Below, in pieces: positions 1 to 64,000 of a stretch of DNA of 64,000 nt. The notes beneath the pieces are model-generated. The model did not search any database, was not told where the DNA came from, and saw nothing but the letters and a program-made list of their open reading frames with translations. Location of the stretch: IMG/VR virus record IMGVR_UViG_3300046543_000082, positions 16,257-80,256 of that record, one strand, 5' to 3'. The stretch is from a virus. Each line of letters begins with the position of its first letter. The stretch's first letter is position 1. A program made the position numbers and the translations under genes.

Positions 1-267
1 CTTGTCCGCGATACCGTTGAGGCCGCTGAACATGTTGAGCGCACCGGTATTGCCCGGGTTGTTGCGATACATGTCCTGCCACGCGCCTTGCGTGAAGTTT
101 CCGGTCGGGCTGAACAACGCACCGCCGGAGCCGTTATTGAACAGACCGCCGATCAGCGGGTCGTAGCCGGGGACGCCCGCGGCCGCGCCCAATGCTTGAA
201 GCGGATGCCCGGCGATTTCCCCCAGACTGTCTTTCGCGAAATCGAAGACGTTACCGAATAAGGACAT
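1..267 (-). CDS. DNA ejection (internal virion) protein, N-terminal part, cut by window edge
   Basis: An open frame begins at an ATG at 267 and runs off the left edge, giving 89 residues starting MSLFGNVFDFAKDSLGEI. It is glycine-rich and of low complexity. It holds the same position relative to the S74 gene as the ejection protein at 39337-40431 in the second prophage, which also opens with a short M-x-x-FGN motif. It overlaps the end of the upstream S74 gene by 17 bp, as expected in a coupled late operon. Assignment to the group injected with the DNA is by synteny and composition only. Confidence 0.55.
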   Translation of the reverse strand, partial: MSLFGNVFDFAKDSLGEIAGHPLQALGAAAGVPGYDPLIGGLFNNGSGGALFSPTGNFTQGAWQDMYRNNPGNTGALNMFSGLNGIADK

Positions 268-1417
268 GAGCGCCTCCGATCGCGTCGTAGTTCACCTTGT
301 CGAAGCCGGTCGAATCCCGCTCGACTGCATGCGGCGCCACGCGGCGCACTTCGTCGGCCATGACGCCAAAGCGGCGCGTTTCCGGCGCATCCCACAGGTA
401 GCGATAGCGATAGACCGGCAAACCGTTGTCGAGGCTTTCGTCGGTGAGTTCGATGTCCATCTTCAGGCGTCGATCGGAATAGGCACCCATGAGGCCACCG
501 AGGGCCGCGCCCGCGCCGCTTCCATAGTTGGAACCGTTGCTGATCATGCTGCCGAGCGCAGCACCGCCCATCGCCCCGCCCATCGCGCCCGCTGCCGGGT
601 TCGTGTAGTACGGCGTCGTGGTGCTCGTGTTGCCGCCGTACTGACCTTGGATCAGGTTCGAGAAGTTATTCAGCATCTGCCACGGCGCATTGATATACGA
701 CTGGTTCAGCGCCTGCTGATTGCCGCCCGTGTTGTAGAGGTTCGTCGCGGCCGAGTTGATCGAATTGACCACGTTCGGCGCGTTCGCCGAGCCAGCAAGC
801 TGCTGCTGAGACGCCGTGTTGTAGTTGTTCGAAAGCCCCTGCGCGCCTTGCAGCATGTTGCCCATGTTCGTCTGGTACATGCTGTTCGCGAGCGTCGCAT
901 CGGTGTTGCCGAGCTGCGTCGCGAGGTTCTGCTGGTTCTGGCTGACCGCGTTCTGATTGGCGCCCGAGCCGTACCGACCTGAAGCTTCCATTGCGCTCGT
1001 CGTCTGCGGTGCCGTCGCGGTCTGATAGGCGCGCGTGATCGAGTCGTTCGCGGCGTCCATCGCACCCGTCTGGTACGGGTTGTTCATCATCGAACCGTTG
1101 GCGAAATTCGAGAACGACGAATTGCCGGGGTTCGAGTTCAGGTAATTGCCGTTCAGCAGGTTCTGCGTATAGCTGCCGGCCGAATTGTTGACGTTCGGCG
1201 CGAATCCGAACTGTGTCCCGTTCGCGATGTTCTGCGTATCCTGCATCGACTGCTGCTGCATCGGCGTGAAGCCTGCAACGGAAGATGACGGGTTGCCTTG
1301 GAAGCCGGCGTACGTATTGTTCGCGTTGTTGAAAACGCTGCTCAGATACGACTGCTGCCCGGTCCAGGGAGTCGATACCGAATTGCTTGTGGTGCTGCCG
1401 CTGCCACCGGAACTCAT
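251..1417 (-). CDS. Virion protein with C-terminal S74 intramolecular chaperone
   Basis: A 388-residue protein. The body is Asn/Gln/Ser/Gly-rich and of low complexity. The last ~75 residues form an intramolecular chaperone of the endosialidase (peptidase S74) family: it opens with SDRRLKMDI, where the Ser-Asp is the expected autocleavage point, and continues through YRYRYLWD, GVMADEVRRVAPHAV and FDKVNYD. In this family the chaperone drives trimer folding and then cuts itself off. The gene lies between the GNAT-like gene (ATGA overlap at 1414-1417) and the ejection gene. The equivalent at 40432-42162 is longer because of a heptapeptide repeat. Confidence 0.8.
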   Translation of the reverse strand: MSSGGSGSTTSNSVSTPWTGQQSYLSSVFNNANNTYAGFQGNPSSSVAGFTPMQQQSMQDTQNIANGTQFGFAPNVNNSAGSYTQNLLNGNYLNSNPGNSSFSNFANGSMMNNPYQTGAMDAANDSITRAYQTATAPQTTSAMEASGRYGSGANQNAVSQNQQNLATQLGNTDATLANSMYQTNMGNMLQGAQGLSNNYNTASQQQLAGSANAPNVVNSINSAATNLYNTGGNQQALNQSYINAPWQMLNNFSNLIQGQYGGNTSTTTPYYTNPAAGAMGGAMGGAALGSMISNGSNYGSGAGAALGGLMGAYSDRRLKMDIELTDESLDNGLPVYRYRYLWDAPETRRFGVMADEVRRVAPHAVERDSTGFDKVNYDAIGGAHVLIR

Positions 1418-1818
1418 AATGCTTTCTCCAGATAGAGATGTGTCGTTTCAAATCCCCGGCCGCGCATCCGGCGCGACCATCCGGGACGTGCACAAAGCTC
1501 CATCGCGTGACATCCGTTCGCCTTGGCCCAGCGCTCGATCGTTTCCATCGCCTGTTCCTGCCACTCGGCGGCATTCGTGCCGGTGACGATGCGGATCGTG
1601 CAGACGCGCTGCTTCGGGTAGTTCGCGAGACGGGTGATTCCGATAGCGAATGCCGTCGGCGTCTTCCAAATCCACAACTGGTCTTCACCCGTCAAAAGAC
1701 CAGCCTTGATATCGTTGGCGTCGTACTTGCCGCGATTTCTCTTGCACGCCGCTTCAATCCACGGGCGCACCTCTCCCCACACCGCTTCGATTTCGGCGGG
1801 TTGAATTCCAAAGAGCAT
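1414..1818 (-). CDS. GNAT-like phage protein in tail/ejection region
   Basis: A 134-residue protein that looks like a small GNAT fold: a central strand pattern FAIGITRL...VCTIRIVTG, then a helix ending ERWAKANGC, and a C-terminal PGWSRRMRGRGFETTHLYLEKAL resembling the last strands of phage GNAT-like proteins. No clear acetyl-CoA loop (Q/R-x-x-G-x-G/A) is visible, so catalysis is doubtful. The second prophage has a GNAT gene in exactly this place (42137-42583), between tail hub and S74 gene. The substrate is unknown. Confidence 0.55.
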   Translation of the reverse strand: MLFGIQPAEIEAVWGEVRPWIEAACKRNRGKYDANDIKAGLLTGEDQLWIWKTPTAFAIGITRLANYPKQRVCTIRIVTGTNAAEWQEQAMETIERWAKANGCHAMELCARPGWSRRMRGRGFETTHLYLEKAL

Positions 1819-1821
1819 TGG

Positions 1822-2148
1822 TTAGCCGATCAGGAGAACGTTGAAGGTGCGGTCGACGCTCGCAGTACTGGCGTGCGTAAGCGTCGCGTCGCCGTTGGCT
1901 TGCGAGGAGACGTAGAGGCTGCCGAGAGCCGCCGCCGCGTCTGCCGTCAGCGGCTGGAATCCGAAATACGTATTGGCGCCGATGCGCTTGTCGGTGACGG
2001 TCGTCGTGGTCGAGCTCGCCGTGAGCGTCATCTGAAGGACCGCGTTCAGCTTGCCGGTCAGTTGCTGGTTGACCGCCTGCGCGATCTGCCGGCGATGCTC
2101 TTTCTCATCGGGCATCATCACCGGCACGGCCGGATAACCCTTGTTCAT
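1822..2148 (-). CDS. Small tail protein of unknown function
   Basis: 108 residues with a charged helical start (MPDEKEHRRQIAQAVNQQL) and then a Ser/Thr-rich beta-type region ending FNVLLIG. Its start overlaps the end of the tail hub gene (ATGA at 2145-2148). It has no evident counterpart between hub and GNAT genes in the second prophage. The place in the operon suggests a tail or fibre-attachment role, which is inference. Confidence 0.55.
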   Translation of the reverse strand: MNKGYPAVPVMMPDEKEHRRQIAQAVNQQLTGKLNAVLQMTLTASSTTTTVTDKRIGANTYFGFQPLTADAAAALGSLYVSSQANGDATLTHASTASVDRTFNVLLIG

Positions 2149-3659
2149 CGCGACCCCGAGACATGAACCGCGTTGTCAGGGATCTCGACGCCCTGAAGGT
2201 GCGAGAAGTTGCCGCTCGTCTGGATGCGCGCGCGCAGGTAGCGCCCGTCAGCACGCACCGGACACTCGCCGTTGTCGTTCAGCGAACTCGCCGTGGTGAA
2301 TGCCGGCGCATCGACAAGCCGATTGCGCACGCCGATCTGCACCGAAGGCGCCGCGCCGTCGATCATCGGCCGCGTGGTGCTCAGAAACGCCCGTTTTCCC
2401 GTGCTGCCGAATGGCTCAATCTCCACCGTGTCCGCCGTGGCGGGCGCCGGCGAGCCGGTGAAATAGGCCAGTTTGTGATCTGGCGTGAACGCGCCCATCA
2501 GGACTTGGCCGCCCGTCCACACTCGCGAATCGAGCGAGAACGGCAGCGAATCGAGCGTGTAGCCGGTGCTGTCCAGCGAGTCGAGCGAGTAGCCTTGCGT
2601 GATCGCGCGGAAGATGTATTCGGCGTTGACATCGGCCGAACCCCACTTATTCAGCGCCCAGTTGTAGACGAGGATCGAATCGGGAATCCCGCCAGGCGCC
2701 GATGTCGACGGATACAGCCACATCACCAGTCGGTTGATCGGATCGACCGCACCAATCACGTTCTGCAGATAGGCCGTGTTCACCGTGTTCCAGAACGTCT
2801 TGTCGACGCGATCTACACCGATCGGCATCGAGGTCGAGCCATCGAACGCATAGAACCCGTCTTCACCGAGGTAATAGACCAGCGCGCCCAATTGCGTGAT
2901 GCTCTTGGGTGCGGGCGTGCCGCGCGCGCCTTCAGCCGGGTAGAAGCCGAAGATCGTCGGCGAACCCTGAAACACCACCCGGAAGATGCCGCGCTCGAAG
3001 AAGATCGCGCCGTCAGACGTGCCGAGGTTGCCGACGCCACCCATGATCCAGCCCTGATCGCCGGGGATGATCTGAGAACCCGCGAGCAGTTGCGCCTCGG
3101 TCGTGCTGCCGGCCGTCGGCCAATTGGTCGGATCGTCGAGAGCACACCACTGCACGCGCTGCGGCTGCTGTCCGTTCGTGCCATCGAACGTATTGCCGAC
3201 CATCACGAAATCCTTGATGGTCCAGATGTAGCGCGCCTGCGGTGCCGCCGCGGCGAGATCGGCAAACGCGGTGCTCGAATTGAGAACGAACGATTGCAGG
3301 TTCTGCCCCTGCGCGGCCGCGATGACGCGCTGCCCGTATTGCGTGAAGTTCCAGCGCTCGCCGGCCGGGACCGTGTAGCCGCCGCCCTTGCTGACGTTCG
3401 TGAAGGTCGTATTGCCCGGGATCAGTTCGTACAGCTTCGCCGCGTCACCCGCAAACGTGTAGTTGTCGCCGCCCGAGTCGATCGCAACCGTGGCGCCAAG
3501 GCACTGCGTGTCGAGTCCGTTGCCGCTGAACTTCGACAGCGTGCCGACCGGTCCCCACGATTCTTTCGTCTTCGGGAACAGGTTGACGAGGTTCGCGGAG
3601 GCGCCCTGCTGATTGTTGACCGGAAGGTCCGGCGCGAAATCGGCAATCGACAGGATCAT
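2145..3659 (-). CDS. Tail hub / packaged-DNA stabilisation protein (P22 gp10-like)
   Basis: A 504-residue beta-rich protein. Its start, MILSIADFAPDLPVNNQQGA followed by NLVNLFPKTKESWGPVG, is typical of podovirus tail nozzle/hub proteins that open with the phrase 'NL.P....G.....L'. It contains many 'ILVYNWALNKWG'-like beta-propeller strands. It sits right after the adaptor gene (overlap at 3656-3659), the order adaptor-hub seen in P22-like phages. The counterpart at 42580-44160 shares architecture (VNLPAPIGGWNARDSLAQM start, similar propeller strands) but little close identity. Confidence 0.7.
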   Translation of the reverse strand: MILSIADFAPDLPVNNQQGASANLVNLFPKTKESWGPVGTLSKFSGNGLDTQCLGATVAIDSGGDNYTFAGDAAKLYELIPGNTTFTNVSKGGGYTVPAGERWNFTQYGQRVIAAAQGQNLQSFVLNSSTAFADLAAAAPQARYIWTIKDFVMVGNTFDGTNGQQPQRVQWCALDDPTNWPTAGSTTEAQLLAGSQIIPGDQGWIMGGVGNLGTSDGAIFFERGIFRVVFQGSPTIFGFYPAEGARGTPAPKSITQLGALVYYLGEDGFYAFDGSTSMPIGVDRVDKTFWNTVNTAYLQNVIGAVDPINRLVMWLYPSTSAPGGIPDSILVYNWALNKWGSADVNAEYIFRAITQGYSLDSLDSTGYTLDSLPFSLDSRVWTGGQVLMGAFTPDHKLAYFTGSPAPATADTVEIEPFGSTGKRAFLSTTRPMIDGAAPSVQIGVRNRLVDAPAFTTASSLNDNGECPVRADGRYLRARIQTSGNFSHLQGVEIPDNAVHVSGSR

Positions 3660-4339
3660 GCCGCCACCATCGCCAGCGACGAGCCGGATAGTTCTTCGGC
3701 CTTGTCGCCAAGGATGAAGCTATTCAACTGCATCTGGTAGACGCCATCCCACATCGACAGCGATTCCTGGTCCTTGTTGAACCGGGATGCCGCGCGCGCA
3801 CACGCCGCGAGCAGGATGGTCGGGATGATATTGGTCATCCACGTGGTCGTGTTCGATGCCGTCAACTGGCTCGACTTCTGCCAGTACGTGCCCGAGAGCG
3901 AATAGTTCGCATCCGGGTACGGGCCGAACACGAACGTCTGCCCGAGGCGCGCGTAATACTGAGGCACGCCCGATGCGGTCTGATCGGGATACTGCGTGTA
4001 GATGAATTCTGGCGTGACGCGCTGCAATTCGAACGTTTGGCCATTCGACGAGATCAGCAGAATCTTGATGCCGAGGTAGCCAGTCGGCAGTGCCGCCGAC
4101 CCGCCGTTGATCGTCTCGCTGATCGCCGCTTCGAATGCTTGAACGCCCTTGCCCTGATTGTTCGTGAAGATGTCGCGATAGATGTCCGCTTCCGCGATCT
4201 GGATAAAATAGTCGATCCAGTTGCCGAGATCGGAGCGCGCGAACCAGTCTTGAATGGCCTGCTTCAGCGAGAAGTAGTCGTACACGCCCGCGACGCCGGC
4301 CGGGGTGCCCGAGCCTACCGGTTGGATGAAGATCGTCAT
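3656..4339 (-). CDS. Head-tail adaptor protein (P22 gp4 / SU10 adaptor type)
   Basis: 227 residues, taking the ATG at 4339. An earlier in-frame start exists but would run back through the fibre gene. Features are LKQAIQDWFAR...WIDYFIQIAEADIYRD near residues 25-55, then FELQRVTPEFIY and a C-terminal helix VYQMQLNSFILGDKAEELSG. This matches podovirus adaptor proteins that bind beneath the portal. The order fibre - adaptor - hub is consistent, and the 306-residue counterpart at 44157-45077 has the same place. Family naming is from pattern recognition. Confidence 0.65.
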   Translation of the reverse strand: MTIFIQPVGSGTPAGVAGVYDYFSLKQAIQDWFARSDLGNWIDYFIQIAEADIYRDIFTNNQGKGVQAFEAAISETINGGSAALPTGYLGIKILLISSNGQTFELQRVTPEFIYTQYPDQTASGVPQYYARLGQTFVFGPYPDANYSLSGTYWQKSSQLTASNTTTWMTNIIPTILLAACARAASRFNKDQESLSMWDGVYQMQLNSFILGDKAEELSGSSLAMVAA

Positions 4340-4347
4340 GGATGCCC

Positions 4348-6105
4348 CTATCGGATGCGGCGCGCGCGGATGAAACCGTTGATGGTCTGTGTGCTGCCAC
4401 CGAAGCCCGAATTGGCGACGCAATAGACGTTGGAGGCTGTTGAGAGCAGCACGCGCGTGACTGGTGATGCGAGGGTTGGGCCGACACCTGCTGGCGTCGT
4501 CGGGTTGCTGATGACATACGCGCCCAATGCGCCCTGAGTCGCCGATGTCGTGCTGACGCCGAGCGCCGCGCTCGTAACGGTCGTGCCGCCAGCAGGGACG
4601 AATGAAGCGACACACCCCACATCCCAATCGCCCGCGCTTAACGACGTGATGCTCGTCGCGTTCATCGGCGTGGCGGTCGTCATGCTCGTGCCGCTCGTCG
4701 AGTTGGTGATGTACTCACCGACCGATCCCGCGTTCGCGTTGTTGTTGGTCGTGGTGCCAACGATGCCGTTAGTCTGAGACGGCGTGAGCGCACCCGTCAC
4801 CAGCAAGGCGCCGCCGATCGACGCGCTATTCGTGACGCCGAGGCCCGTACCGGCCGCCGTGATCGAAACCGGGACGGATGCCCCTATCCCGGTCGACTTG
4901 ACCGTAAAGGCAGTCGTGCTGTTCTGGACGAACTGCCATCCGTTCGTCGCGTTGTCAACGATCTCGTCGTTGCCGGGGTTCAGCGTGTTCGGGAACGTGC
5001 CGCTATTCGTGGCGTTGCCGTAGATGCCGACCCCCACCGGCAGAGCGATTCCGATGCCGCCGCCCGTCATGCCGCCAAGGTCAAGACCGATCGTCGCCGG
5101 ACCTTTTCCCGAGAAGAATGCGTCGACCTGCTTCGAGCCGAGCGATTGAACCCGCTGCCCGATCCACGTCTCACCGAGCGCGGCCGTGTTGACGGTGCGA
5201 TCGAGGTTATAGACGCCACCGATACAGGCCGAATCGAACCCGCCATCCACGCAGTCAAAGTCGCCGTTCGGCTCCATGAAGACGTGAGCCGCGCCGGCGG
5301 TGATCTGCCCGGAGATGATGTTCGCTGAGGGAGAAGCGAGGAAGTTGGTCGCGCCCGCCTGCGTCCCGCTCAGGAAGATGTTGCCGACCCATCCCGAAAA
5401 GTCACCTTGCCCCGCTTGCGTGCCGTAGAAGTAGTTCCCGCCCGCCATCGTGCGGCATTGCACGGAACCATTCAGTGAGCACTCGTAGCCGCTCGAATTG
5501 AACAGATACTCGGCCATGATCGCCGTTTCGGGGATCTCTGATTCACCGCTGACCGGTTGCCCGAGCGTCGTCGACCCGGTGATGTAGTGCGCCGCGGCGA
5601 ACGGCACATGCGACAGGTTGCCGTCGAATGCCGAGAGGATCGAATTCCAGTTCCCTTGCGTCGGCGTGCTCGAAACGACGTCGTGAATCGGCGCCGAGAG
5701 ATGGGCATCGGCCGACTTGACCTGGCCCGGGCCGCGCAGTGGCCCTGTGACGGCCGCGTTGGTCGCGAGCGTCGTCAGACAGGGATTGCCCGTGTACGGC
5801 AGGTAGCCCGGTCCGCCAAGCCCTTCGAGCGCCGTGATCGCGCTCGTGTCGTTCGTCGAGCCATTGCACGCCGCGCCCTGACTCTGCGGCGTTGGCTGGA
5901 ACGACTGCCACTTCGACAGGGAAATGGCTGTGGTGCCGCCGGTCGCCGTGACAGTGCCAGCGCCAAGACTCGCCGCGCCCGTGCCGCCGCTACCAGAAGG
6001 CAGCGGAGTATCGAGCGTGATCGCGTGGAATCGGGGCGACGGATAGGTTTGGGCGAGCGCCAGCAGCGGCACGAAGAGCGCCGCGATCAGGATTTTTTTT
6101 ATCAT
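4348..6105 (-). CDS. Tail fibre/appendage protein with signal-peptide-like N-terminus
   Basis: 585 residues. The N-terminus MIKKILIAALFVPLLALA-QT looks like a Sec signal peptide with a cleavage-type ALA-Q junction. It is followed by SPRFHAITLDTPLPSGSGGTGA, the linker common in phage fibre repeats. The rest is Gly/Thr/Ser-rich beta structure; near residue 195 is a CSLNGSVQC loop with two cysteines. No chaperone domain is visible. It lies between two small tail genes and the adaptor. A secretion signal on a virion protein is unusual: it may be a true signal or a hydrophobic assembly helix. Confidence 0.6.
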   Translation of the reverse strand: MIKKILIAALFVPLLALAQTYPSPRFHAITLDTPLPSGSGGTGAASLGAGTVTATGGTTAISLSKWQSFQPTPQSQGAACNGSTNDTSAITALEGLGGPGYLPYTGNPCLTTLATNAAVTGPLRGPGQVKSADAHLSAPIHDVVSSTPTQGNWNSILSAFDGNLSHVPFAAAHYITGSTTLGQPVSGESEIPETAIMAEYLFNSSGYECSLNGSVQCRTMAGGNYFYGTQAGQGDFSGWVGNIFLSGTQAGATNFLASPSANIISGQITAGAAHVFMEPNGDFDCVDGGFDSACIGGVYNLDRTVNTAALGETWIGQRVQSLGSKQVDAFFSGKGPATIGLDLGGMTGGGIGIALPVGVGIYGNATNSGTFPNTLNPGNDEIVDNATNGWQFVQNSTTAFTVKSTGIGASVPVSITAAGTGLGVTNSASIGGALLVTGALTPSQTNGIVGTTTNNNANAGSVGEYITNSTSGTSMTTATPMNATSITSLSAGDWDVGCVASFVPAGGTTVTSAALGVSTTSATQGALGAYVISNPTTPAGVGPTLASPVTRVLLSTASNVYCVANSGFGGSTQTINGFIRARRIR

Positions 6106-6107
6106 GG

Positions 6108-6446
6108 TCAGGTAATCGAGACGACGCCGCCGTTGTCCCAGATGACACCGGTCGACGCTGGCAAAGAAGTCGCAAGCGCCGTCAGGTCCGTCAACAGCAC
6201 GTCGTTTAGCGTGGTCGTCTGGATGTTCAAGCCCGAGATGACGAGCTGGTAGTGACCATTGGCCGCGTAGAAGGAGAACGCGCCATTGACGTCGGTCGTG
6301 ACCGGATTCGGCGCGGCAGTGATCCCGTTGTCGGAGAAGATCGACGCGGGCGTGCCGCCTGGGAAGTTGTTGACCTGCACCAGCGCGCCAAGCACCGGCA
6401 GCCCGTTTGACCCCGCGATCGCGTTGACGTAGCGCTGCATGATCAA
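6108..6446 (-). CDS. Fibre-associated carboxypeptidase-regulatory-like domain protein
   Basis: 112 residues (110 if the second ATG at 6440 is used). The segment LPVLGALVQVNNFPGG...SDNGITAAPNPVTTDVNGAFSFYAANGHYQLVIS follows the plan of a small beta-sandwich repeat found at the start of phage fibre proteins. The final DNGGVVSIT is also fibre-like. It overlaps the preceding gene by 4 bp and precedes the fibre gene by 2 bp, so it is probably a fibre anchor or cap. Function is inferred. Confidence 0.55.
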   Translation of the reverse strand: MIMQRYVNAIAGSNGLPVLGALVQVNNFPGGTPASIFSDNGITAAPNPVTTDVNGAFSFYAANGHYQLVISGLNIQTTTLNDVLLTDLTALATSLPASTGVIWDNGGVVSIT

Positions 6447-6748
6447 ATCTGCCCGTCGTAGGTGCGGAACGCGGCGTATTCCGGGCGCTTCAGGATCTCA
6501 AGGATTTGCTTCGCATCCTCGGGATTGAAGAAGTCGAGGCCGGTCTGCTGCCCGATCTGCATCAGGACGACCGTCGGGACGCGCATGACGTGGTGCATGT
6601 CGCCCTTGCGCGCGAGCCGCGACGACATGGCGCGCTGCTCGTGATTGACCTTCAGAACCGCCTCGATGTCCTGCTCATACGAGACGATCATCTTTCCTTC
6701 TTCTTCGTGATACGCCGTGCGCATCCCGTCGGGGCTGTTCGTGCTCAT
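6443..6748 (-). CDS. Conserved phage structural-region protein, unknown
   Basis: 101 residues from the ATG at 6748, directly overlapping the stop of the upstream gene. Mostly helical: EEEGKMIVSYEQDIEAVLKVNHEQR, then HHVMRVPTVVLMQIGQQTGLDFFNPEDAKQILEILKRPEYAAFRT. It is of the size and position of a head-completion or tail-connection gene. No catalytic motif seen. Confidence 0.6.
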   Translation of the reverse strand: MSTNSPDGMRTAYHEEEGKMIVSYEQDIEAVLKVNHEQRAMSSRLARKGDMHHVMRVPTVVLMQIGQQTGLDFFNPEDAKQILEILKRPEYAAFRTYDGQI

Positions 6749-7050
6749 CAGTGCGTCATGGGAATGAGGTTGAGCGTGCCAGTCGACGACTGGTCCTGAA
6801 TCGCCGCGATCTTTTCGCCCGGCGAGATCCGAATCAGAAACGGTGGATCGCTCGCCTTCACGAGCATGTCTGTACCCACGGCAACCGGAGCGGTCCCTAC
6901 TGCGACATGGCAATTGCCGCCGATGGCAGACACGAGAACCGCCTGAACGGTCGAATCAAACGTCGTTGACGCGACCGACGCAGAGCCAATCGTGAGGTTC
7001 TGACCCGTGCCGGATACTGGCCGCCACGGTGAAATTGGTGCCCATGTCAT
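6748..7050 (-). CDS. Small beta-rich head decoration-type protein
   Basis: 100 residues: a run of short strands (NLTIGSASVASTTF, AVLVSAIGGNCHVAVGT, DPPFLIRISPGEKIAAIQD). This is the pattern of the small single-domain proteins encoded beside phage coat genes. The 89-residue gene at 53437-53706 in the second prophage has the same style (VAVYDSN..., HYIVVGGTISATA). It follows the terminator at 7071-7090. Decoration or head-completion role is inference. Confidence 0.5.
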   Translation of the reverse strand: MTWAPISPWRPVSGTGQNLTIGSASVASTTFDSTVQAVLVSAIGGNCHVAVGTAPVAVGTDMLVKASDPPFLIRISPGEKIAAIQDQSSTGTLNLIPMTH

Positions 7051-7070
7051 TTCGTGACCTCAAATAAAAA

Positions 7071-7090
7071 GGGCGCCCCGAAGGACGCCC
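7071..7090 (-). terminator. Rho-independent terminator after head-fibre gene
   Basis: On the minus strand a stem GGGCGTCC / GGGCGCCC with a TTCG loop is followed at once by TTTTTATTT. It lies in the 61-bp gap after the 781-residue head-fibre gene and would reduce transcription into the tail genes. Confidence 0.75.
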
Positions 7091-7111
7091 GAATCGCTGC
7101 TGGATGGTTGC

Positions 7112-7819
7112 TTAGCTGAACGTGCCGACGGCGACGTTCTGCAGGGTGATAGCCGACGCGCTGGTGACAGTCACTACGAACTCGCGCCATGTTGCCGTCG
7201 CGATAGTCATCGTGCCGGTGAGCGTCCAACCGGTCGCCGTCGTCACCGTGATCGTCTGCCCCGTGTTCGTGTTCGTGATGCGCAGACGATAGGTGGTGCC
7301 AACCGCAGGACCATAGAGCGACTGCAACAGATTGGCAGCCGTCGGCAGGTTTGCGGTGATCGCGCCACCCTGCGCGCCGGTGATCGCCAGATCAACCGAG
7401 GCTTCGCCGCCCGAAATCTGTGCGGCGTTGAGGTTTAGTGTCGCCGCGCTGGCAACGGTGTTGAACGCTGCGGTCTGCGGAGCATCCAGCAGACACGTCC
7501 ACGAACCCGGATTCGCCTCGATGAAGGTTGCCGACGAGTTCGGCGGCATGGCGACGCCCGTCGCGCCCGCAATGCCATTGATCGTGTCGGCCGTGCCGGA
7601 CGAAACGTTGTAGCTGTAGACCTGAACCGGATTGGCCGTGTTGTTGATCAGGAACACCTTGTCGGTGCCCGAGCCGATCTGCGGCAGTGCTACGCCGTCG
7701 CCGAAGTTGGTGCCCGCCGTAGCGGCCGTGGAAGTGTTGACGGTCGTTACGTCCGCCGTGATCTGCGTTGCACCCGCTTGCGTGCGCGTGGTGCCCGCCG
7801 TAATTACGCTGCCTGCCAT
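7112..7819 (-). CDS. Possible nested decoration protein from internal start
   Basis: In the reading frame of the 781-residue gene, Met547 (ATG at 7819) is preceded by AAAGGAG with a 5-nt spacer, a near-ideal ribosome site. Initiation there would make a separate 235-residue protein starting MAGSVITAGTTRTQAG. Its first ~120 residues align by eye with the free-standing 127-residue protein at 55474-55857 (shared GTT-start, G-V-x-LP, VN/INNTANPVxVY pattern). The long gene therefore looks like an in-frame fusion of a head fibre and a decoration gene that kept its own start. Confidence 0.4.
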   Translation of the reverse strand: MAGSVITAGTTRTQAGATQITADVTTVNTSTAATAGTNFGDGVALPQIGSGTDKVFLINNTANPVQVYSYNVSSGTADTINGIAGATGVAMPPNSSATFIEANPGSWTCLLDAPQTAAFNTVASAATLNLNAAQISGGEASVDLAITGAQGGAITANLPTAANLLQSLYGPAVGTTYRLRITNTNTGQTITVTTATGWTLTGTMTIATATWREFVVTVTSASAITLQNVAVGTFS

Positions 7820-9457
7820 GACTGCTCCTTTGAATGTGACGACGGGGAACCCCACCGCCAGGGTTGTTTTGCCCCAGGGGGCGTTCTGTTGGCCGATCTG
7901 GATGTTCAGTCCGAGAGCCGGGCCGCTGACATTCGCGCCGCTATGGAACAGACGCAGCGTTCCGTCACCTGCATCGACAATGAATGAATCGAAGTTCTGA
8001 GTGCTTTCCCACGAATACGCACCGGGCTGCCCAGCGCCAATTCGCCATGCCCATGTCACGCCGCCGTCGAGCGAAATGCCCTGCCCGATCCAGCGCGCAA
8101 CAGCCGGATTGCCGGATTGAGTCTGCGGCACATAATCGAACGAGATGAGGTACTGCTTGCCTTCCTGCCCAGGCGGGACATAGATAGAAGGCTCGCCAGC
8201 AGAGTCATTGCGGAACAGGCCCACGGGCGGAAGTGCAGCCGGAATGACCGCACTTTGATCGACCCACGTCACGCCAAGGTCGCTCGACGCGAGCAACCCG
8301 AAGCGTCTGATGGAGTCGAGGCCGACGCCGCAGCACCACATCTCAATGACGTTGCTGCCCTGCCGGACGCGCAACATCGGATCGAATACACCTTGCGCCC
8401 GCCATGCACTGTTCGCCGCCGGAACGGTATTGCTGCATATCAAGCCGACTCTAGTCCACGTATGCAAGTCGGGGCTTGTCGCCCACCGTATATCCGTGCC
8501 GTTATCAGACACGTAGGCTTGGTAATACGTGCTGCCGATCAGAATGGCGCCGCCGTTGAACGAATAGAAGCCATCCGTTCCATTCGCGAGCATCACCGGA
8601 TTCGAAACGTCTGCGGTCCACGGCCCATCGATGGTCGTCGATGTCCACAGCCCGAGGTTCAGAATGTTCGAATTGGCCGCGTTCCCGTTCGTCGAATGCG
8701 CGGCAGCGGTGTAACCCGACACAAGCATCGCCCAGCGAGAATTTAGGCTGTCGTAGAACGGTTCCGGATTGGCGATGTCCGTTGCGTCCCAAGTGCCCGC
8801 TGAACCCTTGGGAATAACCGGAGCGCCGCCATTCGCCGAGATCGGCGTAAAGGCCGGCCAGTTGTAATTCAGCCCGAGCAAGGTCTGGACTTCTATAGGC
8901 CCCCAAGTGGCGTTTCCGCCTGATGGCCCGTTGACGCCCATGTAGATTCCGCACTTGGTCGCCGTCTGATAGAGCGTGGACACAAGCGATGAAACCTGCA
9001 CACCGTTAACAAAGACTGTGATGTTCTGGCCCACGCAGTCGATGCGGACAGCGGTGACGGCGTTGTTAATCACCGTCGCATCGGCTATGTACATCTGATC
9101 GAACTGCGAGCCGCTCTGCTTGTTGTAGAGCGTGACGCGGTTATACCGAGGGTCTACCTGAATTCCCCAGTGATTGTTCGCGTCCACATAACGGAACAGA
9201 AGGACGGCGATAACGCACAGGTTGTTATCCGGCGAATACGACGACATGGCGCATGAGACGGTGAAGTCTGATACGCCAGCGTCGAAAGTATTGGCGTTCG
9301 CATTAACCTGAATCGCCGCCTGCGCCTTCCCACTACCATTCAGCGTGAAGGCGCCGGCCGCGTTCGTGCTCCATGCTTTGTTGCCGATATTCGTCGGGCG
9401 GGATTCAACGAACGTTCCACTGGTCCCAAAGAAGTCGTCTTCCGCAAAAACGGTCAT
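7112..9457 (-). CDS. Virion protein: jelly-roll + GH43/sialidase-like propeller + decoration domain
   Basis: 781 residues in three parts. Residues ~1-195 resemble a concanavalin/LamG-like jelly roll (WGIQVDPRYNRVTLYN, VNGVQVSSLVS). Residues ~210-545 resemble a five-bladed glycosidase propeller: DIANPEPFYDSLNSRWAMLV, NLGLWTSTTIDGPW, DIRWATSPDLHTWTRVG, VFDPMLRVR, FGLLASSDLGVTWVD. From residue 547 a domain follows that matches the N-terminus of the second prophage's version. The gene follows the coat gene, so the product probably decorates the head and binds or trims glycans. The same jelly-roll/propeller pair lies at 51446-53437, but between terminase and portal. Activity is unproven. Confidence 0.7.
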   Translation of the reverse strand: MTVFAEDDFFGTSGTFVESRPTNIGNKAWSTNAAGAFTLNGSGKAQAAIQVNANANTFDAGVSDFTVSCAMSSYSPDNNLCVIAVLLFRYVDANNHWGIQVDPRYNRVTLYNKQSGSQFDQMYIADATVINNAVTAVRIDCVGQNITVFVNGVQVSSLVSTLYQTATKCGIYMGVNGPSGGNATWGPIEVQTLLGLNYNWPAFTPISANGGAPVIPKGSAGTWDATDIANPEPFYDSLNSRWAMLVSGYTAAAHSTNGNAANSNILNLGLWTSTTIDGPWTADVSNPVMLANGTDGFYSFNGGAILIGSTYYQAYVSDNGTDIRWATSPDLHTWTRVGLICSNTVPAANSAWRAQGVFDPMLRVRQGSNVIEMWCCGVGLDSIRRFGLLASSDLGVTWVDQSAVIPAALPPVGLFRNDSAGEPSIYVPPGQEGKQYLISFDYVPQTQSGNPAVARWIGQGISLDGGVTWAWRIGAGQPGAYSWESTQNFDSFIVDAGDGTLRLFHSGANVSGPALGLNIQIGQQNAPWGKTTLAVGFPVVTFKGAVMAGSVITAGTTRTQAGATQITADVTTVNTSTAATAGTNFGDGVALPQIGSGTDKVFLINNTANPVQVYSYNVSSGTADTINGIAGATGVAMPPNSSATFIEANPGSWTCLLDAPQTAAFNTVASAATLNLNAAQISGGEASVDLAITGAQGGAITANLPTAANLLQSLYGPAVGTTYRLRITNTNTGQTITVTTATGWTLTGTMTIATATWREFVVTVTSASAITLQNVAVGTFS

Positions 9458-9490
9458 TACTGCCCCTTATGCGCTATCGCCAGACAGCGA

Positions 9491-10471
9491 TCAGCCGTTC
9501 GTGTCGAAAATCGCGCCTTGGGCGTGCTCGTTGCCCAGTTCCAGCGTGTATTCGACGAGCAGTTCCTTCTTGTCCGAGTCACCCGTCTTTGCGAGCGGGA
9601 TCGTCTGGAACGGGCGCAGGTACGCGACGCGCACGTAGTTCGGGTTGATGCCGAACACGTCGCCCGAGTGCGCCAAGAAGATGTCCGGGATGATCTTCAC
9701 GTCGCCGAAGTCCGACTGGTAGATATCGACGGCGGTCTTCAGCGTCTTGTCTTCCACTTCGATGAAGCGCGTTCCCGGACCGGCGAAGGCCGAGATGTTC
9801 TGCTTGTTCGTCGGCGAGACCAGCATGTACTCGGGGCAGTCGCCGGACGACGAGAACACCTTCTGGATCATCGACTTGACCATTGCTTCGGTGATGGCCA
9901 CGGTCGTGCCGTTGTAGGTGCGCGTGTTCGTGCCGTCGGTCCAGCCGTTCGAAGCCAGCGCCGGGTTCGCGCCCGACGGCGAGCCGCCCGTCTGGAACAC
10001 GACGTTGGTCGTCAGGAAGGCCGGCAAGCCAGCGGAATTGCGCGCGACCGACGACGAACCGGCGCTCTTCGCCTGGTTGTAGGTCAGAATGCCTTCCATG
10101 TCGCGCTTCATTTCCTTCGACTTCTTGAGCAACTGGTAGCCCATCTTGTTCGAGCCACCGGCAGCGACGACAGCCTGCGACGTGCCCGAGATCTGGACGA
10201 CCTTCGTCGAGATCTGCGTGTTGTTGCCGATACGAGCCGTCGGCGTGAGCGTCTGAGCGGTCGGATCATCGCCTTCGATGGCCGCATTGCTCAGGTTCTG
10301 CGCGTCGAGCTTGTCGGTGTTCCACTCGTGATTCGTCTGCTTCGCTTCCGTCTTCTTGCACATGTTCAGGAAGGGCGTTTTAAACGGATCAACGTTGTAG
10401 ATTGCGTTGATCAGGTCTTCGCGGATGTTCTTCTGCGTGTAGACCTGGAAGGTATTTGCAGGTACGGACAT
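9491..10471 (-). CDS. Major capsid protein, SU10/DUF5309 type
   Basis: 326 residues. N-terminus FQVYTQKNIREDLINAIYNVDPFKTPFLNMCKK, the EWNTDKLD motif, and the C-terminal QTIPLAKTGDSDKKELLVEYTLELGNEHA match the SU10-type major head protein family (DUF5309). It is preceded by the scaffold gene and followed by the head fibre, the usual capsid order. The equivalent gene of the second prophage (46780-47784) is a different family, so the coat module was exchanged between these phages. Confidence 0.8.
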   Translation of the reverse strand: MSVPANTFQVYTQKNIREDLINAIYNVDPFKTPFLNMCKKTEAKQTNHEWNTDKLDAQNLSNAAIEGDDPTAQTLTPTARIGNNTQISTKVVQISGTSQAVVAAGGSNKMGYQLLKKSKEMKRDMEGILTYNQAKSAGSSSVARNSAGLPAFLTTNVVFQTGGSPSGANPALASNGWTDGTNTRTYNGTTVAITEAMVKSMIQKVFSSSGDCPEYMLVSPTNKQNISAFAGPGTRFIEVEDKTLKTAVDIYQSDFGDVKIIPDIFLAHSGDVFGINPNYVRVAYLRPFQTIPLAKTGDSDKKELLVEYTLELGNEHAQGAIFDTNG

Positions 10472-10489
10472 TTTTAACTCCGGTATGGT

Positions 10490-11554
10490 TTAACCAAGCA
10501 AATCGAAGACAGCCGCTTGTGCGTCCATGTCTCTCGGGTTGCGGTTGAATCGTTCAAGAGCGGCCTGACGGCGCGTCTCGTTGGGGTTCGAATCCACCCG
10601 TGATCCCGGTTTCGCCACCACGGGCGCTTGCCGGACCTGCTTCAGTGCTTGGGGCTTCGATGCTTGGAGCGCCTGATAACGCGCCGCGTCGTGCAGAATT
10701 CGCATGTAGCGGTGGTCGTAGATCTGGTTCAACTCGGCATCCTGGAAGCCCAGACTGCGGGCGTACTGCGACATTGCATTTCGGTCTTGCGTGAAAACTT
10801 CGGTGTTGCGCCATTCGGGAATGACGCTGACGAGCTTCTCGCGCTCGCTGGCAATGGCTTGCTGCAATCCCTGCTGGTGCCGCTCGGCTTCCTGATGGGC
10901 TTGCTGCTGCACTGCCGACAGATAGTTCTGGATCTGGCCTTGGCGCTGCTGGAACTCGGTGTTCAGCGCGGCGAACTCAGCCGGGTTCTGCGCGCGGAGA
11001 GCGTTCCAATCGATCGTCTGGTATTCGTGCGTCAGCATCTGCATCGCGAGATTGCCGAGCGCGCTGTTCTGCTGGATTTGCTGCTGGAAAAGCGTGCGCG
11101 CGGCCGTGCGCTCTTGATCGAACTGCGTGCGCTGGTTCGAAAGGTCGATCGACTTGTTGTTGACGTGACCTTCGAGCTGGTACGACTTGAGCACGTCCTG
11201 CAGCGGAACCTGCGTTTCAACGCCGTCGATCTTGGTCGTGACGTGCAAGTTCATGACCGATTCGGGATCGACCTTCATCGAGGTTAGAAGCTCGTCGAGG
11301 CTTTTGTATGCCGGCGCTTCTTCCTGCGCCGCTTCCTTGGCTTCGGGTGCTTCGGTGTTCTCTTGGGCTTGGCGTTGCTCGCCGTCGTCTACAGCGCGGT
11401 TCTCGTCCGTGGACGACGCATGATCCTGTCCGCCTTCCTCGCGCGGAGGAATGCCCTTCGGATCGAATGCGCCCGAATCCCACAAGCCTTGGAACTGGTC
11501 TTCACCGCTCGACTCAACGCCCATGGATTGGGTGGTTGCAACGACATCGCTCAT
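10490..11554 (-). CDS. Capsid scaffolding protein
   Basis: 354 residues, strongly charged and helical. The first ~85 residues are acidic and disordered (EEGGQDHASSTDENRAVDDGEQ). A central long coiled region is rich in Gln (FQQRQGQIQNYLSAVQQQAHQEAERHQQ), followed by VIPEWRNTEVF and a basic C-terminus with RFNRNPRDMDAQAAVFDLLG. This plan, and a location directly before the coat gene, are typical of podovirus scaffolds. The gene at 47806-48864 is of nearly equal length and clearly related in layout. Confidence 0.75.
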   Translation of the reverse strand: MSDVVATTQSMGVESSGEDQFQGLWDSGAFDPKGIPPREEGGQDHASSTDENRAVDDGEQRQAQENTEAPEAKEAAQEEAPAYKSLDELLTSMKVDPESVMNLHVTTKIDGVETQVPLQDVLKSYQLEGHVNNKSIDLSNQRTQFDQERTAARTLFQQQIQQNSALGNLAMQMLTHEYQTIDWNALRAQNPAEFAALNTEFQQRQGQIQNYLSAVQQQAHQEAERHQQGLQQAIASEREKLVSVIPEWRNTEVFTQDRNAMSQYARSLGFQDAELNQIYDHRYMRILHDAARYQALQASKPQALKQVRQAPVVAKPGSRVDSNPNETRRQAALERFNRNPRDMDAQAAVFDLLG

Positions 11555-11574
11555 TTGCTGGCCTCAATGAAAAA

Positions 11575-11592
11575 GGCCACCCGAAGGTGGCC
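11575..11592 (-). terminator. Rho-independent terminator before scaffold gene
   Basis: Minus strand: stem GGCCACC / GGTGGCC with TTCG loop, then TTTTTCATT. It lies in the 58-bp gap between the 93-residue gene and the scaffold start, so scaffold and coat may be partly under a separate level of expression. Confidence 0.75.
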
Positions 11593-11612
11593 TGTGTGGA
11601 AAGTGGTGTTGG

Positions 11613-11894
11613 TTATCCGAAAATCTTGAACCGCTTCTTCGCTTCTTCCTGCTGCGTCACCTGAAACTGTGCGATCTCGCCCGTCTGCTTGATCTGCTCG
11701 AAATACGATTCGAGCGTGTTCCACAGTTGCAGGACCGTGATCAGCCGCGTATGCATGATCTGGTCGGAGAGCGGGACCGCTTCCATCTGGCGCTGAATTC
11801 CTTCGAGCACGGCTTTCTTTGCCTCGACGAAGATCGGCGCATCGAGAACCTGTGCGGCATGACCGCCACGGACGATTTCTTCGTCATTGCCCAC
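11613..11894 (-). CDS. Small helical head-gene protein, unknown
   Basis: 93 residues, almost entirely helical: EAKKAVLEGIQRQMEAVPLSDQIMHTRLITVLQLWNTLESYFEQI. The start overlaps the end of the portal gene by 11 bp. In the second prophage this slot between portal and scaffold is taken by an unrelated zinc-ribbon protein (48879-49229). No function can be assigned. Confidence 0.6.
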   Translation of the reverse strand: MGNDEEIVRGGHAAQVLDAPIFVEAKKAVLEGIQRQMEAVPLSDQIMHTRLITVLQLWNTLESYFEQIKQTGEIAQFQVTQQEEAKKRFKIFG

Positions 11895-14100
11895 GCTGCA
11901 CCTCGCTCACGTCGTGATTGACCATCTGGCCGGCGTCGGCCGCCGCGTTCTGCTTCAACTGCGACGCGACGATCTGGCCGATGATCTTCACGACCGTCTG
12001 CCATTCCTGCGACTGGATCTGTGCGACCTGAATGTCGCGGTCTGCGCCGCCCTGCTGCGCCGCGTGCATCAGTTCGGCCTGCGCCTTCAGTTGCGCCGAG
12101 CGCTCGCCAGCCTGCGCCTGGATCAGATCGCCCAGGAGGCGGTTGTTCTCCGTCGCCTGCTTGCTCTGAGTTTGCATCTGCACCGTCTGCGCGCGCTGCC
12201 CTTCCGACTGGGCCTTGATCTGCGCGACCTGAACGTGCGGATCGGGCGGCGCATGCTGCTTCTGCTGCATCGCCTGCTGGTATTCCTGCGAGTCCGGGTC
12301 CATCGCGAATTCAGACGGGTTCTCGAAGCCGAGCAGGTGCGACACCTTGCGGAACGTGTTGTAGGCTTGCTTCGGGCCAACCAGACCGAACACGGCCAGT
12401 TCCTTCTGCGCCTGACCCAGCAGCATCACGTTCGCGCGCGCTTCCTCGCGGTTGCCCGAGCCGAGGCCGACGTTGATCACCAGTTCGGACCGCTCGCGCC
12501 ACTCAGCCGGATTCGTCGACAGCCATTGCTTGTTGGTCAGCATGACCGTCATCTCTTCGTCCTGATGCCGGCGCAAGAGATTGTGGATCTTCTGGAACAC
12601 GTCTTTGACGCCCTCAGCGAGCAGCCGCGCGACCAGTTCGACCTTGGCTGCCGCCGCCGACATCGAAGCCAACTGGCCGCCCTTGGTGACGTCCTGCAAC
12701 GCATCTGCGTCGACGCCCATCGTGTCCTTGCCGATGCCTGTTCGCATCTCGCGCTGCAAGTCGCAGTACTCCATCGCCGGCAGGATCTGCGCCATCAGGT
12801 TCGACGGCTGCACAAACGGCATGATGTTGTCACCGATCGGCCCGTCGACGCGGATAATCCCGCCCGGACGCGACACAAGCAAGTCCTGCACGTTCACGTT
12901 GCGCCAGTTCACCGCGGTGCGCTGGTTGTTCGAAATGTAGATGTTGTCGAGCGCCTGGCGAAACAGCGTCGTCTTGCTGACCTGCAGATCGTTCAACAGG
13001 TCGTAGTAGCTGATGCCCACGTGCCTATGCGGCATGCGGATCGGCGAGCAGTACGAGAACGAGCCTTCCTCGATCTCCTCGTTTTCGAGGATCTTGTCGC
13101 CGCCCACCACCACGCGCCGAAACTCGGCGATGCCGTCGCCGTCGAAGTCGACGCGGATGTAGTTCGTCCGCACGTCGATCATCTGGCTGGCCGGATCGCT
13201 CGGATTCTCTTCCGAAAGTTGGTCGGTGACTTCGTTCCGCGCCAGCGAGATCAGGTCGAGCCATTCCGGCCGCGCCACGGTGATGGCGTCGATCATGTCC
13301 TTGTCGAAGCCCAGTTCCTTCGCCTCGGTGCGCGACATCGTGCGCATGTGCTGCGTGAATGGAGATTCGTCCAGACCGTGCCGAGCCTGCGGAGACACGC
13401 GCATTTCCTCGGGCGGAACACACTCGACCTTGACGCATCCTTTCTTCGACGTGCGCCGGATCTTGATGTCGAACGATGTCGACTGCTGGGGCGGCCCGCC
13501 CATCGGGTTCGTGATGATGTCGATCGTCTCTTTCTGCTCGAGAACCTCGATCTCATCCTTCGTCTGAAGCAGCATAGCTACTTCGTTCTCGTTCAGGCCG
13601 GTGTACGACTCGACGCTCGTCTTGGTCTTCTTCACCCAATACGAGTTGACGTAGCCGTTGCGCAGCAGCAGCGCGTCCTTGAACATGTCGTGCAGGATGA
13701 AGAAGCCGGGGTTCTGCTTCATGAACACCCAGTTGACGACTTCCGTTTCCTGCTCGGCCTGTTCCTCGTCGCCCGGCGCTTCCGGATCGAACTGCACCGG
13801 CTTGCCCGAGCCGACGAACATGCGCATCAGCGTCGGCATGATCCACTCGACCGTATCGCGCAACTCAGGCAGCACGATCTGCGAGCGATCCTCGACCTCG
13901 TTGCCCATCGGGCGGCCGAAATAGGCGTTCAGCGCGTTGTAGCGGTCGATCTCAAGCGTGGTCATCGTCTGACCGGCCGGCTTGATGTTGCCGCCGACAG
14001 ACGGGCCGGCAGCGACGGACGAGCCGAGGGACGAGCGTTCGTACTGCCCGATCAGCCCGAGCAATTCGTCGTCCGACATGCCCTTCTTCGTCTCAGCCAT
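11884..14100 (-). CDS. Portal protein, podovirus type
   Basis: 738 residues from the ATG at 14100; an upstream in-frame extension would run back through the small coiled-coil gene. N-terminus KKGMSDDELLGLIGQY; body motifs include WIMPTLMRMFVGSGKPVQFDP, DYIRV-like NYIRVDFDGDGIAEFRRVV and RTGIGKDTMGVDADALQDVTKGG. The C-terminus is a long Gln-rich helix (residues ~610-738), as in P22-type portals with an extended barrel. Length is close to P22 portal. It lies between terminase and scaffold. The 737-residue homologue is at 49233-51446. It forms the dodecameric DNA channel. Confidence 0.85.
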   Translation of the reverse strand: MAETKKGMSDDELLGLIGQYERSSLGSSVAAGPSVGGNIKPAGQTMTTLEIDRYNALNAYFGRPMGNEVEDRSQIVLPELRDTVEWIMPTLMRMFVGSGKPVQFDPEAPGDEEQAEQETEVVNWVFMKQNPGFFILHDMFKDALLLRNGYVNSYWVKKTKTSVESYTGLNENEVAMLLQTKDEIEVLEQKETIDIITNPMGGPPQQSTSFDIKIRRTSKKGCVKVECVPPEEMRVSPQARHGLDESPFTQHMRTMSRTEAKELGFDKDMIDAITVARPEWLDLISLARNEVTDQLSEENPSDPASQMIDVRTNYIRVDFDGDGIAEFRRVVVGGDKILENEEIEEGSFSYCSPIRMPHRHVGISYYDLLNDLQVSKTTLFRQALDNIYISNNQRTAVNWRNVNVQDLLVSRPGGIIRVDGPIGDNIMPFVQPSNLMAQILPAMEYCDLQREMRTGIGKDTMGVDADALQDVTKGGQLASMSAAAAKVELVARLLAEGVKDVFQKIHNLLRRHQDEEMTVMLTNKQWLSTNPAEWRERSELVINVGLGSGNREEARANVMLLGQAQKELAVFGLVGPKQAYNTFRKVSHLLGFENPSEFAMDPDSQEYQQAMQQKQHAPPDPHVQVAQIKAQSEGQRAQTVQMQTQSKQATENNRLLGDLIQAQAGERSAQLKAQAELMHAAQQGGADRDIQVAQIQSQEWQTVVKIIGQIVASQLKQNAAADAGQMVNHDVSEVQRGQ

Positions 14101-14272
14101 TTGCGTCCTTGGGTTTCGGGCCGGGTTTGCGGGCCTCAATGCGTTCGATGCGGAGTTCAAGCTGTGCGATGTACGCGAGCAGTTCGACGCGCGTCATGCC
14201 GCCGAGACCTTGCTCAAGCGTATTGATGCGATGTTCGAGAACCGCGACTTTCGCGTTCAGCGCAATGCTCAT
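14093..14272 (-). CDS. Short coiled-coil protein upstream of portal
   Basis: 59 residues: MSIALNAKVAVLEHRINTLE, with regular hydrophobic heptads over residues 8-48, then a Pro/Lys-rich tail GPKPKDANG. Its stop overlaps the portal start by 8 bp, so translation is probably coupled. Coiled coil suggests an oligomeric accessory to packaging or the portal; function unknown. Confidence 0.6.
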   Translation of the reverse strand: MSIALNAKVAVLEHRINTLEQGLGGMTRVELLAYIAQLELRIERIEARKPGPKPKDANG

Positions 14273-14337
14273 TTCGTTTTTCGCCTCATTTTGGGCAGTT
14301 CATTTCTTCCAGACCCGCGGGCGTCGCGCGGAATCTG

Positions 14338-15651
14338 CTACGCGATCGACAATTTCGGGTAATTGATGGGCTTCATCTCGACCGGTTCCTGCCACGCGAT
14401 GCACATCAGGCCGAAGCCGTCTGCGCTGTGGCTTGACCAGTCGTGATCAGGACCGAGGCCGATGCCGCGCTCAAGGTCACGCTTCTCGTGATACCAACCG
14501 AGCGCCGAGCGTCCTGCCTCAGTCGTCACGTCGTTGAACCGGATCTGCGGGAACAGCACGCGCGCGCGCTCGATACGAGCCATCGCAGCGCCCTTGCCCT
14601 GATTCGGCACGACCGTGACGCTGTAGCCAGCCTTCCTCAGCGCCGACTCATACGACACGTCGTACACCTTGTCCTGCGTCGAGCCGTCGTGCGGCAGCCA
14701 TATCTGCGCCCTGGACGGCTCGTAACCCTGCGACCGTGCCCAGGCAAGGTGAGCGTCGACGGGCTGCCCTACGGCCTCGTAGTGGTTCACAACGCGCACT
14801 TCGCGCCCGATGAACTGCGCCGCCCAAATGGCGAACGCGTCAGCCTTGGCGCCTGTCCCGCCGATGTCGCAGAACAGCCGAATCGTCATCAGCGGATCAG
14901 CCGGGAAGAATCCGATGCGTCCTTCTTCCTTCGCCTTCTGAAGATGCTTGGCGAAGTACGCGCCCTCAAGCGCTGTGACGAAGCCGCCTTCCCAGATGTG
15001 GTCGTACTGCTCAGGCCGCTCTTCGAGATCGCGCTGCCTGTCGCGCTCAAGCTTGGCCGGGAACTTCGGATTGTCGCGCCAGTTCAGCACAACAATCTTG
15101 ATGCGCGGATCGTTGCTGTTGACCGTGAAACGCTTCTCGACCGGCGCCGTCTTGCGCTTCGGGTTCCATGTGATCCACAACTCTGCGTTCCAGCCCTCGC
15201 CTTCCTCACGCAGCGTCGGAATCAGCGTCGTCCAGGCTTCGTCTGTGACCGGCTCGGCCTCGTCCACCCAGCAGACCAGAATCCGGCCTTTCGACTTGAT
15301 GCTGGCGATGTTCCGATCCAAGCCCGCGAACACGAACGAGATTCGCCCGTCGCGGCTCCTGATGTACCGATCGCCGATCTCGTAATACGACTTCAGGAAC
15401 GGCTCGTCCTCGATCGCGCGCTTGCATTCCTCAAGCGACGAGTCTTCGAGCGAGTTCATGTACTGCCGACCGCACAGCAGAATGCCGCTGATGCCGGACA
15501 TACCGAAGATGTAGCCCTTCACGGCCACCATCTTGGCGAAACTGCGCGTCTTGGCCGAGCCGCGACCACCCTTGGCGCCGCGCACGTCGGCCTCGCCCTC
15601 GAAGACTGGAATTAGCTTCTCGGGGAGCGCGATATGCGCCGTTGCGCTCAC
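14338..15651 (-). CDS. terL: Terminase large subunit
   Basis: 437 residues. Walker A at residues ~25-37 (GAKGGRGSAKTRS) and Walker B at ~126-133 (VCWVDEAE) belong to the packaging ATPase. The LNWRDNPKFP coupling region (~190-200) and the acidic nuclease residues in CDIGGTGAKADAFAIW (~265) and the C-terminal SADGF match the PBSX-type terminase family. It overlaps the upstream small-subunit candidate by 4 bp. It packages DNA through the portal. Homologue with the same Walker motifs: 53706-55070. Confidence 0.9.
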   Translation of the reverse strand: MSATAHIALPEKLIPVFEGEADVRGAKGGRGSAKTRSFAKMVAVKGYIFGMSGISGILLCGRQYMNSLEDSSLEECKRAIEDEPFLKSYYEIGDRYIRSRDGRISFVFAGLDRNIASIKSKGRILVCWVDEAEPVTDEAWTTLIPTLREEGEGWNAELWITWNPKRKTAPVEKRFTVNSNDPRIKIVVLNWRDNPKFPAKLERDRQRDLEERPEQYDHIWEGGFVTALEGAYFAKHLQKAKEEGRIGFFPADPLMTIRLFCDIGGTGAKADAFAIWAAQFIGREVRVVNHYEAVGQPVDAHLAWARSQGYEPSRAQIWLPHDGSTQDKVYDVSYESALRKAGYSVTVVPNQGKGAAMARIERARVLFPQIRFNDVTTEAGRSALGWYHEKRDLERGIGLGPDHDWSSHSADGFGLMCIAWQEPVEMKPINYPKLSIA

Positions 15652-15989
15652 TGTTCGCCCTTCAGCGCGACCAGCGTTACCTGAGTGACTGTCTCGATCG
15701 GGCCACCGTTCGGGCCGCTTGCCTCGACCGGCTGCACCGGCTTGCCGTATCCGCGCTCAATGATCGCCATCGCTGCGGAGAGCTTGTTCCGCTCGTTCTC
15801 GCCTTCCATCATGATGGACTCGATCACCGCGAGCGCTGCGGGCGTTCTGCCCTTACAGGCTGCGATCAGATCAAGCTCTTCTGCGGTGCGCTTCGGCCGG
15901 CCGCCCGGATTGCCTGATACGCCCTTTTTGAACGCAGTTTTCGGTGCGGCTCGCTTTGGCTTGTCTGTTACCTTTCTGTTTTGAGGCAT
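15648..15989 (-). CDS. DUF5681-like protein, candidate terminase small subunit
   Basis: 113 residues. The N-terminal FKKGVSGNPGGRPKR is the signature of DUF5681 proteins often found just upstream of phage terminases. It is followed by a helical region ending RGYGKPVQP. Basic N-terminus and position (4-bp overlap with terL) support a DNA-recognition role in packaging, which is inference. Confidence 0.65.
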   Translation of the reverse strand: MPQNRKVTDKPKRAAPKTAFKKGVSGNPGGRPKRTAEELDLIAACKGRTPAALAVIESIMMEGENERNKLSAAMAIIERGYGKPVQPVEASGPNGGPIETVTQVTLVALKGEQ

Positions 15990-16023
15990 ATCGAGCCGCG
16001 TCCTTTCGGGTAGCGCTCCAGTT

Positions 16024-16119
16024 TCAACAGGTGCTTAATTTCGTTCTGAGGTATCCCATCGCGACGATCAGCCCGCACAGAACGAGCGCGGCTATCAGTC
16101 GGATGAGGGCTTTCCACAT
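16024..16119 (-). CDS. Single-span membrane peptide
   Basis: 31 residues: MWKALIRLIAALVLCGLIVA and a basic end MGYLRTKLSTC, i.e. one transmembrane helix. It lies 1 bp after the preceding small gene and 34 bp before the terminase small-subunit candidate. Function unknown; could be a tiny lysis-timing or moron peptide. Confidence 0.45.
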   Translation of the reverse strand: MWKALIRLIAALVLCGLIVAMGYLRTKLSTC

Positions 16120-16120
16120 T

Positions 16121-16306
16121 TCAATCGCTGCCCATCTTTTCCCAAGCGTCGTGACTTGCCGGGTGCCGTGCGTCGCTCGTGCGCTTGTTCGTTGCGGTGC
16201 GCTCGCCGCGCTCGGGCATCTTCTTCCCAGTGGGTGCTTTGGCGGCAGGCATAGCCTCGGCCTTCGGTGCGGCCATCATGGGCTTGCGGGTGCTGAACTT
16301 GGCCAT
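16121..16306 (-). CDS. Small basic disordered protein, unknown
   Basis: 61 residues, rich in Lys/Ala/Pro (MAKFSTRKPMMAAPKAEAMPAAKAP) with a C-terminal HDAWEKMGSD. Second gene of the late operon. No domain is recognised. Confidence 0.45.
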   Translation of the reverse strand: MAKFSTRKPMMAAPKAEAMPAAKAPTGKKMPERGERTATNKRTSDARHPASHDAWEKMGSD

Positions 16307-16322
16307 TGCGGTTCCAGTAGGG

Positions 16323-16400
16323 TTAGAAGTGCTTCTCGTGCGGATTGCAGCAGGTCGTCCCGAGCGGGATCAGCCTTGAGCACCAGAAACAGCGATACAT
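16323..16400 (-). CDS. Tiny cysteine-rich protein, first late gene
   Basis: 25 residues: MYRCFWCSRLIPLGTTCCNPHEKHF. The C-x-x-C and later C-C pair could hold one zinc ion. The second prophage has a 26-residue counterpart at the same place (56371-56451, MRCWWCARKL...RCCEPS), with the Cys spacing kept though most other residues differ. This supports a translated, selected peptide. It is the first gene after the late promoter and terminator. Confidence 0.55.
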   Translation of the reverse strand: MYRCFWCSRLIPLGTTCCNPHEKHF

Positions 16401-16411
16401 TTCTGGCTCCA

Positions 16412-16437
16412 AATAAAAACGCCCGCGCGTGGCGGGC
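16412..16437 (-). terminator. Terminator between late promoter and first late gene (tR'-like)
   Basis: Minus strand: stem GCCCGC / GCGGGC followed by GTTTTTATTT. A second hairpin (CCCTGCG / CGCAGGG) lies just upstream at about 16441-16463. The same pair of hairpins occurs in the second prophage (56467-56490 and upstream). Its place, about 50 bp downstream of the late promoter, fits a terminator that must be read through for late expression. Confidence 0.75.
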
Positions 16438-16491
16438 AAACCCTGCGGAGGAGAATCGCAGGGGGAGGAGGCAAAAACTCAATCTAGCAAA

Positions 16492-16549
16492 ATTGTACGT
16501 TTTAAGAGGGTATGTGTGAACTAGCGAGACGTGAACGTTAGATGTTCAC
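16492..16549 (-). promoter_or_regulatory. Late promoter with GTGAAC half-sites
   Basis: Read on the minus strand: -35 TTCACA (16520-16515), 17-nt spacer, -10 TACAAT (16497-16492). Three GTGAAC half-sites lie at 16516-16521, 16531-16536 and, inverted, 16544-16549. The 58 bp 16469-16526 are identical to 56572-56629, although flanking sequence differs. Spacing of the three half-sites is also conserved. Probably the pR'-type late promoter and its regulator site. Confidence 0.65.
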
Positions 16550-16740
16550 ACTGACTCTTTGATATCCCATAGGTAGTTCGACATATCTTGAACGCTGTCA
16601 AGTTCGCTTTCTAGCGCGCCTTTGAGTTCTGCTGCGGATTCGGAAAACTCGCTACCGAGAGTCGCCTTCTCGATTTCCGACCTCAGCAGCATCGAATATC
16701 GAATCAGCTTCCCAGCAATCTCACGCGTGTTGTAGCTCAT
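16546..16740 (-). CDS. Small helical early protein, unknown
   Basis: 64 residues from the ATG at 16740, which has AGGA 6 nt upstream; a GTG four codons earlier is less likely. The sequence is helical and acidic (SEFSESAAELKGALESELDSVQDMSNYLWDIKESV). Its end lies at the edge of the late operator. It is absent from the second prophage, where the Q-like gene runs directly into the operator. Confidence 0.5.
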   Translation of the reverse strand: MSYNTREIAGKLIRYSMLLRSEIEKATLGSEFSESAAELKGALESELDSVQDMSNYLWDIKESV

Positions 16741-17128
16741 TTTCTTCCTCACGCTCTGCCACAGGTTGGCCTTCCATCATAGCCCGATATGCGCGGTGCG
16801 CCTCAGCGCGGAACGTGCGGAGCAGCCGATAGAAGTATGAGGTCGAGAATCCCATCTCGTGCGCGATCGCCTTGATGTTCTTGGCGCGGTGCAGGTAGAA
16901 GAGATAGAAGATGAACTTCGACTGGCTTTCCTTCTGAGCGAGAACTGACAAGTTGAAGTAGCTCAGGTTCGCGCTCAGCAGCGCGTCAGGCACTTCGCCG
17001 CCTCCAGATGGTCCGCGCATACGTGCGAGGATGTTGGCAGGCACAGGAGGCGCGAATAGGCGCCGGGAACGATGCCATTCGGCCCAGCGGAGGCAGAACA
17101 GGTGCAATTCTTGGTTTTCTTCGGTCAT
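16721..17128 (-). CDS. HTH protein, candidate late-gene (Q-type) antiterminator
   Basis: 135 residues. N-terminal HLFCLRWAEWHRSRRLFAPPVP, then a helical core, and at ~90-120 a helix-turn-helix AIAHEMGFSTSYFYRLLRTFRAEAHRAY. Nearly identical to 56649-57044 apart from the C-terminus. It is the last conserved gene of the early operon and lies directly upstream of the late promoter/terminator pair, the position of Q in lambdoid phages. No Pfam name recalled with certainty; the Q role is inferred from context. Confidence 0.6.
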   Translation of the reverse strand: MTEENQELHLFCLRWAEWHRSRRLFAPPVPANILARMRGPSGGGEVPDALLSANLSYFNLSVLAQKESQSKFIFYLFYLHRAKNIKAIAHEMGFSTSYFYRLLRTFRAEAHRAYRAMMEGQPVAEREEENELQHA

Positions 17129-17403
17129 TTTCTACCCCCGTAAAGTCGTTCGATCGTCGCCGCTAGGCAATCTAGTTCGCTTACTTTCACCACTTCCCAC
17201 ATGCGGCGCTGGCCGTGGATTCCGTTGAAGCTTCCCTGATGACAGTCTTTGCAGAGAGGAATCACGCAGAATCCTGGGCTTTTCCTTCCTGGCGTGCGGC
17301 CGGCGAGGATGTGATGCGCATCGCTCGGGCCATGCGTGCCGCATACTGCGCAGTCGAGTTCCTTCACGCGCGCAATGTGAAGTCGTTCGGCTGCGGCGGT
17401 CAT
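17125..17403 (-). CDS. Ref-like RecA-dependent HNH nuclease
   Basis: 92 residues from the ATG at 17403 (ATGA overlap with the NinB gene). Motifs LDCAVCGTHGPSDAHHI (CxxC, then HH), then PLCKDCHQGSFNGIHG give a zinc-finger HNH-type site as in the phage P1 Ref family, which cuts DNA at RecA-made displacement loops. It neighbours NinB, so the pair suggests a recombination or lesion-processing module. The second prophage carries an identical or nearly identical copy (57041-57319) without NinB. Confidence 0.7.
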   Translation of the reverse strand: MTAAAERLHIARVKELDCAVCGTHGPSDAHHILAGRTPGRKSPGFCVIPLCKDCHQGSFNGIHGQRRMWEVVKVSELDCLAATIERLYGGRK

Positions 17404-17801
17404 CCCTCGCTCCCGGAAAACCTCACCTCGTTGTCCGCTGCCCATGCCGTCACATATTCAATCAGGCTGTTCAGCCGCTTCACGCCCATCTGCGCCGACG
17501 ATTCCCGAATATTCACGAACTCGCCTTCCAAGCCTGGGACGATATCGGCGCCCAGCCCAGTCGCCACGGCGTGACCAGAGATAAAGATCACCTTCCATTC
17601 TGCGGGGGTACGCCTCTTGCCGTGAAAACCTATTTGCCTAGCGATGTCGGTGAACATGGCGTGAAGCTTGGCGTTTTGATCCAGCGTGCGCGTCTTGGGC
17701 TTCACTTCCACCACATAACCGGCCGGCGCTCGCGTAACCGCTCTGACAGCCATCTGACGAGCGGTATCGTGCACGAGCGAGAAGAACTGGCGGTCGCTCA
17801 T
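17400..17801 (-). CDS. ninB: NinB-like recombination protein
   Basis: 133 residues from the ATG at 17801. Motifs VVEVKPKTRTLDQNAKLHAMFTDIA (the R-S/T-x-x-QN core), GKRRTPAEWKVIFISGHA and MGVKRLNSLIEYVTAWAADNEVRF match lambda NinB/Orf, a single-strand DNA binding protein that helps RecA-independent recombination. It overlaps both neighbours by 4 bp. In the second prophage this slot holds an unrelated 114-residue gene. Confidence 0.75.
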   Translation of the reverse strand: MSDRQFFSLVHDTARQMAVRAVTRAPAGYVVEVKPKTRTLDQNAKLHAMFTDIARQIGFHGKRRTPAEWKVIFISGHAVATGLGADIVPGLEGEFVNIRESSAQMGVKRLNSLIEYVTAWAADNEVRFSGSEG

Positions 17802-18010
17802 GTCGGCTCCTGCATCGCCATCCGAGTAGGCCATTTCGCCTGAAGGAAACGCTGGCCTTCTTCCTTCCCGTATCCGTAGGCGGTTCGAAGCCTGTCCTTT
17901 TCCTCGTATGGCAGTCCATTCCAGTTCATGAAATTGAGGAAGTGCTCGAACAGGCAATCTGTCGTGTGCGAATATTTCCCCGGTTCAGCGCAGCCAGCGC
18001 AATCAGTCAT
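17798..18010 (-). CDS. Small cysteine-containing early protein
   Basis: 70 residues, beginning MTDCAGCAEPGKYSHTTDC with a C-x-x-C plus later Cys/His that could bind zinc, then a helical FEHFLNFMNWNGLPYEEKDRLRTAYGYGKEE. 4-bp overlaps on both sides. Unknown function. Confidence 0.55.
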   Translation of the reverse strand: MTDCAGCAEPGKYSHTTDCLFEHFLNFMNWNGLPYEEKDRLRTAYGYGKEEGQRFLQAKWPTRMAMQEPT

Positions 18011-18183
18011 TCCGCCTTCTCCTCAAGCACGCGAATCTCAACTGCCGGCCCGTGCGCCTCAAGCAGCGCGACCTGCGCCGCCAGCCATGTCTGCCAGTGC
18101 TTTTCCTTCACCGACGCCAGAAGGCAGCCGCCGGCTTCACGATAAAACTTCTCGAATTGCTCTCTTCCATTTAACGCGCTCAT
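18007..18183 (-). CDS. Small early protein conserved in both prophages
   Basis: 58 residues from the ATG at 18183: MSALNGREQFEKFYREAGGC followed by HWQTWLAAQVALLEAHGPAVEIRVLEEKAE. The copy at 57657-57848 is the same for the first ~50 residues and differs at the C-terminus, where recombination has joined another tail. Function unknown. Confidence 0.6.
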   Translation of the reverse strand: MSALNGREQFEKFYREAGGCLLASVKEKHWQTWLAAQVALLEAHGPAVEIRVLEEKAE

Positions 18184-18392
18184 TTCTGCTCCTCTGTAAG
18201 ACCACGCCAACGGTCCATTTCGTAGATGATCGGCGCACGAAGCATGTCGCGGTCGCTCAGCCGAAAGTCGCCAAGTTTCCAGTAGTAGCGGCGGTTCTTT
18301 TCGTCCGCTCCGTTCTGGTAAATAATCTCCACGTCGTACCAACCCTCTCGGATTGGCGGTGTAGCGCATGGAATCCATTCGGTAAGGTTCAT
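18180..18392 (-). CDS. Small conserved phage protein (WIPxxxPP type)
   Basis: 70 residues: NLTEWIPCATPPIREGWYDV, a Tyr-rich middle, RLSDRDMLRAPIIYEMDRWRGL. The opening WIPC..PPIREGWYDV resembles the DUF551-like phage proteins that open with a W-I-P motif. Residues are identical at 57982-58194. 4-bp overlaps with both neighbours. Confidence 0.6.
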   Translation of the reverse strand: MNLTEWIPCATPPIREGWYDVEIIYQNGADEKNRRYYWKLGDFRLSDRDMLRAPIIYEMDRWRGLTEEQK

Positions 18393-18475
18393 TTCTGCTC
18401 CGGTGCGGGCTTGGTCCAGTCACGGCGTTTCACGCCCATGACGGCGAAGTACGGATCGAAAGTGTCGGGAATCAT
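18389..18475 (-). CDS. 28-residue coupled early peptide
   Basis: MIPDTFDPYFAVMGVKRRDW then TKPAPEQK. ATGA overlaps at both ends (18472-18475 and 18389-18392). The second prophage has a 29-residue version (58191-58280) conserving MIP-x-x-FD and KRRDWTKP, with many silent and some coding changes, which supports real translation. Confidence 0.55.
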   Translation of the reverse strand: MIPDTFDPYFAVMGVKRRDWTKPAPEQK

Positions 18476-19077
18476 GCTGCCTCCTCGAAATCGCGCAAAG
18501 ACATGGACTGCTGGTACACGCGGCTTTCGTAGCGCCCTTTGATTGGTTTTGGCGGTTCCGCATCCAGAATCTGCGCCATCGCGACGGCAAAAACGTTGCT
18601 AACCAATTTCCCTTCCTTCATCCGTTGCTTGATCCAGCGGCGACGGTTGTATTCCTTACTCGTCTTGGCTGCGGGGCGCACGGCATCAGGTTTGTTGCCC
18701 CATGCGTAGACAGCCAAATAGGGGCCCGCCGTCCGGGTTCGGATCCATTCCGCGACGTGAATCTCTGCACGGTTACGCGATGCCTTCAGGAGTTCGCCTG
18801 CATGCTTGACATGGCATGAGTACTTGGCTACCACGTCGAGAGACGACATGGACGCGCCGGATTTCATCTCGCGATGCACGAGCGAAAGGATCGTCGAACG
18901 AGCATGCTCGTCTATCTTTCTGTTTCCAGAGATGCCGAGCGCCTGGGCGTGAAGCACAATCGCCCGCTCACCGCGATTCGGCAGGCGATGAAATCCTTCC
19001 TTGACCGGGCGCGAGCTCGCCCAAATTTCACGAAGGATCGCGTTTTCTTCTTCGCTCCAAAGCTTATGCTTGCTCAT
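18472..19077 (-). CDS. SANT/Myb-like plus winged-helix protein
   Basis: 201 residues from the ATG at 19077 (ATGA overlap). Residues ~1-50 (KLWSEEENAILREIWASSRPVKEG, then RGERAIVLHAQALGI) form a SANT/Myb-like helix bundle. The middle (~60-120) resembles a winged helix (SSLDVVAKYSCHVKHAGELLKASR). The C-terminus is basic. The 166-residue gene at 58621-59121 has the same two-part plan. A DNA-binding regulator or replication accessory is likely. Confidence 0.6.
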   Translation of the reverse strand: MSKHKLWSEEENAILREIWASSRPVKEGFHRLPNRGERAIVLHAQALGISGNRKIDEHARSTILSLVHREMKSGASMSSLDVVAKYSCHVKHAGELLKASRNRAEIHVAEWIRTRTAGPYLAVYAWGNKPDAVRPAAKTSKEYNRRRWIKQRMKEGKLVSNVFAVAMAQILDAEPPKPIKGRYESRVYQQSMSLRDFEEAA

Positions 19078-19586
19078 GCTGCGCTCCTGAATTCGTACCG
19101 TGCCGTTTTCTTCATCGGCGCCACGCCGACCACCTGGCCATCCCGCATCCGCTTCTCGATCTGATCCGACGCCCAAACGTATTTTCGCTTGCTCACCGTC
19201 TCCACCAGTTCCTCGAAGACGTGAATCCCGCCATTGACGGCCGTCAGCTCGTCGCCGGTACTTACCCTGCGACCCATCGCGAAGAACCGCTCCTGCACCG
19301 AAATAAGCGCGTTGCTGGCGTCATATACGGCTTGCAGACCGATGTGCTTATTTTTGGCTTGCTCGCACAACACGAGGCACACGTTGCAGGCGGTCACGAG
19401 CGCGCCCCAGTCGTCTTGTGTCGCTTCGCCCTTGGAGAGCGCCAGCGCGGCCATGTGCGTCGTCAGCAGTACTTTGTCCTTCAGTTCGCCCTTCAGCGGT
19501 TCGTCGCCTTCGAATAGCGTCGTGACCGTATCCTTAACTCCGGTTTTCGGCACATACTTACGTCTCGGTTTCCGATTTCCTGCCAT
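19074..19586 (-). CDS. Conserved early phage protein, unknown
   Basis: 170 residues: basic start MAGNRKPRRKYVPKTGVKDT, then long helices (HMAALALSKGEATQDDWGAL, QAVYDASNALISVQERFF) and a conserved-looking VWASDQIEKRMRDGQVVGV. Such proteins are frequent in betaproteobacterial phages between regulators and replication genes. Absent from the second prophage. No domain recognised. Confidence 0.6.
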   Translation of the reverse strand: MAGNRKPRRKYVPKTGVKDTVTTLFEGDEPLKGELKDKVLLTTHMAALALSKGEATQDDWGALVTACNVCLVLCEQAKNKHIGLQAVYDASNALISVQERFFAMGRRVSTGDELTAVNGGIHVFEELVETVSKRKYVWASDQIEKRMRDGQVVGVAPMKKTARYEFRSAA

Positions 19587-19601
19587 TTCTCCCTCCCCCG
19601 T

Positions 19602-19830
19602 TTAGTCTTCAAGCCCTGCCAGATAATCGATTGAGCATTCCAACACTTGAGCCATTTCCACCACGATCAAGAATTTCGGCATCGTGCCGCGGTTCTCGAC
19701 TGCAGTGATCGTGGAAACGTGAACTCCAACCTGAGCCGCGAAAATCGCGCAACGCGAACCCGCGTCGGACCCTTTCGGCTTTGAGCCGCTTTCCAAACTC
19801 GCCGAATCCAGGCTTGCGTGCGAATGCCAT
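19602..19830 (-). pseudogene. XRE-family HTH regulator broken by a 1-nt insertion
   Basis: The N-terminal frame from the ATG at 19830 reads MAFARKPGFGEFGKRLKAER-VRRGFALRDF, then leaves the family. From about 19740 the correct continuation AAQVGVHVSTITAVENRG...LECSIDYLAGLED lies in another frame. The intact copy at 59134-59361 reads straight through. Aligning both shows one extra C after GATTTT on the minus strand (near 19740). Either a true frameshift, a sequencing error or a recoding site; no slippery motif is obvious. Confidence 0.75.
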
Positions 19831-19839
19831 GACTGATCC

Positions 19840-20160
19840 TTATGACATGTCCGTAATGCGATGAATCCAGTTCTTAGTCTTGGGGCACCATTTCCAGCCT
19901 ATGACCCAAACTCCCCATCCGATCTTTCGAACCAGCGGCAGATTCGGTGATTCCGTGATCTTCGCTACCCGCGCTGCTACGTTCGTCCAACTCGTCGCCT
20001 GAACCGCCAACACTTCGCCATCTTTGAAACAGAGCTGGTCTATAAACCCGAGCAAGTCTTTTCGAATGTTGGCGCCCGGAATCCATCTCTCAGTCGTTTC
20101 GACCAGCCAGCCTTGCTCCTTCAGCAGTTCGGCAGTTAAAGCGGAAGGACTACGTTTCAT
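19840..20160 (-). CDS. PD-(D/E)XK-like small nuclease-fold protein
   Basis: 106 residues from the ATG at 20160, which has GGAGG 6 nt upstream. Sequence SPSALTAELLKEQGWLVETT, then ANIRKDLLGFID and EVLAVQATSW. The helix, the D-L-x-G-x-x-D strand and the following 'xVQxT' strand follow the plan of a PD-(D/E)XK fold with Q-x-T in place of E-x-K. The residues are kept in the 59372-59692 copy (VLGLQPTSW). Possibly a resolvase-type or degenerate nuclease. Confidence 0.5.
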   Translation of the reverse strand: MKRSPSALTAELLKEQGWLVETTERWIPGANIRKDLLGFIDQLCFKDGEVLAVQATSWTNVAARVAKITESPNLPLVRKIGWGVWVIGWKWCPKTKNWIHRITDMS

Positions 20161-20299
20161 CCTCATCCTCCGGGTCGGGCTGCTCCTCCCATTTCTCGAA
20201 GGCCCGTCGATCTCGCTCGCGCTGATTTTCCAATGGCTTACCAGCTTCGAAGGCGCCCAATATTTCGGCCATGTAGTCCTGGACGGGAATCAAACTCAT
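20150..20299 (-). CDS. Small acidic early protein
   Basis: 49 residues from the ATG at 20299 with GGAGG upstream and an ATGA overlap with the primase-helicase stop. MSLIPVQDYMAEILGAFEAG followed by a charged tail ending EQPDPEDEDET. Unknown; perhaps a modulator of the helicase. Confidence 0.5.
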   Translation of the reverse strand: MSLIPVQDYMAEILGAFEAGKPLENQRERDRRAFEKWEEQPDPEDEDET

Positions 20300-22074
20300 G
20301 CGGCCTCCGCTTTTGAGAAATGAAAAGCCGGACGCGGGTGCCAATCTGCACTCTGCGTGAACGTCAGCGAATCCTTATGGAACCAGAGCTTTAGCGCGCC
20401 TTCATAACCCGTCGCGCGCTGTTTATGGCAGTACAGGCGCGCATCTTCGGTATCTGGGCTAGGCTCACGCTCGATTTCCTTCTTCTTGTTCCGCCACACC
20501 GTGAAGACGTTATCGGCAAGGTCGGAAATTGCCCCGGTCCCCTTGATGTCGAGCTTGCCGGGTGCCTTCTCTTCCGATTCGCCTTTCCGTGCGTGTGCGA
20601 TCAGGTGGACGTGCACGTTGAAATCGTTCTTGAAGTCGCACAGAGCGTCGACGAACTGTTTCTGTCCCTTGTAATCGTCTTCTGCGATGCCGCATTTCAT
20701 CAACGAGTCGACAACGAAATGCGTAACGCGGTAACGCTTGGCGGCATAACGGAACGCCTCCATAAGCTTCTCTTGGCTGACGCTCCCCACATGGTCATAA
20801 AGCCACAGCGAGCCCGTCATCCACTCCGTAGCAGCCTTGACGAACGGAATCGGAGCTTTAAGCGTGGCGCAAGCCTGCGCGGTCAGTCTAAAGAGCAGCA
20901 TCTTCGGCTTGATTTCGCCCGAGAAAATGCAAATCCGCTCGCCGTTATTCATCAGGTTCACGAGAACGTTCCCTAGCAGGTCGCTCTTTCCGTGCCCGTT
21001 TATCCCGGTCCAGATCGACAATTCAGCCGGGCGCAGACGCACCCGATCCTGCCAAGTCGGCCACGGCATCGGCGAGCCAGTCATTCCGAGCGGCTGGCCG
21101 CTGAACATCTCTATCACGTCATCCAGGTACGCTTCGGGCGTCTTCAGGTCGGACGGCTCGATTCGCTTTGCCGCTGCAATCGCTTGGATGATCTCGTCAC
21201 GGTCGACGCCGGCCTGTAATGCCTCGTTTGCATCCTTCAGGCGGAAATCGACGATTCGGCAGCGCTCAATACCGAGGCGCGCGGCAACCTCACGCACACC
21301 CTTCTGCCCTGCCTCGTCGGCATCGAACCACAAGAAAATCTCTTGGAAGCGTTCCAGACGCTCGAAGTCCTGGTCGATCCACTGGTGATTGCCAGCGCCC
21401 TGATTAATCGACAGCGCGTCGAATCCCCACTGGTACAGGCTCATCGCATCGATCTCGCCTTCGACGATCAGAACCGCCTTCACGTCGTCCGTGATCAGGT
21501 CCCAACCGAACAAGCACGGCTCTGCGTTCGCAGCCTGCCACGTCTTTTTCTTGCCGTTCTCGTCACGCTTCAGCGCGAGGTGCTTGACGTTCACTAGTTC
21601 GTCGTCACGCAGGAACGGGAACACAATCGCGTCGTCTTCCTTCGAAGCGCCAACCTTGAACGCCTGGATCGTCTCCAGCGTCAGCTTTCGATCTTCGGTC
21701 AGGTAGGAAAGCACCCGACCTACGGGTTTCGTGACGGGCGGCTTAGACGGCTTCGCATAGACGCGCTTCGGGCCGGCAAAAGCCGGTTCGGAGATGCCGA
21801 GGTAGTTGCGGCACGCTTCGAACGCGTCACGCTTCGTAGACCCGTTCACCGCTGCCCAAAGGTCGATCAGATCGCCACCTTCACCAGTCGCGAAATCCTT
21901 CCAGACGCCAGCCTTGTTCCCGTTGATTCGTACCTTGAGCGAATCTCCTGCTTCGCCCTGCACGCTGCCAACGCACCACTCTGCCCCTGCGCGCTTTCCG
22001 TTCGGAAGCAACATGCCGGCAATAGCTTCAGCCTCTTGTGCGAGTCGATACGATGTTTCTGTCCAGTTGCTCAT
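20296..22074 (-). CDS. TOPRIM primase-helicase
   Basis: 592 residues. N-terminal region (~30-75, WCVGSVQGEAGDSLKVRI) resembles the DNA-binding front of phage primases without a classic zinc ribbon. TOPRIM: VEGEIDAMSLYQW (~204-216) and LWFDADEAGQ (~248-257). DnaB/RecA-type helicase: Walker A TGINGHGKSDLL (~356-367), Walker B HFVVDSLMKCG (~453), arginine-finger region KGTGAISDLADNVFTVWRN. This is the T7 gp4/Twinkle plan. It follows the replisome organiser by 2 bp. The second prophage uses a different primase and helicase pair. Confidence 0.85.
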   Translation of the reverse strand: MSNWTETSYRLAQEAEAIAGMLLPNGKRAGAEWCVGSVQGEAGDSLKVRINGNKAGVWKDFATGEGGDLIDLWAAVNGSTKRDAFEACRNYLGISEPAFAGPKRVYAKPSKPPVTKPVGRVLSYLTEDRKLTLETIQAFKVGASKEDDAIVFPFLRDDELVNVKHLALKRDENGKKKTWQAANAEPCLFGWDLITDDVKAVLIVEGEIDAMSLYQWGFDALSINQGAGNHQWIDQDFERLERFQEIFLWFDADEAGQKGVREVAARLGIERCRIVDFRLKDANEALQAGVDRDEIIQAIAAAKRIEPSDLKTPEAYLDDVIEMFSGQPLGMTGSPMPWPTWQDRVRLRPAELSIWTGINGHGKSDLLGNVLVNLMNNGERICIFSGEIKPKMLLFRLTAQACATLKAPIPFVKAATEWMTGSLWLYDHVGSVSQEKLMEAFRYAAKRYRVTHFVVDSLMKCGIAEDDYKGQKQFVDALCDFKNDFNVHVHLIAHARKGESEEKAPGKLDIKGTGAISDLADNVFTVWRNKKKEIEREPSPDTEDARLYCHKQRATGYEGALKLWFHKDSLTFTQSADWHPRPAFHFSKAEAA

Positions 22075-22076
22075 GA

Positions 22077-22793
22077 TCAGTTGTCGAACCGAATTCCGTT
22101 TTCGTCACGATCGCGTGCATATTCGCGATGCCCGTTCATCTGCCCTGCGTACTGCGCGAACTTTCTTGCTCCGAACAGCGTTTCCGGTCTCAGGAATTCG
22201 GCCATCTTCGGATCGTTCCCCCAGGCCCTTACCTTTCCGTCGATTACTGCCTTGATCTCGTCGACCGTGGCGCCTTCCCTGATTCGTGCCATCACAAGCT
22301 CTGTGTTCGCCTTCACATTCCTGAAAGATCGCCCTGACTTCTCATTCAGGTAATCGATGATTTCGGATGCAGGGTCCGGCTTGCCGGGCAATGTCTTTTC
22401 TGTCTCTGTCTCTGTCTCTGTCTCTGTCTCTTGTGCGGAAGCGCTACGCTTTGCTAGCGGCTTGCTAGCATCAGCTTGAGACTTGCTTGCATCAGACGCA
22501 AAGTCTTGATCCGTAAGCACTTCTAAAAAGCCGACTTCAATAAGAGGACCGAAATCAGGAGGGCCGCTCAGATATGCAACTCGCTGGATATAGCGAGGGT
22601 TATCCGGAATCTGATTGTCCGTAGCAGCTGCTAGCAACATGCAAGCAATTGCTAGCACCCTGCTAGCATCGTCTACAGAAACCCACGTTTCGCTAGCAAG
22701 AAGGTCGCGATGGAGTTTGATCCAAGGAGGATTTCTGTCCTTGTAGTGCTGGAAGCGCTCCCAGTTCTTGATGCGGTAGTACGTACCCATCAT
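22077..22793 (-). CDS. Replisome organiser / replication initiator
   Basis: 238 residues. N-terminus MGTYYRIKNWERFQHYKDRN-PPWIKLHRDLL is the winged-helix start of phage replisome organisers; the C-terminus (~155-225: EIIDYLNEKSGRSFRNVKAN, EFLRPETLFGARKF) is the conserved phage C-terminal (Phg_2220_C) domain. Between them is a linker with DASK repeats and an ETETETETET run. The linker and N-terminal DNA hold GCTAGC iterons, so this gene probably contains the origin, as lambda O does. It sits just before the primase-helicase. Confidence 0.8.
   Translation of the reverse strand: MMGTYYRIKNWERFQHYKDRNPPWIKLHRDLLASETWVSVDDASRVLAIACMLLAAATDNQIPDNPRYIQRVAYLSGPPDFGPLIEVGFLEVLTDQDFASDASKSQADASKPLAKRSASAQETETETETETEKTLPGKPDPASEIIDYLNEKSGRSFRNVKANTELVMARIREGATVDEIKAVIDGKVRAWGNDPKMAEFLRPETLFGARKFAQYAGQMNGHREYARDRDENGIRFDN
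22401..22430. repeat. TGTCTC hexanucleotide microsatellite
   Basis: Five tandem copies of TGTCTC inside the replisome organiser gene, encoding alternating Glu-Thr. Since the unit is 6 bp, slippage would alter the linker by two residues without breaking frame. Confidence 0.9.
22453..22697. repeat. GCTAGC iterons: candidate replication origin
   Basis: Exact GCTAGC occurs at 22453, 22464, 22630, 22651, 22662 and 22692, with degenerate relatives near 22483 and 22640. Within 22630-22667 the units are spaced 21 and 11 bp with the degenerate unit filling the gap, so about one per helical turn; 22453/22464 are again 11 bp apart. Six copies of one hexamer in 245 bp is far above chance. Location inside the initiator gene matches lambdoid origins. 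Confidence 0.6.
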
Positions 22794-22897
22794 TCCCCCT
22801 TCAGGTCAAACAGACTGAATGCCTTTACGACCGTGGTTGAGGAAATCCACCCCAGGCAGTACGCGCGCATCACGACTCGCTTCAAAACACTTTTCAT
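22790..22897 (-). CDS. 35-residue early peptide coupled to replisome organiser
   Basis: MKSVLKRVVMRAYCLGWISS-TTVVKAFSLFDLKGE. Its TGA overlaps the ATG of the replisome organiser (22790-22793), and it follows the RHH gene by 49 bp. Amphipathic and basic at the start. Small peptides of this type (…MRAYC.GW…KAF.L..LKG) precede replication genes in several phages of this host group, to my recollection. Confidence 0.5.
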   Translation of the reverse strand: MKSVLKRVVMRAYCLGWISSTTVVKAFSLFDLKGE

Positions 22898-22946
22898 GGC
22901 TACCCCAAGCTTTTTCTATGTGACGATCCGACTTTAGAGGGGTCCT

Positions 22947-23183
22947 TCAATCGCCCTCTTCAGGACCCATTCCAGCGACCATGAACATGCGGGTTTTATA
23001 TAACCTAGCTACATGTTCACGCCCATACACCCGAATCATCATCAATTCACGAATGAACTCGGAGGTTCCCATGCCTGCTTCGTAAGCCAGTCGGTCAAGT
23101 TCGTCTTTGGTCTCTTCGTCGACCCGAACCTTGACTTCAGCCGTCAATTTCCCGAGCGTGGTGGTGCGCCGTCCTAGTGCCAT
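22947..23183 (-). CDS. Ribbon-helix-helix DNA-binding protein
   Basis: 78 residues from the ATG at 23183 (GGGGAAGG just upstream; a weaker ATG lies at 23210). AEVKVRVDEETKDELDRLAY followed by EAGMGTSEFIRELMMIRVYG has the beta strand and two helices of an RHH/Arc-type fold. Second gene of the leftward early operon, so probably an early regulator. The second prophage carries a different RHH protein in the same slot (62883-63107). Confidence 0.6.
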   Translation of the reverse strand: MALGRRTTTLGKLTAEVKVRVDEETKDELDRLAYEAGMGTSEFIRELMMIRVYGREHVARLYKTRMFMVAGMGPEEGD

Positions 23184-23285
23184 GCCTTCCCCTATTTGGT
23201 TGTCGTCCATGTGACCTCGTAGTACTAAGGGCCGCTGTACGGCTCTGGCTATTGCTGTTGCGTGTGGGTGCTACGAGGCTGCGGG

Positions 23286-23486
23286 TTATGCCGCTGCTTG
23301 TTCTGTTGCGTGTTCTTCCAGGTCGGCGAAAAGCTCGGGCCTGACGAGTCGGAGCCATTGCAGACGCAGTTTCGGGATGCCCTTCTTGCGCCATCCGGAG
23401 ATCGACGCGGGTTCGATCTCGAAGTAATTAGCGGCCGCAGTCGTGCCGCCCATGCGGTCAATCACGGTGTTGGCTAAGGAAATCAT
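23286..23486 (-). CDS. Cro-like regulator (YdaS-type HTH)
   Basis: 66 residues. ANTVIDRMGGTTAAANYFEI then EPASISGWRKKGIPKLRLQWLRLVRPELF has the HTH of YdaS/Cro-like regulators that recognise operators between divergent genes. It is the first gene leftward of the operator region and opposite the repressor at 23625. Confidence 0.7.
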   Translation of the reverse strand: MISLANTVIDRMGGTTAAANYFEIEPASISGWRKKGIPKLRLQWLRLVRPELFADLEEHATEQAAA

Positions 23487-23519
23487 GGGGTGCCTCGCTG
23501 TTTAACTAGCCCCTATGTT

Positions 23520-23625
23520 AGCCAAACCTAATCCAGAAAGCAAGTCATACCTAACTATAAAGTTGCCCACGCCTAATTATTCGGACGCGAGCATACCTAA
23601 GATGCCACCTGATAGGCTTGCCTAA
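23520..23625. promoter_or_regulatory. Operator array of five RCCTAA repeats
   Basis: Direct repeats RCCTAA start at 23526, 23549, 23571, 23595 and 23620, spaced 23, 22, 24 and 25 bp. The last runs into the repressor's ATG. They fill the gap between Cro-like and repressor genes. A possible leftward promoter TTGCTT-N17-TAACAT covers the left-most repeats. Binding by repressor and Cro is inferred. Confidence 0.6.
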
Positions 23626-24092
23626 TGAACTGGAACCGAAGAATTACTGAAGCCAGAGAAGCCCGCTCGATGTCCAAGGCGGAGTTGGCGCGCGCCTGTA
23701 ATGTGTCGGCGCCGACCGTGACCGACTGGGAAAGCGGGAAAATAAAAAACCTCGACGCGGCCAATATGCTGACGATCTGCGAGGTTTTGGGAGTCGAACC
23801 CCGGTGGCTAGTGTGGGGATTTGAGAGCGGCAAATCGCCGAACAGAGGGGACTTCGTGCCTATTACCGGCGAAGCAAAAAAGCTAATTCAGTGCGTCATG
23901 CGTCTGGACAAGGGGGGGCCAAAAGTACGACAAACGTTTGCTTACACTCTCGGCATCCTTGAAATTGTCGAAAGATTGGGATTGGTACATGATGCCGATG
24001 TGGTGGCCGAGCTTGCAGAACAGGAGCAGCTCTTGGCACTCCACGCCGAGCCATCTAGGGTTTTAAAACATGCCCCCCGCAAGCACAAATGA
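23625..24092 (+). CDS. Prophage repressor, XRE-type HTH, no peptidase domain
   Basis: 155 residues. HTH at ~8-60 (RITEAREARSMSKAELARAC-NVSAPTVTDWESGKI). The last ~70 residues, from LIQCVMRLDKGG to APRKHK, are identical to the end of the repressor at 63454-63951, while the N-terminal halves are unrelated beyond fold. There is no S24/LexA-type autocleavage domain, so induction must work otherwise. AGG lies 8 nt before the ATG. Overlaps the next gene by 23 bp. Confidence 0.75.
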   Translation: MNWNRRITEAREARSMSKAELARACNVSAPTVTDWESGKIKNLDAANMLTICEVLGVEPRWLVWGFESGKSPNRGDFVPITGEAKKLIQCVMRLDKGGPKVRQTFAYTLGILEIVERLGLVHDADVVAELAEQEQLLALHAEPSRVLKHAPRKHK

Positions 24093-24243
24093 AAAAACCA
24101 TCGTCAGCATGGACCTTTACCGGCAGCGTCGAACTGTCGAATCCAAGCAGAAGGAGTCAACCGATCCGGCCGAAGAAGCGTTAAACGAAATCGCCCGATA
24201 CCTTCTGATGGCCGTTCGCGTCATCACGGCTAGGCGTCACTGA
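24070..24243 (+). CDS. Small repressor-operon protein
   Basis: 57 residues: MPPASTNEKTIVSMDLYRQR, then TDPAEEALNEIARYLLMAVRVITARRH. Overlaps the repressor 3' end out of frame by 23 bp. The second prophage repeats this arrangement exactly at 63929, with no visible change in the overlapping part, which suggests both frames are kept. Helical; function unknown. Confidence 0.6.
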   Translation: MPPASTNEKTIVSMDLYRQRRTVESKQKESTDPAEEALNEIARYLLMAVRVITARRH

Positions 24244-24250
24244 ATTCCCC

Positions 24251-24274
24251 TCCCGCTTCGGCGGGATTTTTTTT
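24251..24274 (+). terminator. Terminator of repressor operon
   Basis: Stem TCCCGC / GCGGGA with TTCG loop, followed by eight or more T residues, starting 8 bp after the small repressor-operon gene. Confidence 0.9.
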
Positions 24275-24294
24275 GTCTTTTCGGTATAGAACGC

Positions 24295-24323
24295 TTGACT
24301 CTACCGGTGTAGCGTCCTACACT
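24295..24323 (+). promoter_or_regulatory. Promoter for accessory cluster, overlapped by a palindrome
   Basis: TTGACT (24295-24300), 17-nt spacer, TACACT (24318-24323). A perfect inverted repeat GTGTAGCGTCCTACAC (24307-24322) covers the spacer and -10 element, so a dimeric repressor could block it. It follows the repressor-operon terminator and heads the rightward accessory genes. Confidence 0.65.
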
Positions 24324-24515
24324 ACATCCATGCACTGAAGAACAAGCAGCGCATCGGATAGCCCGGCAACGTGAGTTGGGAATGTCTAGCCCGAACTGCA
24401 ATCGGGCCGACCGGATGACCTGGCGAAATCGGAGCCAGCGACGCGACAGAGCCGATGAAGTTTTATCAAGGCGTCTTGCTAAGGGCGCCGTGACAAAACC
24501 ACAAAGGGGATAGAT
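24324..24515 (+). other. Structured ~190-nt leader with no long gene
   Basis: Between the promoter and the first small gene I see three hairpins: GCCCGA/TCGGGC (24389-24407), CTGGC/GCCAG (24420-24438) and GGCG/CGCC (24470-24489). The last lies just before the ribosome site AAAGGGG of the 24516 gene. It could be a regulatory 5' UTR or a small RNA; no known riboswitch family is recognised. Confidence 0.4.
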
Positions 24516-24611
24516 ATGACGATCAAATTCCGCACGTTTAACGTTGTTCGTGGCACACACAACCTTCGCGTGAAGGTCTGGCTTAAACAACTGCGCTCGG
24601 AGGCTATGTGA
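24516..24611 (+). CDS. 31-residue basic accessory peptide
   Basis: MTIKFRTFNVVRGTHNLRVK-VWLKQLRSEAM, with AAAGGGG 6-8 nt upstream. Its stop overlaps the GTG of the next gene. First gene after the structured leader. Function unknown. Confidence 0.5.
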   Translation: MTIKFRTFNVVRGTHNLRVKVWLKQLRSEAM

Positions 24612-24748
24612 GCGACCTCGCACTTGACTTAATCGAACTGAAGCGCCTCGCTGCTGGCGGCATGGGCGCTTTGACCGAAAAACTGTTGCACGAAGTAGCG
24701 GCTCGGATCATCGCTTCGGGGCTGCGTGACTTTCGGGAGGGATGCTGA
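24608..24748 (+). CDS. 46-residue accessory protein
   Basis: GTG start at 24608 (GTGA overlap), reading VSDLALDLIELKRLAAGGMG, then TEKLLHEVAARIIASGLRDFREGC. Helical. The ribosome site GGAGG is 5' of the GTG. Unknown. Confidence 0.45.
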   Translation: MSDLALDLIELKRLAAGGMGALTEKLLHEVAARIIASGLRDFREGC

Positions 24749-24749
24749 C

Positions 24750-25088
24750 ATGGAAGCGAAAGAAAGGCTTACCGCACGCATGGAACGCGTCTACACCGCA
24801 GACGGCAAACACATCGTCACTGTATGGGCCGAGTCCGTCGACTGCAAGGCGCAGACGGGCGAATCTTATCTCGGCATGCGCGATCGCACGGAACCGATGC
24901 GGATTTCGGCTCAGCAGCAGACGTTTGACCGTGCTCGTCTGTTCGCCGCCGCTCCTGACCTTCTCGAAGCGCTGATCTTGCTTGAAGCGGAAATGGTTCT
25001 TTCCGGCAATGCCGGGGCGACTGATTACGGATGGAAGCCTGCGATCGAAAAGACGCGCGCCGCTATCGCCAAAGCCACCGGAGACTGA
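24750..25088 (+). CDS. Phage accessory protein with 'AAPDLLEAL' motif
   Basis: 112 residues from the ATG at 24750 (GGGAGG upstream; a GTG start at 24726 is less likely). The segment FDRARLFAAAPDLLEALILLEAE is a widespread motif of phage accessory proteins of unknown function. The N-terminal half is beta-rich (KHIVTVWAESVDCKA). Confidence 0.6.
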   Translation: MEAKERLTARMERVYTADGKHIVTVWAESVDCKAQTGESYLGMRDRTEPMRISAQQQTFDRARLFAAAPDLLEALILLEAEMVLSGNAGATDYGWKPAIEKTRAAIAKATGD

Positions 25089-25089
25089 C

Positions 25090-25158
25090 ATGGAACTCGC
25101 AATCATATTCGCGGTACTCGGGTTTGGTGATTGGTTTCTTTTCGGGTGGACGCGATGA
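25090..25158 (+). CDS. 22-residue membrane peptide
   Basis: MELAIIFAVLGFGDWFLFGW-TR: a single hydrophobic helix. Starts 1 bp after the previous stop; its TGA overlaps the next ATG (25155-25158). One of five tiny hydrophobic peptides in this cluster. Confidence 0.4.
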   Translation: MELAIIFAVLGFGDWFLFGWTR

Positions 25159-25319
25159 GATACGGATGCACTGTGATCAACGCGACCCGGCTCGGCGAGT
25201 TTCTCTACGACAAAGAGCTTGCCGAGTACGACGACGAAGGATACGACGGTTGGATCGACGACGGCGATAGAAGCGACGAGCAATTCGACCGGATGGACAG
25301 ACAAAACGAACTGAGGTGA
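25155..25319 (+). CDS. Small acidic accessory protein
   Basis: 54 residues from the ATG at 25155: MRYGCTVINATRLGEFLYDK, then an Asp/Glu/Tyr-rich tail (EYDDEGYDGWIDDGDRSDEQ). The strongly acidic character could mimic DNA or titrate a basic partner, but this is speculation. Confidence 0.5.
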   Translation: MRYGCTVINATRLGEFLYDKELAEYDDEGYDGWIDDGDRSDEQFDRMDRQNELR

Positions 25320-25322
25320 GCG

Positions 25323-25418
25323 ATGAAACATCCGTTATTGGCTTGGGTGGCTGCGGTTAGTGTCGGTCTTCTCTCGGGAAGCGTGATTGTGATGTCGGCG
25401 ACGGGCTTGGGGTTCTGA
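25323..25418 (+). CDS. 31-residue membrane peptide
   Basis: MKHPLLAWVAAVSVGLLSGS-VIVMSATGLGF: basic start, then one hydrophobic span. GAGGTGAGCG ribosome site. Unknown. Confidence 0.4.
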   Translation: MKHPLLAWVAAVSVGLLSGSVIVMSATGLGF

Positions 25419-25419
25419 G

Positions 25420-25626
25420 ATGAAGACATACCACTACGCCGACAAGCGGCCAAGCATCTACCCGCAATTCATGATGGATGATTTCGGCGACGAGATCATG
25501 ACGGTTCATGAAGTGACGCCGGACATCGATAGCTTCCAGATCAAGATGCATCCGGATACGTATTGGCACATTTTCGACTTGTCCGGAAAAGTGCTTGAGT
25601 GGGCAGACGGCCACGATGAGGAATAG
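25420..25626 (+). CDS. Accessory protein, unknown
   Basis: 68 residues: MKTYHYADKRPSIYPQFMMD, FGDEIMTVHEVTPDIDSFQI, ending LEWADGHDEE. Alternating strand pattern, acidic. 1-bp gap from the previous gene. Confidence 0.5.
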   Translation: MKTYHYADKRPSIYPQFMMDDFGDEIMTVHEVTPDIDSFQIKMHPDTYWHIFDLSGKVLEWADGHDEE

Positions 25627-25629
25627 ATC

Positions 25630-25701
25630 ATGTGGATGCTAATTGGCTACTTCGCCATCGGATCGACACTGGCGATTGCGTTTATTCGGGGTGCGCGATG
25701 A
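25630..25701 (+). CDS. 23-residue membrane peptide
   Basis: MWMLIGYFAIGSTLAIAFIR-GAR: one hydrophobic span with a basic end. ATGA overlap with the next gene. Confidence 0.4.
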   Translation: MWMLIGYFAIGSTLAIAFIRGAR

Positions 25702-25823
25702 AACTTGTAACGGAGCAAGAATTGAATAAATGCGTAACGCTGAGCGATTTGGCGGTCGGCATTGCAGTAGGCGCGATCATGGGCCTCGTGTTCTACGGTG
25801 CGCTTCTCGTCGGGATCGGATGA
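25698..25823 (+). CDS. 41-residue membrane protein
   Basis: From the ATG at 25698: MKLVTEQELNKCVTLSDLAV, then a hydrophobic span GIAVGAIMGLVFYGALLVGI. Single-pass membrane protein of unknown role, coupled to its neighbours. Confidence 0.45.
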   Translation: MKLVTEQELNKCVTLSDLAVGIAVGAIMGLVFYGALLVGIG

Positions 25824-25824
25824 G

Positions 25825-25950
25825 ATGCTCAAACTCGCGAAGATATGGGCCGCAACCATGCTTCTCGCGCTGCTCTACCTGATGGCAGGCGGCTTGATGG
25901 ATAGCTTGGAGCAGCGTGCAGAACAGTGCCGCACCGTTCATTGCACGTAG
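25825..25950 (+). CDS. 41-residue membrane protein with C-terminal cysteines
   Basis: MLKLAKIWAATMLLALLYLM, AGGLMDSLEQRAEQCRTVHCT. One hydrophobic span, then an acidic/basic tail with two Cys five residues apart. Last of the membrane-peptide group. Confidence 0.45.
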   Translation: MLKLAKIWAATMLLALLYLMAGGLMDSLEQRAEQCRTVHCT

Positions 25951-25999
25951 GCGCGTAGTACAACTAATGTCGGAATCACGGTCAACTTGGATAACCGTA

Positions 26000-26506
26000 A
26001 TGGACGAAAAATTAACGCATTGGAAGAGATTGGTTAACCCGGATTACATAGGCGCCTACGCGCTTGATCCGGATCAGGACCTGACCGTGACTATCGACTA
26101 TGTGACACGGGAAGCAGTTAAGGGGACTGGGGGGAAGTCGGAAGAGTGCACTGTGGCGCACCTAGTCGGTCAGAAGCCGTTGATTCTCAACGCGACGAAT
26201 TCGAAGTCGATCCATCGCTTGTATGGACCCTACATAGAACAATGGAGCGGAAAGCAGATTACTTTGTTCGCCAGCACCACGCGCATGGGCGGTGAGACTG
26301 TTGAGTGTCTTCGCATCCGCGCCACGGTAGCCAAGCCAGCTAAGAAGCGAATCGATGACGCTCGGTTGAACAAGGCGATTGAATCAATCAAGGGTGGCCA
26401 GTATACGACTGGAAAGCTCCGCGCTCAGTTCGATCTGACACAAGAGCAAGAAACGAAGGTTGACGAAGAGATAAAAGCGCATATGGAGTCCAGCCATGAA
26501 GAATGA
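26000..26506 (+). CDS. Conserved phage protein paired with YqaJ exonuclease
   Basis: 168 residues from the ATG at 26000; an ATG at 25967 adds 11 residues and neither has a strong ribosome site. MDEKLTHWKRLVNPDYIGAY, then PLILNATNSKSIHRLYGPYI and a beta-rich middle, ending in an acidic helix. I recall such proteins encoded directly before YqaJ-type nucleases, so a single-strand binding or annealing partner is likely, but not shown here. Confidence 0.6.
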   Translation: MDEKLTHWKRLVNPDYIGAYALDPDQDLTVTIDYVTREAVKGTGGKSEECTVAHLVGQKPLILNATNSKSIHRLYGPYIEQWSGKQITLFASTTRMGGETVECLRIRATVAKPAKKRIDDARLNKAIESIKGGQYTTGKLRAQFDLTQEQETKVDEEIKAHMESSHEE

Positions 26507-26546
26507 CAGAACAAGCCGAAAGAAGAAAACTTGGAGGCATGTATGA
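26496..26546 (+). CDS. 16-residue basic leader peptide
   Basis: MKNDRTSRKKKTWRHV. GGAG lies 7 nt upstream, it overlaps the previous gene's end, and its TGA overlaps the exonuclease ATG (26543-26546). It may couple translation of the exonuclease to the gene before it. Very short, hence uncertain. Confidence 0.3.
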   Translation: MKNDRTSRKKKTWRHV

Positions 26547-27172
26547 CGTTCCGAATCCGCGCAAGCTCACTTGGGAAAATAATGGCCGAGCCGAAGAACA
26601 AGGGCGAAATACTTTCCGTGGGAGCGAAAACCTACGTTGAGGAACTGGCTAAAGAGTTTGTTTATGGGTTTCAGCGCGTCATCACATCAAAGGAAATGGA
26701 CAAAGGAATCATCGTTGAAAACGCCTCCATTGCGTTGCTCAACGATGTGATGTTCGCCAGCTATGTGAAGAACGCCGAGCGGAAGAACAATGATTGGCTG
26801 ACCGGTGAGTGCGACATCTTCACAGGCTCGAAGATCATCGATATCAAGTCGTCGTGGTCGCTCCAGACATTCCCCGCTACGGTGTTTGCCGGACGTGATA
26901 CGGGCTACGAATGGCAACTTCGTTCGTACATGATGCTATGGGATGTTGATGAGGCAGAGATCGCCTACTGTCTCGTCACGACGCCCGATGAACTGATCCG
27001 GTTCGAACCAACCGAGATTCATTACGTCGATCACATCGATCCGGCTCTGCGCGTTACTCGCGTCCCGTACCAGCGCGACAAGGCGCTCGAAGAGAAGATC
27101 AAGGCGAAAGTCGAAGCGGCTCGTGCGTACTTCGATGAGGTAGTCGAACTGATCGCAATCGAGCACGCGTAA
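26543..27172 (+). CDS. YqaJ-type recombination exonuclease
   Basis: 209 residues from the ATG at 26543 (GGAGG 5 nt upstream). RASSLGKIMAEPK at the start, GIIVENASIALL (~55-66), and the PD-(D/E)XK core GECDIF...KIIDIKSSWS with D91, D100 and K102, then QLRSYMMLWDVDEAEIAY. This is a lambda-Exo-like 5'-3' exonuclease family used in phage recombination. It sits with its likely partner in the integrase-proximal cluster. The second prophage's copy would lie beyond the window. Confidence 0.8.
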   Translation: MTFRIRASSLGKIMAEPKNKGEILSVGAKTYVEELAKEFVYGFQRVITSKEMDKGIIVENASIALLNDVMFASYVKNAERKNNDWLTGECDIFTGSKIIDIKSSWSLQTFPATVFAGRDTGYEWQLRSYMMLWDVDEAEIAYCLVTTPDELIRFEPTEIHYVDHIDPALRVTRVPYQRDKALEEKIKAKVEAARAYFDEVVELIAIEHA

Positions 27173-27246
27173 TGACCGGAAGCGACATCGTGCTTGCTGT
27201 AATCGCTGCGATGTATGTCTTGCATTTTTTAATCGAAAGGATATGA
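27172..27246 (+). CDS. 24-residue membrane peptide
   Basis: MTGSDIVLAVIAAMYVLHFL-IERI: single hydrophobic span. Its ATG overlaps the stop base of the exonuclease gene (27172), and it ends 1 bp before the next ATG. Confidence 0.4.
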   Translation: MTGSDIVLAVIAAMYVLHFLIERI

Positions 27247-27247
27247 G

Positions 27248-28048
27248 ATGACGAAGATTGATCTTGAGTCGGTAGTTCTGAAGAGTGGCGCACATGAGTC
27301 GCCGGAAGACGGTATGTGTCTGCTCGAAGTCGTGAGCATGTTTGCCGATGAGGATTTCGGAGACTCGCCGGCGTGCGTTGATTCGATCCTCGCTCAGTTT
27401 GGGCGGTCATGGAATGACGGAATGCGCTCCGACGCTGAGCGCGCCCAATTGAAGCAATACATCGCACGGCTACCCGGCACGAACAAGGGTTCGGCGCTCT
27501 CGCAAAAGCGAGGATGGATGGCGCTTGACTGGCTTATTCGTGTGCACACGGCAGCGTGGCTCGCTTTGAATCCCGGCCTCGTGCATCACGCCGAAACGCT
27601 CAAAATGCTACCGCCGATTACCTGCTCGGCCGATCTCGTTGCGGCACAACCGAAGCTCGATGCAGCAAAGAAAGATGCGGCCGCCGCATGGGCCGCCGCA
27701 GGGGCCGCCGCACGGGACGCCGCATGGGACGCCGCATGGGCCGCCGCACGGGCCGCCGCACGGGACGCCGCATGGGCCGCCGCATGGGCCGCCGCACGGG
27801 ACGCCGCAGGGGACGCCGCACGGGCCGCCGCACGGGACGCCGCATGGGACGCCGCATGGGCCGCCGCAGGGGCCGCCGCACGGGCCGCCGCACGGGACGC
27901 CGCATGGGCCGCCGCATGGGACGCCGCAGGGGCCGCCGCACGGGACGCCGCAGGGGACGCCGCAGGGGCGAAACTTGAACCCACCGTTATTGAATTGCAG
28001 GCGAGCGCCCACGAACTATTTTCGCGGATGATCGAAGCAACCGAATAA
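27248..28048 (+). CDS. Accessory protein with long Ala-Ala-Trp/Arg repeat
   Basis: 266 residues. The N-terminal ~130 residues (LKSGAHESPEDGMCLLEVVS, PACVDSILAQFGRSWNDGM, RGWMALDWLIRVHTAAWLAL) belong to a family I recall in phages and actinobacteria that carries exactly this kind of tail. Residues ~140-240 are a tetrapeptide repeat A-A-(W/R/G)-(D/A), likely one long amphipathic helix with Trp/Arg faces. The end is KLEPTVIELQASAHELFSRM. Function unknown. Confidence 0.7.
   Translation: MTKIDLESVVLKSGAHESPEDGMCLLEVVSMFADEDFGDSPACVDSILAQFGRSWNDGMRSDAERAQLKQYIARLPGTNKGSALSQKRGWMALDWLIRVHTAAWLALNPGLVHHAETLKMLPPITCSADLVAAQPKLDAAKKDAAAAWAAAGAAARDAAWDAAWAAARAAARDAAWAAAWAAARDAAGDAARAAARDAAWDAAWAAAGAAARAAARDAAWAAAWDAAGAAARDAAGDAAGAKLEPTVIELQASAHELFSRMIEATE
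27676..27969 (+). repeat. 12-bp tandem repeat array (GCCGCANGGGMC)
   Basis: About 24 units of GCCGCA-N-GGG-A/C-C within the previous gene. Only two positions vary, giving Trp, Arg or Gly and Asp or Ala. All six frames are open across it, which creates false overlapping genes. Copy number is likely to vary by recombination or slippage without frame loss. Confidence 0.9.
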
Positions 28049-28080
28049 CCAAAGCGCATCGCGCCGGACACGATAGAAGG

Positions 28081-28164
28081 ATGGTTCGCACGATACGCGC
28101 CGATGGCTCGCTGGGCGCCCTGAAGGAACTACCTTGGTGGCGCAAACCTTCGGTTGTCGTCTAA
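28081..28164 (+). CDS. 27-residue peptide
   Basis: MVRTIRADGSLGALKELPWW, RKPSVVV. GAAGG is immediately 5' of the ATG, which is too close for a good ribosome site. Located between two longer genes in an otherwise empty 165-bp gap. Weakly supported. Confidence 0.3.
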   Translation: MVRTIRADGSLGALKELPWWRKPSVVV

Positions 28165-28213
28165 CTCACCCCACAAAGACCGCCGCTCTCACGCACCTAC
28201 GAGGATTGAAGAC

Positions 28214-29122
28214 ATGACCAACGGAAATAGCGCGGAGCGGGAACGCTTCGAAGAATGGGCTTTCGATATGGGCTACCGTAACTTCACGTATAGCGAGGAG
28301 TTCCACGGATATACGGAGGAAAGCATTCAACGCGTCTGGTTTGGCTGGAAAGGTGCGCTGTCGGTTTTCGCCGATGGCGGCAAAGAGCAGGTGACTGCGA
28401 CTATGGGTGAGGTGGTGTATCAGGTTCAGACAGGCGATTGCTGGCTCGACATGACGCAGGAGCAATACGAGCAGCACTCAAAAACGCGGCCGACACGAGT
28501 CTTGTACACCGCCCCGCAAGCCGAGTGCGCACCGCGTGGGGCGGTTGGTTACGCAGAGGTGTGTGATGGAAGTGGTGGCGATTTCACTATGGCGGTATTC
28601 AATTCCTCAGACGTTCCCGAGGGTGCCGCACTATTCACCGCCCCGCAAGCCGAGTGCGCACCGCGTGAGAAACAGAACGTGATGAACATTCCGCTTGACG
28701 CTGCCGCTACGATGGCTGATTACGCCCCGCAAGCCGAGTGCGCACCGCTGCCGAAGCAGGAACCGCTTGGCGAACCGTTTCAAACGGTGCTGGACGAGAA
28801 CCGATGGAATCTCTATGCCGAGTGCACACCGCGTGAGGCGCATCCGGTGGCGTATTTGGTCGATCCGGGCGCAGGTTCCGCCGTAGATAAGTTCCAGACC
28901 AACAAGCCGGATTATTTGCAGTTGGTGGACATCAAGCGGCGCGGGGGAAGCGTTACGCCGCTATACGCAGCCCCTACGCCTGAGCGTGCGCAGGAATCGG
29001 AAGGCGTGTTGACGGACGGAGAATTAATTGCGATTAGCAACGCATTGCAAGGAACCGGATACGCACATATCGCGGATAAATTGCGCGCCATTCTCGCCGC
29101 CAACAAGGAGCCGCAACCGTGA
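28214..29122 (+). CDS. Ea22-like modular accessory protein
   Basis: 302 residues from the ATG at 28214. N-terminal FEEWAFDMGYRNFTYSEEFH and SIQRVWFGWKGAL, a pattern of phage proteins that recognise 'YxxAWxAW'. It then has four short modules each beginning YTAPQAECAPR or similar, and a C-terminal LTDGELIAISNALQG. The chain of '(V/L)LYTAP' blocks resembles Ea22-like proteins of lambdoid accessory regions. Function unknown; the repeats are shared at DNA level. Confidence 0.55.
   Translation: MTNGNSAERERFEEWAFDMGYRNFTYSEEFHGYTEESIQRVWFGWKGALSVFADGGKEQVTATMGEVVYQVQTGDCWLDMTQEQYEQHSKTRPTRVLYTAPQAECAPRGAVGYAEVCDGSGGDFTMAVFNSSDVPEGAALFTAPQAECAPREKQNVMNIPLDAAATMADYAPQAECAPLPKQEPLGEPFQTVLDENRWNLYAECTPREAHPVAYLVDPGAGSAVDKFQTNKPDYLQLVDIKRRGGSVTPLYAAPTPERAQESEGVLTDGELIAISNALQGTGYAHIADKLRAILAANKEPQP
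28507..28836 (+). repeat. Dispersed 25-32 bp direct repeats within accessory gene
   Basis: A 32-bp unit (CACCGCCCCGCAAGCC then GAGTGCGCACCGCGTG) is exact at 28507-28538 and 28636-28667. A 25-bp part recurs at 28723-28747, and a degraded copy lies at 28817-28836. Intervals are 129, 87 and about 94 bp. The spacers differ in length and all lie in one open frame, so this is not a CRISPR array. Confidence 0.85.
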
Positions 29123-29424
29123 CCAAAGCATTTACCGCAGTCTTTCTGAATGTCACGCCGGAAGAAGCCGGAGAAATTACGAACCACCCAAAATGGTCGG
29201 CAGGCTCATGGAGCCACGCGCTTGACGACAGAAATGCGGCGCAGATCGACGCCGAGCGAGCGCGTGAAGAACGGAACCGCGAGCATGTCCGCCTCAATGC
29301 TGAGTGGATGGCGAAGTGCGAGGAGTTGCGGAAGTTCGTCGAAGAGATCGCCTTGGGGAATATCGACCCGGACAAGATCGCTGGTAAAGCCCGGAGTCTG
29401 GTGGCGAAGAAGGAGGGAGCGTAG
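29119..29424 (+). CDS. Accessory coiled-coil protein
   Basis: 101 residues, GTG start overlapping the previous stop. TKAFTAVFLNVTPEEAGEIT, NHPKWSAGSWSHALDDRN, then a charged helix AERAREERNREHVRLNAEWM. Unknown; directly before the excisionase. Confidence 0.55.
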   Translation: MTKAFTAVFLNVTPEEAGEITNHPKWSAGSWSHALDDRNAAQIDAERAREERNREHVRLNAEWMAKCEELRKFVEEIALGNIDPDKIAGKARSLVAKKEGA

Positions 29425-29610
29425 ATGAGCGAGCTTCTCACACCTGACGAAGTGGCTTCGAAATTGAAGATCGAACGCCGCTCTTTCTTGCGTACAGTAG
29501 CCAAGCAGCCGGACTTCCCGGCGCCGATTCGGATCGGTCCAAGAATCCTACGCTGGCATGCAGAGCATGTTGCTCAGTGGATCGAGCGAAGCACGCGCCG
29601 TGCGGCCTAG
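29425..29610 (+). CDS. Excisionase / AlpA-like HTH protein
   Basis: 61 residues: LLTPDEVASKLKIERRSFLR, then DFPAPIRIGPRILRWHAEHV and AQWIERS. This is the winged-helix MerR-like fold of AlpA/Xis proteins (TPDEVAxxL...xPxPxRIGxRxLRWxxxxVxxW). It is the last gene of the rightward cluster and its end overlaps the convergent integrase stop by 4 bp, as expected of a directionality factor for this integrase. Confidence 0.75.
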   Translation: MSELLTPDEVASKLKIERRSFLRTVAKQPDFPAPIRIGPRILRWHAEHVAQWIERSTRRAA

Positions 29611-30602
29611 TCCAGTTTGGCCGCCAACTCTTCGGGCGTCGGGTTGTAGTAGATCAGCAATGATTTCAAATCCCGATGCCCGATCACGCGCGCAAGCTCC
29701 AAGACGGTCAACTTATTGGAAAGCCGAGTACAAGCCTCGTGGCGGCTGTCGTGAAAATGCAGAGTTGTGATACTTGGCATTTCCTTTGCGGCCTTCTGGC
29801 GCGCCTTTCTGAAAAGCGTACCGAGCGATTGGCCGTGGAACGTGAAAACATTCGTTTCGTGGCGACCCCGGAGTTTTGCGATTAGATCGACAGCTCGCTT
29901 TGATAGCGGAACATGGCGCTCATCATAGTTCTTCGTCTTGCTCAGGTGGACGCTTCTTGGGCTGACTTCCGGCCAATGTAGAGAGCATAGTTCACCGACG
30001 CGCATCCCTGTTTCGATTGCCAGCATGAAAGCGACAGCCATTTCCTGCTGTTTTGTCGTAACCGGTTGATCTTCCGAATAACCCAATGCCGAGCACATGA
30101 TTTTTATTTCCGACTCGGAAACACGTCTGTTGCGTGGCTTCGGATCGCGCGGACGCTTCACGTCTTCAAATGGGATCGAATCGAGCCATCGCCATTCTTT
30201 CCTCGCTATCTGGAAGACGGACATAAGCAGGTTCCATTCTCGATTCACGCTGGCTGCTGATACCTCTTTCAATCGAGCGTCGCGCCAAATGGCAATGTCA
30301 GTCTGCGTGACCTCGCTGATTATCTTGTTCCTGAATGGAAGTTCTCGACCGAGCTTGGCGAGGCGGACACGTTCCCATCGCTCGCCTTTCTTGGTCGGCG
30401 CCACTTCCTCTGCGTACTTGACGAGCGCTTCTGAGACGAAACGCTTTGGCAAATCACCTCTGACGCCTGCTAGTATTTCCGCCTCGCGAGCAGTCGCCCA
30501 TGCGACAGCCTGGGCCTTGGTCGGGAACGTGTCAGAATCCCGCACACCGGCCTTCTCGATCTCTGCCCGCCATCCCTTGGAACGCTTCCTGTAGTACGCC
30601 AT
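29607..30602 (-). CDS. int: Tyrosine-family integrase
   Basis: 331 residues. N-terminal arm-binding region (MAYYRKRSKGWRAEIEKAG), core-binding SAM-like domain (~55-150), catalytic domain with R201 (TGMRVGEL), K224 (LSKTKNY), H284-x-x-R287 (FHDSRHEA), H309 (IGHRD) and the nucleophile Tyr318. It recombines the tRNA-Leu core at 30765-30786, about 160 bp upstream of its start. It marks the right end of the first prophage. The second prophage's own integrase should lie past 64000. Confidence 0.9.
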   Translation of the reverse strand: MAYYRKRSKGWRAEIEKAGVRDSDTFPTKAQAVAWATAREAEILAGVRGDLPKRFVSEALVKYAEEVAPTKKGERWERVRLAKLGRELPFRNKIISEVTQTDIAIWRDARLKEVSAASVNREWNLLMSVFQIARKEWRWLDSIPFEDVKRPRDPKPRNRRVSESEIKIMCSALGYSEDQPVTTKQQEMAVAFMLAIETGMRVGELCSLHWPEVSPRSVHLSKTKNYDERHVPLSKRAVDLIAKLRGRHETNVFTFHGQSLGTLFRKARQKAAKEMPSITTLHFHDSRHEACTRLSNKLTVLELARVIGHRDLKSLLIYYNPTPEELAAKLD

Positions 30603-30612
30603 AGCCGCTCCT

Positions 30613-30631
30613 TGGCGGGAAAATGGCGGGA
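30613..30631. promoter_or_regulatory. Left pair of putative integrase arm sites
   Basis: TGGCGGGA at 30613 and 30624, 11 bp apart, between the integrase start and the att core. The same pair with the same spacing is found on the other side of the core (30822-30840). Confidence 0.5.
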
Positions 30632-30764
30632 TTCTATCGTAAACAGATTCGGATATTGGCCTGTAGCGGATCGATTAGGCTTTTGTGATCACGCCGCAAC
30701 TCGTTGAAAACGTTATCTAAACGCTCGTATTGGCGCGAGATGTGTTTTGATGTACCATTCAATC

Positions 30765-30786
30765 TCAAGTCCGGTCCCCGGCACCA
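30765..30786 (+). other. Attachment-site core: 3' fragment of a tRNA-Leu gene
   Basis: 22 bp beginning TCAAGTCC and ending CCCCGGCACCA equal the T-loop, T-stem 3' strand, acceptor 3' strand, discriminator A and CCA of a leucine tRNA. The bases just upstream do not form the rest of a tRNA, so only a 3' fragment is present, as is usual for phage sites in tRNA genes. It sits between the integrase of the first prophage and the first gene of the second. Confidence 0.7.
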
Positions 30787-30821
30787 CGACATCTATAGTT
30801 CATAAGGGATTCCGTCATGCT

Positions 30822-30840
30822 TGGCGGGATGGTGGCGGGA
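30822..30840. promoter_or_regulatory. Right pair of putative integrase arm sites
   Basis: TGGCGGGA at 30822 and 30833, again 11 bp apart, on the second prophage's side of the att core. Confidence 0.5.
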
Positions 30841-30854
30841 TCGACTCTCTAACC

Positions 30855-32132
30855 CTACGCCGTGCCCTGCCGCAAACCATTCATGAAATAGCGCTGCTTG
30901 GCGGCCGGCGCTGCGGTGCCCGCGACCATCAGATTGATCCCCGATGAATCGATGTCGCCATGGAATCGGATATCGAAAAATGGGATCGTCGAGCCAGAAA
31001 CGGCATTGAAATATGCGACGTTCGGCGTTGACGCGCTGTCGAACAGAAACTCGCAATTTCGGAACTGTTGCATCGTCGGCGCTGTGCCTTTGGTGGCGTA
31101 AAGATACGTCCCAGCGGCGTAGACCGTTCCGGGCGTAATGACGTTGAAGTTCGAATTCTTGACCGTCGAGCCGTTGAAAAATGCGATTGCAGGCTGGCCG
31201 TTCGACGGCGGGTTGGCGCCCGGAAAGCAGATACCGGAAATGTCCAGCCGTTCGTTGGCTCCGTTCAGATAGAGCAGATATGGGAAATAATCGTTCTCTA
31301 CCTTGATGCGAAGGTCAACGCAGTTGTCGATCTGGATCGCATACCCGCAACCGGAATATGACGGCTGCCCGACTCCTACGTAGACCGTGTAAAGCTGCAC
31401 GAAATCATTGTCGTTTGCATACTCCAGCCACAGGGCCGGGTTCGTCCCGTAATTCAAAAGGCAGCAACCTATGAACGTGTTGCCGTCACTCTGCACCACC
31501 GGACCGAAGGTAGCAAATGGGCTGGCAAGATTCAGAACATTGTTAGAGCATAGGACGACGCCATACTTCCCCGCCGTCGTGACGTTATTGAAGCGCGAGA
31601 TGTTGACGTTATTAAGATAGATCGGGATCGATGCGCCAGCATTCTGCATGCACACAGCGACGTTTTCCATGATTATGTTCGAACCGCCAGGCGCACCGAG
31701 GCGCTGATCTGTGGAAGTACCGCCGATGATCCCGACCGACGAAGGATTGGACGAAACGCCGAGCGCGGAAATGTTGAAATTCCGCAGCGTAATGTTGTTT
31801 GAGCCGGTAATGTCGAGCAGGACGCCTCCCGTCCCTGCGAGAAGCGTGCTGCCCGACGGAGGCAGAATGTAGACCAAGCCCCAGTCAGGCGCAATCATGC
31901 CGGCGCCTTCGATGGTCAACTGATCGAGATTCGTCGCATTCAGCGGATGGCGGATCATGTAGCCCGCTGACGTTTTTGGAATACGGACGAAACCGCTGTT
32001 GATCGCAGCCTGAAACGCGGCGCTATCGTCCGTTATGCCGTCGCCCTTGGCTCCATAGTCGATTACGGTCGGCAGACGGTCGGTCGGCTTGTAACAGAAG
32101 CCCTCGAAAGGATCGATCCATCTTGCTAACAT
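30855..32132 (-). CDS. Tailspike with pectate-lyase-like beta helix
   Basis: 425 residues. Near the start VIDYGAKGDGITDDSAAFQA is the signature of the pectate-lyase-3-type beta helix in tailspikes. It is followed by repeating strands (NNITLRNFNISALG, NIIMENVAVC, FNNVTTAGKYGVVL). Such spikes bind and often cut surface polysaccharide. It is the terminal late gene, next to the attachment site, where cargo genes are easily exchanged. Catalytic residues cannot be assigned. Confidence 0.75.
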   Translation of the reverse strand: MLARWIDPFEGFCYKPTDRLPTVIDYGAKGDGITDDSAAFQAAINSGFVRIPKTSAGYMIRHPLNATNLDQLTIEGAGMIAPDWGLVYILPPSGSTLLAGTGGVLLDITGSNNITLRNFNISALGVSSNPSSVGIIGGTSTDQRLGAPGGSNIIMENVAVCMQNAGASIPIYLNNVNISRFNNVTTAGKYGVVLCSNNVLNLASPFATFGPVVQSDGNTFIGCCLLNYGTNPALWLEYANDNDFVQLYTVYVGVGQPSYSGCGYAIQIDNCVDLRIKVENDYFPYLLYLNGANERLDISGICFPGANPPSNGQPAIAFFNGSTVKNSNFNVITPGTVYAAGTYLYATKGTAPTMQQFRNCEFLFDSASTPNVAYFNAVSGSTIPFFDIRFHGDIDSSGINLMVAGTAAPAAKQRYFMNGLRQGTA

Positions 32133-32654
32133 TTAAAAAGTTGGCGTAAAGCAGATCGGTAGACGGTTATCAGGTCCGCGCGATGTCGGAAGCTTGTCGA
32201 TCAACTTCCAGTTCTCATCGAGCGCCCACCAGAGCTTGTACCCGAGTTTGAGGCCCGCGCTGGTCGTATGGCAGAAATGCTTGCCGTCGGCTGTGTGCGC
32301 CTTGAACTCCGTCAGCGTCGTGCCGTCATGCGTCAGTAGATCGACAACCCATGTGGCCGGATCGTAGGGCAAGCCGAGCGGCCAATAACAGAAGCCGTAT
32401 GCCGGGTTTCGCCATAGCCAGCGCGTACGAAGCCACCACTTCTCCCACCCGATCGGAGCGGGAGCGCCTGCTGGCTGGAAATAGCCGTCGATCCAACCCG
32501 AATCGAGCGGAGCATCGAACGTCTGAAACCAGCACAGCCAGTTCGGCAGGTAGCCGTCATCCTTGCAGAAAAGCGCGATGAGCGGTGCGAGCGGTACCGC
32601 AAGCAGGTACGTGAAAAGCACCTGAGCGATCGTAGCCAATACATAGCGAATCAT
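32133..32654 (-). CDS. Phage membrane-associated protein (DUF7338-like)
   Basis: 173 residues from the ATG at 32654. The N-terminus has one or two hydrophobic stretches (YVLATIAQVLFTYLLAVPLA, PLIALF) followed by GYLPNWLCWFQTFDAPLDSG and a Trp-rich region (WWLRTRWLWRNPAYGFCYW). I recall this pattern in proteins near phage lysis genes, but the function is unknown. It lies directly after the holin-type gene. Confidence 0.6.
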   Translation of the reverse strand: MIRYVLATIAQVLFTYLLAVPLAPLIALFCKDDGYLPNWLCWFQTFDAPLDSGWIDGYFQPAGAPAPIGWEKWWLRTRWLWRNPAYGFCYWPLGLPYDPATWVVDLLTHDGTTLTEFKAHTADGKHFCHTTSAGLKLGYKLWWALDENWKLIDKLPTSRGPDNRLPICFTPTF

Positions 32655-32655
32655 C

Positions 32656-33264
32656 TCAGTGCCCCTTGAACAAGCTTGTTTCAGGGAGCGACGCCGGCGC
32701 GATAGGATCGGCGGCTGCCTGCGTATGAATGTTGATAGGAGCATTCGCCGCTGCGTACCCGACATCAGCGATCATCTTCGTCTGACCAGCGCTTTCCTTG
32801 CTAGAGCCGAAATAATAGGAAATGATGGCTACCCACGCGGTTTGCAGGGTTCCCGTCATAACCAGCATCAGATTCTGCGCTGCGCCTTCCAGATGAGCGA
32901 ACATCACCAATCCGAGCGTCCCGAAGAAGCCCAATGTGACGCCAACCGCGAGGAACTGAAGCGTGTAGTCTTTTGGGTTCGCCGTTTGACGCGCTCGAGC
33001 GTTCTGGACATCTGCGAGACGATTGGCCTCTGCGGTAATCACGAGGCTCTGCATCTGCACTTTGTTCGCCATCTCCGCCTCTTTTAGCTTCTCGAGTGCG
33101 GTAGGATCGGCGGCAATAGCTGTGTTGACTGAATCGGCATCGTTGGACGTTCCGAGCACGCTCGAGATCAGTGCGCCGGCTACTCCGCCGAGCGGACCGC
33201 CGAGGGCCGTCCCGAGGAGAGGAGCAGCCTTTCCGACTACACTTGCGATATCAGACCATTGCAT
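32656..33264 (-). CDS. Holin (GTA-type three-span family)
   Basis: 202 residues. Gly-rich hydrophobic N-terminus (LLGTALGGPLGGVAGALISS), a helical linker, two spans (LQFLAVGVTLGFFGTLGLVM and LVMTGTLQTAWVAIISYYFG) and the motif YYFGSSKESAGQTKMI, which I associate with the three-span holin family of gene-transfer agents and phages. It lies 1 bp from the endolysin gene. It would open the inner membrane at lysis. Confidence 0.7.
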   Translation of the reverse strand: MQWSDIASVVGKAAPLLGTALGGPLGGVAGALISSVLGTSNDADSVNTAIAADPTALEKLKEAEMANKVQMQSLVITAEANRLADVQNARARQTANPKDYTLQFLAVGVTLGFFGTLGLVMFAHLEGAAQNLMLVMTGTLQTAWVAIISYYFGSSKESAGQTKMIADVGYAAANAPINIHTQAAADPIAPASLPETSLFKGH

Positions 33265-33265
33265 A

Positions 33266-33685
33266 TCAGGCTCCGTTTCTCATCATGTCGGCGAGACGCG
33301 TAGCGCGAGCGCCAACTTGCGTCGCCCATTTACTGGCGAGCATCCCGTTAGCTGCGGCCGCATAGTCGCCCCGCTGCACCGCCGCAAGCGTGTTCGCGAA
33401 CGACAGCAGACCGCCCCCCATGTTGAACGCCATGTTGACCAGCACGCGCTGACGAACCGGATCGAGTGTCGACCACCACGGCAGGTTTCGATCAAGCCAT
33501 GCCGTCGTCCTACCGATGTCGTTCTCAAGCAGCGCGTTGCATTCATCCTGCGAGATTCCGACATCGGTCAAGTTTCTGCCAACGCCGATGGTCGTCTTAC
33601 CTACCGTGTCTACATACGGTTTGAGTCTCACGCCTTCGTCCCGGCATAGTTCCGAGACAAGCGTTGGCATGTCGAAATTGCTCAT
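33266..33685 (-). CDS. Endolysin, T4-lysozyme type (GH24)
   Basis: 139 residues from the ATG at 33685. The catalytic triad of T4-type lysozymes is clear: E17 (DEGVRLKPYVD), D26 and T32 (GKTTIGVGRN), with the same spacing as E11/D20/T26. Further motifs are VLVNMAFNMGGG and ASKWATQVGARATRLADMM. No signal peptide, so release needs the holin. It cuts peptidoglycan. Confidence 0.9.
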   Translation of the reverse strand: MSNFDMPTLVSELCRDEGVRLKPYVDTVGKTTIGVGRNLTDVGISQDECNALLENDIGRTTAWLDRNLPWWSTLDPVRQRVLVNMAFNMGGGLLSFANTLAAVQRGDYAAAANGMLASKWATQVGARATRLADMMRNGA

Positions 33686-34005
33686 GTGTTCACCTTGGCT
33701 CGGAAGTAGTACCAAACGGCCGTAGCAAGCCCGACAATAAGCGCCCACAGCCCTTTCTGCGCGAGATCCACGCGAAGTTCTTCATAGAACCTCGCCTTTG
33801 CCTCATGCCGCGCGATCATCGCCTCATGTGCTCTGCGATGCCCGTCCCAATCGCCGTTGGGGAATGCGTTGTGTAAGTCATCCACTCTGCGTATAACCTC
33901 GTCAACTTTGAGATCAGTTACACGCTGTTGTGTAACGTTCTCGGAGTGCCGCTGGTCCATGTCGGCTGAAAGGGCGTGAATCGCCGCGACTATGTCTTCG
34001 TGCAT
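33682..34005 (-). CDS. Small protein with C-terminal membrane span
   Basis: 107 residues: a charged N-terminal helix (VTDLKVDEVIRRVDDLHNAF) and a C-terminal span LWALIVGLATAVWYYFRAKV. It overlaps the endolysin start by 4 bp and belongs to the lysis cassette, possibly an antiholin or spanin-like part. No lipobox or nested Rz1 frame was evident. Confidence 0.55.
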   Translation of the reverse strand: MHEDIVAAIHALSADMDQRHSENVTQQRVTDLKVDEVIRRVDDLHNAFPNGDWDGHRRAHEAMIARHEAKARFYEELRVDLAQKGLWALIVGLATAVWYYFRAKVNT

Positions 34006-34016
34006 TCGAAGCCCCG

Positions 34017-34050
34017 TAAAAAAGCCGCTCTAGGCGGCTATTGTTTTTTG
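34017..34050. terminator. Bidirectional terminator after tail fibre gene
   Basis: AGCCGC / GCGGCT stem (34023-34039). T runs follow on the minus strand directly and on the plus strand after ATTG. It lies between tail fibre and lysis genes. Confidence 0.7.
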
Positions 34051-34054
34051 TGCG

Positions 34055-35608
34055 TCACACTCGCGCGTCCGCAATCAACAAGGCGCTTGTGCTGAGTCTC
34101 AAAATTCCGGCTTGACCCGTAGTCGCGCCAGCCACCGTGCAGTTCACGAGCAGCCCTGTCGTCGACGATGAGGCAGTCACTAACGACATAGCGGAGATCG
34201 CGAAGCTTGATCCTGCTACGGCAACAAATGCCGCTGCGGTGCCGGAAACGAATGTCAAGACAGGCTGCAGCCGCATAGGTGCGGCGAGAGGAATCAGCGC
34301 CTGGAAGTTTGTCGCAGACGTGAAGACGCCCGTTCCGATCACTTCCTGAGTGAATGCGACGGGATCGGTAAGGTTCTGGACATTCCGATTCACGCGCCCC
34401 AATTCGGCATCCGCTCCCCTATATTCGAACGGCGTCGGGAGACCTGCGGCCGGAGCATTGGGCGGGCTTTCTTCAAGTTGCCATTGGGCCGTATTGACAG
34501 CGAACGTGACGTTCACAGGCAAATTAATTCTGATAGACAGATTGTCCGAAAAATCCGTACCTATAGTTTTTCCCGAAATAGAGGGGATAGCCAACGAGAC
34601 AGAGAAGAATGTTGGAACCGTCGTGATATTCCAATTTACTGTGTTGGTCGTTGTTACTGAAGAACTCCCCCCGGCGCCGAAGTTTTGAGTAGTAGCCACG
34701 GTAGGAATGGTGATCGTTCCGGAGTCAGTCCATAGCCACATGCCCAGGGTTGCAGTATGGTTCTCAAGCGTGCGAACACTTGGGATATGTTGACTAATTG
34801 CGCTTCCGGTAACGCTTGCTGCGACCGTCTGAGATAACTTCATGAAAGAAGAAGCGGGCGTTGTCATCCCTACAGGCGTACCGCCCGCTGTAAATGCCGT
34901 CTTCGATACCGTGATAGAAGATGACCCGGCGCCAGAAACACAAATCCACATATCGGCGGTGAACGGGAAAAGGCCCGAGGCGATCGTGAACGAAGTACCG
35001 GAGCGCCAGAAATCGAAATTGCCATCCGCAATATAGTTGCGATGGCTCGTGCGGCTCTGATAGTACGGAATTCCCTGCGCGAGTTGCCCCGTCTGAACGC
35101 GGAAATTCGTGCCGTCGTAATATAGTTGATACGGCGTTCCTACCGCTAGTGCGCCTGACCACAGACCAAGGCCGTTCGATTGTGTAATCGTCTTGGCGCC
35201 TACCGACGAAATGTTGATAGTCGGATTGGTCAGCGTGTTAGTCGATGTCGGCGTGTAGGTGAACTCTTGACCAACCGTGTAGGCAGTAATCGCAGGAGCC
35301 GAGCCGGCAATGATCGCATCGCCTGTTCCGCTGATCGAACTGAGTACGGTAGAAGTGCTGTTCTGGATTTGGCTAAGATTCGCAGCGTCTGTGAGCGCCG
35401 TACCGTTGCCGAGGTTGGTGATCCGGAAGCCACCAAGCGGGATGTTCGCGATCGGAGTCTGCTGGCCGTCCTTCGTCAAACAATTCGTGAGGCCATTGTT
35501 TGCGATGTCAGAAAGCGTATTATTGGCCCAGGTCGAGCTAATGGTAGTTCCTGTAACTACAGGATTACCCGAAATTAACGAGAACACGCCGGAGCCGTTG
35601 TAGGCCAT
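34055..35608 (-). CDS. Tail fibre protein
   Basis: 517 residues. The N-terminal ~110 residues (NGSGVFSLISGNPVVTGTTI, IPLGGFRITNLGNGTALTDA) are a phage fibre anchor pattern ('G..I.NL....DA...'). The middle (~190-400) is beta-rich and resembles carbohydrate-binding fibre regions (RNYIADGNFDFWRSGTSF). No chaperone domain. Flanked by terminators on both sides. Confidence 0.7.
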   Translation of the reverse strand: MAYNGSGVFSLISGNPVVTGTTISSTWANNTLSDIANNGLTNCLTKDGQQTPIANIPLGGFRITNLGNGTALTDAANLSQIQNSTSTVLSSISGTGDAIIAGSAPAITAYTVGQEFTYTPTSTNTLTNPTINISSVGAKTITQSNGLGLWSGALAVGTPYQLYYDGTNFRVQTGQLAQGIPYYQSRTSHRNYIADGNFDFWRSGTSFTIASGLFPFTADMWICVSGAGSSSITVSKTAFTAGGTPVGMTTPASSFMKLSQTVAASVTGSAISQHIPSVRTLENHTATLGMWLWTDSGTITIPTVATTQNFGAGGSSSVTTTNTVNWNITTVPTFFSVSLAIPSISGKTIGTDFSDNLSIRINLPVNVTFAVNTAQWQLEESPPNAPAAGLPTPFEYRGADAELGRVNRNVQNLTDPVAFTQEVIGTGVFTSATNFQALIPLAAPMRLQPVLTFVSGTAAAFVAVAGSSFAISAMSLVTASSSTTGLLVNCTVAGATTGQAGILRLSTSALLIADARV

Positions 35609-35624
35609 CTTGTCACCTAAAATG

Positions 35625-35646
35625 AAAAAGGCCGCGCTTGGCGGCC
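35625..35646 (-). terminator. Terminator before tail fibre gene
   Basis: Minus strand stem GGCCGC / GCGGCC followed by TTTTTCATTTT, 17 bp before the fibre ATG. Confidence 0.7.
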
Positions 35647-35661
35647 CTTAAAGGGAGAAAT

Positions 35662-35883
35662 ATGAACAACAGTCAGTTCTGGCAGATCGCGATTTCGTCT
35701 GCCGTTGTCGGTGCCATACCGGCTATCAAATCAGTGGTTAGCGAGTGCCGCGCCAAGCGCCGCCGCGAAGGGAGACGCCCCTTTCTGTACGAATTGGCCT
35801 ACCGGTTGGGCAAACGCTGGTCGAGCCATAAGAGCCGCCTGCGTAGCTCGTTGCCCGATGCCGGTATAGGGAAGCGCGGATAG
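35662..35883 (+). CDS. Possible remnant antisense small membrane protein
   Basis: Rightward frame with an excellent ribosome site (AAGGGAG 4-5 nt before ATG). The first 22 residues, MNNSQFWQIAISSAVVGAIP-AI, read like a phage membrane-peptide start and lie in the gap between two leftward genes. The remaining ~50 residues run antisense through the end of the ejection gene and are Arg-rich. Probably a gene cut short by recombination rather than a functional protein. Confidence 0.3.
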   Translation: MNNSQFWQIAISSAVVGAIPAIKSVVSECRAKRRREGRRPFLYELAYRLGKRWSSHKSRLRSSLPDAGIGKRG

Positions 35884-37455
35884 CCCTGCTGCCGCGGCTG
35901 CCGCAAGGGTAGGAACACCAAATCCCGCTGCCGTCGCTCCGCCGCCACCTAATGCGCCGATAATTCCCATCAGCGCCGCGCGACCCGGCGTCCCGCTATC
36001 AGGATATTTCGAGCCGAGCACTTTTTGGCCAGCGCTCGACAAATCCTGCATGAGCGCATTCCCCGTTGCTGTCGCGCCCTTTCCGACCGACTTATCGGAG
36101 CTGCGCACGGCGTTCTGGAGTTGCCCGGCGGTGAAAATGCCGTCATTATTCATTGCACCTTGCGATCCGGCTGCAGCTCGAAGGCGCACGAATTTCGCAT
36201 ACGCCGCGTTGGCGTTCGAAAGATTCTGCACATCGGCAGGCGCGTTATAGCGCGTTAGCGATGTATCGATGGCGTTCTTAATTTCGCCGACAGCCTGGCC
36301 GAGTTGGCGATTATCGAACGACGCATCTCCGGTGTAGCCGCTTGCTATGCGCGACAATTCGCTCTGAGCACCCTTGAGCGTCGGTCCATCCATTTGTCCC
36401 TGCGGCCCAAGCTTACCCATCACCTGAGTTTTAAGGATATTCATGAACGTCTGCTGCTGCGGAGCGGGAAGGTTCTGAACCATTCCCGTAAGATTCGAGA
36501 TGTCCGATTGGAAGTGTGGATCGGTCGCCTTGAACGTCATGTTAGAAAGCGCGCCATCATAGGCATTGCTGATCTGAGACTTTACGGCTTGCACCGCGTC
36601 CTGCCCTACAGGCCCATCATAAGTCTTGCCAATCGGCGCTAGAACGTCGTTGTAGACAGCTTTATTGAAGCTTTGAACTGATCGCTGCTGAGCGTTCTTT
36701 ATCATGTCGCCGAGGATCGGGACGCTCGTGAGTTTGTCCTCGGTACGTGCGAATCCGCCGCCGAGCGTTTGGCCGGGCGTCATCGTCACGCCAGCATCTG
36801 CCAACGTCCTTTGCGCGGTTCCATTGGCGCCAGAAATGACCTTCCCCAGTGCATTTGCCAGCGTTGCGCCGACCGCGCCGAAAGCTGCGCCGGTGCCTGC
36901 TTGAGTGCCTTTCTGTTGCCAATAGCCTTCCTGGCTATTCGGATCAGAAGGCGTCATCGCCCCGCTTGCAGCACCTACAGCCGCGCCGGTTCCAATTCGA
37001 CCGAGTGCAGTTGCCGTAGCGGCGGCCGGCGCTAGAGTCGCCAACGGAGCAGTCGCAACGATATTGCCGCCGATCTTGCCCGCGGTATTCGTGAGCGGGT
37101 TCGCTGCCGCATAAGGCTGATTCTGAGTGTCTAAGTTCTTGACGCCCTGCTGCGCATCGTTGACGAGCCACGGACCAACATTGTCCGATCCCACCGCGCT
37201 CAGCCCTTTTCCAAGCAATTCTTGAGCGCCGAGAACGGTGTTTCCGAACCCATGTCCCAAGCCTGCGCCGAGCGATGCCAGATATCCAGGCGCTCCTTGT
37301 TGCGGAGGCTGCGGCGGTTGAGGCGGCTGAGCCGGAGGAGCAGATGCAGGTTGAGCACCAGATGCGGCTTGCGCATTGTTCGCAATCAGCGCATCCAGCG
37401 GAGACGCCTGCTGAGGCGCGGCATTACTCGCAATAAGATCATCCAAGGCGCTCAT
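35731..37455 (-). CDS. DNA ejection protein (internal virion protein) C
   Basis: 574 residues from the ATG at 37455 (ATGA overlap). Pro/Gln-rich start, then several Gly/Ala-rich hydrophobic helices (APLATLAPAAATATALGRIG, TGAAVGAASGAM; near the end ALMGIIGALGGGGATAAGFG), with a coiled middle. This is the plan of podovirus ejection proteins that form a conduit through the envelope. Third of three adjacent ejection genes. Confidence 0.65.
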   Translation of the reverse strand: MSALDDLIASNAAPQQASPLDALIANNAQAASGAQPASAPPAQPPQPPQPPQQGAPGYLASLGAGLGHGFGNTVLGAQELLGKGLSAVGSDNVGPWLVNDAQQGVKNLDTQNQPYAAANPLTNTAGKIGGNIVATAPLATLAPAAATATALGRIGTGAAVGAASGAMTPSDPNSQEGYWQQKGTQAGTGAAFGAVGATLANALGKVISGANGTAQRTLADAGVTMTPGQTLGGGFARTEDKLTSVPILGDMIKNAQQRSVQSFNKAVYNDVLAPIGKTYDGPVGQDAVQAVKSQISNAYDGALSNMTFKATDPHFQSDISNLTGMVQNLPAPQQQTFMNILKTQVMGKLGPQGQMDGPTLKGAQSELSRIASGYTGDASFDNRQLGQAVGEIKNAIDTSLTRYNAPADVQNLSNANAAYAKFVRLRAAAGSQGAMNNDGIFTAGQLQNAVRSSDKSVGKGATATGNALMQDLSSAGQKVLGSKYPDSGTPGRAALMGIIGALGGGGATAAGFGVPTLAAAAAAGLSALPYTGIGQRATQAALMARPAFAQPVGQFVQKGASPFAAALGAALANH

Positions 37456-39344
37456 TTCAGAATCCCGTTCGAGACAGCCCATTCAAGCCGCTGACGCAAT
37501 TGCGGATTAGATGCCGCAGCTTTCAAAGCCTGCGCTTTTGCTGGACCGGTTGGCATGGAATTGAAGCTCGACACCTGATTGGCGACCGCGGGCGTCATGT
37601 TCTGATCGAACTGGTTTTCCTTCTGGTTGTATGCCTTGGCATCACCAGAGGTATAGGCGCCGGACAAGTAATCGGACTTCAGCAGACGCGTTTGAATCTG
37701 TCCGCGCAGTGTGTCAAGACCATTTTGAACCGCTTGTTTCGGTGCACCATACGAAGGAATCGAGCCGTAGACGAGATCGCGCGCTGCGTCTGAATTGATG
37801 CCGAGCTGAGAGCCGAGATTCGTCACAAGGTTGTCGCGCGACTTCTCATATTCGGCTGCGTTGGCGCTGAACAGGCCGGCGAACTTTGCTCCCGCAGGGC
37901 CGATTGTAGCCATCGAAGCACCCTGCGCAAGCTTCGACATGTTGTCCACGTCTTGAAGGGCTGCTGGCGCGCCAGAGCGAACTGTTTGCAGGTTCTGATA
38001 CGACTTCTGCATCGTATCCACTTGTCCTTTGACGGTTGCCTCGGCGTTGGCTTGGGCGCCCATCGGAGCACTTGCCGCAGGCCGGCCGGACGGCGCACTA
38101 CCTTGTCCGCTCCCGAAAACTCCGCTCGGGCCATTCTCGTGCAGCGCGATCGCCGTCGACAGAGCCTGGCGCTGAAGCGGGTTGGTCAGGTCGATTTTCT
38201 GGTTCGGCGGGATGCCAAGACGTTGCGAAACGTCTTTGATATACGCCTGCGTGTCGTTCTCGTTCGGAGGAGCCCATTTCGAGATAACATCGGAAATCGT
38301 GTTGACGCCCTGCTTACCGTAGCTCGCGAGATTGCCATCGAGAGCAGCCAAGCCCGTTTGCATGTCCGGGTATTGCGCCAGTTTCCCACCGGGCATCATC
38401 GCGCCGGGGTTGTTGTTGCGCACCGGAGCAGGAGCGCTCGGATTCGTTACCTGCGCCTCATTCGAATACTCCATTTGCTGCGTTTGCGGGTTATACACTT
38501 GAACCGGCTTGAACTGAGCGCCACCAGCCGCATTCGCTGAGGCGTTGCCCTGCATGACCCCCTGAGCGCCTTGAATCGGCTGCACCTTGGCGACGTTGCC
38601 AGATGCGTCGAAAAGAGGCGTCGAGCCGTCCGGGATCGCGGGATTGAATGCGACCGGTTGCTGAGTGAACGGATTACGCATGATGCCGGGGCCGGTAGTC
38701 GGCGCGACATAGCTGTCTTTTTGGAACTGAGCTTGATTTGCCTTCACCGGGTCGAAGCCGCCCTGTCGGGCCTGCATTGTAGCTGCGGTCGGCGCATATG
38801 CCGCAACAGTCGACTTGAACAGTTCCTTTTGCCCTTCCGGCGTCATATACATCATTGCTGCTGCGGTCGTCGGGATGCCGTTCGGATTCAGCGGACCACC
38901 GGGCGAAAGCAATCCTCCGCTCTGTTGCGGGGCAGCAGTTTGTGCCGGCGCCGTTGATCCGCTGCTGCCAAGTGCGCTTGCCAGCGCTTGCGGATTCGCG
39001 CTCGACGAGTCACTTGACCCATCCGAAGTGCCGCCAGTGCCAGACGATGCAGGAGGTGAACCAGTAAGAGCAGCCCATTGATTCTGTCCAAGCTGGTTGT
39101 ACCCCTGCGCGACGTTTTGCTGCATCTTCGCTGCCATCAGCGCTTGGCCCAATTGAGCCAACCCACCGACCGCACTGTACTTCGGCACGATCGAATATTG
39201 GCCCGATCCGACAGCCTGGGTGTTCTGCGGCTGGAAGGATTGCTGCATCAGAGCCTGCGCTAACGCCTGCTGCTGCTGAAGCTGATATGCGTTCCCCTGA
39301 AACTGCGGAAGAACCGTCATTCCCGGCATTGCTGCGCTAGCCAT
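37452..39344 (-). CDS. DNA ejection protein with peptidoglycan-hydrolase-like domain
   Basis: 630 residues. The N-terminal ~280 residues are Gln/Ser/Ala-rich. At ~305-400, VRNNNPGAMMPGGKLAQYPD, MQTGLAALDGNL and KWAPPNENDTQAYIKDVSQR form the 'NNPG...WAP..N.T..Y' domain of virion-associated muramidases. The C-terminus is helical. It would open the cell wall during DNA entry. Confidence 0.7.
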   Translation of the reverse strand: MASAAMPGMTVLPQFQGNAYQLQQQQALAQALMQQSFQPQNTQAVGSGQYSIVPKYSAVGGLAQLGQALMAAKMQQNVAQGYNQLGQNQWAALTGSPPASSGTGGTSDGSSDSSSANPQALASALGSSGSTAPAQTAAPQQSGGLLSPGGPLNPNGIPTTAAAMMYMTPEGQKELFKSTVAAYAPTAATMQARQGGFDPVKANQAQFQKDSYVAPTTGPGIMRNPFTQQPVAFNPAIPDGSTPLFDASGNVAKVQPIQGAQGVMQGNASANAAGGAQFKPVQVYNPQTQQMEYSNEAQVTNPSAPAPVRNNNPGAMMPGGKLAQYPDMQTGLAALDGNLASYGKQGVNTISDVISKWAPPNENDTQAYIKDVSQRLGIPPNQKIDLTNPLQRQALSTAIALHENGPSGVFGSGQGSAPSGRPAASAPMGAQANAEATVKGQVDTMQKSYQNLQTVRSGAPAALQDVDNMSKLAQGASMATIGPAGAKFAGLFSANAAEYEKSRDNLVTNLGSQLGINSDAARDLVYGSIPSYGAPKQAVQNGLDTLRGQIQTRLLKSDYLSGAYTSGDAKAYNQKENQFDQNMTPAVANQVSSFNSMPTGPAKAQALKAAASNPQLRQRLEWAVSNGILK

Positions 39345-40431
39345 AGATGTTCCCCTGATTCAATGCGTATGCAAGTGCTTGCCTGCGCTGCTGATCGCGC
39401 GCGAGGTTTTGCTGAAGCGATTGCGTATTCGCCACGTTTTGCTGATTCATCGCGTAGTTCATCAGCGCAGCGTTACTCGGGCTGAAGTTATTTTGGTTCG
39501 CCGCCTGCTGATTCTGTTGCGATTGCTGCTGATTGTTCTTGCTCTGCTGGCTTAGCATCTGCTGCGCCATGTTCATGAAGGTGCTGTTATTCAGCAATCC
39601 GCCCATCGACGCGCCACCGATCGACGAGCCGCCTGCGGACGCACCAGACAGGCCGCCTCCGAGCGCACCGCTGGCCGTGCCGCTCATGCCGCCACCAGGA
39701 AGCAAGCCGCTAAATAGACCGGTAGGTGACGACCCGAGAGCGCCCCCCATATCGCCGGCCATTGCCCCGCCAAGCCCTGAGCCGCCCGCCGAGACAGTGC
39801 CGGTCAAGCCAGCGTCGCCGAATGCAGCCGGGCCGCTGAACAAGCCTGTCAATCCGCCAGCACCGCCCGTAATCCCACCGGTCGCGGCGGCATCTGTTCC
39901 TAGACCAGTCCCTAATGCAGTCCCAGCAGTCGTGCTGCCACCCAAGCCACCAGCGCCGAATAGACCAGATAAGCCGCCGCCTCCGAACAGTCCGCCGCCC
40001 CCAGCCGCCGCAGCGCCTCCGATACCTGCATCAGCGGCGCCCGCAGCACCTGCGCCGGCTGCTGCACCCGCTCCGCTTCCTCCTGCTGCGCCCAATGCAC
40101 CACCCAATGCGCCGCCAGTGAACGCCGAGCCGATCCCGATCCCGATCGCATCGCCGGGCTTCGCATATGCCGTGTTTGCTAGGTTGTTGACGATTCCAAT
40201 TTTGCGCAACGGATTGACAGCAGAATCCATCTTGTTAATCGGCTGCGCGATCGGCTGGAGCACCTGATTCGTCATCTTCGGAATCTGATGCGACGTGAGG
40301 TTCACCCACTTATCGCCGATCCCGCCGGGAATCCATGCGATAGGATCAGTCCACTTTTGGATTTTCCCGCCGATAGCGCCAATCGGCGAATCTTGGTTGC
40401 CAGCGCTGAGCGAATTTCCGAAGACGCCCAT
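39337..40431 (-). CDS. DNA ejection protein, glycine-rich
   Basis: 364 residues. N-terminal ~100 residues with WTDPIAWIPGGIGDKWVNLT; the next ~170 are Gly/Ala-rich with blocks such as GGGLFGGGGLSGLFGAGGLG; the last ~80 are Gln/Asn-rich (QQQSQQNQQAANQNNFSPSN). Same place as the partial gene at 1-267. Acts with the two following proteins in genome ejection, by synteny. Confidence 0.6.
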   Translation of the reverse strand: MGVFGNSLSAGNQDSPIGAIGGKIQKWTDPIAWIPGGIGDKWVNLTSHQIPKMTNQVLQPIAQPINKMDSAVNPLRKIGIVNNLANTAYAKPGDAIGIGIGSAFTGGALGGALGAAGGSGAGAAAGAGAAGAADAGIGGAAAAGGGGLFGGGGLSGLFGAGGLGGSTTAGTALGTGLGTDAAATGGITGGAGGLTGLFSGPAAFGDAGLTGTVSAGGSGLGGAMAGDMGGALGSSPTGLFSGLLPGGGMSGTASGALGGGLSGASAGGSSIGGASMGGLLNNSTFMNMAQQMLSQQSKNNQQQSQQNQQAANQNNFSPSNAALMNYAMNQQNVANTQSLQQNLARDQQRRQALAYALNQGNIYG

Positions 40432-42162
40432 TTAAGCCGCCATTTGGTAGTTGACGCGATCGAAGCCGTCGGCGCCGCGGCGCACAGCCTGCGGAGCAAT
40501 CTTGCGCACCTCGTCTGCCATGAACCCAAGATGCCGGACGTTCTTCGGTTCCCACATGTACCGGTAGGTATAGACGCCCAACCCATTCGCCCATGTCCCA
40601 ACGCGCCTGATGGAGCGCTTTGCGCGACGATCGGACATCATCATGCCCATGATGCCGGCAGAGCCAAGACCGAATAGACCGCTCATCATGTTGTTGGAAC
40701 TAGCTTGTCCTGCGTTGTAACCAGCGAGTTGACCTTGATACTGGTTGTTGTAGAGGCCGGCCATGTCCGCTGGAGCCGCACTGCTCTGTCCGGTGCCCGA
40801 ATACCCTGGGATCAGGCTCGCGATACTGCCGAGTTGCGAGTATGGGAGGTTCGCATTCGAGGAAAGCTGGCCCATTAACCCGGATTGCGCGCCATATGTG
40901 TTGCCTTGCTGACCGTACAAAGCGCCAGCGTTGGAAATGTTGCTACCCTGAAGGCCGTACAATCCGGCCTGCTGCCCGGTGAGTCCTGCCTGCTGCCCGT
41001 AGAGTCCTGCCTGCTGGCCCGTGATCCCCGTCTGTTGGCCGACAAGACCTGCCTGTTGACCGGTAAGCCCGCTTTGCTGGCCGATAAGACCGGCCTGAGC
41101 GCCAAGCATGTTTCCTTGCTGACCATACAGATTCGCCGAGTTCATCAGGTTCGAACCCTGCTGGCCGAGCAATCCGGCTTGGGTATTGATGCCGGAAATC
41201 TGATTTTGCAAATTCTGGGCGCCGAGTTGCGATCCGGTCATGATCGCTTGGTTCTGCGCGTTGCTATATGCCTGCTGCTTCGTGTTATTGAAGTTCGTCT
41301 GAGCGTTGTTGTACGCCTCTGAACCTGGGGTCAGTCCTTGATTGGCAAGCTGCGCGCTCAGCGATTCGCCCTGCTGGGAGAATTGTGGATTCAGATATTG
41401 CGTCTGCGCCGCATAGGCCGCGTTTTGCCCCTGCTGCTGCGCGGCCTTGGCTGCTCCCTGATCGAGTTGCGACCCGAGGCCGCCAAGCTGACCATTGATG
41501 CCGCCTAATTGAGACTGAAGCGAATTCAGCCCCCCGCCGAGCGATGCATATTGAGAGCCTAGATTCCCCAACCCTTGGGACTGTCCAGCGTAGGCTCCGT
41601 TGAGTCCATAAAGCGATTGCGTTTGATCGCCGTAGTTATTGTTCAGCCCGTTAAGACCGTGGCTGATGTCGCCGTACTGGTTATTTAGATTGCTAATACC
41701 TTGGTTAAGCCCAAGCTGCTGCTGCGCCAAGCCGGAGAACTGGTAACCGAGGCCGTTGTAATTGTTGTTAAGCGAATAAAGACCGGTGAGAGCATCCTGA
41801 TTCACCTGTCCACTATTCGATGCCTGCCCGAGAAGACCATTAAGGGCGCCGGTGAGTTGCGGGTTAGCGCTTACCTGAGTGTTGTAGATCGGTGCGCCGG
41901 TCTTCGGATCGGTGCCGGTCTGCGTGGTCTGTTGAGAACCAAACGGATTGTTATAGTTGTTGAGATTCAGCGCTTTGTTGTAGGCGGCAGTATCCGTATT
42001 CGTCTGTGTTGTGGCTGCTGCGACCTTCGCAGGATCAGGCGGCGGTGGCGCGCTTCCACCGCCGCCGCCGCTCTTGCCTTCCAATGTTTCCGGGCGATTC
42101 TTGAACAGCGCTCGGCGAAATGCGAGCGCCGGCAAATCAGGCTGATCGAAGTAATGCCGCAT
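40432..42162 (-). CDS. Virion protein with GQQAGL heptad repeats and S74 chaperone
   Basis: 576 residues; GAAGGG lies 7-8 nt before the ATG. The body is Asn/Gln/Gly-rich. At ~355-425 a heptapeptide G-(L/I)-(T/V/Y)-GQQA repeats about eight times. The last ~67 residues (SDRRAKRSIRRVG, YTYRYMWEPKN, LGFMADEVRKIAPQAV, FDRVNYQ) are an S74 intramolecular chaperone. It is the counterpart of 251-1417, which lacks the heptads. Confidence 0.8.
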   Translation of the reverse strand: MRHYFDQPDLPALAFRRALFKNRPETLEGKSGGGGGSAPPPPDPAKVAAATTQTNTDTAAYNKALNLNNYNNPFGSQQTTQTGTDPKTGAPIYNTQVSANPQLTGALNGLLGQASNSGQVNQDALTGLYSLNNNYNGLGYQFSGLAQQQLGLNQGISNLNNQYGDISHGLNGLNNNYGDQTQSLYGLNGAYAGQSQGLGNLGSQYASLGGGLNSLQSQLGGINGQLGGLGSQLDQGAAKAAQQQGQNAAYAAQTQYLNPQFSQQGESLSAQLANQGLTPGSEAYNNAQTNFNNTKQQAYSNAQNQAIMTGSQLGAQNLQNQISGINTQAGLLGQQGSNLMNSANLYGQQGNMLGAQAGLIGQQSGLTGQQAGLVGQQTGITGQQAGLYGQQAGLTGQQAGLYGLQGSNISNAGALYGQQGNTYGAQSGLMGQLSSNANLPYSQLGSIASLIPGYSGTGQSSAAPADMAGLYNNQYQGQLAGYNAGQASSNNMMSGLFGLGSAGIMGMMMSDRRAKRSIRRVGTWANGLGVYTYRYMWEPKNVRHLGFMADEVRKIAPQAVRRGADGFDRVNYQMAA

Positions 42163-42583
42163 GATGTTTCCCTTCTAGGAAGCGGCACTCTCGTTTGAGC
42201 ATGCCATAAATTATAAGATCAGAACCGTCAGCGCATCCTTCCCGCATGATGCCTTCCTGCATAAAACCAAGATGCTGTACGAAGCGGCGCGAATCACAAT
42301 TATCGGCACGCACGTTTGCAGTAATGCGAGAGCATCGGATTTGTAGAAATGGATACCGGAAGATGGAAGACAGGTATGCCGGCGTTAGCCAATGGCGCGA
42401 CCCGTCAGAAGCGATATGCGTATGAACGGAGATGCCGGTATAGCATTCGTATAAAACCCCAGCGACGAGTTCGCCGTCTTTCTCAAGTCCTATCGCCGTG
42501 TAGTTGAATAGCTCTTTCTCGCCGACGCGCTCAGCCACGAAGCGCATGACGCGCTCCGGTTGATCCCACACAATTCGCTTCAT
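42137..42583 (-). CDS. GNAT-family acetyltransferase-like protein
   Basis: 148 residues. ELFNYTAIGLEKDGELVAGV, a strand-turn-strand, then RITANVRADNCDSRRFVQHL, GFMQEGIMREGCADGSDLII and YGMLKRECRFL: the later half shows the 'N..S.r...k.GF..EG..r......D..iyGM' pattern of RimJ/L-type GNATs. Overlaps the tail hub by 4 bp. Substrate unknown; possibly modifies virion or host protein. Confidence 0.7.
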   Translation of the reverse strand: MKRIVWDQPERVMRFVAERVGEKELFNYTAIGLEKDGELVAGVLYECYTGISVHTHIASDGSRHWLTPAYLSSIFRYPFLQIRCSRITANVRADNCDSRRFVQHLGFMQEGIMREGCADGSDLIIYGMLKRECRFLEGKHHAALLRSA

Positions 42584-44160
42584 ACGGTCCAGCCGGTCTC
42601 AAACACGATGTCAGAGGCCGCCCAGTGCGTCTCTGTACCGTTGATGGCTGCCTTGAGGGTTGGCGATCCAGTCATGCCGACGCCAACGACGCCCTGCCAT
42701 GCCTTGGCGATCTGAAGCGAGCCGCCCCAGATGCCAGAATCCCAAATGGCGCTATCCCATATGCCGAAGTTGGTCGGGAGGTAATTTAGCGTTGAATTCG
42801 GGATGTTCTGGTCATAGTCGACGTTGATTCCGGCCGCTAGGGCTGGCGCACCGTTCGTCCACAGGATCGGTCGCATCATCGTGAAGCGCTTCTGAAGCGG
42901 CGTCCCGAACTCGTTGAATGCCTGCTGCGCTATGGTGTTGATGTTCGTGCTGTTGTCAGATAAGCCATTCCATGCAAGGCCGACATATCCAGTGCTCGCG
43001 AAGTAAATCTGATCTTTGTAGCGTTCCCAATGATTCGCGTTCCAACCCGTGAAGTTGCACCACGCGCCGGTGATCGTGTTCATGACGTATTGCTGCTGCT
43101 GCCCTGACCCAATAGGGATATTCAGAATCAGCATGTTCTCCAGAGGAAAGAGAACGAGACACCACCCGTAATTGTTCGGGTAAAGGCTAGTCGCTTGGGA
43201 AATCGCGCCCTGAATCTTCCCGGTCAGGTTCAAGTTGCTGTTGACGCGGGTCGAACCAAGCAATGCAGAGATCGGGCCAAGGCCGTCTTTGCCGATGTAG
43301 AGCAGATCGCCGCCGTACTTCATGAACGATCGGAAGCCCATCGGCGTACCGACCTGATATGTGCCTTTCTTCGCGAATGTGGATGCCTGGGAAGGGTCTG
43401 TGCCGCCATAGACGGCAATCTCGCCTTCGCTGGTCGCGAGCACGAGATAATCCTGCATTCCTTCGCCACCGTCGACAGTCCAGATACCCATCGCGACAAG
43501 GAAGCCGCCTCGCTTGAAGATCGGCGAAAAGTCGAATTGTGACGCCGCACCGCCAACCTGGCCGACCGGGAGATACCATGCGTGGAGGGTATTCTTTTCG
43601 ATAAACCAGACGCGCGAGGCGAAGACTTCGACAAATGACAGATTGTTCGGATTGACGCCGGTGATCGAAATAGGCGTCGAACTCGAAGTGACGTTCTGCC
43701 AAGTCGTGCCGTTATAGACGTAATATCCATCCTGCCCATTCACAAGACACATGAACGGGCCGGCGCTCGTCGCAAAGTTGGTGTATGACCATTTGTCGTT
43801 AGTGAATCCGGTAACGGAAGGCGCGCCGATTGCGCCGCCGCCGCTGATGTCGTAGATGGACGCACCAGACGCCGCGAATAGCTTGCTGGTGCCTGTTGCC
43901 GGGTTGAACGGCATGACCGTGTTGACGTCGCCCGCAAACCCAGTCGCCCACTTCGTGAAGCCTGCGCGACCCATCACATCGGAAGTCGTAGGAAACCAGT
44001 TCGTGAGCGTTACGGCATCTTCGGGCGGCATCTGTGCGAGCGAATCACGCGCATTCCAGCCACCAATAGGCGCCGGGAGATTGACCGTGGTCGAGCGCTG
44101 CCCTTGGGCCTGCCTGCGCGCGCGCTGGGCCGCTGCTGCAATACCCGTGATATTGGTCAT
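42580..44160 (-). CDS. Tail hub / packaged-DNA stabilisation protein (P22 gp10-like)
   Basis: 526 residues. Basic start (AAAQRARRQAQGQRSTTVNL), then PAPIGGWNARDSLAQMPPED, AVTLTNWFPTTSDVMGRAGF, the typical opening of this hub family, and regular propeller strands (MLILNIPIGSGQQQQYVMNT). It overlaps the adaptor gene by 4 bp. Counterpart of 2145-3659. Confidence 0.7.
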   Translation of the reverse strand: MTNITGIAAAAQRARRQAQGQRSTTVNLPAPIGGWNARDSLAQMPPEDAVTLTNWFPTTSDVMGRAGFTKWATGFAGDVNTVMPFNPATGTSKLFAASGASIYDISGGGAIGAPSVTGFTNDKWSYTNFATSAGPFMCLVNGQDGYYVYNGTTWQNVTSSSTPISITGVNPNNLSFVEVFASRVWFIEKNTLHAWYLPVGQVGGAASQFDFSPIFKRGGFLVAMGIWTVDGGEGMQDYLVLATSEGEIAVYGGTDPSQASTFAKKGTYQVGTPMGFRSFMKYGGDLLYIGKDGLGPISALLGSTRVNSNLNLTGKIQGAISQATSLYPNNYGWCLVLFPLENMLILNIPIGSGQQQQYVMNTITGAWCNFTGWNANHWERYKDQIYFASTGYVGLAWNGLSDNSTNINTIAQQAFNEFGTPLQKRFTMMRPILWTNGAPALAAGINVDYDQNIPNSTLNYLPTNFGIWDSAIWDSGIWGGSLQIAKAWQGVVGVGMTGSPTLKAAINGTETHWAASDIVFETGWTV

Positions 44161-45077
44161 TGAGTCATGCCGTAGTTCGAGTCCGGGATGTTCTCCGGCC
44201 CAAGCAGGACTTGGCTAAGCCGCGGCGCGAACGAAAGCATCGGCGCGCCTTGTTCTTCGCCCTTGATCGACGAAAGGATGGCGTCGTATTCCGCCTGCAA
44301 AATCTGCGTCTCGAAGCCCTTGATGCCGAAGTACTTCAGCTTCAGACCGGCGACCATCAGCCTGTCATCGAACTGGCACGTATCGGTGTCGCTCGTGAAC
44401 GAGCCTTTCGGCGTCCCGCTGACATCCGTCACCCAGTATTTCGAGACATACTCGAAGCCGAGGTATTCAGACGTGCTAACGCCCGGCCAAATCTGAAAGG
44501 TGTTGCCGAGGATTCGCCAACGGATGCGCGGGCCGGTCGCGATATAGCCGGATTTCAGCCATTGCCACTGTTGCGGGCTTTCCGGCCCGAGCATTTCCCA
44601 GTGCTTCGACTTATCCCATTGCGTACGGTCGATGATGCGCTGGTAGTCCGCCGGGAACGCGTACTTGGTCTGCGCGAACGTCAGCGTTACGCCAGTTCCA
44701 CTCGCCGCGGCCGCCTGGCTCATCGTCACCTGCGTCGACGAATCAACCGATTGGACGTACGTGTCCTGATTGATGCCGCTTCCGGTCACCATGTACGTGC
44801 CGGCGACAATCCCGGCTGTCGATGGAATGCCCGTGATGACGGCCGAGCCGCCCGTCACGTTGCCGGTCTGGATCGCCCATTGACTGGTGAAACGGTATTC
44901 GGTCGTCAGAGCCTGCCAATTGAATGCAGGCTCGCGAATCAAGTCGTAGCCGACCGCGTTGAGCAACGCAAGCTGCTGCGTCGTGTCTTGGGCTGTATTG
45001 CCCGCAACTGAAAACGGCACAGCAAGCCCCAATTCTCCGGTAGCCTGCTGCACAAGCTGCAACATGGTCGACGACAT
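44157..45077 (-). CDS. Head-tail adaptor protein
   Basis: 306 residues: MLQLVQQATGELGLAVPFSV, QQLALLNAVGYDLIREPAFN, WQALTTEYRF, then FPADYQRIIDRTQWDKSKHW, LGFEYVSKYWV and DDRLMVAGLKLKYFGIKGFE. This is the plan of P22 gp4-like adaptors, including the late helix that contacts the portal. Directly before the hub gene. Confidence 0.7.
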   Translation of the reverse strand: MSSTMLQLVQQATGELGLAVPFSVAGNTAQDTTQQLALLNAVGYDLIREPAFNWQALTTEYRFTSQWAIQTGNVTGGSAVITGIPSTAGIVAGTYMVTGSGINQDTYVQSVDSSTQVTMSQAAAASGTGVTLTFAQTKYAFPADYQRIIDRTQWDKSKHWEMLGPESPQQWQWLKSGYIATGPRIRWRILGNTFQIWPGVSTSEYLGFEYVSKYWVTDVSGTPKGSFTSDTDTCQFDDRLMVAGLKLKYFGIKGFETQILQAEYDAILSSIKGEEQGAPMLSFAPRLSQVLLGPENIPDSNYGMTQ

Positions 45078-45080
45078 GGA

Positions 45081-45677
45081 TTACGCCTCTTTCCGGGGAC
45101 GGCCGGGACCGCGCTTTTCGGGGTCCATCGCTTGCATTGCTTCGAGTTGCGAGCCGAGCCGCAGCACAGTCGCCTTCAGGTCTTCGATTTCCTGATTGCG
45201 GAGCATGAGGTCTTCGGCCTGCTTCTGAGCGAGGGACGAGTCTTTCGCCGAAGCGATGTAGGCTGCCGCCTTCGTGCGCATCTCGTAGCAGCCCATGCCG
45301 ATGCGCTGGCATTGCTGGTCGGAGCATTCGGCCAATTGCTCGACCGTATGGAATTCGAGCGCCTTCAGCTTCGCCACCGTCGCAACATCCAGGCGCGGCC
45401 AATCTTCAATCGGCGTGCCGGATTCAGGGCGATAGGTCGTGCGGCGCTCGTATGCCGCCCACTGATGCGGCCATTCGTCCTTGTCCTCGTCGCGCATCGG
45501 CCGCTCGATGACGTTCGTTGGATCGCCCGGATTGCACTTCTTGATCATGGGAATCAGATCGAATTCGGGCTTTCCGCTCTCTTTGCTGCGGAATTCGTTG
45601 AAGCGCTTGCCAGGGTAAAACTCGACCCACAGACCAGCCTTCGGGTTCTGCGAATCACTTTCCAGTGCTTGGTACAT
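45081..45677 (-). CDS. Conserved head-region protein with AT-hook-like tail
   Basis: 198 residues. N-terminal VEFYPGKRFNEFRSKESGKP and FDLIPMIKKCNPGDPTNVIE; a possible helix-hairpin-helix at ~105-130 (VAKLKALEFHTVEQLAECSD); a coiled coil at ~150-185; and a final RGPGRPRKEA that resembles an AT-hook. Lies before the adaptor gene. Could bind DNA at head completion; inference only. Confidence 0.55.
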   Translation of the reverse strand: MYQALESDSQNPKAGLWVEFYPGKRFNEFRSKESGKPEFDLIPMIKKCNPGDPTNVIERPMRDEDKDEWPHQWAAYERRTTYRPESGTPIEDWPRLDVATVAKLKALEFHTVEQLAECSDQQCQRIGMGCYEMRTKAAAYIASAKDSSLAQKQAEDLMLRNQEIEDLKATVLRLGSQLEAMQAMDPEKRGPGRPRKEA

Positions 45678-45701
45678 GCTTTTCTCCGTGGGTATGTCTT
45701 G

Positions 45702-45899
45702 TTATGCGGCCGGCGTTTCAACCGATGCGACTACAGCCTCGACTTCTGTCTTCACCGCTTCGACAGGCTTGGCTGCTTCTGCGACGGCATGTTCTAGAAC
45801 CGTGTCGGCAAACGGGATCGGATTCAAAGAACCATTCACCTTCGCCAGTGCGCGCGCCATCAGATGCACGAAATCCTTCATCTCTTGGGTCAGATTCAT
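45702..45899 (-). CDS. Small helical head-region protein
   Basis: 65 residues from the ATG at 45899: MNLTQEMKDFVHLMARALAK, VNGSLNPIPF, then an Ala/Val/Glu-rich tail (EAAKPVEAVKTEVEAVVASV). Directly after a terminator. Unknown. Confidence 0.45.
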   Translation of the reverse strand: MNLTQEMKDFVHLMARALAKVNGSLNPIPFADTVLEHAVAEAAKPVEAVKTEVEAVVASVETPAA

Positions 45900-45908
45900 T
45901 TCAAGCTC

Positions 45909-45937
45909 CAAAAAAAGGGGCGCCATATAGACGCCCC
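45909..45937 (-). terminator. Terminator after decoration-type gene
   Basis: Minus strand stem GGGGCGTC / GGCGCCCC followed by seven T residues, 23 bp after the 98-residue gene. Confidence 0.8.
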
Positions 45938-45959
45938 AAAGGTGCCACGGGAGAAACTG

Positions 45960-46256
45960 TTAGACCGATGCCTTCGAGAACCAGCCGTAATCGCCGGTCG
46001 ACATGTTGGTTGCCGGCGACGTGTATGCGCCCGCCGATGCCGTCACGAGGAAGGTCACCGGGTCGACCGTGCAAGCGGTCGTGGATGCAGTGATCGAAGC
46101 ATTGGCCTTGCCAAAGACGTAGCGCAAGCCGTTGCTGCCGAAGACTTGCTCGCCGAGGTTGACGGGCACAGTCCGAGCGCCCGATGCAATGTCGGTTGCA
46201 AGGATCGTGTTAATCAGATCGAAGCCGATCTGGGGAGTGACTGAGAAAGCTGGCAT
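45960..46256 (-). CDS. Small head decoration-type protein
   Basis: 98 residues, beta-rich: IASGARTVPVNLGEQVFGSN, GLRYVFGKANASITASTTAC, FLVTASAGAYTSPATNMSTG. Located after the coat gene, separated from it only by the homing endonuclease gene. Capsid decoration or cement is inferred from size, place and composition. Confidence 0.55.
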   Translation of the reverse strand: MPAFSVTPQIGFDLINTILATDIASGARTVPVNLGEQVFGSNGLRYVFGKANASITASTTACTVDPVTFLVTASAGAYTSPATNMSTGDYGWFSKASV

Positions 46257-46257
46257 T

Positions 46258-46719
46258 TCACTGCTCCTTGAATTTGGTTGTCTTGCCGAGATCGATTCTG
46301 CTGATAGTCGTCTGATGAACGCCGAACTTATCCGCTACCTCTTGTTGACTAGCGCCGGCTTCCAACAAATCCAAGATTTCCGCGACTTGTGCCCGCGTAA
46401 ACCGGCTTTTGGTGCCTCGCCTGCCCTTCGCATCCATATCTGCAACGTTGTCGGCCAAGCTACCCAAAGCAAGATGCTCGGGGTTGACGCACAGCCGGTT
46501 GTCGCATCTATGCATGACGACCATCCCATTAGGAATGGTTCCCTTGAAAAACGCGTAAGAGGCGCGATGGGCGGTAAGTGTCCTGTGATTTTCATCCATG
46601 AACTTACCGTAGCCACCGCGAGCCAAACCCGCTTGCCACTCATGACAACCAGATTCGACTTGCTTCACTTTGTCCAGAAATCGCTTAACAGGATCGACAG
46701 GGGGTCTACCGCCGGGCAT
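46258..46719 (-). CDS. HNH homing endonuclease with HTH
   Basis: 153 residues. HNH_3-type core: GCHEWQAGLARGGYGKF, TAHRASYAFFKGTIPNGMVV, MHRCDNRLCVNPEHLALGS; then RFTRAQVAEILDLLEAGASQ, QEVADKFGVHQTTISRI, a C-terminal HTH used for target recognition. AGGAG ribosome site. It separates coat and decoration-type genes. Free-standing homing genes of this kind often sit in phage structural clusters as selfish DNA. Confidence 0.85.
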   Translation of the reverse strand: MPGGRPPVDPVKRFLDKVKQVESGCHEWQAGLARGGYGKFMDENHRTLTAHRASYAFFKGTIPNGMVVMHRCDNRLCVNPEHLALGSLADNVADMDAKGRRGTKSRFTRAQVAEILDLLEAGASQQEVADKFGVHQTTISRIDLGKTTKFKEQ

Positions 46720-46779
46720 GGAAAACTCCTAAGGGTTAGTTAGGATATTTTACCATTTATGCGAGTAAACCCCGCATAA

Positions 46780-47784
46780 TCACGCGATCAAAACTCCGCT
46801 GAACTGCGGACCACGGGACGTCAAGTTGCCGGCCCACCCGATCAATTTGGTGACCGCATCCTGGTTGACTGCCTGACGCTCGCCACCGATCGGCACGAAG
46901 TTGCGGTCACGGTGCGGCCGGAACGAGATGTACTTCGTGTTGAGACCCCACATGTGATTCGCCGTCGCGTTGGCGCCGATACCGCCATCAAGCACGACAT
47001 CCGAAGCCATGCCGCCGCCGTAGAACTTGACAGCCGGGAAGCCAGCGCCTGCGAGCTTCGTGTTGCCGTCGCTCATGACGCGCTGCTGAGCAACCATCGA
47101 TGCGATGTACATCGAGTAGTAGTTGTTATCAGCAACAAACAGGTCCATACGGTCACGACCGCGAACCGCCTTGAGAGCGAGCTGCGTCATGTAGTTCTGG
47201 ATGTTCGCAGCAGAGACAGCAGCACCGCCGTTGGTCGTACCCGAGAACACCTGCGATTGCCAGAAGGCGAACGATGCGCGATTGATACCGCCATACGTGC
47301 CCGAGGTCGGCGCATCCGGAATAGCCGCAGCCAGACCGGTGATGTTCTTGCCGCTATTGCCCGTGCCATCGAGATAGATGTCGGCCGCAATACGGTTGAT
47401 CAGTTGCGATTCGGCGATGTCCATACGCGAATCGAGCAGGTCGATGATTGCCTCTTTCGACGAGTTCTGAAGCATTTCCAGACCCGAGATGGTCACAGCC
47501 GCCGCGTACTGCTGGATCGAGAACTGAGCCGCCGAAATCGGGCTGTTCGGCGCGATGTTCAGAACTTCGTAGCCCGAGTACGAGTTGACGTTGGTCGTCG
47601 TCGCGTCGGTGTACATGATTTCTTCCAAAATCACGTTACCGCCGCCGAACGGACGGACATTCCCACGCTCACGCAGAACCATGAGCAGGGCGTTGTTGTT
47701 TGTTACGTTGTCAGCGAGTTCGCCGCTACGAGATTGGATGGTCGTGGCGATGATGTCGCTGATTGCTCCATTGGCGAATGCCAT
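46780..47784 (-). CDS. Major capsid protein (non-SU10 type)
   Basis: 334 residues. FANGAISDIIATTIQSRSGE, LADNVTNNNALLMVLRERGN, VILEEIMYTD, then a long helix region with AVTISGLEMLQNSSKEAIID, and C-terminal FVPIGGERQAVNQDAVTKLI. The plan (N-arm, long helix, A-domain) is an HK97-fold coat protein. It occupies the place of the SU10-type coat in the first prophage but shows no alignable similarity by eye. Confidence 0.75.
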   Translation of the reverse strand: MAFANGAISDIIATTIQSRSGELADNVTNNNALLMVLRERGNVRPFGGGNVILEEIMYTDATTTNVNSYSGYEVLNIAPNSPISAAQFSIQQYAAAVTISGLEMLQNSSKEAIIDLLDSRMDIAESQLINRIAADIYLDGTGNSGKNITGLAAAIPDAPTSGTYGGINRASFAFWQSQVFSGTTNGGAAVSAANIQNYMTQLALKAVRGRDRMDLFVADNNYYSMYIASMVAQQRVMSDGNTKLAGAGFPAVKFYGGGMASDVVLDGGIGANATANHMWGLNTKYISFRPHRDRNFVPIGGERQAVNQDAVTKLIGWAGNLTSRGPQFSGVLIA

Positions 47785-47805
47785 GTGTCGCTCCTATCAG
47801 TGAAA

Positions 47806-48864
47806 TCAAATACGGCTTGCGGTCGCTTGGTCGAAGGATTCTTCCAGTGCCGCTCGCCGTCCTTTCGGTGCCCCGCCTGTCGTTGCCGCGACTGCGCCGG
47901 GTGTGGCCGTCCGCGTGCTGACTGCGTTCGCTTTGGCTGCTTTCGCTGCCTTATCCGCCTCGATCCGACGTTGCTTCTCCGCTGCATCGCGTTGTGTCGC
48001 CTGATGCTTCGTGAAAAGTTCGTCGTTCAAGCGGAGCGCCTTCGAATAGGCGCTATCAAGATCCGTAGCCATGCCCGCTTGTAGCAGGCGCTGCATCTCC
48101 GGTCCCAATTGATCTACATACGGATGCGATGACCTGAAGTTTTCGACTTCGGCCACCGCAGCCGCCTGAATCTGTGCGTGTTGCTGGTTCTGGTACTGCG
48201 ACATCTGGTTTTCCAGATCGCGTGCGCGCTGTTGCGCTGCCATCACGTTCGGATCGATGTGATGTTGCATGTGCTGCGGCAATGCCGCGCTTTGCTGCAA
48301 CATCTGCTGGAGCGGGATGCCGACTGCATGAGCCACATTCACCAGCGTTTGAATCTTCGTCGCCTCGTCGCCGGTCGCAAGCAACTTGCGGGTGTAGAGC
48401 AGATCGCGGACAACCACTTCCGGTTGGACGCCCTGATGGCGAAGTTCGTCGAGATGCGGCTGGATTGATTGAACGATCGGCTCGACCTTCGCGCGGTAGT
48501 CATCGAATCCGCGCTGGCTTTCCTGCTCGCGCTGGTGGATGTACTTCGCGACTTCGGGATCAAGCTTGTCCCAATGGGCGCGCTGATCGGCCTTCCATGA
48601 CTTCGGCGGCTCGGGGCGCTCTGTTGCTACCGGCTGCGCCTCGACGCCTGCTACAGCATCCGCAGACGGCGCGACAGGTGCTTTCGGAGCGAAGCGGCCC
48701 GATTCATCACGCGACCGGCCTTCGTTCTCTACCGGCTCGGCGCTGATGTTCTCGACGCTCGGCGCATCGACTACAACCTCATGCACCGGATCGGCCGGCG
48801 CGTCGGTTACCGATTGGTCGATCGCTTCCAGCGCTTCTGCTAAATCTTCTCTGCGGGTTCCCAT
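47806..48864 (-). CDS. Capsid scaffolding protein
   Basis: 352 residues, acidic disordered start, then PKSWKADQRAHWDKLDPEVA, KYIHQREQESQRGFDDYRAK and a Gln-rich helix (NQMSQYQNQQHAQIQAAAVA). The 'SWKAD.RA.W..L.P..Q.YI..RE' pattern is common to podovirus scaffolds. Basic C-terminus. Directly before the coat gene. Confidence 0.75.
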   Translation of the reverse strand: MGTRREDLAEALEAIDQSVTDAPADPVHEVVVDAPSVENISAEPVENEGRSRDESGRFAPKAPVAPSADAVAGVEAQPVATERPEPPKSWKADQRAHWDKLDPEVAKYIHQREQESQRGFDDYRAKVEPIVQSIQPHLDELRHQGVQPEVVVRDLLYTRKLLATGDEATKIQTLVNVAHAVGIPLQQMLQQSAALPQHMQHHIDPNVMAAQQRARDLENQMSQYQNQQHAQIQAAAVAEVENFRSSHPYVDQLGPEMQRLLQAGMATDLDSAYSKALRLNDELFTKHQATQRDAAEKQRRIEADKAAKAAKANAVSTRTATPGAVAATTGGAPKGRRAALEESFDQATASRI

Positions 48865-48878
48865 GGTTTCTCCGTGGC

Positions 48879-49229
48879 TTATTTAAGCGCGTTGACTTGG
48901 TCGATGATCTTTTGCTTACGCGCTTTCTTCGACTCGGGCGTAAGGTCGATCTTTTCTTTTGGCTTCAGGTACTTCGTTTCATTGCCAATCTCGATGCAGT
49001 TGTGCGCCTTCAGGTGTGCGCGATGATGCGATCGGGAAGAGATCATTTCACCGGTAATCATCGAGCGATATGGCGACATGTCGGCCGCCACGAAGGGAGC
49101 GCTGACGACGCGCTGCACCTCCCCGCCGCATTCGTTGCACTCGGGAATATCCTTGTCGCGCTCGGCAACAGAGCGATACACGGCATCGTCCCTGCCGCAG
49201 GACTGGCATTTCGTTGCGTAGAGAGGCAT
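48879..49229 (-). CDS. FmdB-like zinc-ribbon protein
   Basis: 116 residues. MPLYATKCQSCGRDDAVYRS, then IPECNECGGEVQRVVSAPFV gives two CxxC pairs of an FmdB-type zinc ribbon, followed by a basic tail (ESKKARKQKIIDQ). Located between portal and scaffold; 3 bp after the portal gene. Role in the head gene cluster is unknown. Confidence 0.65.
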   Translation of the reverse strand: MPLYATKCQSCGRDDAVYRSVAERDKDIPECNECGGEVQRVVSAPFVAADMSPYRSMITGEMISSRSHHRAHLKAHNCIEIGNETKYLKPKEKIDLTPESKKARKQKIIDQVNALK

Positions 49230-49232
49230 GGG

Positions 49233-51446
49233 TTATTCGCCGGATTCGGCTGTACGCGCCGCGCTGATCTGCGCTGCGTCGAGAGTGGTTTCAGCGGAGA
49301 TTTCCGCGACTTCGATGGCGCGGGCGTTGTTCAGGTGAGCAATCAGCACTTGCATCTGCGCCTGCATCTCGGATTTCTGCGCGTCCATCATCATGCGCAT
49401 CTGCTCCAAACGCTGCTCTTGCTCGGCCTTCATCTGGTCCCGATGCATTTCAAGCACTTGCTCTTGCGTCGCCTGGCGCGCTTGGGCTTCCTGCTCGGCA
49501 TTGGCCGTCTGTTGCGCGAGATGCGCTTTCAGCATTTCAAGTTGGCCTTGCTGCTGCATCTTGGCCTGCTCAATCTGATTGCGCCCCTGCTCCATCTGCA
49601 TGTCGATCTGCGCACCGGCCTGCTTCTCTTGGATGCGCGCTTGCGACTCAGCCTGAACCTTCTGGATTTCGATCGGAGGCGGCTTGGGCTGTCCGGCCTG
49701 CGCCTGAAGCTGCTTCGTCAGCGTCTCCGCGGCGTTGTCGATCATCCCTTCCAGCGTCTTGCCGGCCTTGAACGCTGACACGCCGAACTTGAGGATTTCG
49801 ACCAGCACGGGTGCCAATTCAGGCGTCGCCTGCGCGGCCGGGACGGCTTGCTGAAGGAACTTGCTGACCATCTCGACGAACTCGATACGGTCCTGCTTCT
49901 GCGCGTCCTCGTCGATCTGCACCAGAGAGTCAGCGTCGACCTCGATCCGGAACGAGCGCAGCACCTTGTTGCGCAGCATCTGGAGCGCTTGCGGCACGAG
50001 TTGCTGATCTTCGGGCAGCAACTGTCCGGCGGACGCCATCTGAAGGATCGTCTGATCGCTGAACTTGCCGCAAATGACCTGTGCTTTGAGGCGCAACAGT
50101 TCAGTCGCGTAGATCGCAACGTCTTCCTGAGTCGTGCGCAGCCGTACCGCGCCGAAACGTGCCTTGATACCCTGAGCCGTCGCCGTCTCTGCCGCGTCAG
50201 TCTCGCCGCGCATGATGTCGGCAATACCGGTCAGCGCGTAAATCTGTTGGACGACGTTCTCGCGCGCCTCGAATGCGATCTGCAATGCCTGTGCGATCGG
50301 CCCAAGGTCAATGATGTCGACAGCGCCTTTCAATCCGCCCTTCTCAGCGAACGCTGCAAAGCTCTTGACCGGGATTAGGTCGTTGTTTCCCGTTTCCGTG
50401 AACAGCCGCTGCAATTCCTTGAACTCGGCGTTGTACACGCCGCGCACCTTGAGCGCCTTAATCAGCCCGTCGATGCGATCGCTGATGACATCGAGCTCGT
50501 TCGCCTGGTCCTGATACTGGATGAAGTCAGGGACCGGAACGAGCGTATCGCTGGTCGTCGTGCCGAGCAGCGGCTTCGGGCATGGGAAGAAGCCTTCGAG
50601 GCCGAGCGGATCGTCCTTCTCGTCAAGCAACTGCCCCACGGACTTCGACAGCCAGACGGCCTTCTGCGTCTCTATGTCCCAAATCTCATAGACGCATGCC
50701 TGCTTGTTCATCTGCTCTTGGCCGGTCGCCATCTTCGACTCGCCATAGCCCTCTGCGCCCGGCGTCGCATCGAGAGGCACACGCATGGCCGTTTCTTCGC
50801 CGAAGCGCTCGCAGAGCTTCGAATAGGAAAGGTAGACGCGACGCCATACGCATGTAACCTCTTCCCATGTCCGTGCGACCGAATGGCCGAAATCCTTCCA
50901 ATGCACATAGTCGACCGGCGATGTCTCGTCGTCAATCTGCTCAAGTGGCTGATCGTCTGTGATCTGTTCCGCGCCGGCGCCCTCGATCACCGCATCGTCA
51001 TCGCCGTATTCGTCCTCGGACAGCGGCTCCTGCACGCTCGTGACCGGCGCATATCTCACCCATGCCACGCCACGCCCGCACAGGAATCGATCCTGGACGC
51101 TGTTCTTCATCGCCTCCCGGTAATCCGGGTAATGGCGCACTTCAAATTCCAGCGCTCTTTCAAGTAAGAGTGAAGCTACACGCCCGACAGGGTCGCTATC
51201 TCTGAAACGACGGGATACGTCGGGCTGCGGTAGGCGACTGAAGGTTGCTGGAACCAGTGTCTGTACATTGGCCCATAGGATGTTGAAGCGTGCGGACTCG
51301 CTGCCACAGGTGTATTCCTTCGCGTCGTCGCGGTAGCGCTTCGTGATCTTTGTCGAGCGGTCCGTCCACTTGTTGAACGTCTTATCGTAGGCCGTGATAT
51401 AGCCTAGGTAGCGCTCTACTTCGGGCGAACGCGTTGGTTGTGCCAT
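49233..51446 (-). CDS. Portal protein, podovirus type
   Basis: 737 residues. N-terminal YLGYITAYDKTFNKWTDRST, KRYRDDAKEY; body with FSRLPQPDVSRRF, WKDFGHSVARTWEEVTCVWR, YALTGIADIMRGETDAAETA; the last ~170 residues form a Gln/Glu-rich coiled coil, the extended barrel of P22-type portals. Length matches the other portal (738). Overlaps the head-fibre gene by 1 bp. Confidence 0.85.
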   Translation of the reverse strand: MAQPTRSPEVERYLGYITAYDKTFNKWTDRSTKITKRYRDDAKEYTCGSESARFNILWANVQTLVPATFSRLPQPDVSRRFRDSDPVGRVASLLLERALEFEVRHYPDYREAMKNSVQDRFLCGRGVAWVRYAPVTSVQEPLSEDEYGDDDAVIEGAGAEQITDDQPLEQIDDETSPVDYVHWKDFGHSVARTWEEVTCVWRRVYLSYSKLCERFGEETAMRVPLDATPGAEGYGESKMATGQEQMNKQACVYEIWDIETQKAVWLSKSVGQLLDEKDDPLGLEGFFPCPKPLLGTTTSDTLVPVPDFIQYQDQANELDVISDRIDGLIKALKVRGVYNAEFKELQRLFTETGNNDLIPVKSFAAFAEKGGLKGAVDIIDLGPIAQALQIAFEARENVVQQIYALTGIADIMRGETDAAETATAQGIKARFGAVRLRTTQEDVAIYATELLRLKAQVICGKFSDQTILQMASAGQLLPEDQQLVPQALQMLRNKVLRSFRIEVDADSLVQIDEDAQKQDRIEFVEMVSKFLQQAVPAAQATPELAPVLVEILKFGVSAFKAGKTLEGMIDNAAETLTKQLQAQAGQPKPPPIEIQKVQAESQARIQEKQAGAQIDMQMEQGRNQIEQAKMQQQGQLEMLKAHLAQQTANAEQEAQARQATQEQVLEMHRDQMKAEQEQRLEQMRMMMDAQKSEMQAQMQVLIAHLNNARAIEVAEISAETTLDAAQISAARTAESGE

Positions 51447-53437
51447 TATTTCACCAGGCTAGAGCTTGACCACGGGGCATTCTGTTGGCCAATCTGGATA
51501 TTCAATCCGAGAGACGGGCCGTAGACATTCGCGCCGCTGTGGAATAGGCGAAGCGTTCCGTCGCCTACATCGACCACGAATGAATCGAAGACCTGCAAGT
51601 TTTCCCACGCATAGGCGCCCGGCACTCCAGCAGCAATGCGGAACGCCCACGTCAGGCCGCCATCCAGTGAAATCCCCTGTCCGATGAACCGGCCAATAGG
51701 CGGATTGCCTGTCTGCGTTTGCGGAACGTAGTCGAATGAGATCAGGTATTGCTGGCCTTCTTTCCCGGGCGGCACGTAGACCGATGGTTCACCAGCCGAG
51801 TCATTGCGGAACAGCCCGACAGGCGGCAGAACAGCAGGGATGGTCCCTGTCTGATCGACCCACGTCGCGCCCAAGTCGCTTGACGTGAGCAAGCCGAACC
51901 GTTTCACGCCATCGCCGCCGAGGCCAGCGCACCACATTTCAATGACCGTGCTCCCCTGACGAACACGCAGCATCGGATCGAAAACGCCCTGATTGCGCCA
52001 GAAGTTATTCGAAGCCGGCACAGTCGCGCTGCAGATCAGACCGACTCGCGTCCACGTGTGCAAGTCTGTGCTCGTCGCCCACCGGATTGTCGTGCCGTTA
52101 TCAGAGACGTACGCCTGATATGTCGTGCCGGCGATCTGAACCGCGCCACCATTGAATGAGAAGAATCCGTCTGTCCCGTTCGCAAGCATTACCGGATTCG
52201 AAACGTCAGCTGTCCAGGGCCCATCAATGGTCGTCGATGTCCACAACCCGAGGTTCAGGATGTTTGAATTTGCTGCATTCCCATTCGTCACATGCGCGGC
52301 CGCCGTATAACCAGACAGCAGCATGGCCCATCGATTGTTCACGGCATCGAAGAACGGCTCGGGATTGGCGATGTCCGTTGCGTCCCATGTGCCGGCCGAA
52401 CCCTTGGCAATAACCGGAGCGCCAGCATTTGCCGCGAGCGCCGTAAAGACGGGCCAGTTGTAATTGAGTCCTACCAGCGACTGAACCTTTATCGGGCCCC
52501 ACGTTGCGTTGCCGCCAGATGGTCCATTGACGCCCATGTAAATACCGCACTTGGTCGCTGTCTGGAATAGCGTCGACACGATCGACGAAATCTGGACGCC
52601 ATTTACCCAAATCGTGATGTTTTGGCCAACGCAATCCACGCGAACAGCCGTGATGGCGTTATTAATTACAGTTGCGTCCGCGATGTACGCCTGATCGAAC
52701 TGCGTGCCGCCCTGCTTGTTGTAGAGCGTGACGCGGTTATAGCGCGGATCAACCTGGATACCCCAGTTATTGCCCGCGTCCACGTAACGGAACATCATGA
52801 CTGCGATCACGCACAGATTGCCATCCGGCGTGAACGATGACATCGGACACGTGATGGTGAAATCCGACACGCCAGCATCGAAGACGTTGGCATTGGCGTT
52901 CACTTGAATAGCCGCCTGAGCCTTTCCGCTGCCGTTCAGCGTGAAAGCGCCAGCCGCGTTCGTGGTCCATGTCTTGTTGCCGATGTTCGTCGGTCGTGAT
53001 TCGACAAACGTGCCGGCCGTCCCAATGAAATCGTCTTCGGCAAAGATTGACGCACCGCCGCCGAGACTAGGCGCCCACGCATTGTTTCCGAGACAGTAGA
53101 AGTCGCCCGTCTGTCCGCCTGCAAGCGATGCAGATGCAGCCGCATTGAGGAAACTACCGCCAATCGGCGGATATACCAGCATCGGCGTCGACGAAGCATT
53201 GACGATGACGTATATGTCGCCGGCGACTGCGGTCATGCTGACCATGTTTTGCGCCGGCAGCCGAACACCAGACGACGCAGGCACGTTCGAGAACACGCTG
53301 AAGTCGTTGCTGATCAGGGTTGCGTTAGCTTGGGTCGTGCCGGCAGCCGTGAGGTTGAGCGCGGGAAGGCCTGCGGTCGTGTTCTGTGCCTGAGCGCCGG
53401 GTACGCCCGACCCCATCAGCTTCGCAAGGGTAGTCAT
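51446..53437 (-). CDS. Head-fibre: decoration domain + jelly-roll + GH43-like propeller
   Basis: 663 residues. Residues ~1-130 equal the pattern of the free 127-residue protein at 55474-55857 (MTTLAKLMGSGVPGAQAQ..., VIVNASSTPMLVYPPIGGSF). Residues ~135-330 and ~345-655 match the jelly roll and propeller of 7112-9457 closely (e.g. DIANPEPFFD, LHTWTRVGLIC, VFDPMLRVRQGS). It lies between terminase and portal instead of after the coat gene. Likely a capsid appendage binding glycans; whether the enzyme is active is open. Confidence 0.7.
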   Translation of the reverse strand: MTTLAKLMGSGVPGAQAQNTTAGLPALNLTAAGTTQANATLISNDFSVFSNVPASSGVRLPAQNMVSMTAVAGDIYVIVNASSTPMLVYPPIGGSFLNAAASASLAGGQTGDFYCLGNNAWAPSLGGGASIFAEDDFIGTAGTFVESRPTNIGNKTWTTNAAGAFTLNGSGKAQAAIQVNANANVFDAGVSDFTITCPMSSFTPDGNLCVIAVMMFRYVDAGNNWGIQVDPRYNRVTLYNKQGGTQFDQAYIADATVINNAITAVRVDCVGQNITIWVNGVQISSIVSTLFQTATKCGIYMGVNGPSGGNATWGPIKVQSLVGLNYNWPVFTALAANAGAPVIAKGSAGTWDATDIANPEPFFDAVNNRWAMLLSGYTAAAHVTNGNAANSNILNLGLWTSTTIDGPWTADVSNPVMLANGTDGFFSFNGGAVQIAGTTYQAYVSDNGTTIRWATSTDLHTWTRVGLICSATVPASNNFWRNQGVFDPMLRVRQGSTVIEMWCAGLGGDGVKRFGLLTSSDLGATWVDQTGTIPAVLPPVGLFRNDSAGEPSVYVPPGKEGQQYLISFDYVPQTQTGNPPIGRFIGQGISLDGGLTWAFRIAAGVPGAYAWENLQVFDSFVVDVGDGTLRLFHSGANVYGPSLGLNIQIGQQNAPWSSSSLVK

Positions 53438-53706
53438 CAGCCGACGATCGCTGTTGCGCTGATCGTGCCGCCGACCACGATGTAATGGCCTTGGCCTGCG
53501 GCGAGGTGCATCGGCGTGAAGCCAACCGGCAATAGCACTGTGTCAATCAGCTTCGTGGCCGTCGACGTGGCATTGCTGTCGTAGACAGCCACCGTGCCGG
53601 ATGTCGTGCTCGAGACGAAGATGCCAATCAACGTCTGACCGGGGATTGCGTTGACATTCTTACTCGCGCTGAACAGAACGCCGCCGCCGCTAATGCTCGA
53701 TGCCAT
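53437..53706 (-). CDS. Small beta-rich protein, decoration type
   Basis: 89 residues from the ATG at 53706 (TAATG overlap with terL). MASSISGGGVLFSASKNVNA, IPGQTLIGIFVSSTTSGTVA, HYIVVGGTISATAIVG. Single small beta domain, similar in style to 6748-7050. Head accessory by context. Confidence 0.5.
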   Translation of the reverse strand: MASSISGGGVLFSASKNVNAIPGQTLIGIFVSSTTSGTVAVYDSNATSTATKLIDTVLLPVGFTPMHLAAGQGHYIVVGGTISATAIVG

Positions 53707-55070
53707 TACAGCCTCCGATGATTCGATACTTGCCGCATGTGATCTTCCCAAACGTCGTTTAGCGTCTCGCTGGCGTCGAAATTGGCCCAGTCAGGCTCAT
53801 GCTTGGGTGCGATGTATTCCGCCTCGCTCATCACCTGCGCGCCATATGCGAACGCGTCAGATGGATGCGAGGCCCAGTTGTGCAGCGGTTCTTTCGAAAA
53901 CACGCCCGTGTCGTCATTCCACTCGTATTCCCACGCGCCAAGGCCATCTAGCCCGGCTTCACATGCGGTACGGTTGAATGCACATTTCGGGATGACCGCG
54001 CGAGCTGCGCTGATCTGGTCAAGTTTCTTGGTCTGCGGCACGACATCGACCTTGCCGCCGCCAAACGCCGCTAGAAACCGCTCCATGCTCGTGTGCTTGC
54101 TTTGGAACGTCTTGGCCCGCGCATCGTGCGGCAGCCATATCTTTCCGAGCTTGGCGCCCATGTCGGTGATGCTCTGCTGAATGCGTGGAATCCAGTCCTC
54201 AGCATCCAGCCCTGAATCACCTTCGTATTTGACGAGGTTGAATCCACCCGGCAGGCGCTGCCAGTACCACCATGAGGCCGTATCGCGGAACCCCAAGTCG
54301 CTGCTGATCTCAATCGGCGCGCCCAATGGGTCGTATTCAATCTCTTCGCTGATCCGGCCTTCGCGCTCTGCGGCGCTGACCCACTTACCAAGGATCGACC
54401 CGGCGATGTTGCCGTATGCGCCTTCCCAGATATGGTCGTACTCTTCTTCCGGCAGGTTCGCTAAGTCACGCTGACGAGCACGCTGCAACACGGAAGGAAA
54501 GCGCGGATTGTCACGCCAGTTCAGTTCGATGATCTTGAACAGCGGGTCTTTCACGCGCCTGAAGCGCAGATCGGTCGGACTACCCTTGCGCCTTGGGTTC
54601 CACGTCACCCACAGTTCGCTAACCTCTTCGCGCAGGGTCGGGATCAGCGTCGACCATGCCATGTTGGTGACTGGCTCGGCCTCGTCCACCCAACACAACA
54701 GAATGCGCGCCTTCGACTTCACACTGTCGATGCTGCGATCTAGCCCGGCGAACTTGTATGAGATGCGCCCGTCTTTCGTGCGGATGTACTTCTCGCCGAT
54801 CTCGAAGAACGCTTCTAGCCACGGCTCAGACCGAATCGCCGCCTTCACTTCCTCTAGCGACGAGTCATCTAGCGAGTTCATGAACTGCCGAGCGCAGAGG
54901 ATGATCCCCTCGCGGCCTTCCATCGCCCACATATAGGCGCGAACGGCGCTCATCTTGGCGAAGGATCGCGTCTTACCTGATCCCCGGCCGCCGTATGCCC
55001 CGCGTATGTCCGCCCTGCCACTGAAGACAGGGATTAGCTTAGGAGGAAGCTGAATCCTGGCTGTTGTCAC
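53706..55070 (-). CDS. terL: Terminase large subunit
   Basis: 454 residues. Walker A at ~24-36 (GAYGGRGSGKTRS, the consensus GKT here versus AKT in the other prophage), Walker B LLCWVDEAEP, coupling motif ELNWRDNPRFP, nuclease acidic residues in SSDLGFRDTASWWYWQ and the C-terminal HPSDAFAYG. Overlaps the small-subunit candidate by 32 bp. Confidence 0.9.
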   Translation of the reverse strand: MTTARIQLPPKLIPVFSGRADIRGAYGGRGSGKTRSFAKMSAVRAYMWAMEGREGIILCARQFMNSLDDSSLEEVKAAIRSEPWLEAFFEIGEKYIRTKDGRISYKFAGLDRSIDSVKSKARILLCWVDEAEPVTNMAWSTLIPTLREEVSELWVTWNPRRKGSPTDLRFRRVKDPLFKIIELNWRDNPRFPSVLQRARQRDLANLPEEEYDHIWEGAYGNIAGSILGKWVSAAEREGRISEEIEYDPLGAPIEISSDLGFRDTASWWYWQRLPGGFNLVKYEGDSGLDAEDWIPRIQQSITDMGAKLGKIWLPHDARAKTFQSKHTSMERFLAAFGGGKVDVVPQTKKLDQISAARAVIPKCAFNRTACEAGLDGLGAWEYEWNDDTGVFSKEPLHNWASHPSDAFAYGAQVMSEAEYIAPKHEPDWANFDASETLNDVWEDHMRQVSNHRRL

Positions 55071-55347
55071 TCAGCGGCTCCAGGATGATCCGTTGCACGA
55101 CTGTGAGTGGATTTTGCTCATCGCCCGCGACCTGGAGAGGAAGCATCTTCCCCCAAAGCTGGTAGAAAGCGGTCGGATTCTCTCCAGCCCATACTTTCAG
55201 GCTCTCGACACCGCCGATTCCATCGAATGCCTCTGCGAGCGCTTCCTTTACAGCCACGGTCGACTTGTTCAGCGAGCCTTTAGGCCGTCCCTTGCCTGCG
55301 TTGGGCGGCTTCCGGCCTGTAACTTTTCCTTCTTTACTGGTTTCCAT
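55039..55347 (-). CDS. Candidate terminase small subunit
   Basis: 102 residues. Basic, Gly-rich start (GRKPPNAGKGRPKGSLNKST) with the 'GRPKGS.NK.T' motif common before phage terminases, then EALAEAFDGIGGVESLKVWA and ENPTAFYQLWGKMLPLQV. Packaging role from position and motif. Confidence 0.65.
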   Translation of the reverse strand: METSKEGKVTGRKPPNAGKGRPKGSLNKSTVAVKEALAEAFDGIGGVESLKVWAGENPTAFYQLWGKMLPLQVAGDEQNPLTVVQRIILEPLSDNSQDSASS

Positions 55348-55471
55348 CGCTTTTCACATACTTCTGCGCCAGCGTCTCAGCCTGTTGGAGCAGATCGTCG
55401 AGCGACGAGTATTCCCCGTGCGCTTTGATCTGCTCGATAGCCCATTCGCGGGCTTCTGCTGAGATGGTCAT
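55334..55471 (-). CDS. Small helical protein
   Basis: 45 residues from the ATG at 55471: MTISAEAREWAIEQIKAHGE, YSSLDDLLQQAETLAQKYVK. Looks like an antitoxin-type or accessory helix pair. Overlaps the next start by 14 bp and is 2 bp from the decoration-type gene. Unknown. Confidence 0.5.
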   Translation of the reverse strand: MTISAEAREWAIEQIKAHGEYSSLDDLLQQAETLAQKYVKSDGNQ

Positions 55472-55473
55472 GA

Positions 55474-55857
55474 TCAGCCGCCGACGCTCGGCGCCCAGAC
55501 GTTGCCGCCCAGGCAATAGAAGTCGCCTGTCTTGCCGCCAGCGAGAGAAGCTGAGGCTGCGGCGTTGACAAAGCTGCCACCGGTCGGGGGATAAACGAGC
55601 ATTGCTGTTGCGGAAGCGTTGACGACGACATAGATGTCACCGGCAAGCCCGCACATCGACGATGCATTCGCCACGGGAAGGCGCGCGCCAGACGAAGCGG
55701 GGACGGTCGAGAAGACACTGAAGTCGCTGGTAATCGCTGTTGCGTTCGCCTGCGTGGTGCCTGCGGCGGTCAATCCCGATGCGGGAACGCCGGCGGTAGT
55801 TGCCTGTGCTTGGGCTGCCGGCACTCCGGAACCCATGAGCTTCGCGATGGTTGTCAA
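55474..55857 (-). CDS. Free-standing decoration-type domain protein
   Basis: 127 residues, MTTIAKLMGSGVPAAQAQAT, TAGVPASGLTAAGTTQANAT, VYVVVNASATAMLVYPPTGG-like strands, ending WAPSVGG. It is about as long as, and nearly identical in layout to, residues 1-130 of the head-fibre at 51446-53437. One explanation is that this domain docks to the capsid and the longer protein carries the same dock with a glycan-binding arm. Confidence 0.6.
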   Translation of the reverse strand: MTTIAKLMGSGVPAAQAQATTAGVPASGLTAAGTTQANATAITSDFSVFSTVPASSGARLPVANASSMCGLAGDIYVVVNASATAMLVYPPTGGSFVNAAASASLAGGKTGDFYCLGGNVWAPSVGG

Positions 55858-55866
55858 TTTATTCTC

Positions 55867-56181
55867 CTAAGCTGCGCGCACGGCGCTTTCAACTACATAA
55901 GGTCTGAATAGCTCGCCGTCGTGCTCCGCGAGGATTTCTTCGATCGTCAAATCGTCCAGCAGAATCCAGCCGGTCATTTCGTCACCAGCGCCAAGTCCAT
56001 CGCTCCATTGTCCGAAGCGCACGAACTGTCCTTCAGGCGACAGACGAGCCGGGTCGAGCGTCACTTGGTAGGTCACGACACGCGGCGCTGGGTGGCCAAG
56101 ATCGTCCAGCAGCTTTGCGTTCTTCAGCTCGCGATCAAATGACACGATGGCGACTTGCTTCTTGGTGATGGCTTCGATCAT
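55867..56181 (-). CDS. Late-operon protein, unknown
   Basis: 104 residues from the ATG at 56181: MIEAITKKQVAIVSFDRELK, VTYQVTLDPARLSPEGQFVR, MTGWILLDDLTIEEILAEHD. Mixed alpha/beta. No domain recognised; the first prophage lacks it. Confidence 0.5.
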   Translation of the reverse strand: MIEAITKKQVAIVSFDRELKNAKLLDDLGHPAPRVVTYQVTLDPARLSPEGQFVRFGQWSDGLGAGDEMTGWILLDDLTIEEILAEHDGELFRPYVVESAVRAA

Positions 56182-56185
56182 TGGC

Positions 56186-56371
56186 TCAGTACGCCTCTTT
56201 TTGCGCAATTGACCTGAAATATTCGGCCGCTTTCCGAAAGTCTGTAGCCGAGATGGCGATTCGCGGATAAAGACGGCCGCCGTCCATTCCAACCCATCTG
56301 TCCATTTCCCATCGGCCGCACTTGTATCGAATGCGCGGCTTTAGGCGTGGGCGGGTGAAGTCATTGTCCAT
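56186..56371 (-). CDS. Small basic late-operon protein
   Basis: 61 residues: MDNDFTRPRLKPRIRYKCGR, WEMDRWVGMDGGRLYPRIAI and a C-terminal helix FRKAAEYFRSIAQKEAY. Overlaps the Cys-rich gene stop (TAATG). Unknown. Confidence 0.5.
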   Translation of the reverse strand: MDNDFTRPRLKPRIRYKCGRWEMDRWVGMDGGRLYPRIAISATDFRKAAEYFRSIAQKEAY

Positions 56372-56451
56372 TACAGGTTCGCCTTATCGCTCGGTTCGCA
56401 GCAGCGCTCATCGGGTGTCCGCAACTTGCGAGCACACCACCAGCAGCGCAT
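56371..56451 (-). CDS. Tiny cysteine-rich protein, first late gene
   Basis: 26 residues: MRCWWCARKLRTPDERCCEP, SDKANL. Same C-x-x-C plus C-C plan as 16323-16400, again the first gene after the late terminator. Confidence 0.5.
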   Translation of the reverse strand: MRCWWCARKLRTPDERCCEPSDKANL

Positions 56452-56466
56452 TTCCGGCTCCGAATA

Positions 56467-56490
56467 GAAAAAGCCCGCGCAGGGCGGGCT
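56467..56490 (-). terminator. Terminator between late promoter and first late gene (tR'-like)
   Basis: Minus strand stem AGCCCGC / GCGGGCT then TTTTTC. A second hairpin (CCTGCGA / CGCAGG) precedes it, as in the first prophage. Confidence 0.75.
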
Positions 56491-56594
56491 AAACCTGCGG
56501 GGGATTCGCAGGAGAGGAGATGGGATGTCTTTCCATCAGTCAGCTACGGGGATAGCGGTGGCACAGCGTGAAGGCAAAAACTCAATCTAGCAAA

Positions 56595-56652
56595 ATTGTA
56601 CGTTTTAAGAGGGTATGTGTGAACTAGCGTGATGTGAACACAAACGGTTCAC
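56595..56652 (-). promoter_or_regulatory. Late promoter with GTGAAC half-sites
   Basis: Minus strand -35 TTCACA (56623-56618), 17-nt spacer, -10 TACAAT (56600-56595). GTGAAC at 56619 and 56634 and inverted GTTCAC at 56647, the same spacing as at 16516-16549. The outermost half-site overlaps the stop codon of the Q-like gene. Confidence 0.65.
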
Positions 56653-57044
56653 GCCATTTCCTCTTCTTGCTCCATCACCGGCTGACCATTCAGCATAGCG
56701 CGATAAGCTCGGTGCGCCTCGGCTCTGAACGTCCGAAGCTGCCGGTAGAAATACGATGTCGAGAATCCCATCTCATGCGCGATTGCCTTGATGTTCTTGG
56801 CGCGGTGCAGGTAAAAGAGATAGAAGATGAATTTCGCTTGGCTTTCCTTCTGTGCGAGAACGGATAGATTGAAATAGCTCAGGTTCGCGCTCAGCAGAGC
56901 GTCAGGCACTTCGCCGCCTCCGGCTGGTCCGCGCATGCGTGCAAGGATGTTGGCTGGCACAGGAGGCGCGAATAGGCGCCTGGAACGGTGCCACTCGGCC
57001 CAGCGGAGGCAGAACAAATGCAATTCTTGGTTTTCTTCGGTCAT
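56649..57044 (-). CDS. HTH protein, candidate late-gene (Q-type) antiterminator
   Basis: 131 residues from the ATG at 57044. Nearly identical to 16721-17128 over the first ~115 residues, including the HTH AIAHEMGFSTSYFYRQLRTF; the C-terminus is shorter. Coupled by ATGA to the Ref-like gene. Being kept with the identical late promoter in both prophages supports a cognate pair. Confidence 0.6.
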   Translation of the reverse strand: MTEENQELHLFCLRWAEWHRSRRLFAPPVPANILARMRGPAGGGEVPDALLSANLSYFNLSVLAQKESQAKFIFYLFYLHRAKNIKAIAHEMGFSTSYFYRQLRTFRAEAHRAYRAMLNGQPVMEQEEEMA

Positions 57045-57319
57045 TTTCTTCCACCGTAAAGTCGTTCGATCGTTGCCGCGAGGCAATCTAGTTCGCTTAC
57101 CTTCACCACTTCCCACATGCGCCGCTGACCGTGGATTCCGTTGAAACTTCCCTGGTGGCAGTCTTTGCACAACGGAATCACGCAGAATCCTGGGCTTTTC
57201 CTTCCTGGCGTGCGGCCGGCGAGAATGTGATGCGCATCGCTCGGGCCATGCGTGCCACATACGGCGCAGTCGAGTTCCTTCACGCGCGCAATGTGAAGTC
57301 GTTCGGCTGCGGCTGTCAT
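57041..57319 (-). CDS. Ref-like RecA-dependent HNH nuclease
   Basis: 92 residues from the ATG at 57319, protein sequence as in 17125-17403 (CAVCGTHGPSDAHHI, LCKDCHQGSFNGIHG), although the DNA carries silent changes. Zinc-finger HNH site of the P1 Ref family. Confidence 0.7.
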   Translation of the reverse strand: MTAAAERLHIARVKELDCAVCGTHGPSDAHHILAGRTPGRKSPGFCVIPLCKDCHQGSFNGIHGQRRMWEVVKVSELDCLAATIERLYGGRK

Positions 57320-57660
57320 AGCGCCCTCGCTTCTGCCCGTTGGTTTGCTCCGATGGAGCGCCATACCTCTACCCGAGCCTGAGCAGCCACCATCAGCCAG
57401 CGGAGCCGCTCCTCCGTCTCTACGGCCGTCTGAAGCGATTCCAGCAGCGCGCAATACTCGTCGCTGGCATATGCTTCACGCTCCTGCGCTGCGGTCGTCT
57501 TGTGGCCTCCCGTCTCAGCCTGCTGCATCATCAGCGCTTTCTGGCTCTTCCTAAACTCTTCGAGGTAGACACGTTCGGCCTTGGCCTTTGCGAGAGCCGT
57601 CGCGTTATCCCTCATGAAGTCGAGCGCACGGAAGATGTTGATCTCGCTTTCGTCGCTCAT
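57316..57660 (-). CDS. Conserved phage helical protein
   Basis: 114 residues: INIFRALDFMRDNATALAKA, KAERVYLEEFRKSQKALMMQ, then AAQEREAYASDEYCALLESL, QTAVETEERLRWLMVAAQAR. All helical; the 'REAYASDEY..LL..l..A.e.ee.lRw....A' stretch is common in betaproteobacterial phages, function unknown. It takes the place of NinB. Confidence 0.6.
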   Translation of the reverse strand: MSDESEINIFRALDFMRDNATALAKAKAERVYLEEFRKSQKALMMQQAETGGHKTTAAQEREAYASDEYCALLESLQTAVETEERLRWLMVAAQARVEVWRSIGANQRAEARAL

Positions 57661-57848
57661 TCCGGCTCCTGCATCGCCATCCGACTAGGCAGCACACGCA
57701 TTTCAACGGCCGGACCATGCGCCTCAAGCAGCGCGACCTGCGCCGCGAGCCACGTTCTCCAATGCGCTTCCTTCACCGACGCCAGAAGGCATCCGCCGGC
57801 CTCTCGATAAAACTTTTCGAACTGTTCCCGACCATTGAGTACGCTCAC
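57657..57848 (-). CDS. Small early protein conserved in both prophages
   Basis: 63 residues, GTG start at 57848 (GTGA overlap). SVLNGREQFEKFYREAGGCL, HWRTWLAAQVALLEAHGPAV. Homologue of 18007-18183 with a different C-terminal end (SRMAMQEPE), which matches the end of 17798-18010 in the first prophage: a recombination scar. Confidence 0.6.
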   Translation of the reverse strand: MSVLNGREQFEKFYREAGGCLLASVKEAHWRTWLAAQVALLEAHGPAVEMRVLPSRMAMQEPE

Positions 57849-57985
57849 GACATCACCCCCATCCAATACGAGCACGCTATGAGCGCGTAAATTGCCGAAA
57901 ATTGCCAGTCCCGAGCGCCGATTCGCCTTGTCCCTAGCACGCATGCCGTCGTAAACGCTATTGCAGTGAGAACGCCGATGGTCAT
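57845..57985 (-). CDS. Small two-span membrane protein
   Basis: 46 residues from the ATG at 57985: MTIGVLTAIAFTTACVLGTR, a basic loop RRIGARDWQF, then SAIYALIACSYWMGVMS. Overlaps both neighbours by 4 bp. Absent in the first prophage. Unknown. Confidence 0.5.
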   Translation of the reverse strand: MTIGVLTAIAFTTACVLGTRRIGARDWQFSAIYALIACSYWMGVMS

Positions 57986-58194
57986 TTCTGCTCCTCCGTC
58001 AGACCGCGCCAACGGTCCATTTCGTAGATGATCGGCGCACGAAGCATGTCGCGATCGCTCAACCGAAAGTCGCCGAGCTTCCAGTAATAGCGACGGTTCT
58101 TTTCGTCCGCTCCGTTCTGGTAAATAATCTCCACGTCATACCAGCCCTCTCGGATTGGCGGTGTCGCGCATGGAATCCATTCGGTGAGATTCAT
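57982..58194 (-). CDS. Small conserved phage protein (WIPxxxPP type)
   Basis: 70 residues, identical in protein sequence to 18180-18392 while the DNA differs at several third positions, so the protein is under selection. ATGA overlaps on both sides. Confidence 0.6.
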   Translation of the reverse strand: MNLTEWIPCATPPIREGWYDVEIIYQNGADEKNRRYYWKLGDFRLSDRDMLRAPIIYEMDRWRGLTEEQK

Positions 58195-58280
58195 TTCTGC
58201 TCCTGCTGAACTGGCTTGGTCCAGTCTCGGCGCTTGATGCCGAGCGCGATCCAAAGGGCGTCGAAGTCGGCGGGGATCAT
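58191..58280 (-). CDS. 29-residue coupled early peptide
   Basis: MIPADFDALWIALGIKRRDW, TKPVQQEQK; related to 18389-18475. ATGA overlap at 58277-58280. Confidence 0.55.
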   Translation of the reverse strand: MIPADFDALWIALGIKRRDWTKPVQQEQK

Positions 58281-58624
58281 GCTGCCGCCCCGAAGAATGC
58301 AGCTATGAACGGATCACGCAGGGGAACGAACTTGCTCACCTGAGCAGTCTTTCGCGCGATCATTTCAAGTTCGCATTTCGTGATGCGCTGCGCGTCCTGC
58401 CCCGATCCCGGGCCGAATACTTTCGTAGGCTGATTCGTTCGAAGTTCGCTGATGCGGTATTCAGCGATATGGACTAGCCCTTCGTCCTTCAGACGCGCCA
58501 GCCGCTTGCGGACAGTCTCAGGGTTAGCTCCGAACCGTTCGGCCAGTTCTGCGTTCGTCTGCGGCCTCTCAAGCAAGCCATTGAGAATCTGAGCCGTCAG
58601 ATAGACGTTGCGCTTGGATTTCAT
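58277..58624 (-). CDS. Winged-helix regulator
   Basis: 115 residues. LTAQILNGLLERPQTNAELA, ERFGANPETVRKRLARLKDE, GLVHIAEYRI is a clear winged HTH (ArsR/MarR-like plan), followed by a helical C-terminus. It follows the SANT-like gene by ATGA overlap. Its C-terminal fragment (RDPFIAAFFGAAA) resembles the end of the SANT-like protein (IDPITAALFGRPA), suggesting a shared tail motif. Confidence 0.65.
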   Translation of the reverse strand: MKSKRNVYLTAQILNGLLERPQTNAELAERFGANPETVRKRLARLKDEGLVHIAEYRISELRTNQPTKVFGPGSGQDAQRITKCELEMIARKTAQVSKFVPLRDPFIAAFFGAAA

Positions 58625-59121
58625 GCTGGCCTCCCGAACAGAGCTGCCGTGATTGGATCAATCTGGATGGCGTTCTTCTTTACCGGCTTGCTGGCAACAA
58701 TCGCCGTAGGAATGCCGGCACGCTGCGATTTCGGCGGATATGGCATGTCAGGCTCATTACCCATCGCGAACCGGCGTGAAAGCTTGCCGTTGCGTGTCTC
58801 GATATAGCTGGCGATGTAGATTCGCTTCTTTGCGCGCAACTTGCGTAGGTGCTGATCGACCAGACGCCGATCGCATAGCAGCATTTCGCCCATTTCGAAT
58901 GAACTCAGCGGAGCATGGTTCTTCAGCAACTTGATCACGCATTTTTCGACCTGCGGCTTTGGACCGGGCTTGCGATGTCCAGCCCCGATCCATTGACCGC
59001 GCATCCGGATTGCTGCCTCAGTGCGCCCCGGCAGGAGCCGCATCGCATCAGAGAACGGCTCATTCGTTTTCCAGAACGCCCGCAAGATATCGTCTTCCCG
59101 CTCAGTCCATCTTTTACTCAT
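58621..59121 (-). CDS. SANT/Myb-like plus winged-helix protein
   Basis: 166 residues: RWTEREDDILRAFWKTNEPF, SDAMRLLPGRTEAAIRMRGQ (SANT-like), then VIKLLKNHAPLSSFEMGEML, DRRLVDQHLRKLRAKKRIYI (winged helix). Same domain plan as 18472-19077, with little residue identity in the second half. Confidence 0.6.
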   Translation of the reverse strand: MSKRWTEREDDILRAFWKTNEPFSDAMRLLPGRTEAAIRMRGQWIGAGHRKPGPKPQVEKCVIKLLKNHAPLSSFEMGEMLLCDRRLVDQHLRKLRAKKRIYIASYIETRNGKLSRRFAMGNEPDMPYPPKSQRAGIPTAIVASKPVKKNAIQIDPITAALFGRPA

Positions 59122-59133
59122 CCCTTCCCCCGT

Positions 59134-59361
59134 TTAGTCTTCAAGACCTGCCAAATAATCGATTGAGCATTCCAACACTTGAGCCATTTCCACCACGATT
59201 AAGAATTTCGGCATTGCACCGCGGTTCTCAATGGCCGATATCGTGCTAGGGAAAACTCCCACCTGCGCCGCAAAATCGCGAAGCCCGAATCCACGGCGAA
59301 CGCGCTCGGCTTTGAGCCTCGTCCCGAAATCTCCAGTACCCGGCTTGCGTGCGAATGCCAT
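59134..59361 (-). CDS. XRE-family HTH regulator (intact copy)
   Basis: 75 residues: FGTRLKAERVRRGFGLRDFA, AQVGVFPSTISAIENRGAMP, KFLIVVEMAQVLECSIDYLA. A full HTH with the frame unbroken, unlike 19602-19830. Placed between the nuclease-like and SANT-like genes in both prophages. Confidence 0.75.
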   Translation of the reverse strand: MAFARKPGTGDFGTRLKAERVRRGFGLRDFAAQVGVFPSTISAIENRGAMPKFLIVVEMAQVLECSIDYLAGLED

Positions 59362-59371
59362 GACTGATCCT

Positions 59372-59692
59372 TTAGCTCACGTCGACAATGCGATGACGCC
59401 ATTCCTTTGCCTTCGCGTCCCACTTCCAGCCAATCACCTGCAGCGTCCAACCCAATTTCCTGACTTCGGCAATATGGTCCGACTCGGCTATCTTCTTCAC
59501 CCGCGCCGGAACGTTGCTCCAACTGGTCGGCTGTAATCCGAGTACTTCGCCGTCCTTGATCGCTATCTGGTCCAGAATCCCGAATAGATCGACTCGGATG
59601 TTTGCGCCAGGTATGAACCTCTCGACAGTCCACACGATCCACCCGTCTTTCTTGAGCAGCTCGGCGGTGAGTGCGCTCGGCGACCTAGTCAT
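59372..59692 (-). CDS. PD-(D/E)XK-like small nuclease-fold protein
   Basis: 106 residues from the ATG at 59692 (ATGA overlap with the upstream gene; an ATG at 59704 is less likely). Homologue of 19840-20160: SPSALTAELLKKDGWIVWTV, ANIRVDLFGILDQIAIKDGE, VLGLQPTSWSN. Conserved D-L-x-G-x-x-D and Q-x-T. Confidence 0.5.
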   Translation of the reverse strand: MTRSPSALTAELLKKDGWIVWTVERFIPGANIRVDLFGILDQIAIKDGEVLGLQPTSWSNVPARVKKIAESDHIAEVRKLGWTLQVIGWKWDAKAKEWRHRIVDVS

Positions 59693-59844
59693 TTTTGTTC
59701 CCATCGTTCACAGCTTCCGTTCCCATTCACGAAATGCCACTCCGCCAGCCAAACGCAATTCCTATATCCCAACCGGTACATCGGCTTGTGCCCGGGCTTC
59801 ACACTGGTATGGCGGCATGATCTGCAGTTCTTAGGTCCGCCCAA
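59689..59844 (-). CDS. Small cysteine-rich protein, probable TTG start
   Basis: 51 residues if a TTG at 59844 is used; there is no ATG or GTG in frame after the primase region. GGPKNCRSCRHTSVKPGHKP, MYRLGYRNCVWLAEWHFVNG, NGSCERWEQK: four cysteines (C-x-x-C, C, C) fit a zinc-binding fold. It overlaps the primase end by 46 bp and is coupled to the nuclease-like gene. Confidence 0.45.
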   Translation of the reverse strand: MGGPKNCRSCRHTSVKPGHKPMYRLGYRNCVWLAEWHFVNGNGSCERWEQK

Positions 59845-60737
59845 TCCATCCCCGGTTGAGGCGGAATCCGTACCGACGCCTCGATTCCCTTCAACATCAG
59901 CCGCTTCGCCAGAGAGAACGCCGCCGCCTGCCCCGTGTAACTCAGATCGTTGTCTGCACATACCACCACCTCTCGAATGCCTTGCGGCGGTTCCCACTTT
60001 TCCATTACAGAAGCGTTCGACGCTGACCAGACAGGGAGCCCAAACATCACCGAGGCCGCTAGCGCCGTCTCGATCCCTTCCGCTATTCCAATCACCGGGG
60101 CTATTCCGCTCAACCTCACGCATGAGCCATTTATCGGCAGGCCCTGCATCAACTTCTTCGCCTTCTCGATCGGCGCCTTATTGCCGTCTGGCGTCAGGTA
60201 CGTTCGATGTACCGATGCGCCGTCACCGTTCGCGTATCGCATGACTGCCAACATCGCCGGGAACTTCTGCTTCTCGTCCGAGTGCCACAATGCCGGGTGA
60301 TACCAGAGGTCGCGCGGCGCACGCTCTATCCCTGTCCGCCGGTTCAAGTAGGTCCATACCGGATCACCCTTTTCGACGTGCCTGGCGCTTTCCAGCGTTC
60401 GCCGGATTCGCACCTTTACTTCTCCTTCGTTCTCTTTGTCCTGGACCGGGCGAAGCCTTGCCGTTCCAATCACCCGGTCTATCTCGCACATGGTTCGCTT
60501 CCAGTCCCAGCCGTATGTCTTCTGAAGCAAATCCACCCCGTCACCACTACCGCACTGGTTACAAATCCAGCCTCCCTTCCCTTCCCAGTCGGTGAATCTG
60601 TACCGGTCCTTACCCCCATTGCAGATCGGGCATGACGTGTGTCCCTTCTGCAAAAACTTCGCTTCAACCCCGAGTGACAGCAGGATGTCGCGCCACCGGC
60701 CCTGAGCCTCATCGACCGTCCGGCGTTTAGGATTCAC
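59799..60737 (-). CDS. Zinc-ribbon TOPRIM primase
   Basis: 312 residues. Zinc ribbon C36-x2-C39...C59-x2-C62 (SCPICNGGKDRYRF, WICNQCGSGDGVDLL), a linker, then TOPRIM: VIGIAEGIETALAASVMFGL and REVVVCADNDLSYTGQAAA. This is the P4-alpha/phage primase type with Toprim_3. It overlaps the helicase gene by 11 bp, giving a two-gene replication core that replaces the fused enzyme at 20296-22074. Confidence 0.8.
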   Translation of the reverse strand: MNPKRRTVDEAQGRWRDILLSLGVEAKFLQKGHTSCPICNGGKDRYRFTDWEGKGGWICNQCGSGDGVDLLQKTYGWDWKRTMCEIDRVIGTARLRPVQDKENEGEVKVRIRRTLESARHVEKGDPVWTYLNRRTGIERAPRDLWYHPALWHSDEKQKFPAMLAVMRYANGDGASVHRTYLTPDGNKAPIEKAKKLMQGLPINGSCVRLSGIAPVIGIAEGIETALAASVMFGLPVWSASNASVMEKWEPPQGIREVVVCADNDLSYTGQAAAFSLAKRLMLKGIEASVRIPPQPGMDWADLRTADHAAIPV

Positions 60738-62250
60738 GCTTGAACCCCTTGTTCTTGAAATGTCTGAGATTGCAGTAAGTCACGAAATCTTTCGTCTCTT
60801 GGCTTGGCTCAACAGCGAACCGATCCAGACCGCGCGGCCAAACGCCAAACTTATCGCGATATAGATGTGCGACGCGGCCATCCGAGTATCCCCGAATCGC
60901 TGAAAGACCAAGCAATTCCGAATAGAAGCTTTGCTTGTCCAAAGCCGTTGCTTTCTTGGTCTTCTTCATCAGCGCCAGTTCGCCGTCTAGCACTTCGACA
61001 TCAGACTGGCGCTCCGGCTCGAATCCGCACGACGGGCACTTATGAACCTTTACCGGCTTCATGAACGAACACGACTGGCATGCCTTCGGAAGCGGGACTT
61101 CCTTTTCTTGCGACTGATTCTTCGACGTGCGCGGCTTACCGTCGTCGAGTGAGAGCGGAAGATCGTCTGTCGGGAACCCGAGCCGCTTCACAGTGCCGGA
61201 ATGGTCCAGAACCAGCGCTTTCTCTTTCCCTTCGTGCGGCCGAAGAACGCGGCCGACCATCTGGATATAGCGAATCAGGCTCTTGGTCGGACGGGCAAGA
61301 ATCAGCGTTTCGCAGAAGGGAGCGTCCCAGCCTTCCGCCAGAAGCGCGGAATTGCTGATGATCTTTGTCTCACCCGTTTCGAATCGCTTCAGAACTGCGC
61401 GCCGCTCGTCCGAGTCGTCGTAGCAGTCGATGTGCTCCGCCTTCACCCCAGCGGCGCAGAATTGCTCAACGATGTGCTTGCTATGAGCAATGTTCGAGGC
61501 GAAGACGACCGTTGACGTGTTCCGTGCCAACTTGAACCAGTGCGAAACGATGTCGCCAATCAGCTCCGGTTTGTCCGCCGCACGGCCAACGTCTGTATCG
61601 GAATAATCAACCTCACCGAACCTGTTACGGCTCTGCTTTATGCCGGCCATATCCGGCTCGGACGGTGCGTAGATATCGCAGTCCACCAGATAATCCTGAG
61701 CGATCAGGCTGCTGATGTCCGATGCAACGATCATGTCCTCGAATAGCGGGCCACCAAGCTCGTCATGGTGCTGACCCAGCCCCTTCGAAAACGGCGTGGC
61801 ACTCAGGCCAATAACGGGCTTCCCTGCGAAATTCCGAATGATTTCCTTGTAATCCTTGGACCCGGGGACGCAATGCGCCTCATCGATGATGATGAAATCA
61901 AGATTTTCCGGAATCCCGCGTGATGCGACAGTCTGAATCGAGCAGATCATCACATGCTCATAGGTCCGGCAAGTGTTCGTCGACTGCAATATGCCGTGCT
62001 GAATCCCGTATCGACGGAACACGCTGGATGTCTGATTAACAAGGTGCTCGCGGTTCACGAAGAACCCGACTCGCTTGTTTTTGAGGCGAGCGAACTGGAC
62101 CAGCCCTACGCTCATGATCGTCTTCCCGCTTCCCGTTGGCGAATAGACCATCAGCCGCTCCACCTTCGCCTTCAGGGCTTTGCGGAGATTGGCGATAGCG
62201 GTTCTCTGATACGGCCTGAGCATTCCGTCGATGGTGCTAAAATCTGTCAT
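60727..62250 (-). CDS. DEAH-box superfamily 2 helicase
   Basis: 507 residues. Q-motif-like LRPYQRTAIANL, Walker A SPTGSGKT (37-44), Walker B IIIDEAH (120-126), motif III GLSATPF (~148), helicase C domain with FASNIAHSKHIVEQFCAAG, SNSALLAEGWDAP and the motif VI QMVGRVLRP. A C-terminal zinc ribbon CQSCSFMKPVKVHKCPSCG (~395-413). Related to the RadD/YejH type. Probably the replicative or origin-opening helicase of the second prophage. Confidence 0.85.
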   Translation of the reverse strand: MTDFSTIDGMLRPYQRTAIANLRKALKAKVERLMVYSPTGSGKTIMSVGLVQFARLKNKRVGFFVNREHLVNQTSSVFRRYGIQHGILQSTNTCRTYEHVMICSIQTVASRGIPENLDFIIIDEAHCVPGSKDYKEIIRNFAGKPVIGLSATPFSKGLGQHHDELGGPLFEDMIVASDISSLIAQDYLVDCDIYAPSEPDMAGIKQSRNRFGEVDYSDTDVGRAADKPELIGDIVSHWFKLARNTSTVVFASNIAHSKHIVEQFCAAGVKAEHIDCYDDSDERRAVLKRFETGETKIISNSALLAEGWDAPFCETLILARPTKSLIRYIQMVGRVLRPHEGKEKALVLDHSGTVKRLGFPTDDLPLSLDDGKPRTSKNQSQEKEVPLPKACQSCSFMKPVKVHKCPSCGFEPERQSDVEVLDGELALMKKTKKATALDKQSFYSELLGLSAIRGYSDGRVAHLYRDKFGVWPRGLDRFAVEPSQETKDFVTYCNLRHFKNKGFKRES

Positions 62251-62685
62251 CTGCTTCGACTCCTTGTCAGTCGTTGTGGATTCGGGGTCTGTCGCGTTCG
62301 CAGCGCTTCAGGCCCCTTTCTCTTTGCCGGCGCGCCTCGCGCACACGGAATACCTACCTACTAACTACTCTCCTGACGGCGGGGTTTTAGGGAACCGGGC
62401 AGAGTTCCCCCTACCCACGGAGAAAACTCCGATTCCAAAACGTGCCGGTCAGTAACCAGGCCTCGTGGCGGATAGCAGCCCCACAAGTTGTCCAGACTGT
62501 CGGTCGCCTGCTAGCAACCCCTACCCCGCTCTAGACGTTCGTTCCCACGGTTGGCATTTGGTACGCGCTATGCCTTTCAATCGAGTCGCGCCGTTTCTAG
62601 CCGTCTCCCCTCGATCGATCCTGCTACCGCCCGGGTGTTCGGAGAACCCGGTTACGCCTCTCTGACTTCGGCGCGGTAAGTACTA
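62251..62685. other. 435-bp region without a convincing gene; possible origin
   Basis: Rightward frames here have neither ribosome sites nor protein-like composition. I see a CGGAG-TTTT-CTCCG hairpin near 62420, a short CCTACCTACTAACTACT repeat near 62355, and no GCTAGC iteron cluster. Because the replication genes start at 62250 and no organiser protein is present, the origin could lie here, but nothing in the sequence proves it. Confidence 0.35.
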
Positions 62686-62886
62686 CTATTTTTCATCTAG
62701 AAGCATCCCTCGGTGAGACGCTTCAAAACTTGCAACTATCGGGTGAGATACGCCGTAAGCGCTTCGCAGCACGTGATACCCGATCAAAACCTGTATATCC
62801 AAACCCCTGCGTATTGCATCGAAGAGTAATTTTTCCGCTTCTGGGACCGGAATCTCGGCCGCCAGGAGCGTATTACCGTCTTTCAT
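62686..62886 (-). CDS. Small early protein, unknown
   Basis: 66 residues: MKDGNTLLAAEIPVPEAEKL, LFDAIRRGLDIQVLIGYHVL, then HPIVASFEASHRGMLLDEK. Coupled by ATGA to the RHH gene, so it may be its partner. Unknown. Confidence 0.5.
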   Translation of the reverse strand: MKDGNTLLAAEIPVPEAEKLLFDAIRRGLDIQVLIGYHVLRSAYGVSHPIVASFEASHRGMLLDEK

Positions 62887-63107
62887 GCGTCCTCCACCGT
62901 CTCCATCTGAGACACCTCAGCGCTGACGGCTATGAGATTCGCCGGCAAACTGCCAACAGTCCCAAACAAAAACAAGTCCACGATTCGATTGAGAGCTTCC
63001 GAGTCACTAGCTAGACGGTTGAGCGTCTTATAGGCCTGGATTCCTTCGTAAAGCCGGTCGTCAAGTCGAGTCCTGATTTCCGTTCGAAACTGAGCACGTC
63101 TAGCCAT
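62883..63107 (-). CDS. Ribbon-helix-helix DNA-binding protein
   Basis: 74 residues: RAQFRTEIRTRLDDRLYEGI, QAYKTLNRLASDSEALNRIV, DLFLFG. Beta strand plus two helices of an Arc/RHH fold. Second gene leftward of the switch, as in the first prophage, but a different protein. Confidence 0.6.
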   Translation of the reverse strand: MARRAQFRTEIRTRLDDRLYEGIQAYKTLNRLASDSEALNRIVDLFLFGTVGSLPANLIAVSAEVSQMETVEDA

Positions 63108-63158
63108 AGCTACCTCATGAAAATGAATCCTCGTAACCGTGTTGGCCGTAACCGCGAT

Positions 63159-63365
63159 CTACGCCGCAGCTTGTTCGGGTTCAGCGATAAAGCTCGCCGG
63201 CACTGTCTTACCCATCTGAACCGCAGCGCCAATCACCATCGCCGTTCGTTTCTGGTCAAGGTCGGCCTTCCATTGCCAAACCGCTCCCCGCGAAATTCCC
63301 AGTGCGCGAGCGAGAGCGGCACCATTACCGAAAATCTCGATCGCCTGCTGCTTGGTCATGTTCAT
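63159..63365 (-). CDS. Cro-like regulator
   Basis: 68 residues from the ATG at 63365 (GGAGTGAGC upstream). MTKQQAIEIFGNGAALARAL, GISRGAVWQWKADLDQKRTA is a Cro/YdaS-type HTH. Divergent from the repressor at 63454. Confidence 0.75.
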   Translation of the reverse strand: MNMTKQQAIEIFGNGAALARALGISRGAVWQWKADLDQKRTAMVIGAAVQMGKTVPASFIAEPEQAAA

Positions 63366-63390
63366 GCTCACTCCTTTAGGTCTGGACTCA

Positions 63391-63443
63391 GTATAGGGCA
63401 CTGTACCGCAGAAGGCAAGCGCTCTATACCGATTTGCGTATAG
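63391..63443. promoter_or_regulatory. Operators: GTATAG/CTATAC palindromes
   Basis: GTATAGGGCACTGTAC (63391-63406, imperfect) and CTATAC-N8-GTATAG (63424-63443, perfect arms) lie in the 88-bp gap between Cro-like and repressor genes. They do not resemble the RCCTAA repeats of the first prophage. Confidence 0.6.
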
Positions 63444-63453
63444 ATTTCTGCAC

Positions 63454-63951
63454 ATGAACTTATCAACCAGAATCCAGACCGTGCTCACCGAGGTCGGCAT
63501 CGATCAGGTCGAGCTGGCGCGCGTTATGGGCGTGACAAAGGGAACGGTCAACCAGCTTCTGAACGGCTCCATCCAGTCGCTGAAGCTCGAATACGCCGTG
63601 GGCGTGCAGGATGCGTTTGGCTATAACGCCGTCTGGCTGGTGCTCGGAAAGGGGCCAAAGAAGGGAAATTCGTCCGCAGACGAGGCTGTCGATTCATCGA
63701 ACAGATGCCAAAACCCCGTTCTTTCCTCCGAAGCGGACCGGCTAATTCAGTGCGTCATGCGACTAGACAAGGGGGGACCAAAAGTACGACAAACGTTTGC
63801 TTACACTCTCGGCATTCTTGAAATTGTCGAAAGATTGGGATTGGTACATGATGCCGATGTGGTGGCCGAGCTCGCAGAACAGGAGCAGCTCTTGGCACTC
63901 CACGCCGAGCCATCTAGGGTTTTAAAACATGCCCCCCGCAAGCACAAATGA
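63454..63951 (+). CDS. Prophage repressor, XRE-type HTH, no peptidase domain
   Basis: 165 residues. HTH at ~5-55 (LSTRIQTVLTEVGIDQVELA, RVMGVTKGTVNQLLNGSIQS), then VLGKGPKKGNSSADEAVDSS and, from LIQCVMRLDKGG onward, a C-terminal ~70 residues identical to 23625-24092. The junction is sharp at 63741. No autocleavage domain. Confidence 0.75.
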   Translation: MNLSTRIQTVLTEVGIDQVELARVMGVTKGTVNQLLNGSIQSLKLEYAVGVQDAFGYNAVWLVLGKGPKKGNSSADEAVDSSNRCQNPVLSSEADRLIQCVMRLDKGGPKVRQTFAYTLGILEIVERLGLVHDADVVAELAEQEQLLALHAEPSRVLKHAPRKHK

Positions 63952-64000
63952 AAAAACCATCGTCAGCATGGACCTTTACCGGCAGCGTCGAACTGTCGAA
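63929..64000 (+). CDS. Small repressor-operon protein, cut by window edge
   Basis: Starts MPPASTNEKTIVSMDLYRQR as at 24070 and runs off the right edge. Overlaps the repressor by 23 bp in the same way. Confidence 0.6.
   Translation, partial: MPPASTNEKTIVSMDLYRQRRTVE

Follow-up and report, generated by a model that had tools for sequence, protein, structure and literature searches.

The best-described design in which a phage anchor domain bears variable cargo is that of the Hoc proteins of the T4 family, where the anchor may stand at the N- or the C-terminus and binding to the capsid is proven. In one of these, from Enterobacter phage PG7, a capsid-binding domain is fused N-terminally to a GDSL lipase/acylhydrolase (PMC10385173). 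Phage SU10 encodes gp10, an Ig-like protein that resembles the epsilon15 minor capsid protein and a domain of the phi29 head fibre and that is absent from the SU10 virion map (PMC9509320). Virion-associated depolymerase tailspikes place a glycan-active module on a phage anchor, and one account of receptor proteins describes domain shuffling between phages (PMC10684548). Both the capsid anchor with swappable cargo, as in Hoc, and the shuffling of domains among phage receptor proteins are therefore already known. What is new here is a cargo with no match in INPHARED, the use of different anchors to carry it in four podovirus backbones that are unrelated, and the occurrence of the anchor domains (docks) in free and fused pairs.

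In this paper we analyse a window of 64,000 nucleotides (positions 16,257 to 80,256 of IMG/VR record IMGVR_UViG_3300046543_000082) that holds two podoviruses, P1 and P2, each with a fibre gene (Table 1); related contigs and phages, some of them found by searching IMG/VR with the fibre and with an alignment of the shared cassette, carry L numbers. Two phages may have been joined in the 80-kb record by the assembly, or the record may be a tandem. A 260-bp repeat, 98% identical and forming the 3' end of two putative repressor genes, lies at the P1/P2 junction (window 23882-24141) and at the right end of the record (63741-64000), and P1 also occurs as a separate contig of 40,721 bp (G005) whose ends repeat approximately 125 bp. 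Given a join at this repeat and the separate 40.7-kb P1 contig with its terminal repeat, it is doubtful that P1 and P2 are physically linked.

Table 1. Features of the P1 and P2 fibre loci, in window coordinates
Feature	Position	Strand	Remarks
P1 fibre gene	7112..9457	(-)	781 aa; LamG-like + propeller + two-domain C-terminal dock
P1 C-terminal dock	7112..7819	(-)	235 aa counted from internal ATG at codon 547
Retained Shine-Dalgarno AAAGGAG	7825..7831	(-)	upstream of internal ATG in P1 fibre ORF
P1 copy of cassette	7874..9448	(-)	
P1 coat	9491..10471	(-)	SU10_MCP
P2 coat	46780..47784	(-)	phrog_9953; Mx8-like, 51% identity
P2 portal	49233..51446	(-)	phrog_12082
P2 fibre gene	51446..53437	(-)	663 aa; dock 1-127 + LamG-like ~130-330 + putative five-bladed propeller ~334-656
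Putative five-bladed propeller in P2 fibre	51470..52438	(-)	five W-terminated blade motifs
P2 copy of mobile cassette	51470..53044	(-)	1575-nt block; 77-80% DNA identity with P1, P3, P4
P2 fibre N-terminal dock	53057..53437	(-)	78% identical to free dock
Small protein before P2 fibre	53437..53751	(-)	probable start 53706, 89 aa
P2 TerL (terminase large subunit)	53706..55070	(-)	
Putative P2 TerS (terminase small subunit)	55039..55347	(-)	assigned from position
P2 free dock	55474..55857	(-)	127 aa; core gene in P2-like phages, a short way upstream of terminase genes

The two fibres have most of their length in common. Residues 129-661 of the P2 fibre match the P1 fibre at 1037 bits (phmmer, within the window), a score on which chance similarity was rejected, and residues 130-661 of P2 are 82.7% identical to residues 2-533 of P1. 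The remaining domains lie at opposite ends. In P1 they are C-terminal to the cassette and the gene directly follows the coat gene; in P2 the extra domain is N-terminal, and the genes on the minus strand run free dock, putative TerS, TerL, small ORF, fibre, portal. A sequence-only reading had described both arrangements, together with a second, free copy of the P2 dock, and had called the two coats unrelated. These claims hold: residues 1-127 of the P2 fibre match the free ORF with E=5.8e-58 (phmmer, within the window), and the two phages differ in the family of both coat and portal, SU10_MCP and SU10_portal in P1 (Pfam 1.8e-87 and 1.5e-186) against phrog_9953 and phrog_12082 in P2.

The P2 free dock starts with TTG after a good Shine-Dalgarno sequence, TTAGGAG, and relatives have ATG or GTG there. 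The slot between TerL and portal is variable among P2-like phages; it may be empty, or hold the small ORF alone, the small ORF with the fibre, or other long proteins. The small ORF is thus found in phages with and without the fibre, and no relation was found between its product and the small protein that precedes the P4 fibre (see below). The other long proteins, of 611-685 aa or 435 aa, occur in L022 (8039-10564), L053 (2423-4726) and L029 (2453-5357); by eye they look like clan-A glycoside hydrolases and have small beta-rich partners starting MFRG or MLRG, and Pfam, NCBIfam and PDB gave no support to a by-eye reading of those of L022 and L029 as TIM-barrel hydrolases. An HNH-endonuclease-like ORF (by eye) directly follows the P2 coat (window 46258-46719); at this site a near-identical relative, L054, has the next gene directly after the coat.

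It had been proposed that the propeller part travels as a cassette, to be looked for in phages beside different coats, and the IMG/VR searches bear this out. The cassette is a single DNA block of approximately 1575 nt with the same sharp edges throughout and 75-80% identity between backbones, of which four carry it: P2-like (L001-L004, L013), P1-like (L005) and two new ones, P3 (L006-L008) and P4 (L056, L057). It is the only DNA common to P2 and P3, and in P3 and P4 it stands alone among unrelated structural genes. P3 has an epsilon15-GP7-type coat and a T7-type portal, and its fibre begins at the portal stop with a 142-aa N-terminus for which no relation to the P1 or P2 docks was detectable. 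P4 is P22-like, with P22 gp4-like and gp10-like genes, and its 607-aa fibre is encoded between those two; the N-terminal 74 aa or so match a free protein of 77 aa, encoded just upstream, at 74% identity, and this 77-aa dock is present, and the fibre absent, in the P4-like contigs L084 and L085. The proposal of one dock tuned to each coat was accordingly too narrow, as P3 and P4 use other anchors.

Early-region DNA is common to P1, P2 and P4 at up to 90-98%, which suggests that these three draw on a common host pool. Searches of INPHARED with the fibres and with the P2, P4 and L031 docks gave no match, and neither did scans of genome contigs with the propeller and dock alignments, which pointed to no host. 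The phages presumably come from soil, judging by the apparent character of the samples and by relatives among phages of Sinorhizobium, Bradyrhizobium and Myxococcus.

The cassette is truly mobile, and the history of the cargo is independent of that of the backbone. L013 has a P2 backbone (portal 92%) and a cassette that groups with that of P4 (99/99), while the P2 cassette groups with that of P1 (98/98) in the propeller tree; forcing the propellers of P2 backbones together was rejected (AU test, p-AU 0.0055). As the propeller tree conflicts with the backbones in this way, the cassette must move. The fibre docks of P2-like phages, by comparison, fall together in one clade (100/96) nested among the free docks, and the two trees together indicate a single duplication of the dock, after which the cargo would have been replaced or exchanged independently. 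The cassette is also maintained by purifying selection, with dN/dS of 0.08-0.17. The similarity of P1 and P2 might have arisen by assembly chimerism of two co-occurring phages, and the 80-kb record does join them at the 260-bp repeat, but we consider such an artefact extremely unlikely. Each arrangement recurs in separate contigs from other samples (those listed above for the four backbones), on which ground a chimeric cassette was rejected, and a protein divergence of 17-27% between cassettes from different backbones shows that they are not collapsed copies.

The anchors can be compared at several levels. What had been taken for a single dock domain in P1 is C-terminal as described, but it comprises two domains of approximately 235 aa in all. 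In the P1-like relatives L031, L032 and L063 its counterpart stands free, as a protein of 218-231 aa encoded directly after the coat; the first domain is conserved (74-85%) across P1-like relatives, and the second is of two types. The second domain as found in L032 and L063 has two homologues, the P2 dock (BLASTP 6e-7; hhalign 96%, 4e-9) and the first domain of the P1 dock (92%, E 6e-7). Direct comparison of the P1 and P2 docks is weak (52%, 1.4e-4), but since both match the same bridging domain they can be placed by sequence in one family and regarded as homologous. The alignment of docks called for in the sequence-only reading comes out, for P1 and P2, in favour of related docks by sequence; the P3 anchor showed no relation to them. 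The P2 free dock and the fibres had no match in PHROG or NCBIfam and none above cut-off in Pfam, nor did they match any known decoration-protein family by sequence.

The position of the dock relative to the cargo thus varies, with free copies in relatives, and in three of the four fibres the anchor is a copy of a small protein that these phages make anyway. The P2-like phages recovered with the free dock as query have it just upstream of the terminase genes. Taken together, the P1-like, P2-like and P4-like phages thus show three backbones in which a free dock belongs to the core and the propeller is an optional addition. In P1 the fusion has left a trace: at codon 547 the fibre retains '..AAAGGAGCAGTCATGGCAGGC..', which corresponds to the start region of the free dock (in L031, GAAGGAGCAGGATCATGGCAGGC), and this is the sole internal Shine-Dalgarno sequence with an in-frame start found in the P1 fibre ORF. 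The retained signal and ATG indicate that the cassette was inserted in frame ahead of an existing free-dock gene. They also predict a second, short product of the P1 fibre gene, the free dock, from the internal start.

The cargo is probably a LamG-like domain followed by a five-bladed propeller of the GH43/62/32 type. The link to glycans made in the sequence-only reading is upheld in so far as weak signals exist, and falls short in that no cassette protein matches any family at its curated cut-off. Below threshold, Pfam gave GH43 in the P1 and P2 cassettes (0.0025 and 0.03; 17.7 bits against a cut-off of 32.2) and, in the P1, P2 and P4 cassettes, LamG-like 3keto-disac_hyd (0.0017-0.012) and BNR (0.02-0.05). 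As in the propellers of GH43, 62, 32, 68 and 117, there are five blade-like repeats, each ending in W (residues 408, 462, 526, 597 and 656 of the P2 fibre), with FDP and GEP motifs. Residues D355, D487 and E550, assigned by motif and numbered as in the fibre, are invariant in six aligned propellers and lie at presumed first strands of blades; the spacing of 63 between D487 and E550 is the same as in arabinanase Arb43A. Unlike those enzymes, the cassette has Asn at the usual GH43 base position in blade 1 (N358, in NP), which makes catalysis doubtful and lectin-like binding as likely as hydrolysis, and PDB sequence searches gave no significant match. AlphaFold2 models of the P2 fibre (26-row alignment) and the P1-type dock (4-row alignment) were poor, with pLDDT of 34 and 41, and we therefore make no claim of fold; PDB fold matches of the former to GH62, GH43, GH117, GH32 and GH68 were all non-significant (best GH62, E=0.02) and serve here as hints.

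The cassette protein is probably a virion appendage. It could instead be a non-virion enzyme that infected or lysogenic cells produce and set free when they lyse, and the dock would then be there for oligomerisation. This seems quite improbable, as in each of the four backbones the gene lies within a late structural block and the cargo is joined to a copy of a core protein from that block. Moreover, in Sinorhizobium phage phiM5, whose coat is of the P1 family (42%), the equivalent post-coat slot encodes a small protein and an SGNH hydrolase (L078 7118-8707), each with an annotation of detection in the particle proteome. P1 resembles phiM5 in encoding a hydrolase, putative in P1, after the same family of coat, and differs in the kind of enzyme.

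Where on the virion the protein would sit is a closer matter. The propeller proteins may be accessory tail or connector fibres, anchored on the portal, adaptor or nozzle region; the cassette would then add, close to the tail, a further receptor-binding or depolymerase module of the sort that tailspikes provide. To this we give somewhat less than an even chance. In P2 and P3 the fibre gene is adjacent to that of the portal, and in P4 its neighbours are the gp4-like and gp10-like (connector) genes; the P3 anchor, and that one only, is weakly like phAPEC8-type tail-fibre N-termini (E=0.02 over 92%); a dock-like domain was found beside the tail-fibre gene of a siphophage; and the P2 fibre model, poor as it is (pLDDT 34), matches tail-fibre and collagen-type proteins. 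The P2 dock, however, precedes the terminase genes, far from the P2 tail block, and there are separate spike or fibre candidates in P4 (by eye) and in P2, where the candidate is pectate-lyase-like. Depolymerase tailspikes have a beta-helix spike in place of the putative propeller. The free dock of L031 matches phrog_673, of the head category, at 3.5e-6, an annotation that may be loose. In P1 the slot lies right after the coat, with adaptor- and nozzle-like genes further on. By comparison with the SU10 record, this slot in P1, L031, L032 and L063, directly after an SU10-type coat, is that of SU10 gp10, although gp10 is Ig-like by description and has no propeller, and no similarity between its translation and the P1-type dock was evident by eye. 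By this analogy and that of the phiM5 slot, attachment of the P1 anchor to the head is plausible and, in our view, likely; for P2, where the genes concerned belong to the packaging block, it is possible, at about even chances. A tail or connector site is most to be reckoned with in P3 and P4.

We favour display on the virion. The cassette, a LamG-like domain with a putative five-bladed propeller, is exchanged between co-circulating temperate podoviruses, and its fusion to an anchor protein would bring it into the particle. The anchor of P2 and P4 is a duplicate of a small core protein, also made without cargo; in P1, where the cassette entered in frame before the free-dock gene, the retained ribosome-binding site and ATG should still yield the free dock. 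Most probably, then, docks with and without a propeller would be mixed on one particle, and the propellers would bind or trim a glycan of the host surface or soil matrix, or do both, and so aid adsorption or residence. The anchor would sit on the head in P1 and possibly in P2. For this explanation as a whole, including mobile cargo, a role on glycans and a head location in P1 and probably P2, the chances seem to us balanced.

More tentatively, and with more doubt than confidence, temperate soil podoviruses may have a general plug-in display, in which a free core dock and an optional dock-cargo fusion give mixed, tunable decoration with interchangeable glycan-active modules, the propeller serving across unrelated coats and P1 making both forms by way of codon 547. 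The likeness to Hoc is in the design, and the anchors and cargo are others; capsid binding by the docks is putative, one cargo is common to four podovirus backbones that are otherwise unrelated, and an anchor gene free of cargo stands alongside or inside the fusion. If this is true, phage surface appendages evolve as plug-in parts, independently of the coat, by a route in which an existing virion protein is copied and a shared sugar-acting module is hung on the copy. The natural pairs of free and fused anchors, with their swap points, offer tests of what phages in soil gain from additional contacts with glycans; the docks are also possible anchors for display.

Two further features of the record were observed. 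The left arm of P1, outside the window to its left, has an acyltransferase family 3 gene (L012 7436-8584, record G000 7436-8584; PF01757, 9e-21), with possible modification of surface sugars by the lysogen. At window 27248-28048 there is a long repeat rich in Ala, Arg, Asp and Trp (AARDAAWDAAWAAA...) that is open in several frames on both strands.
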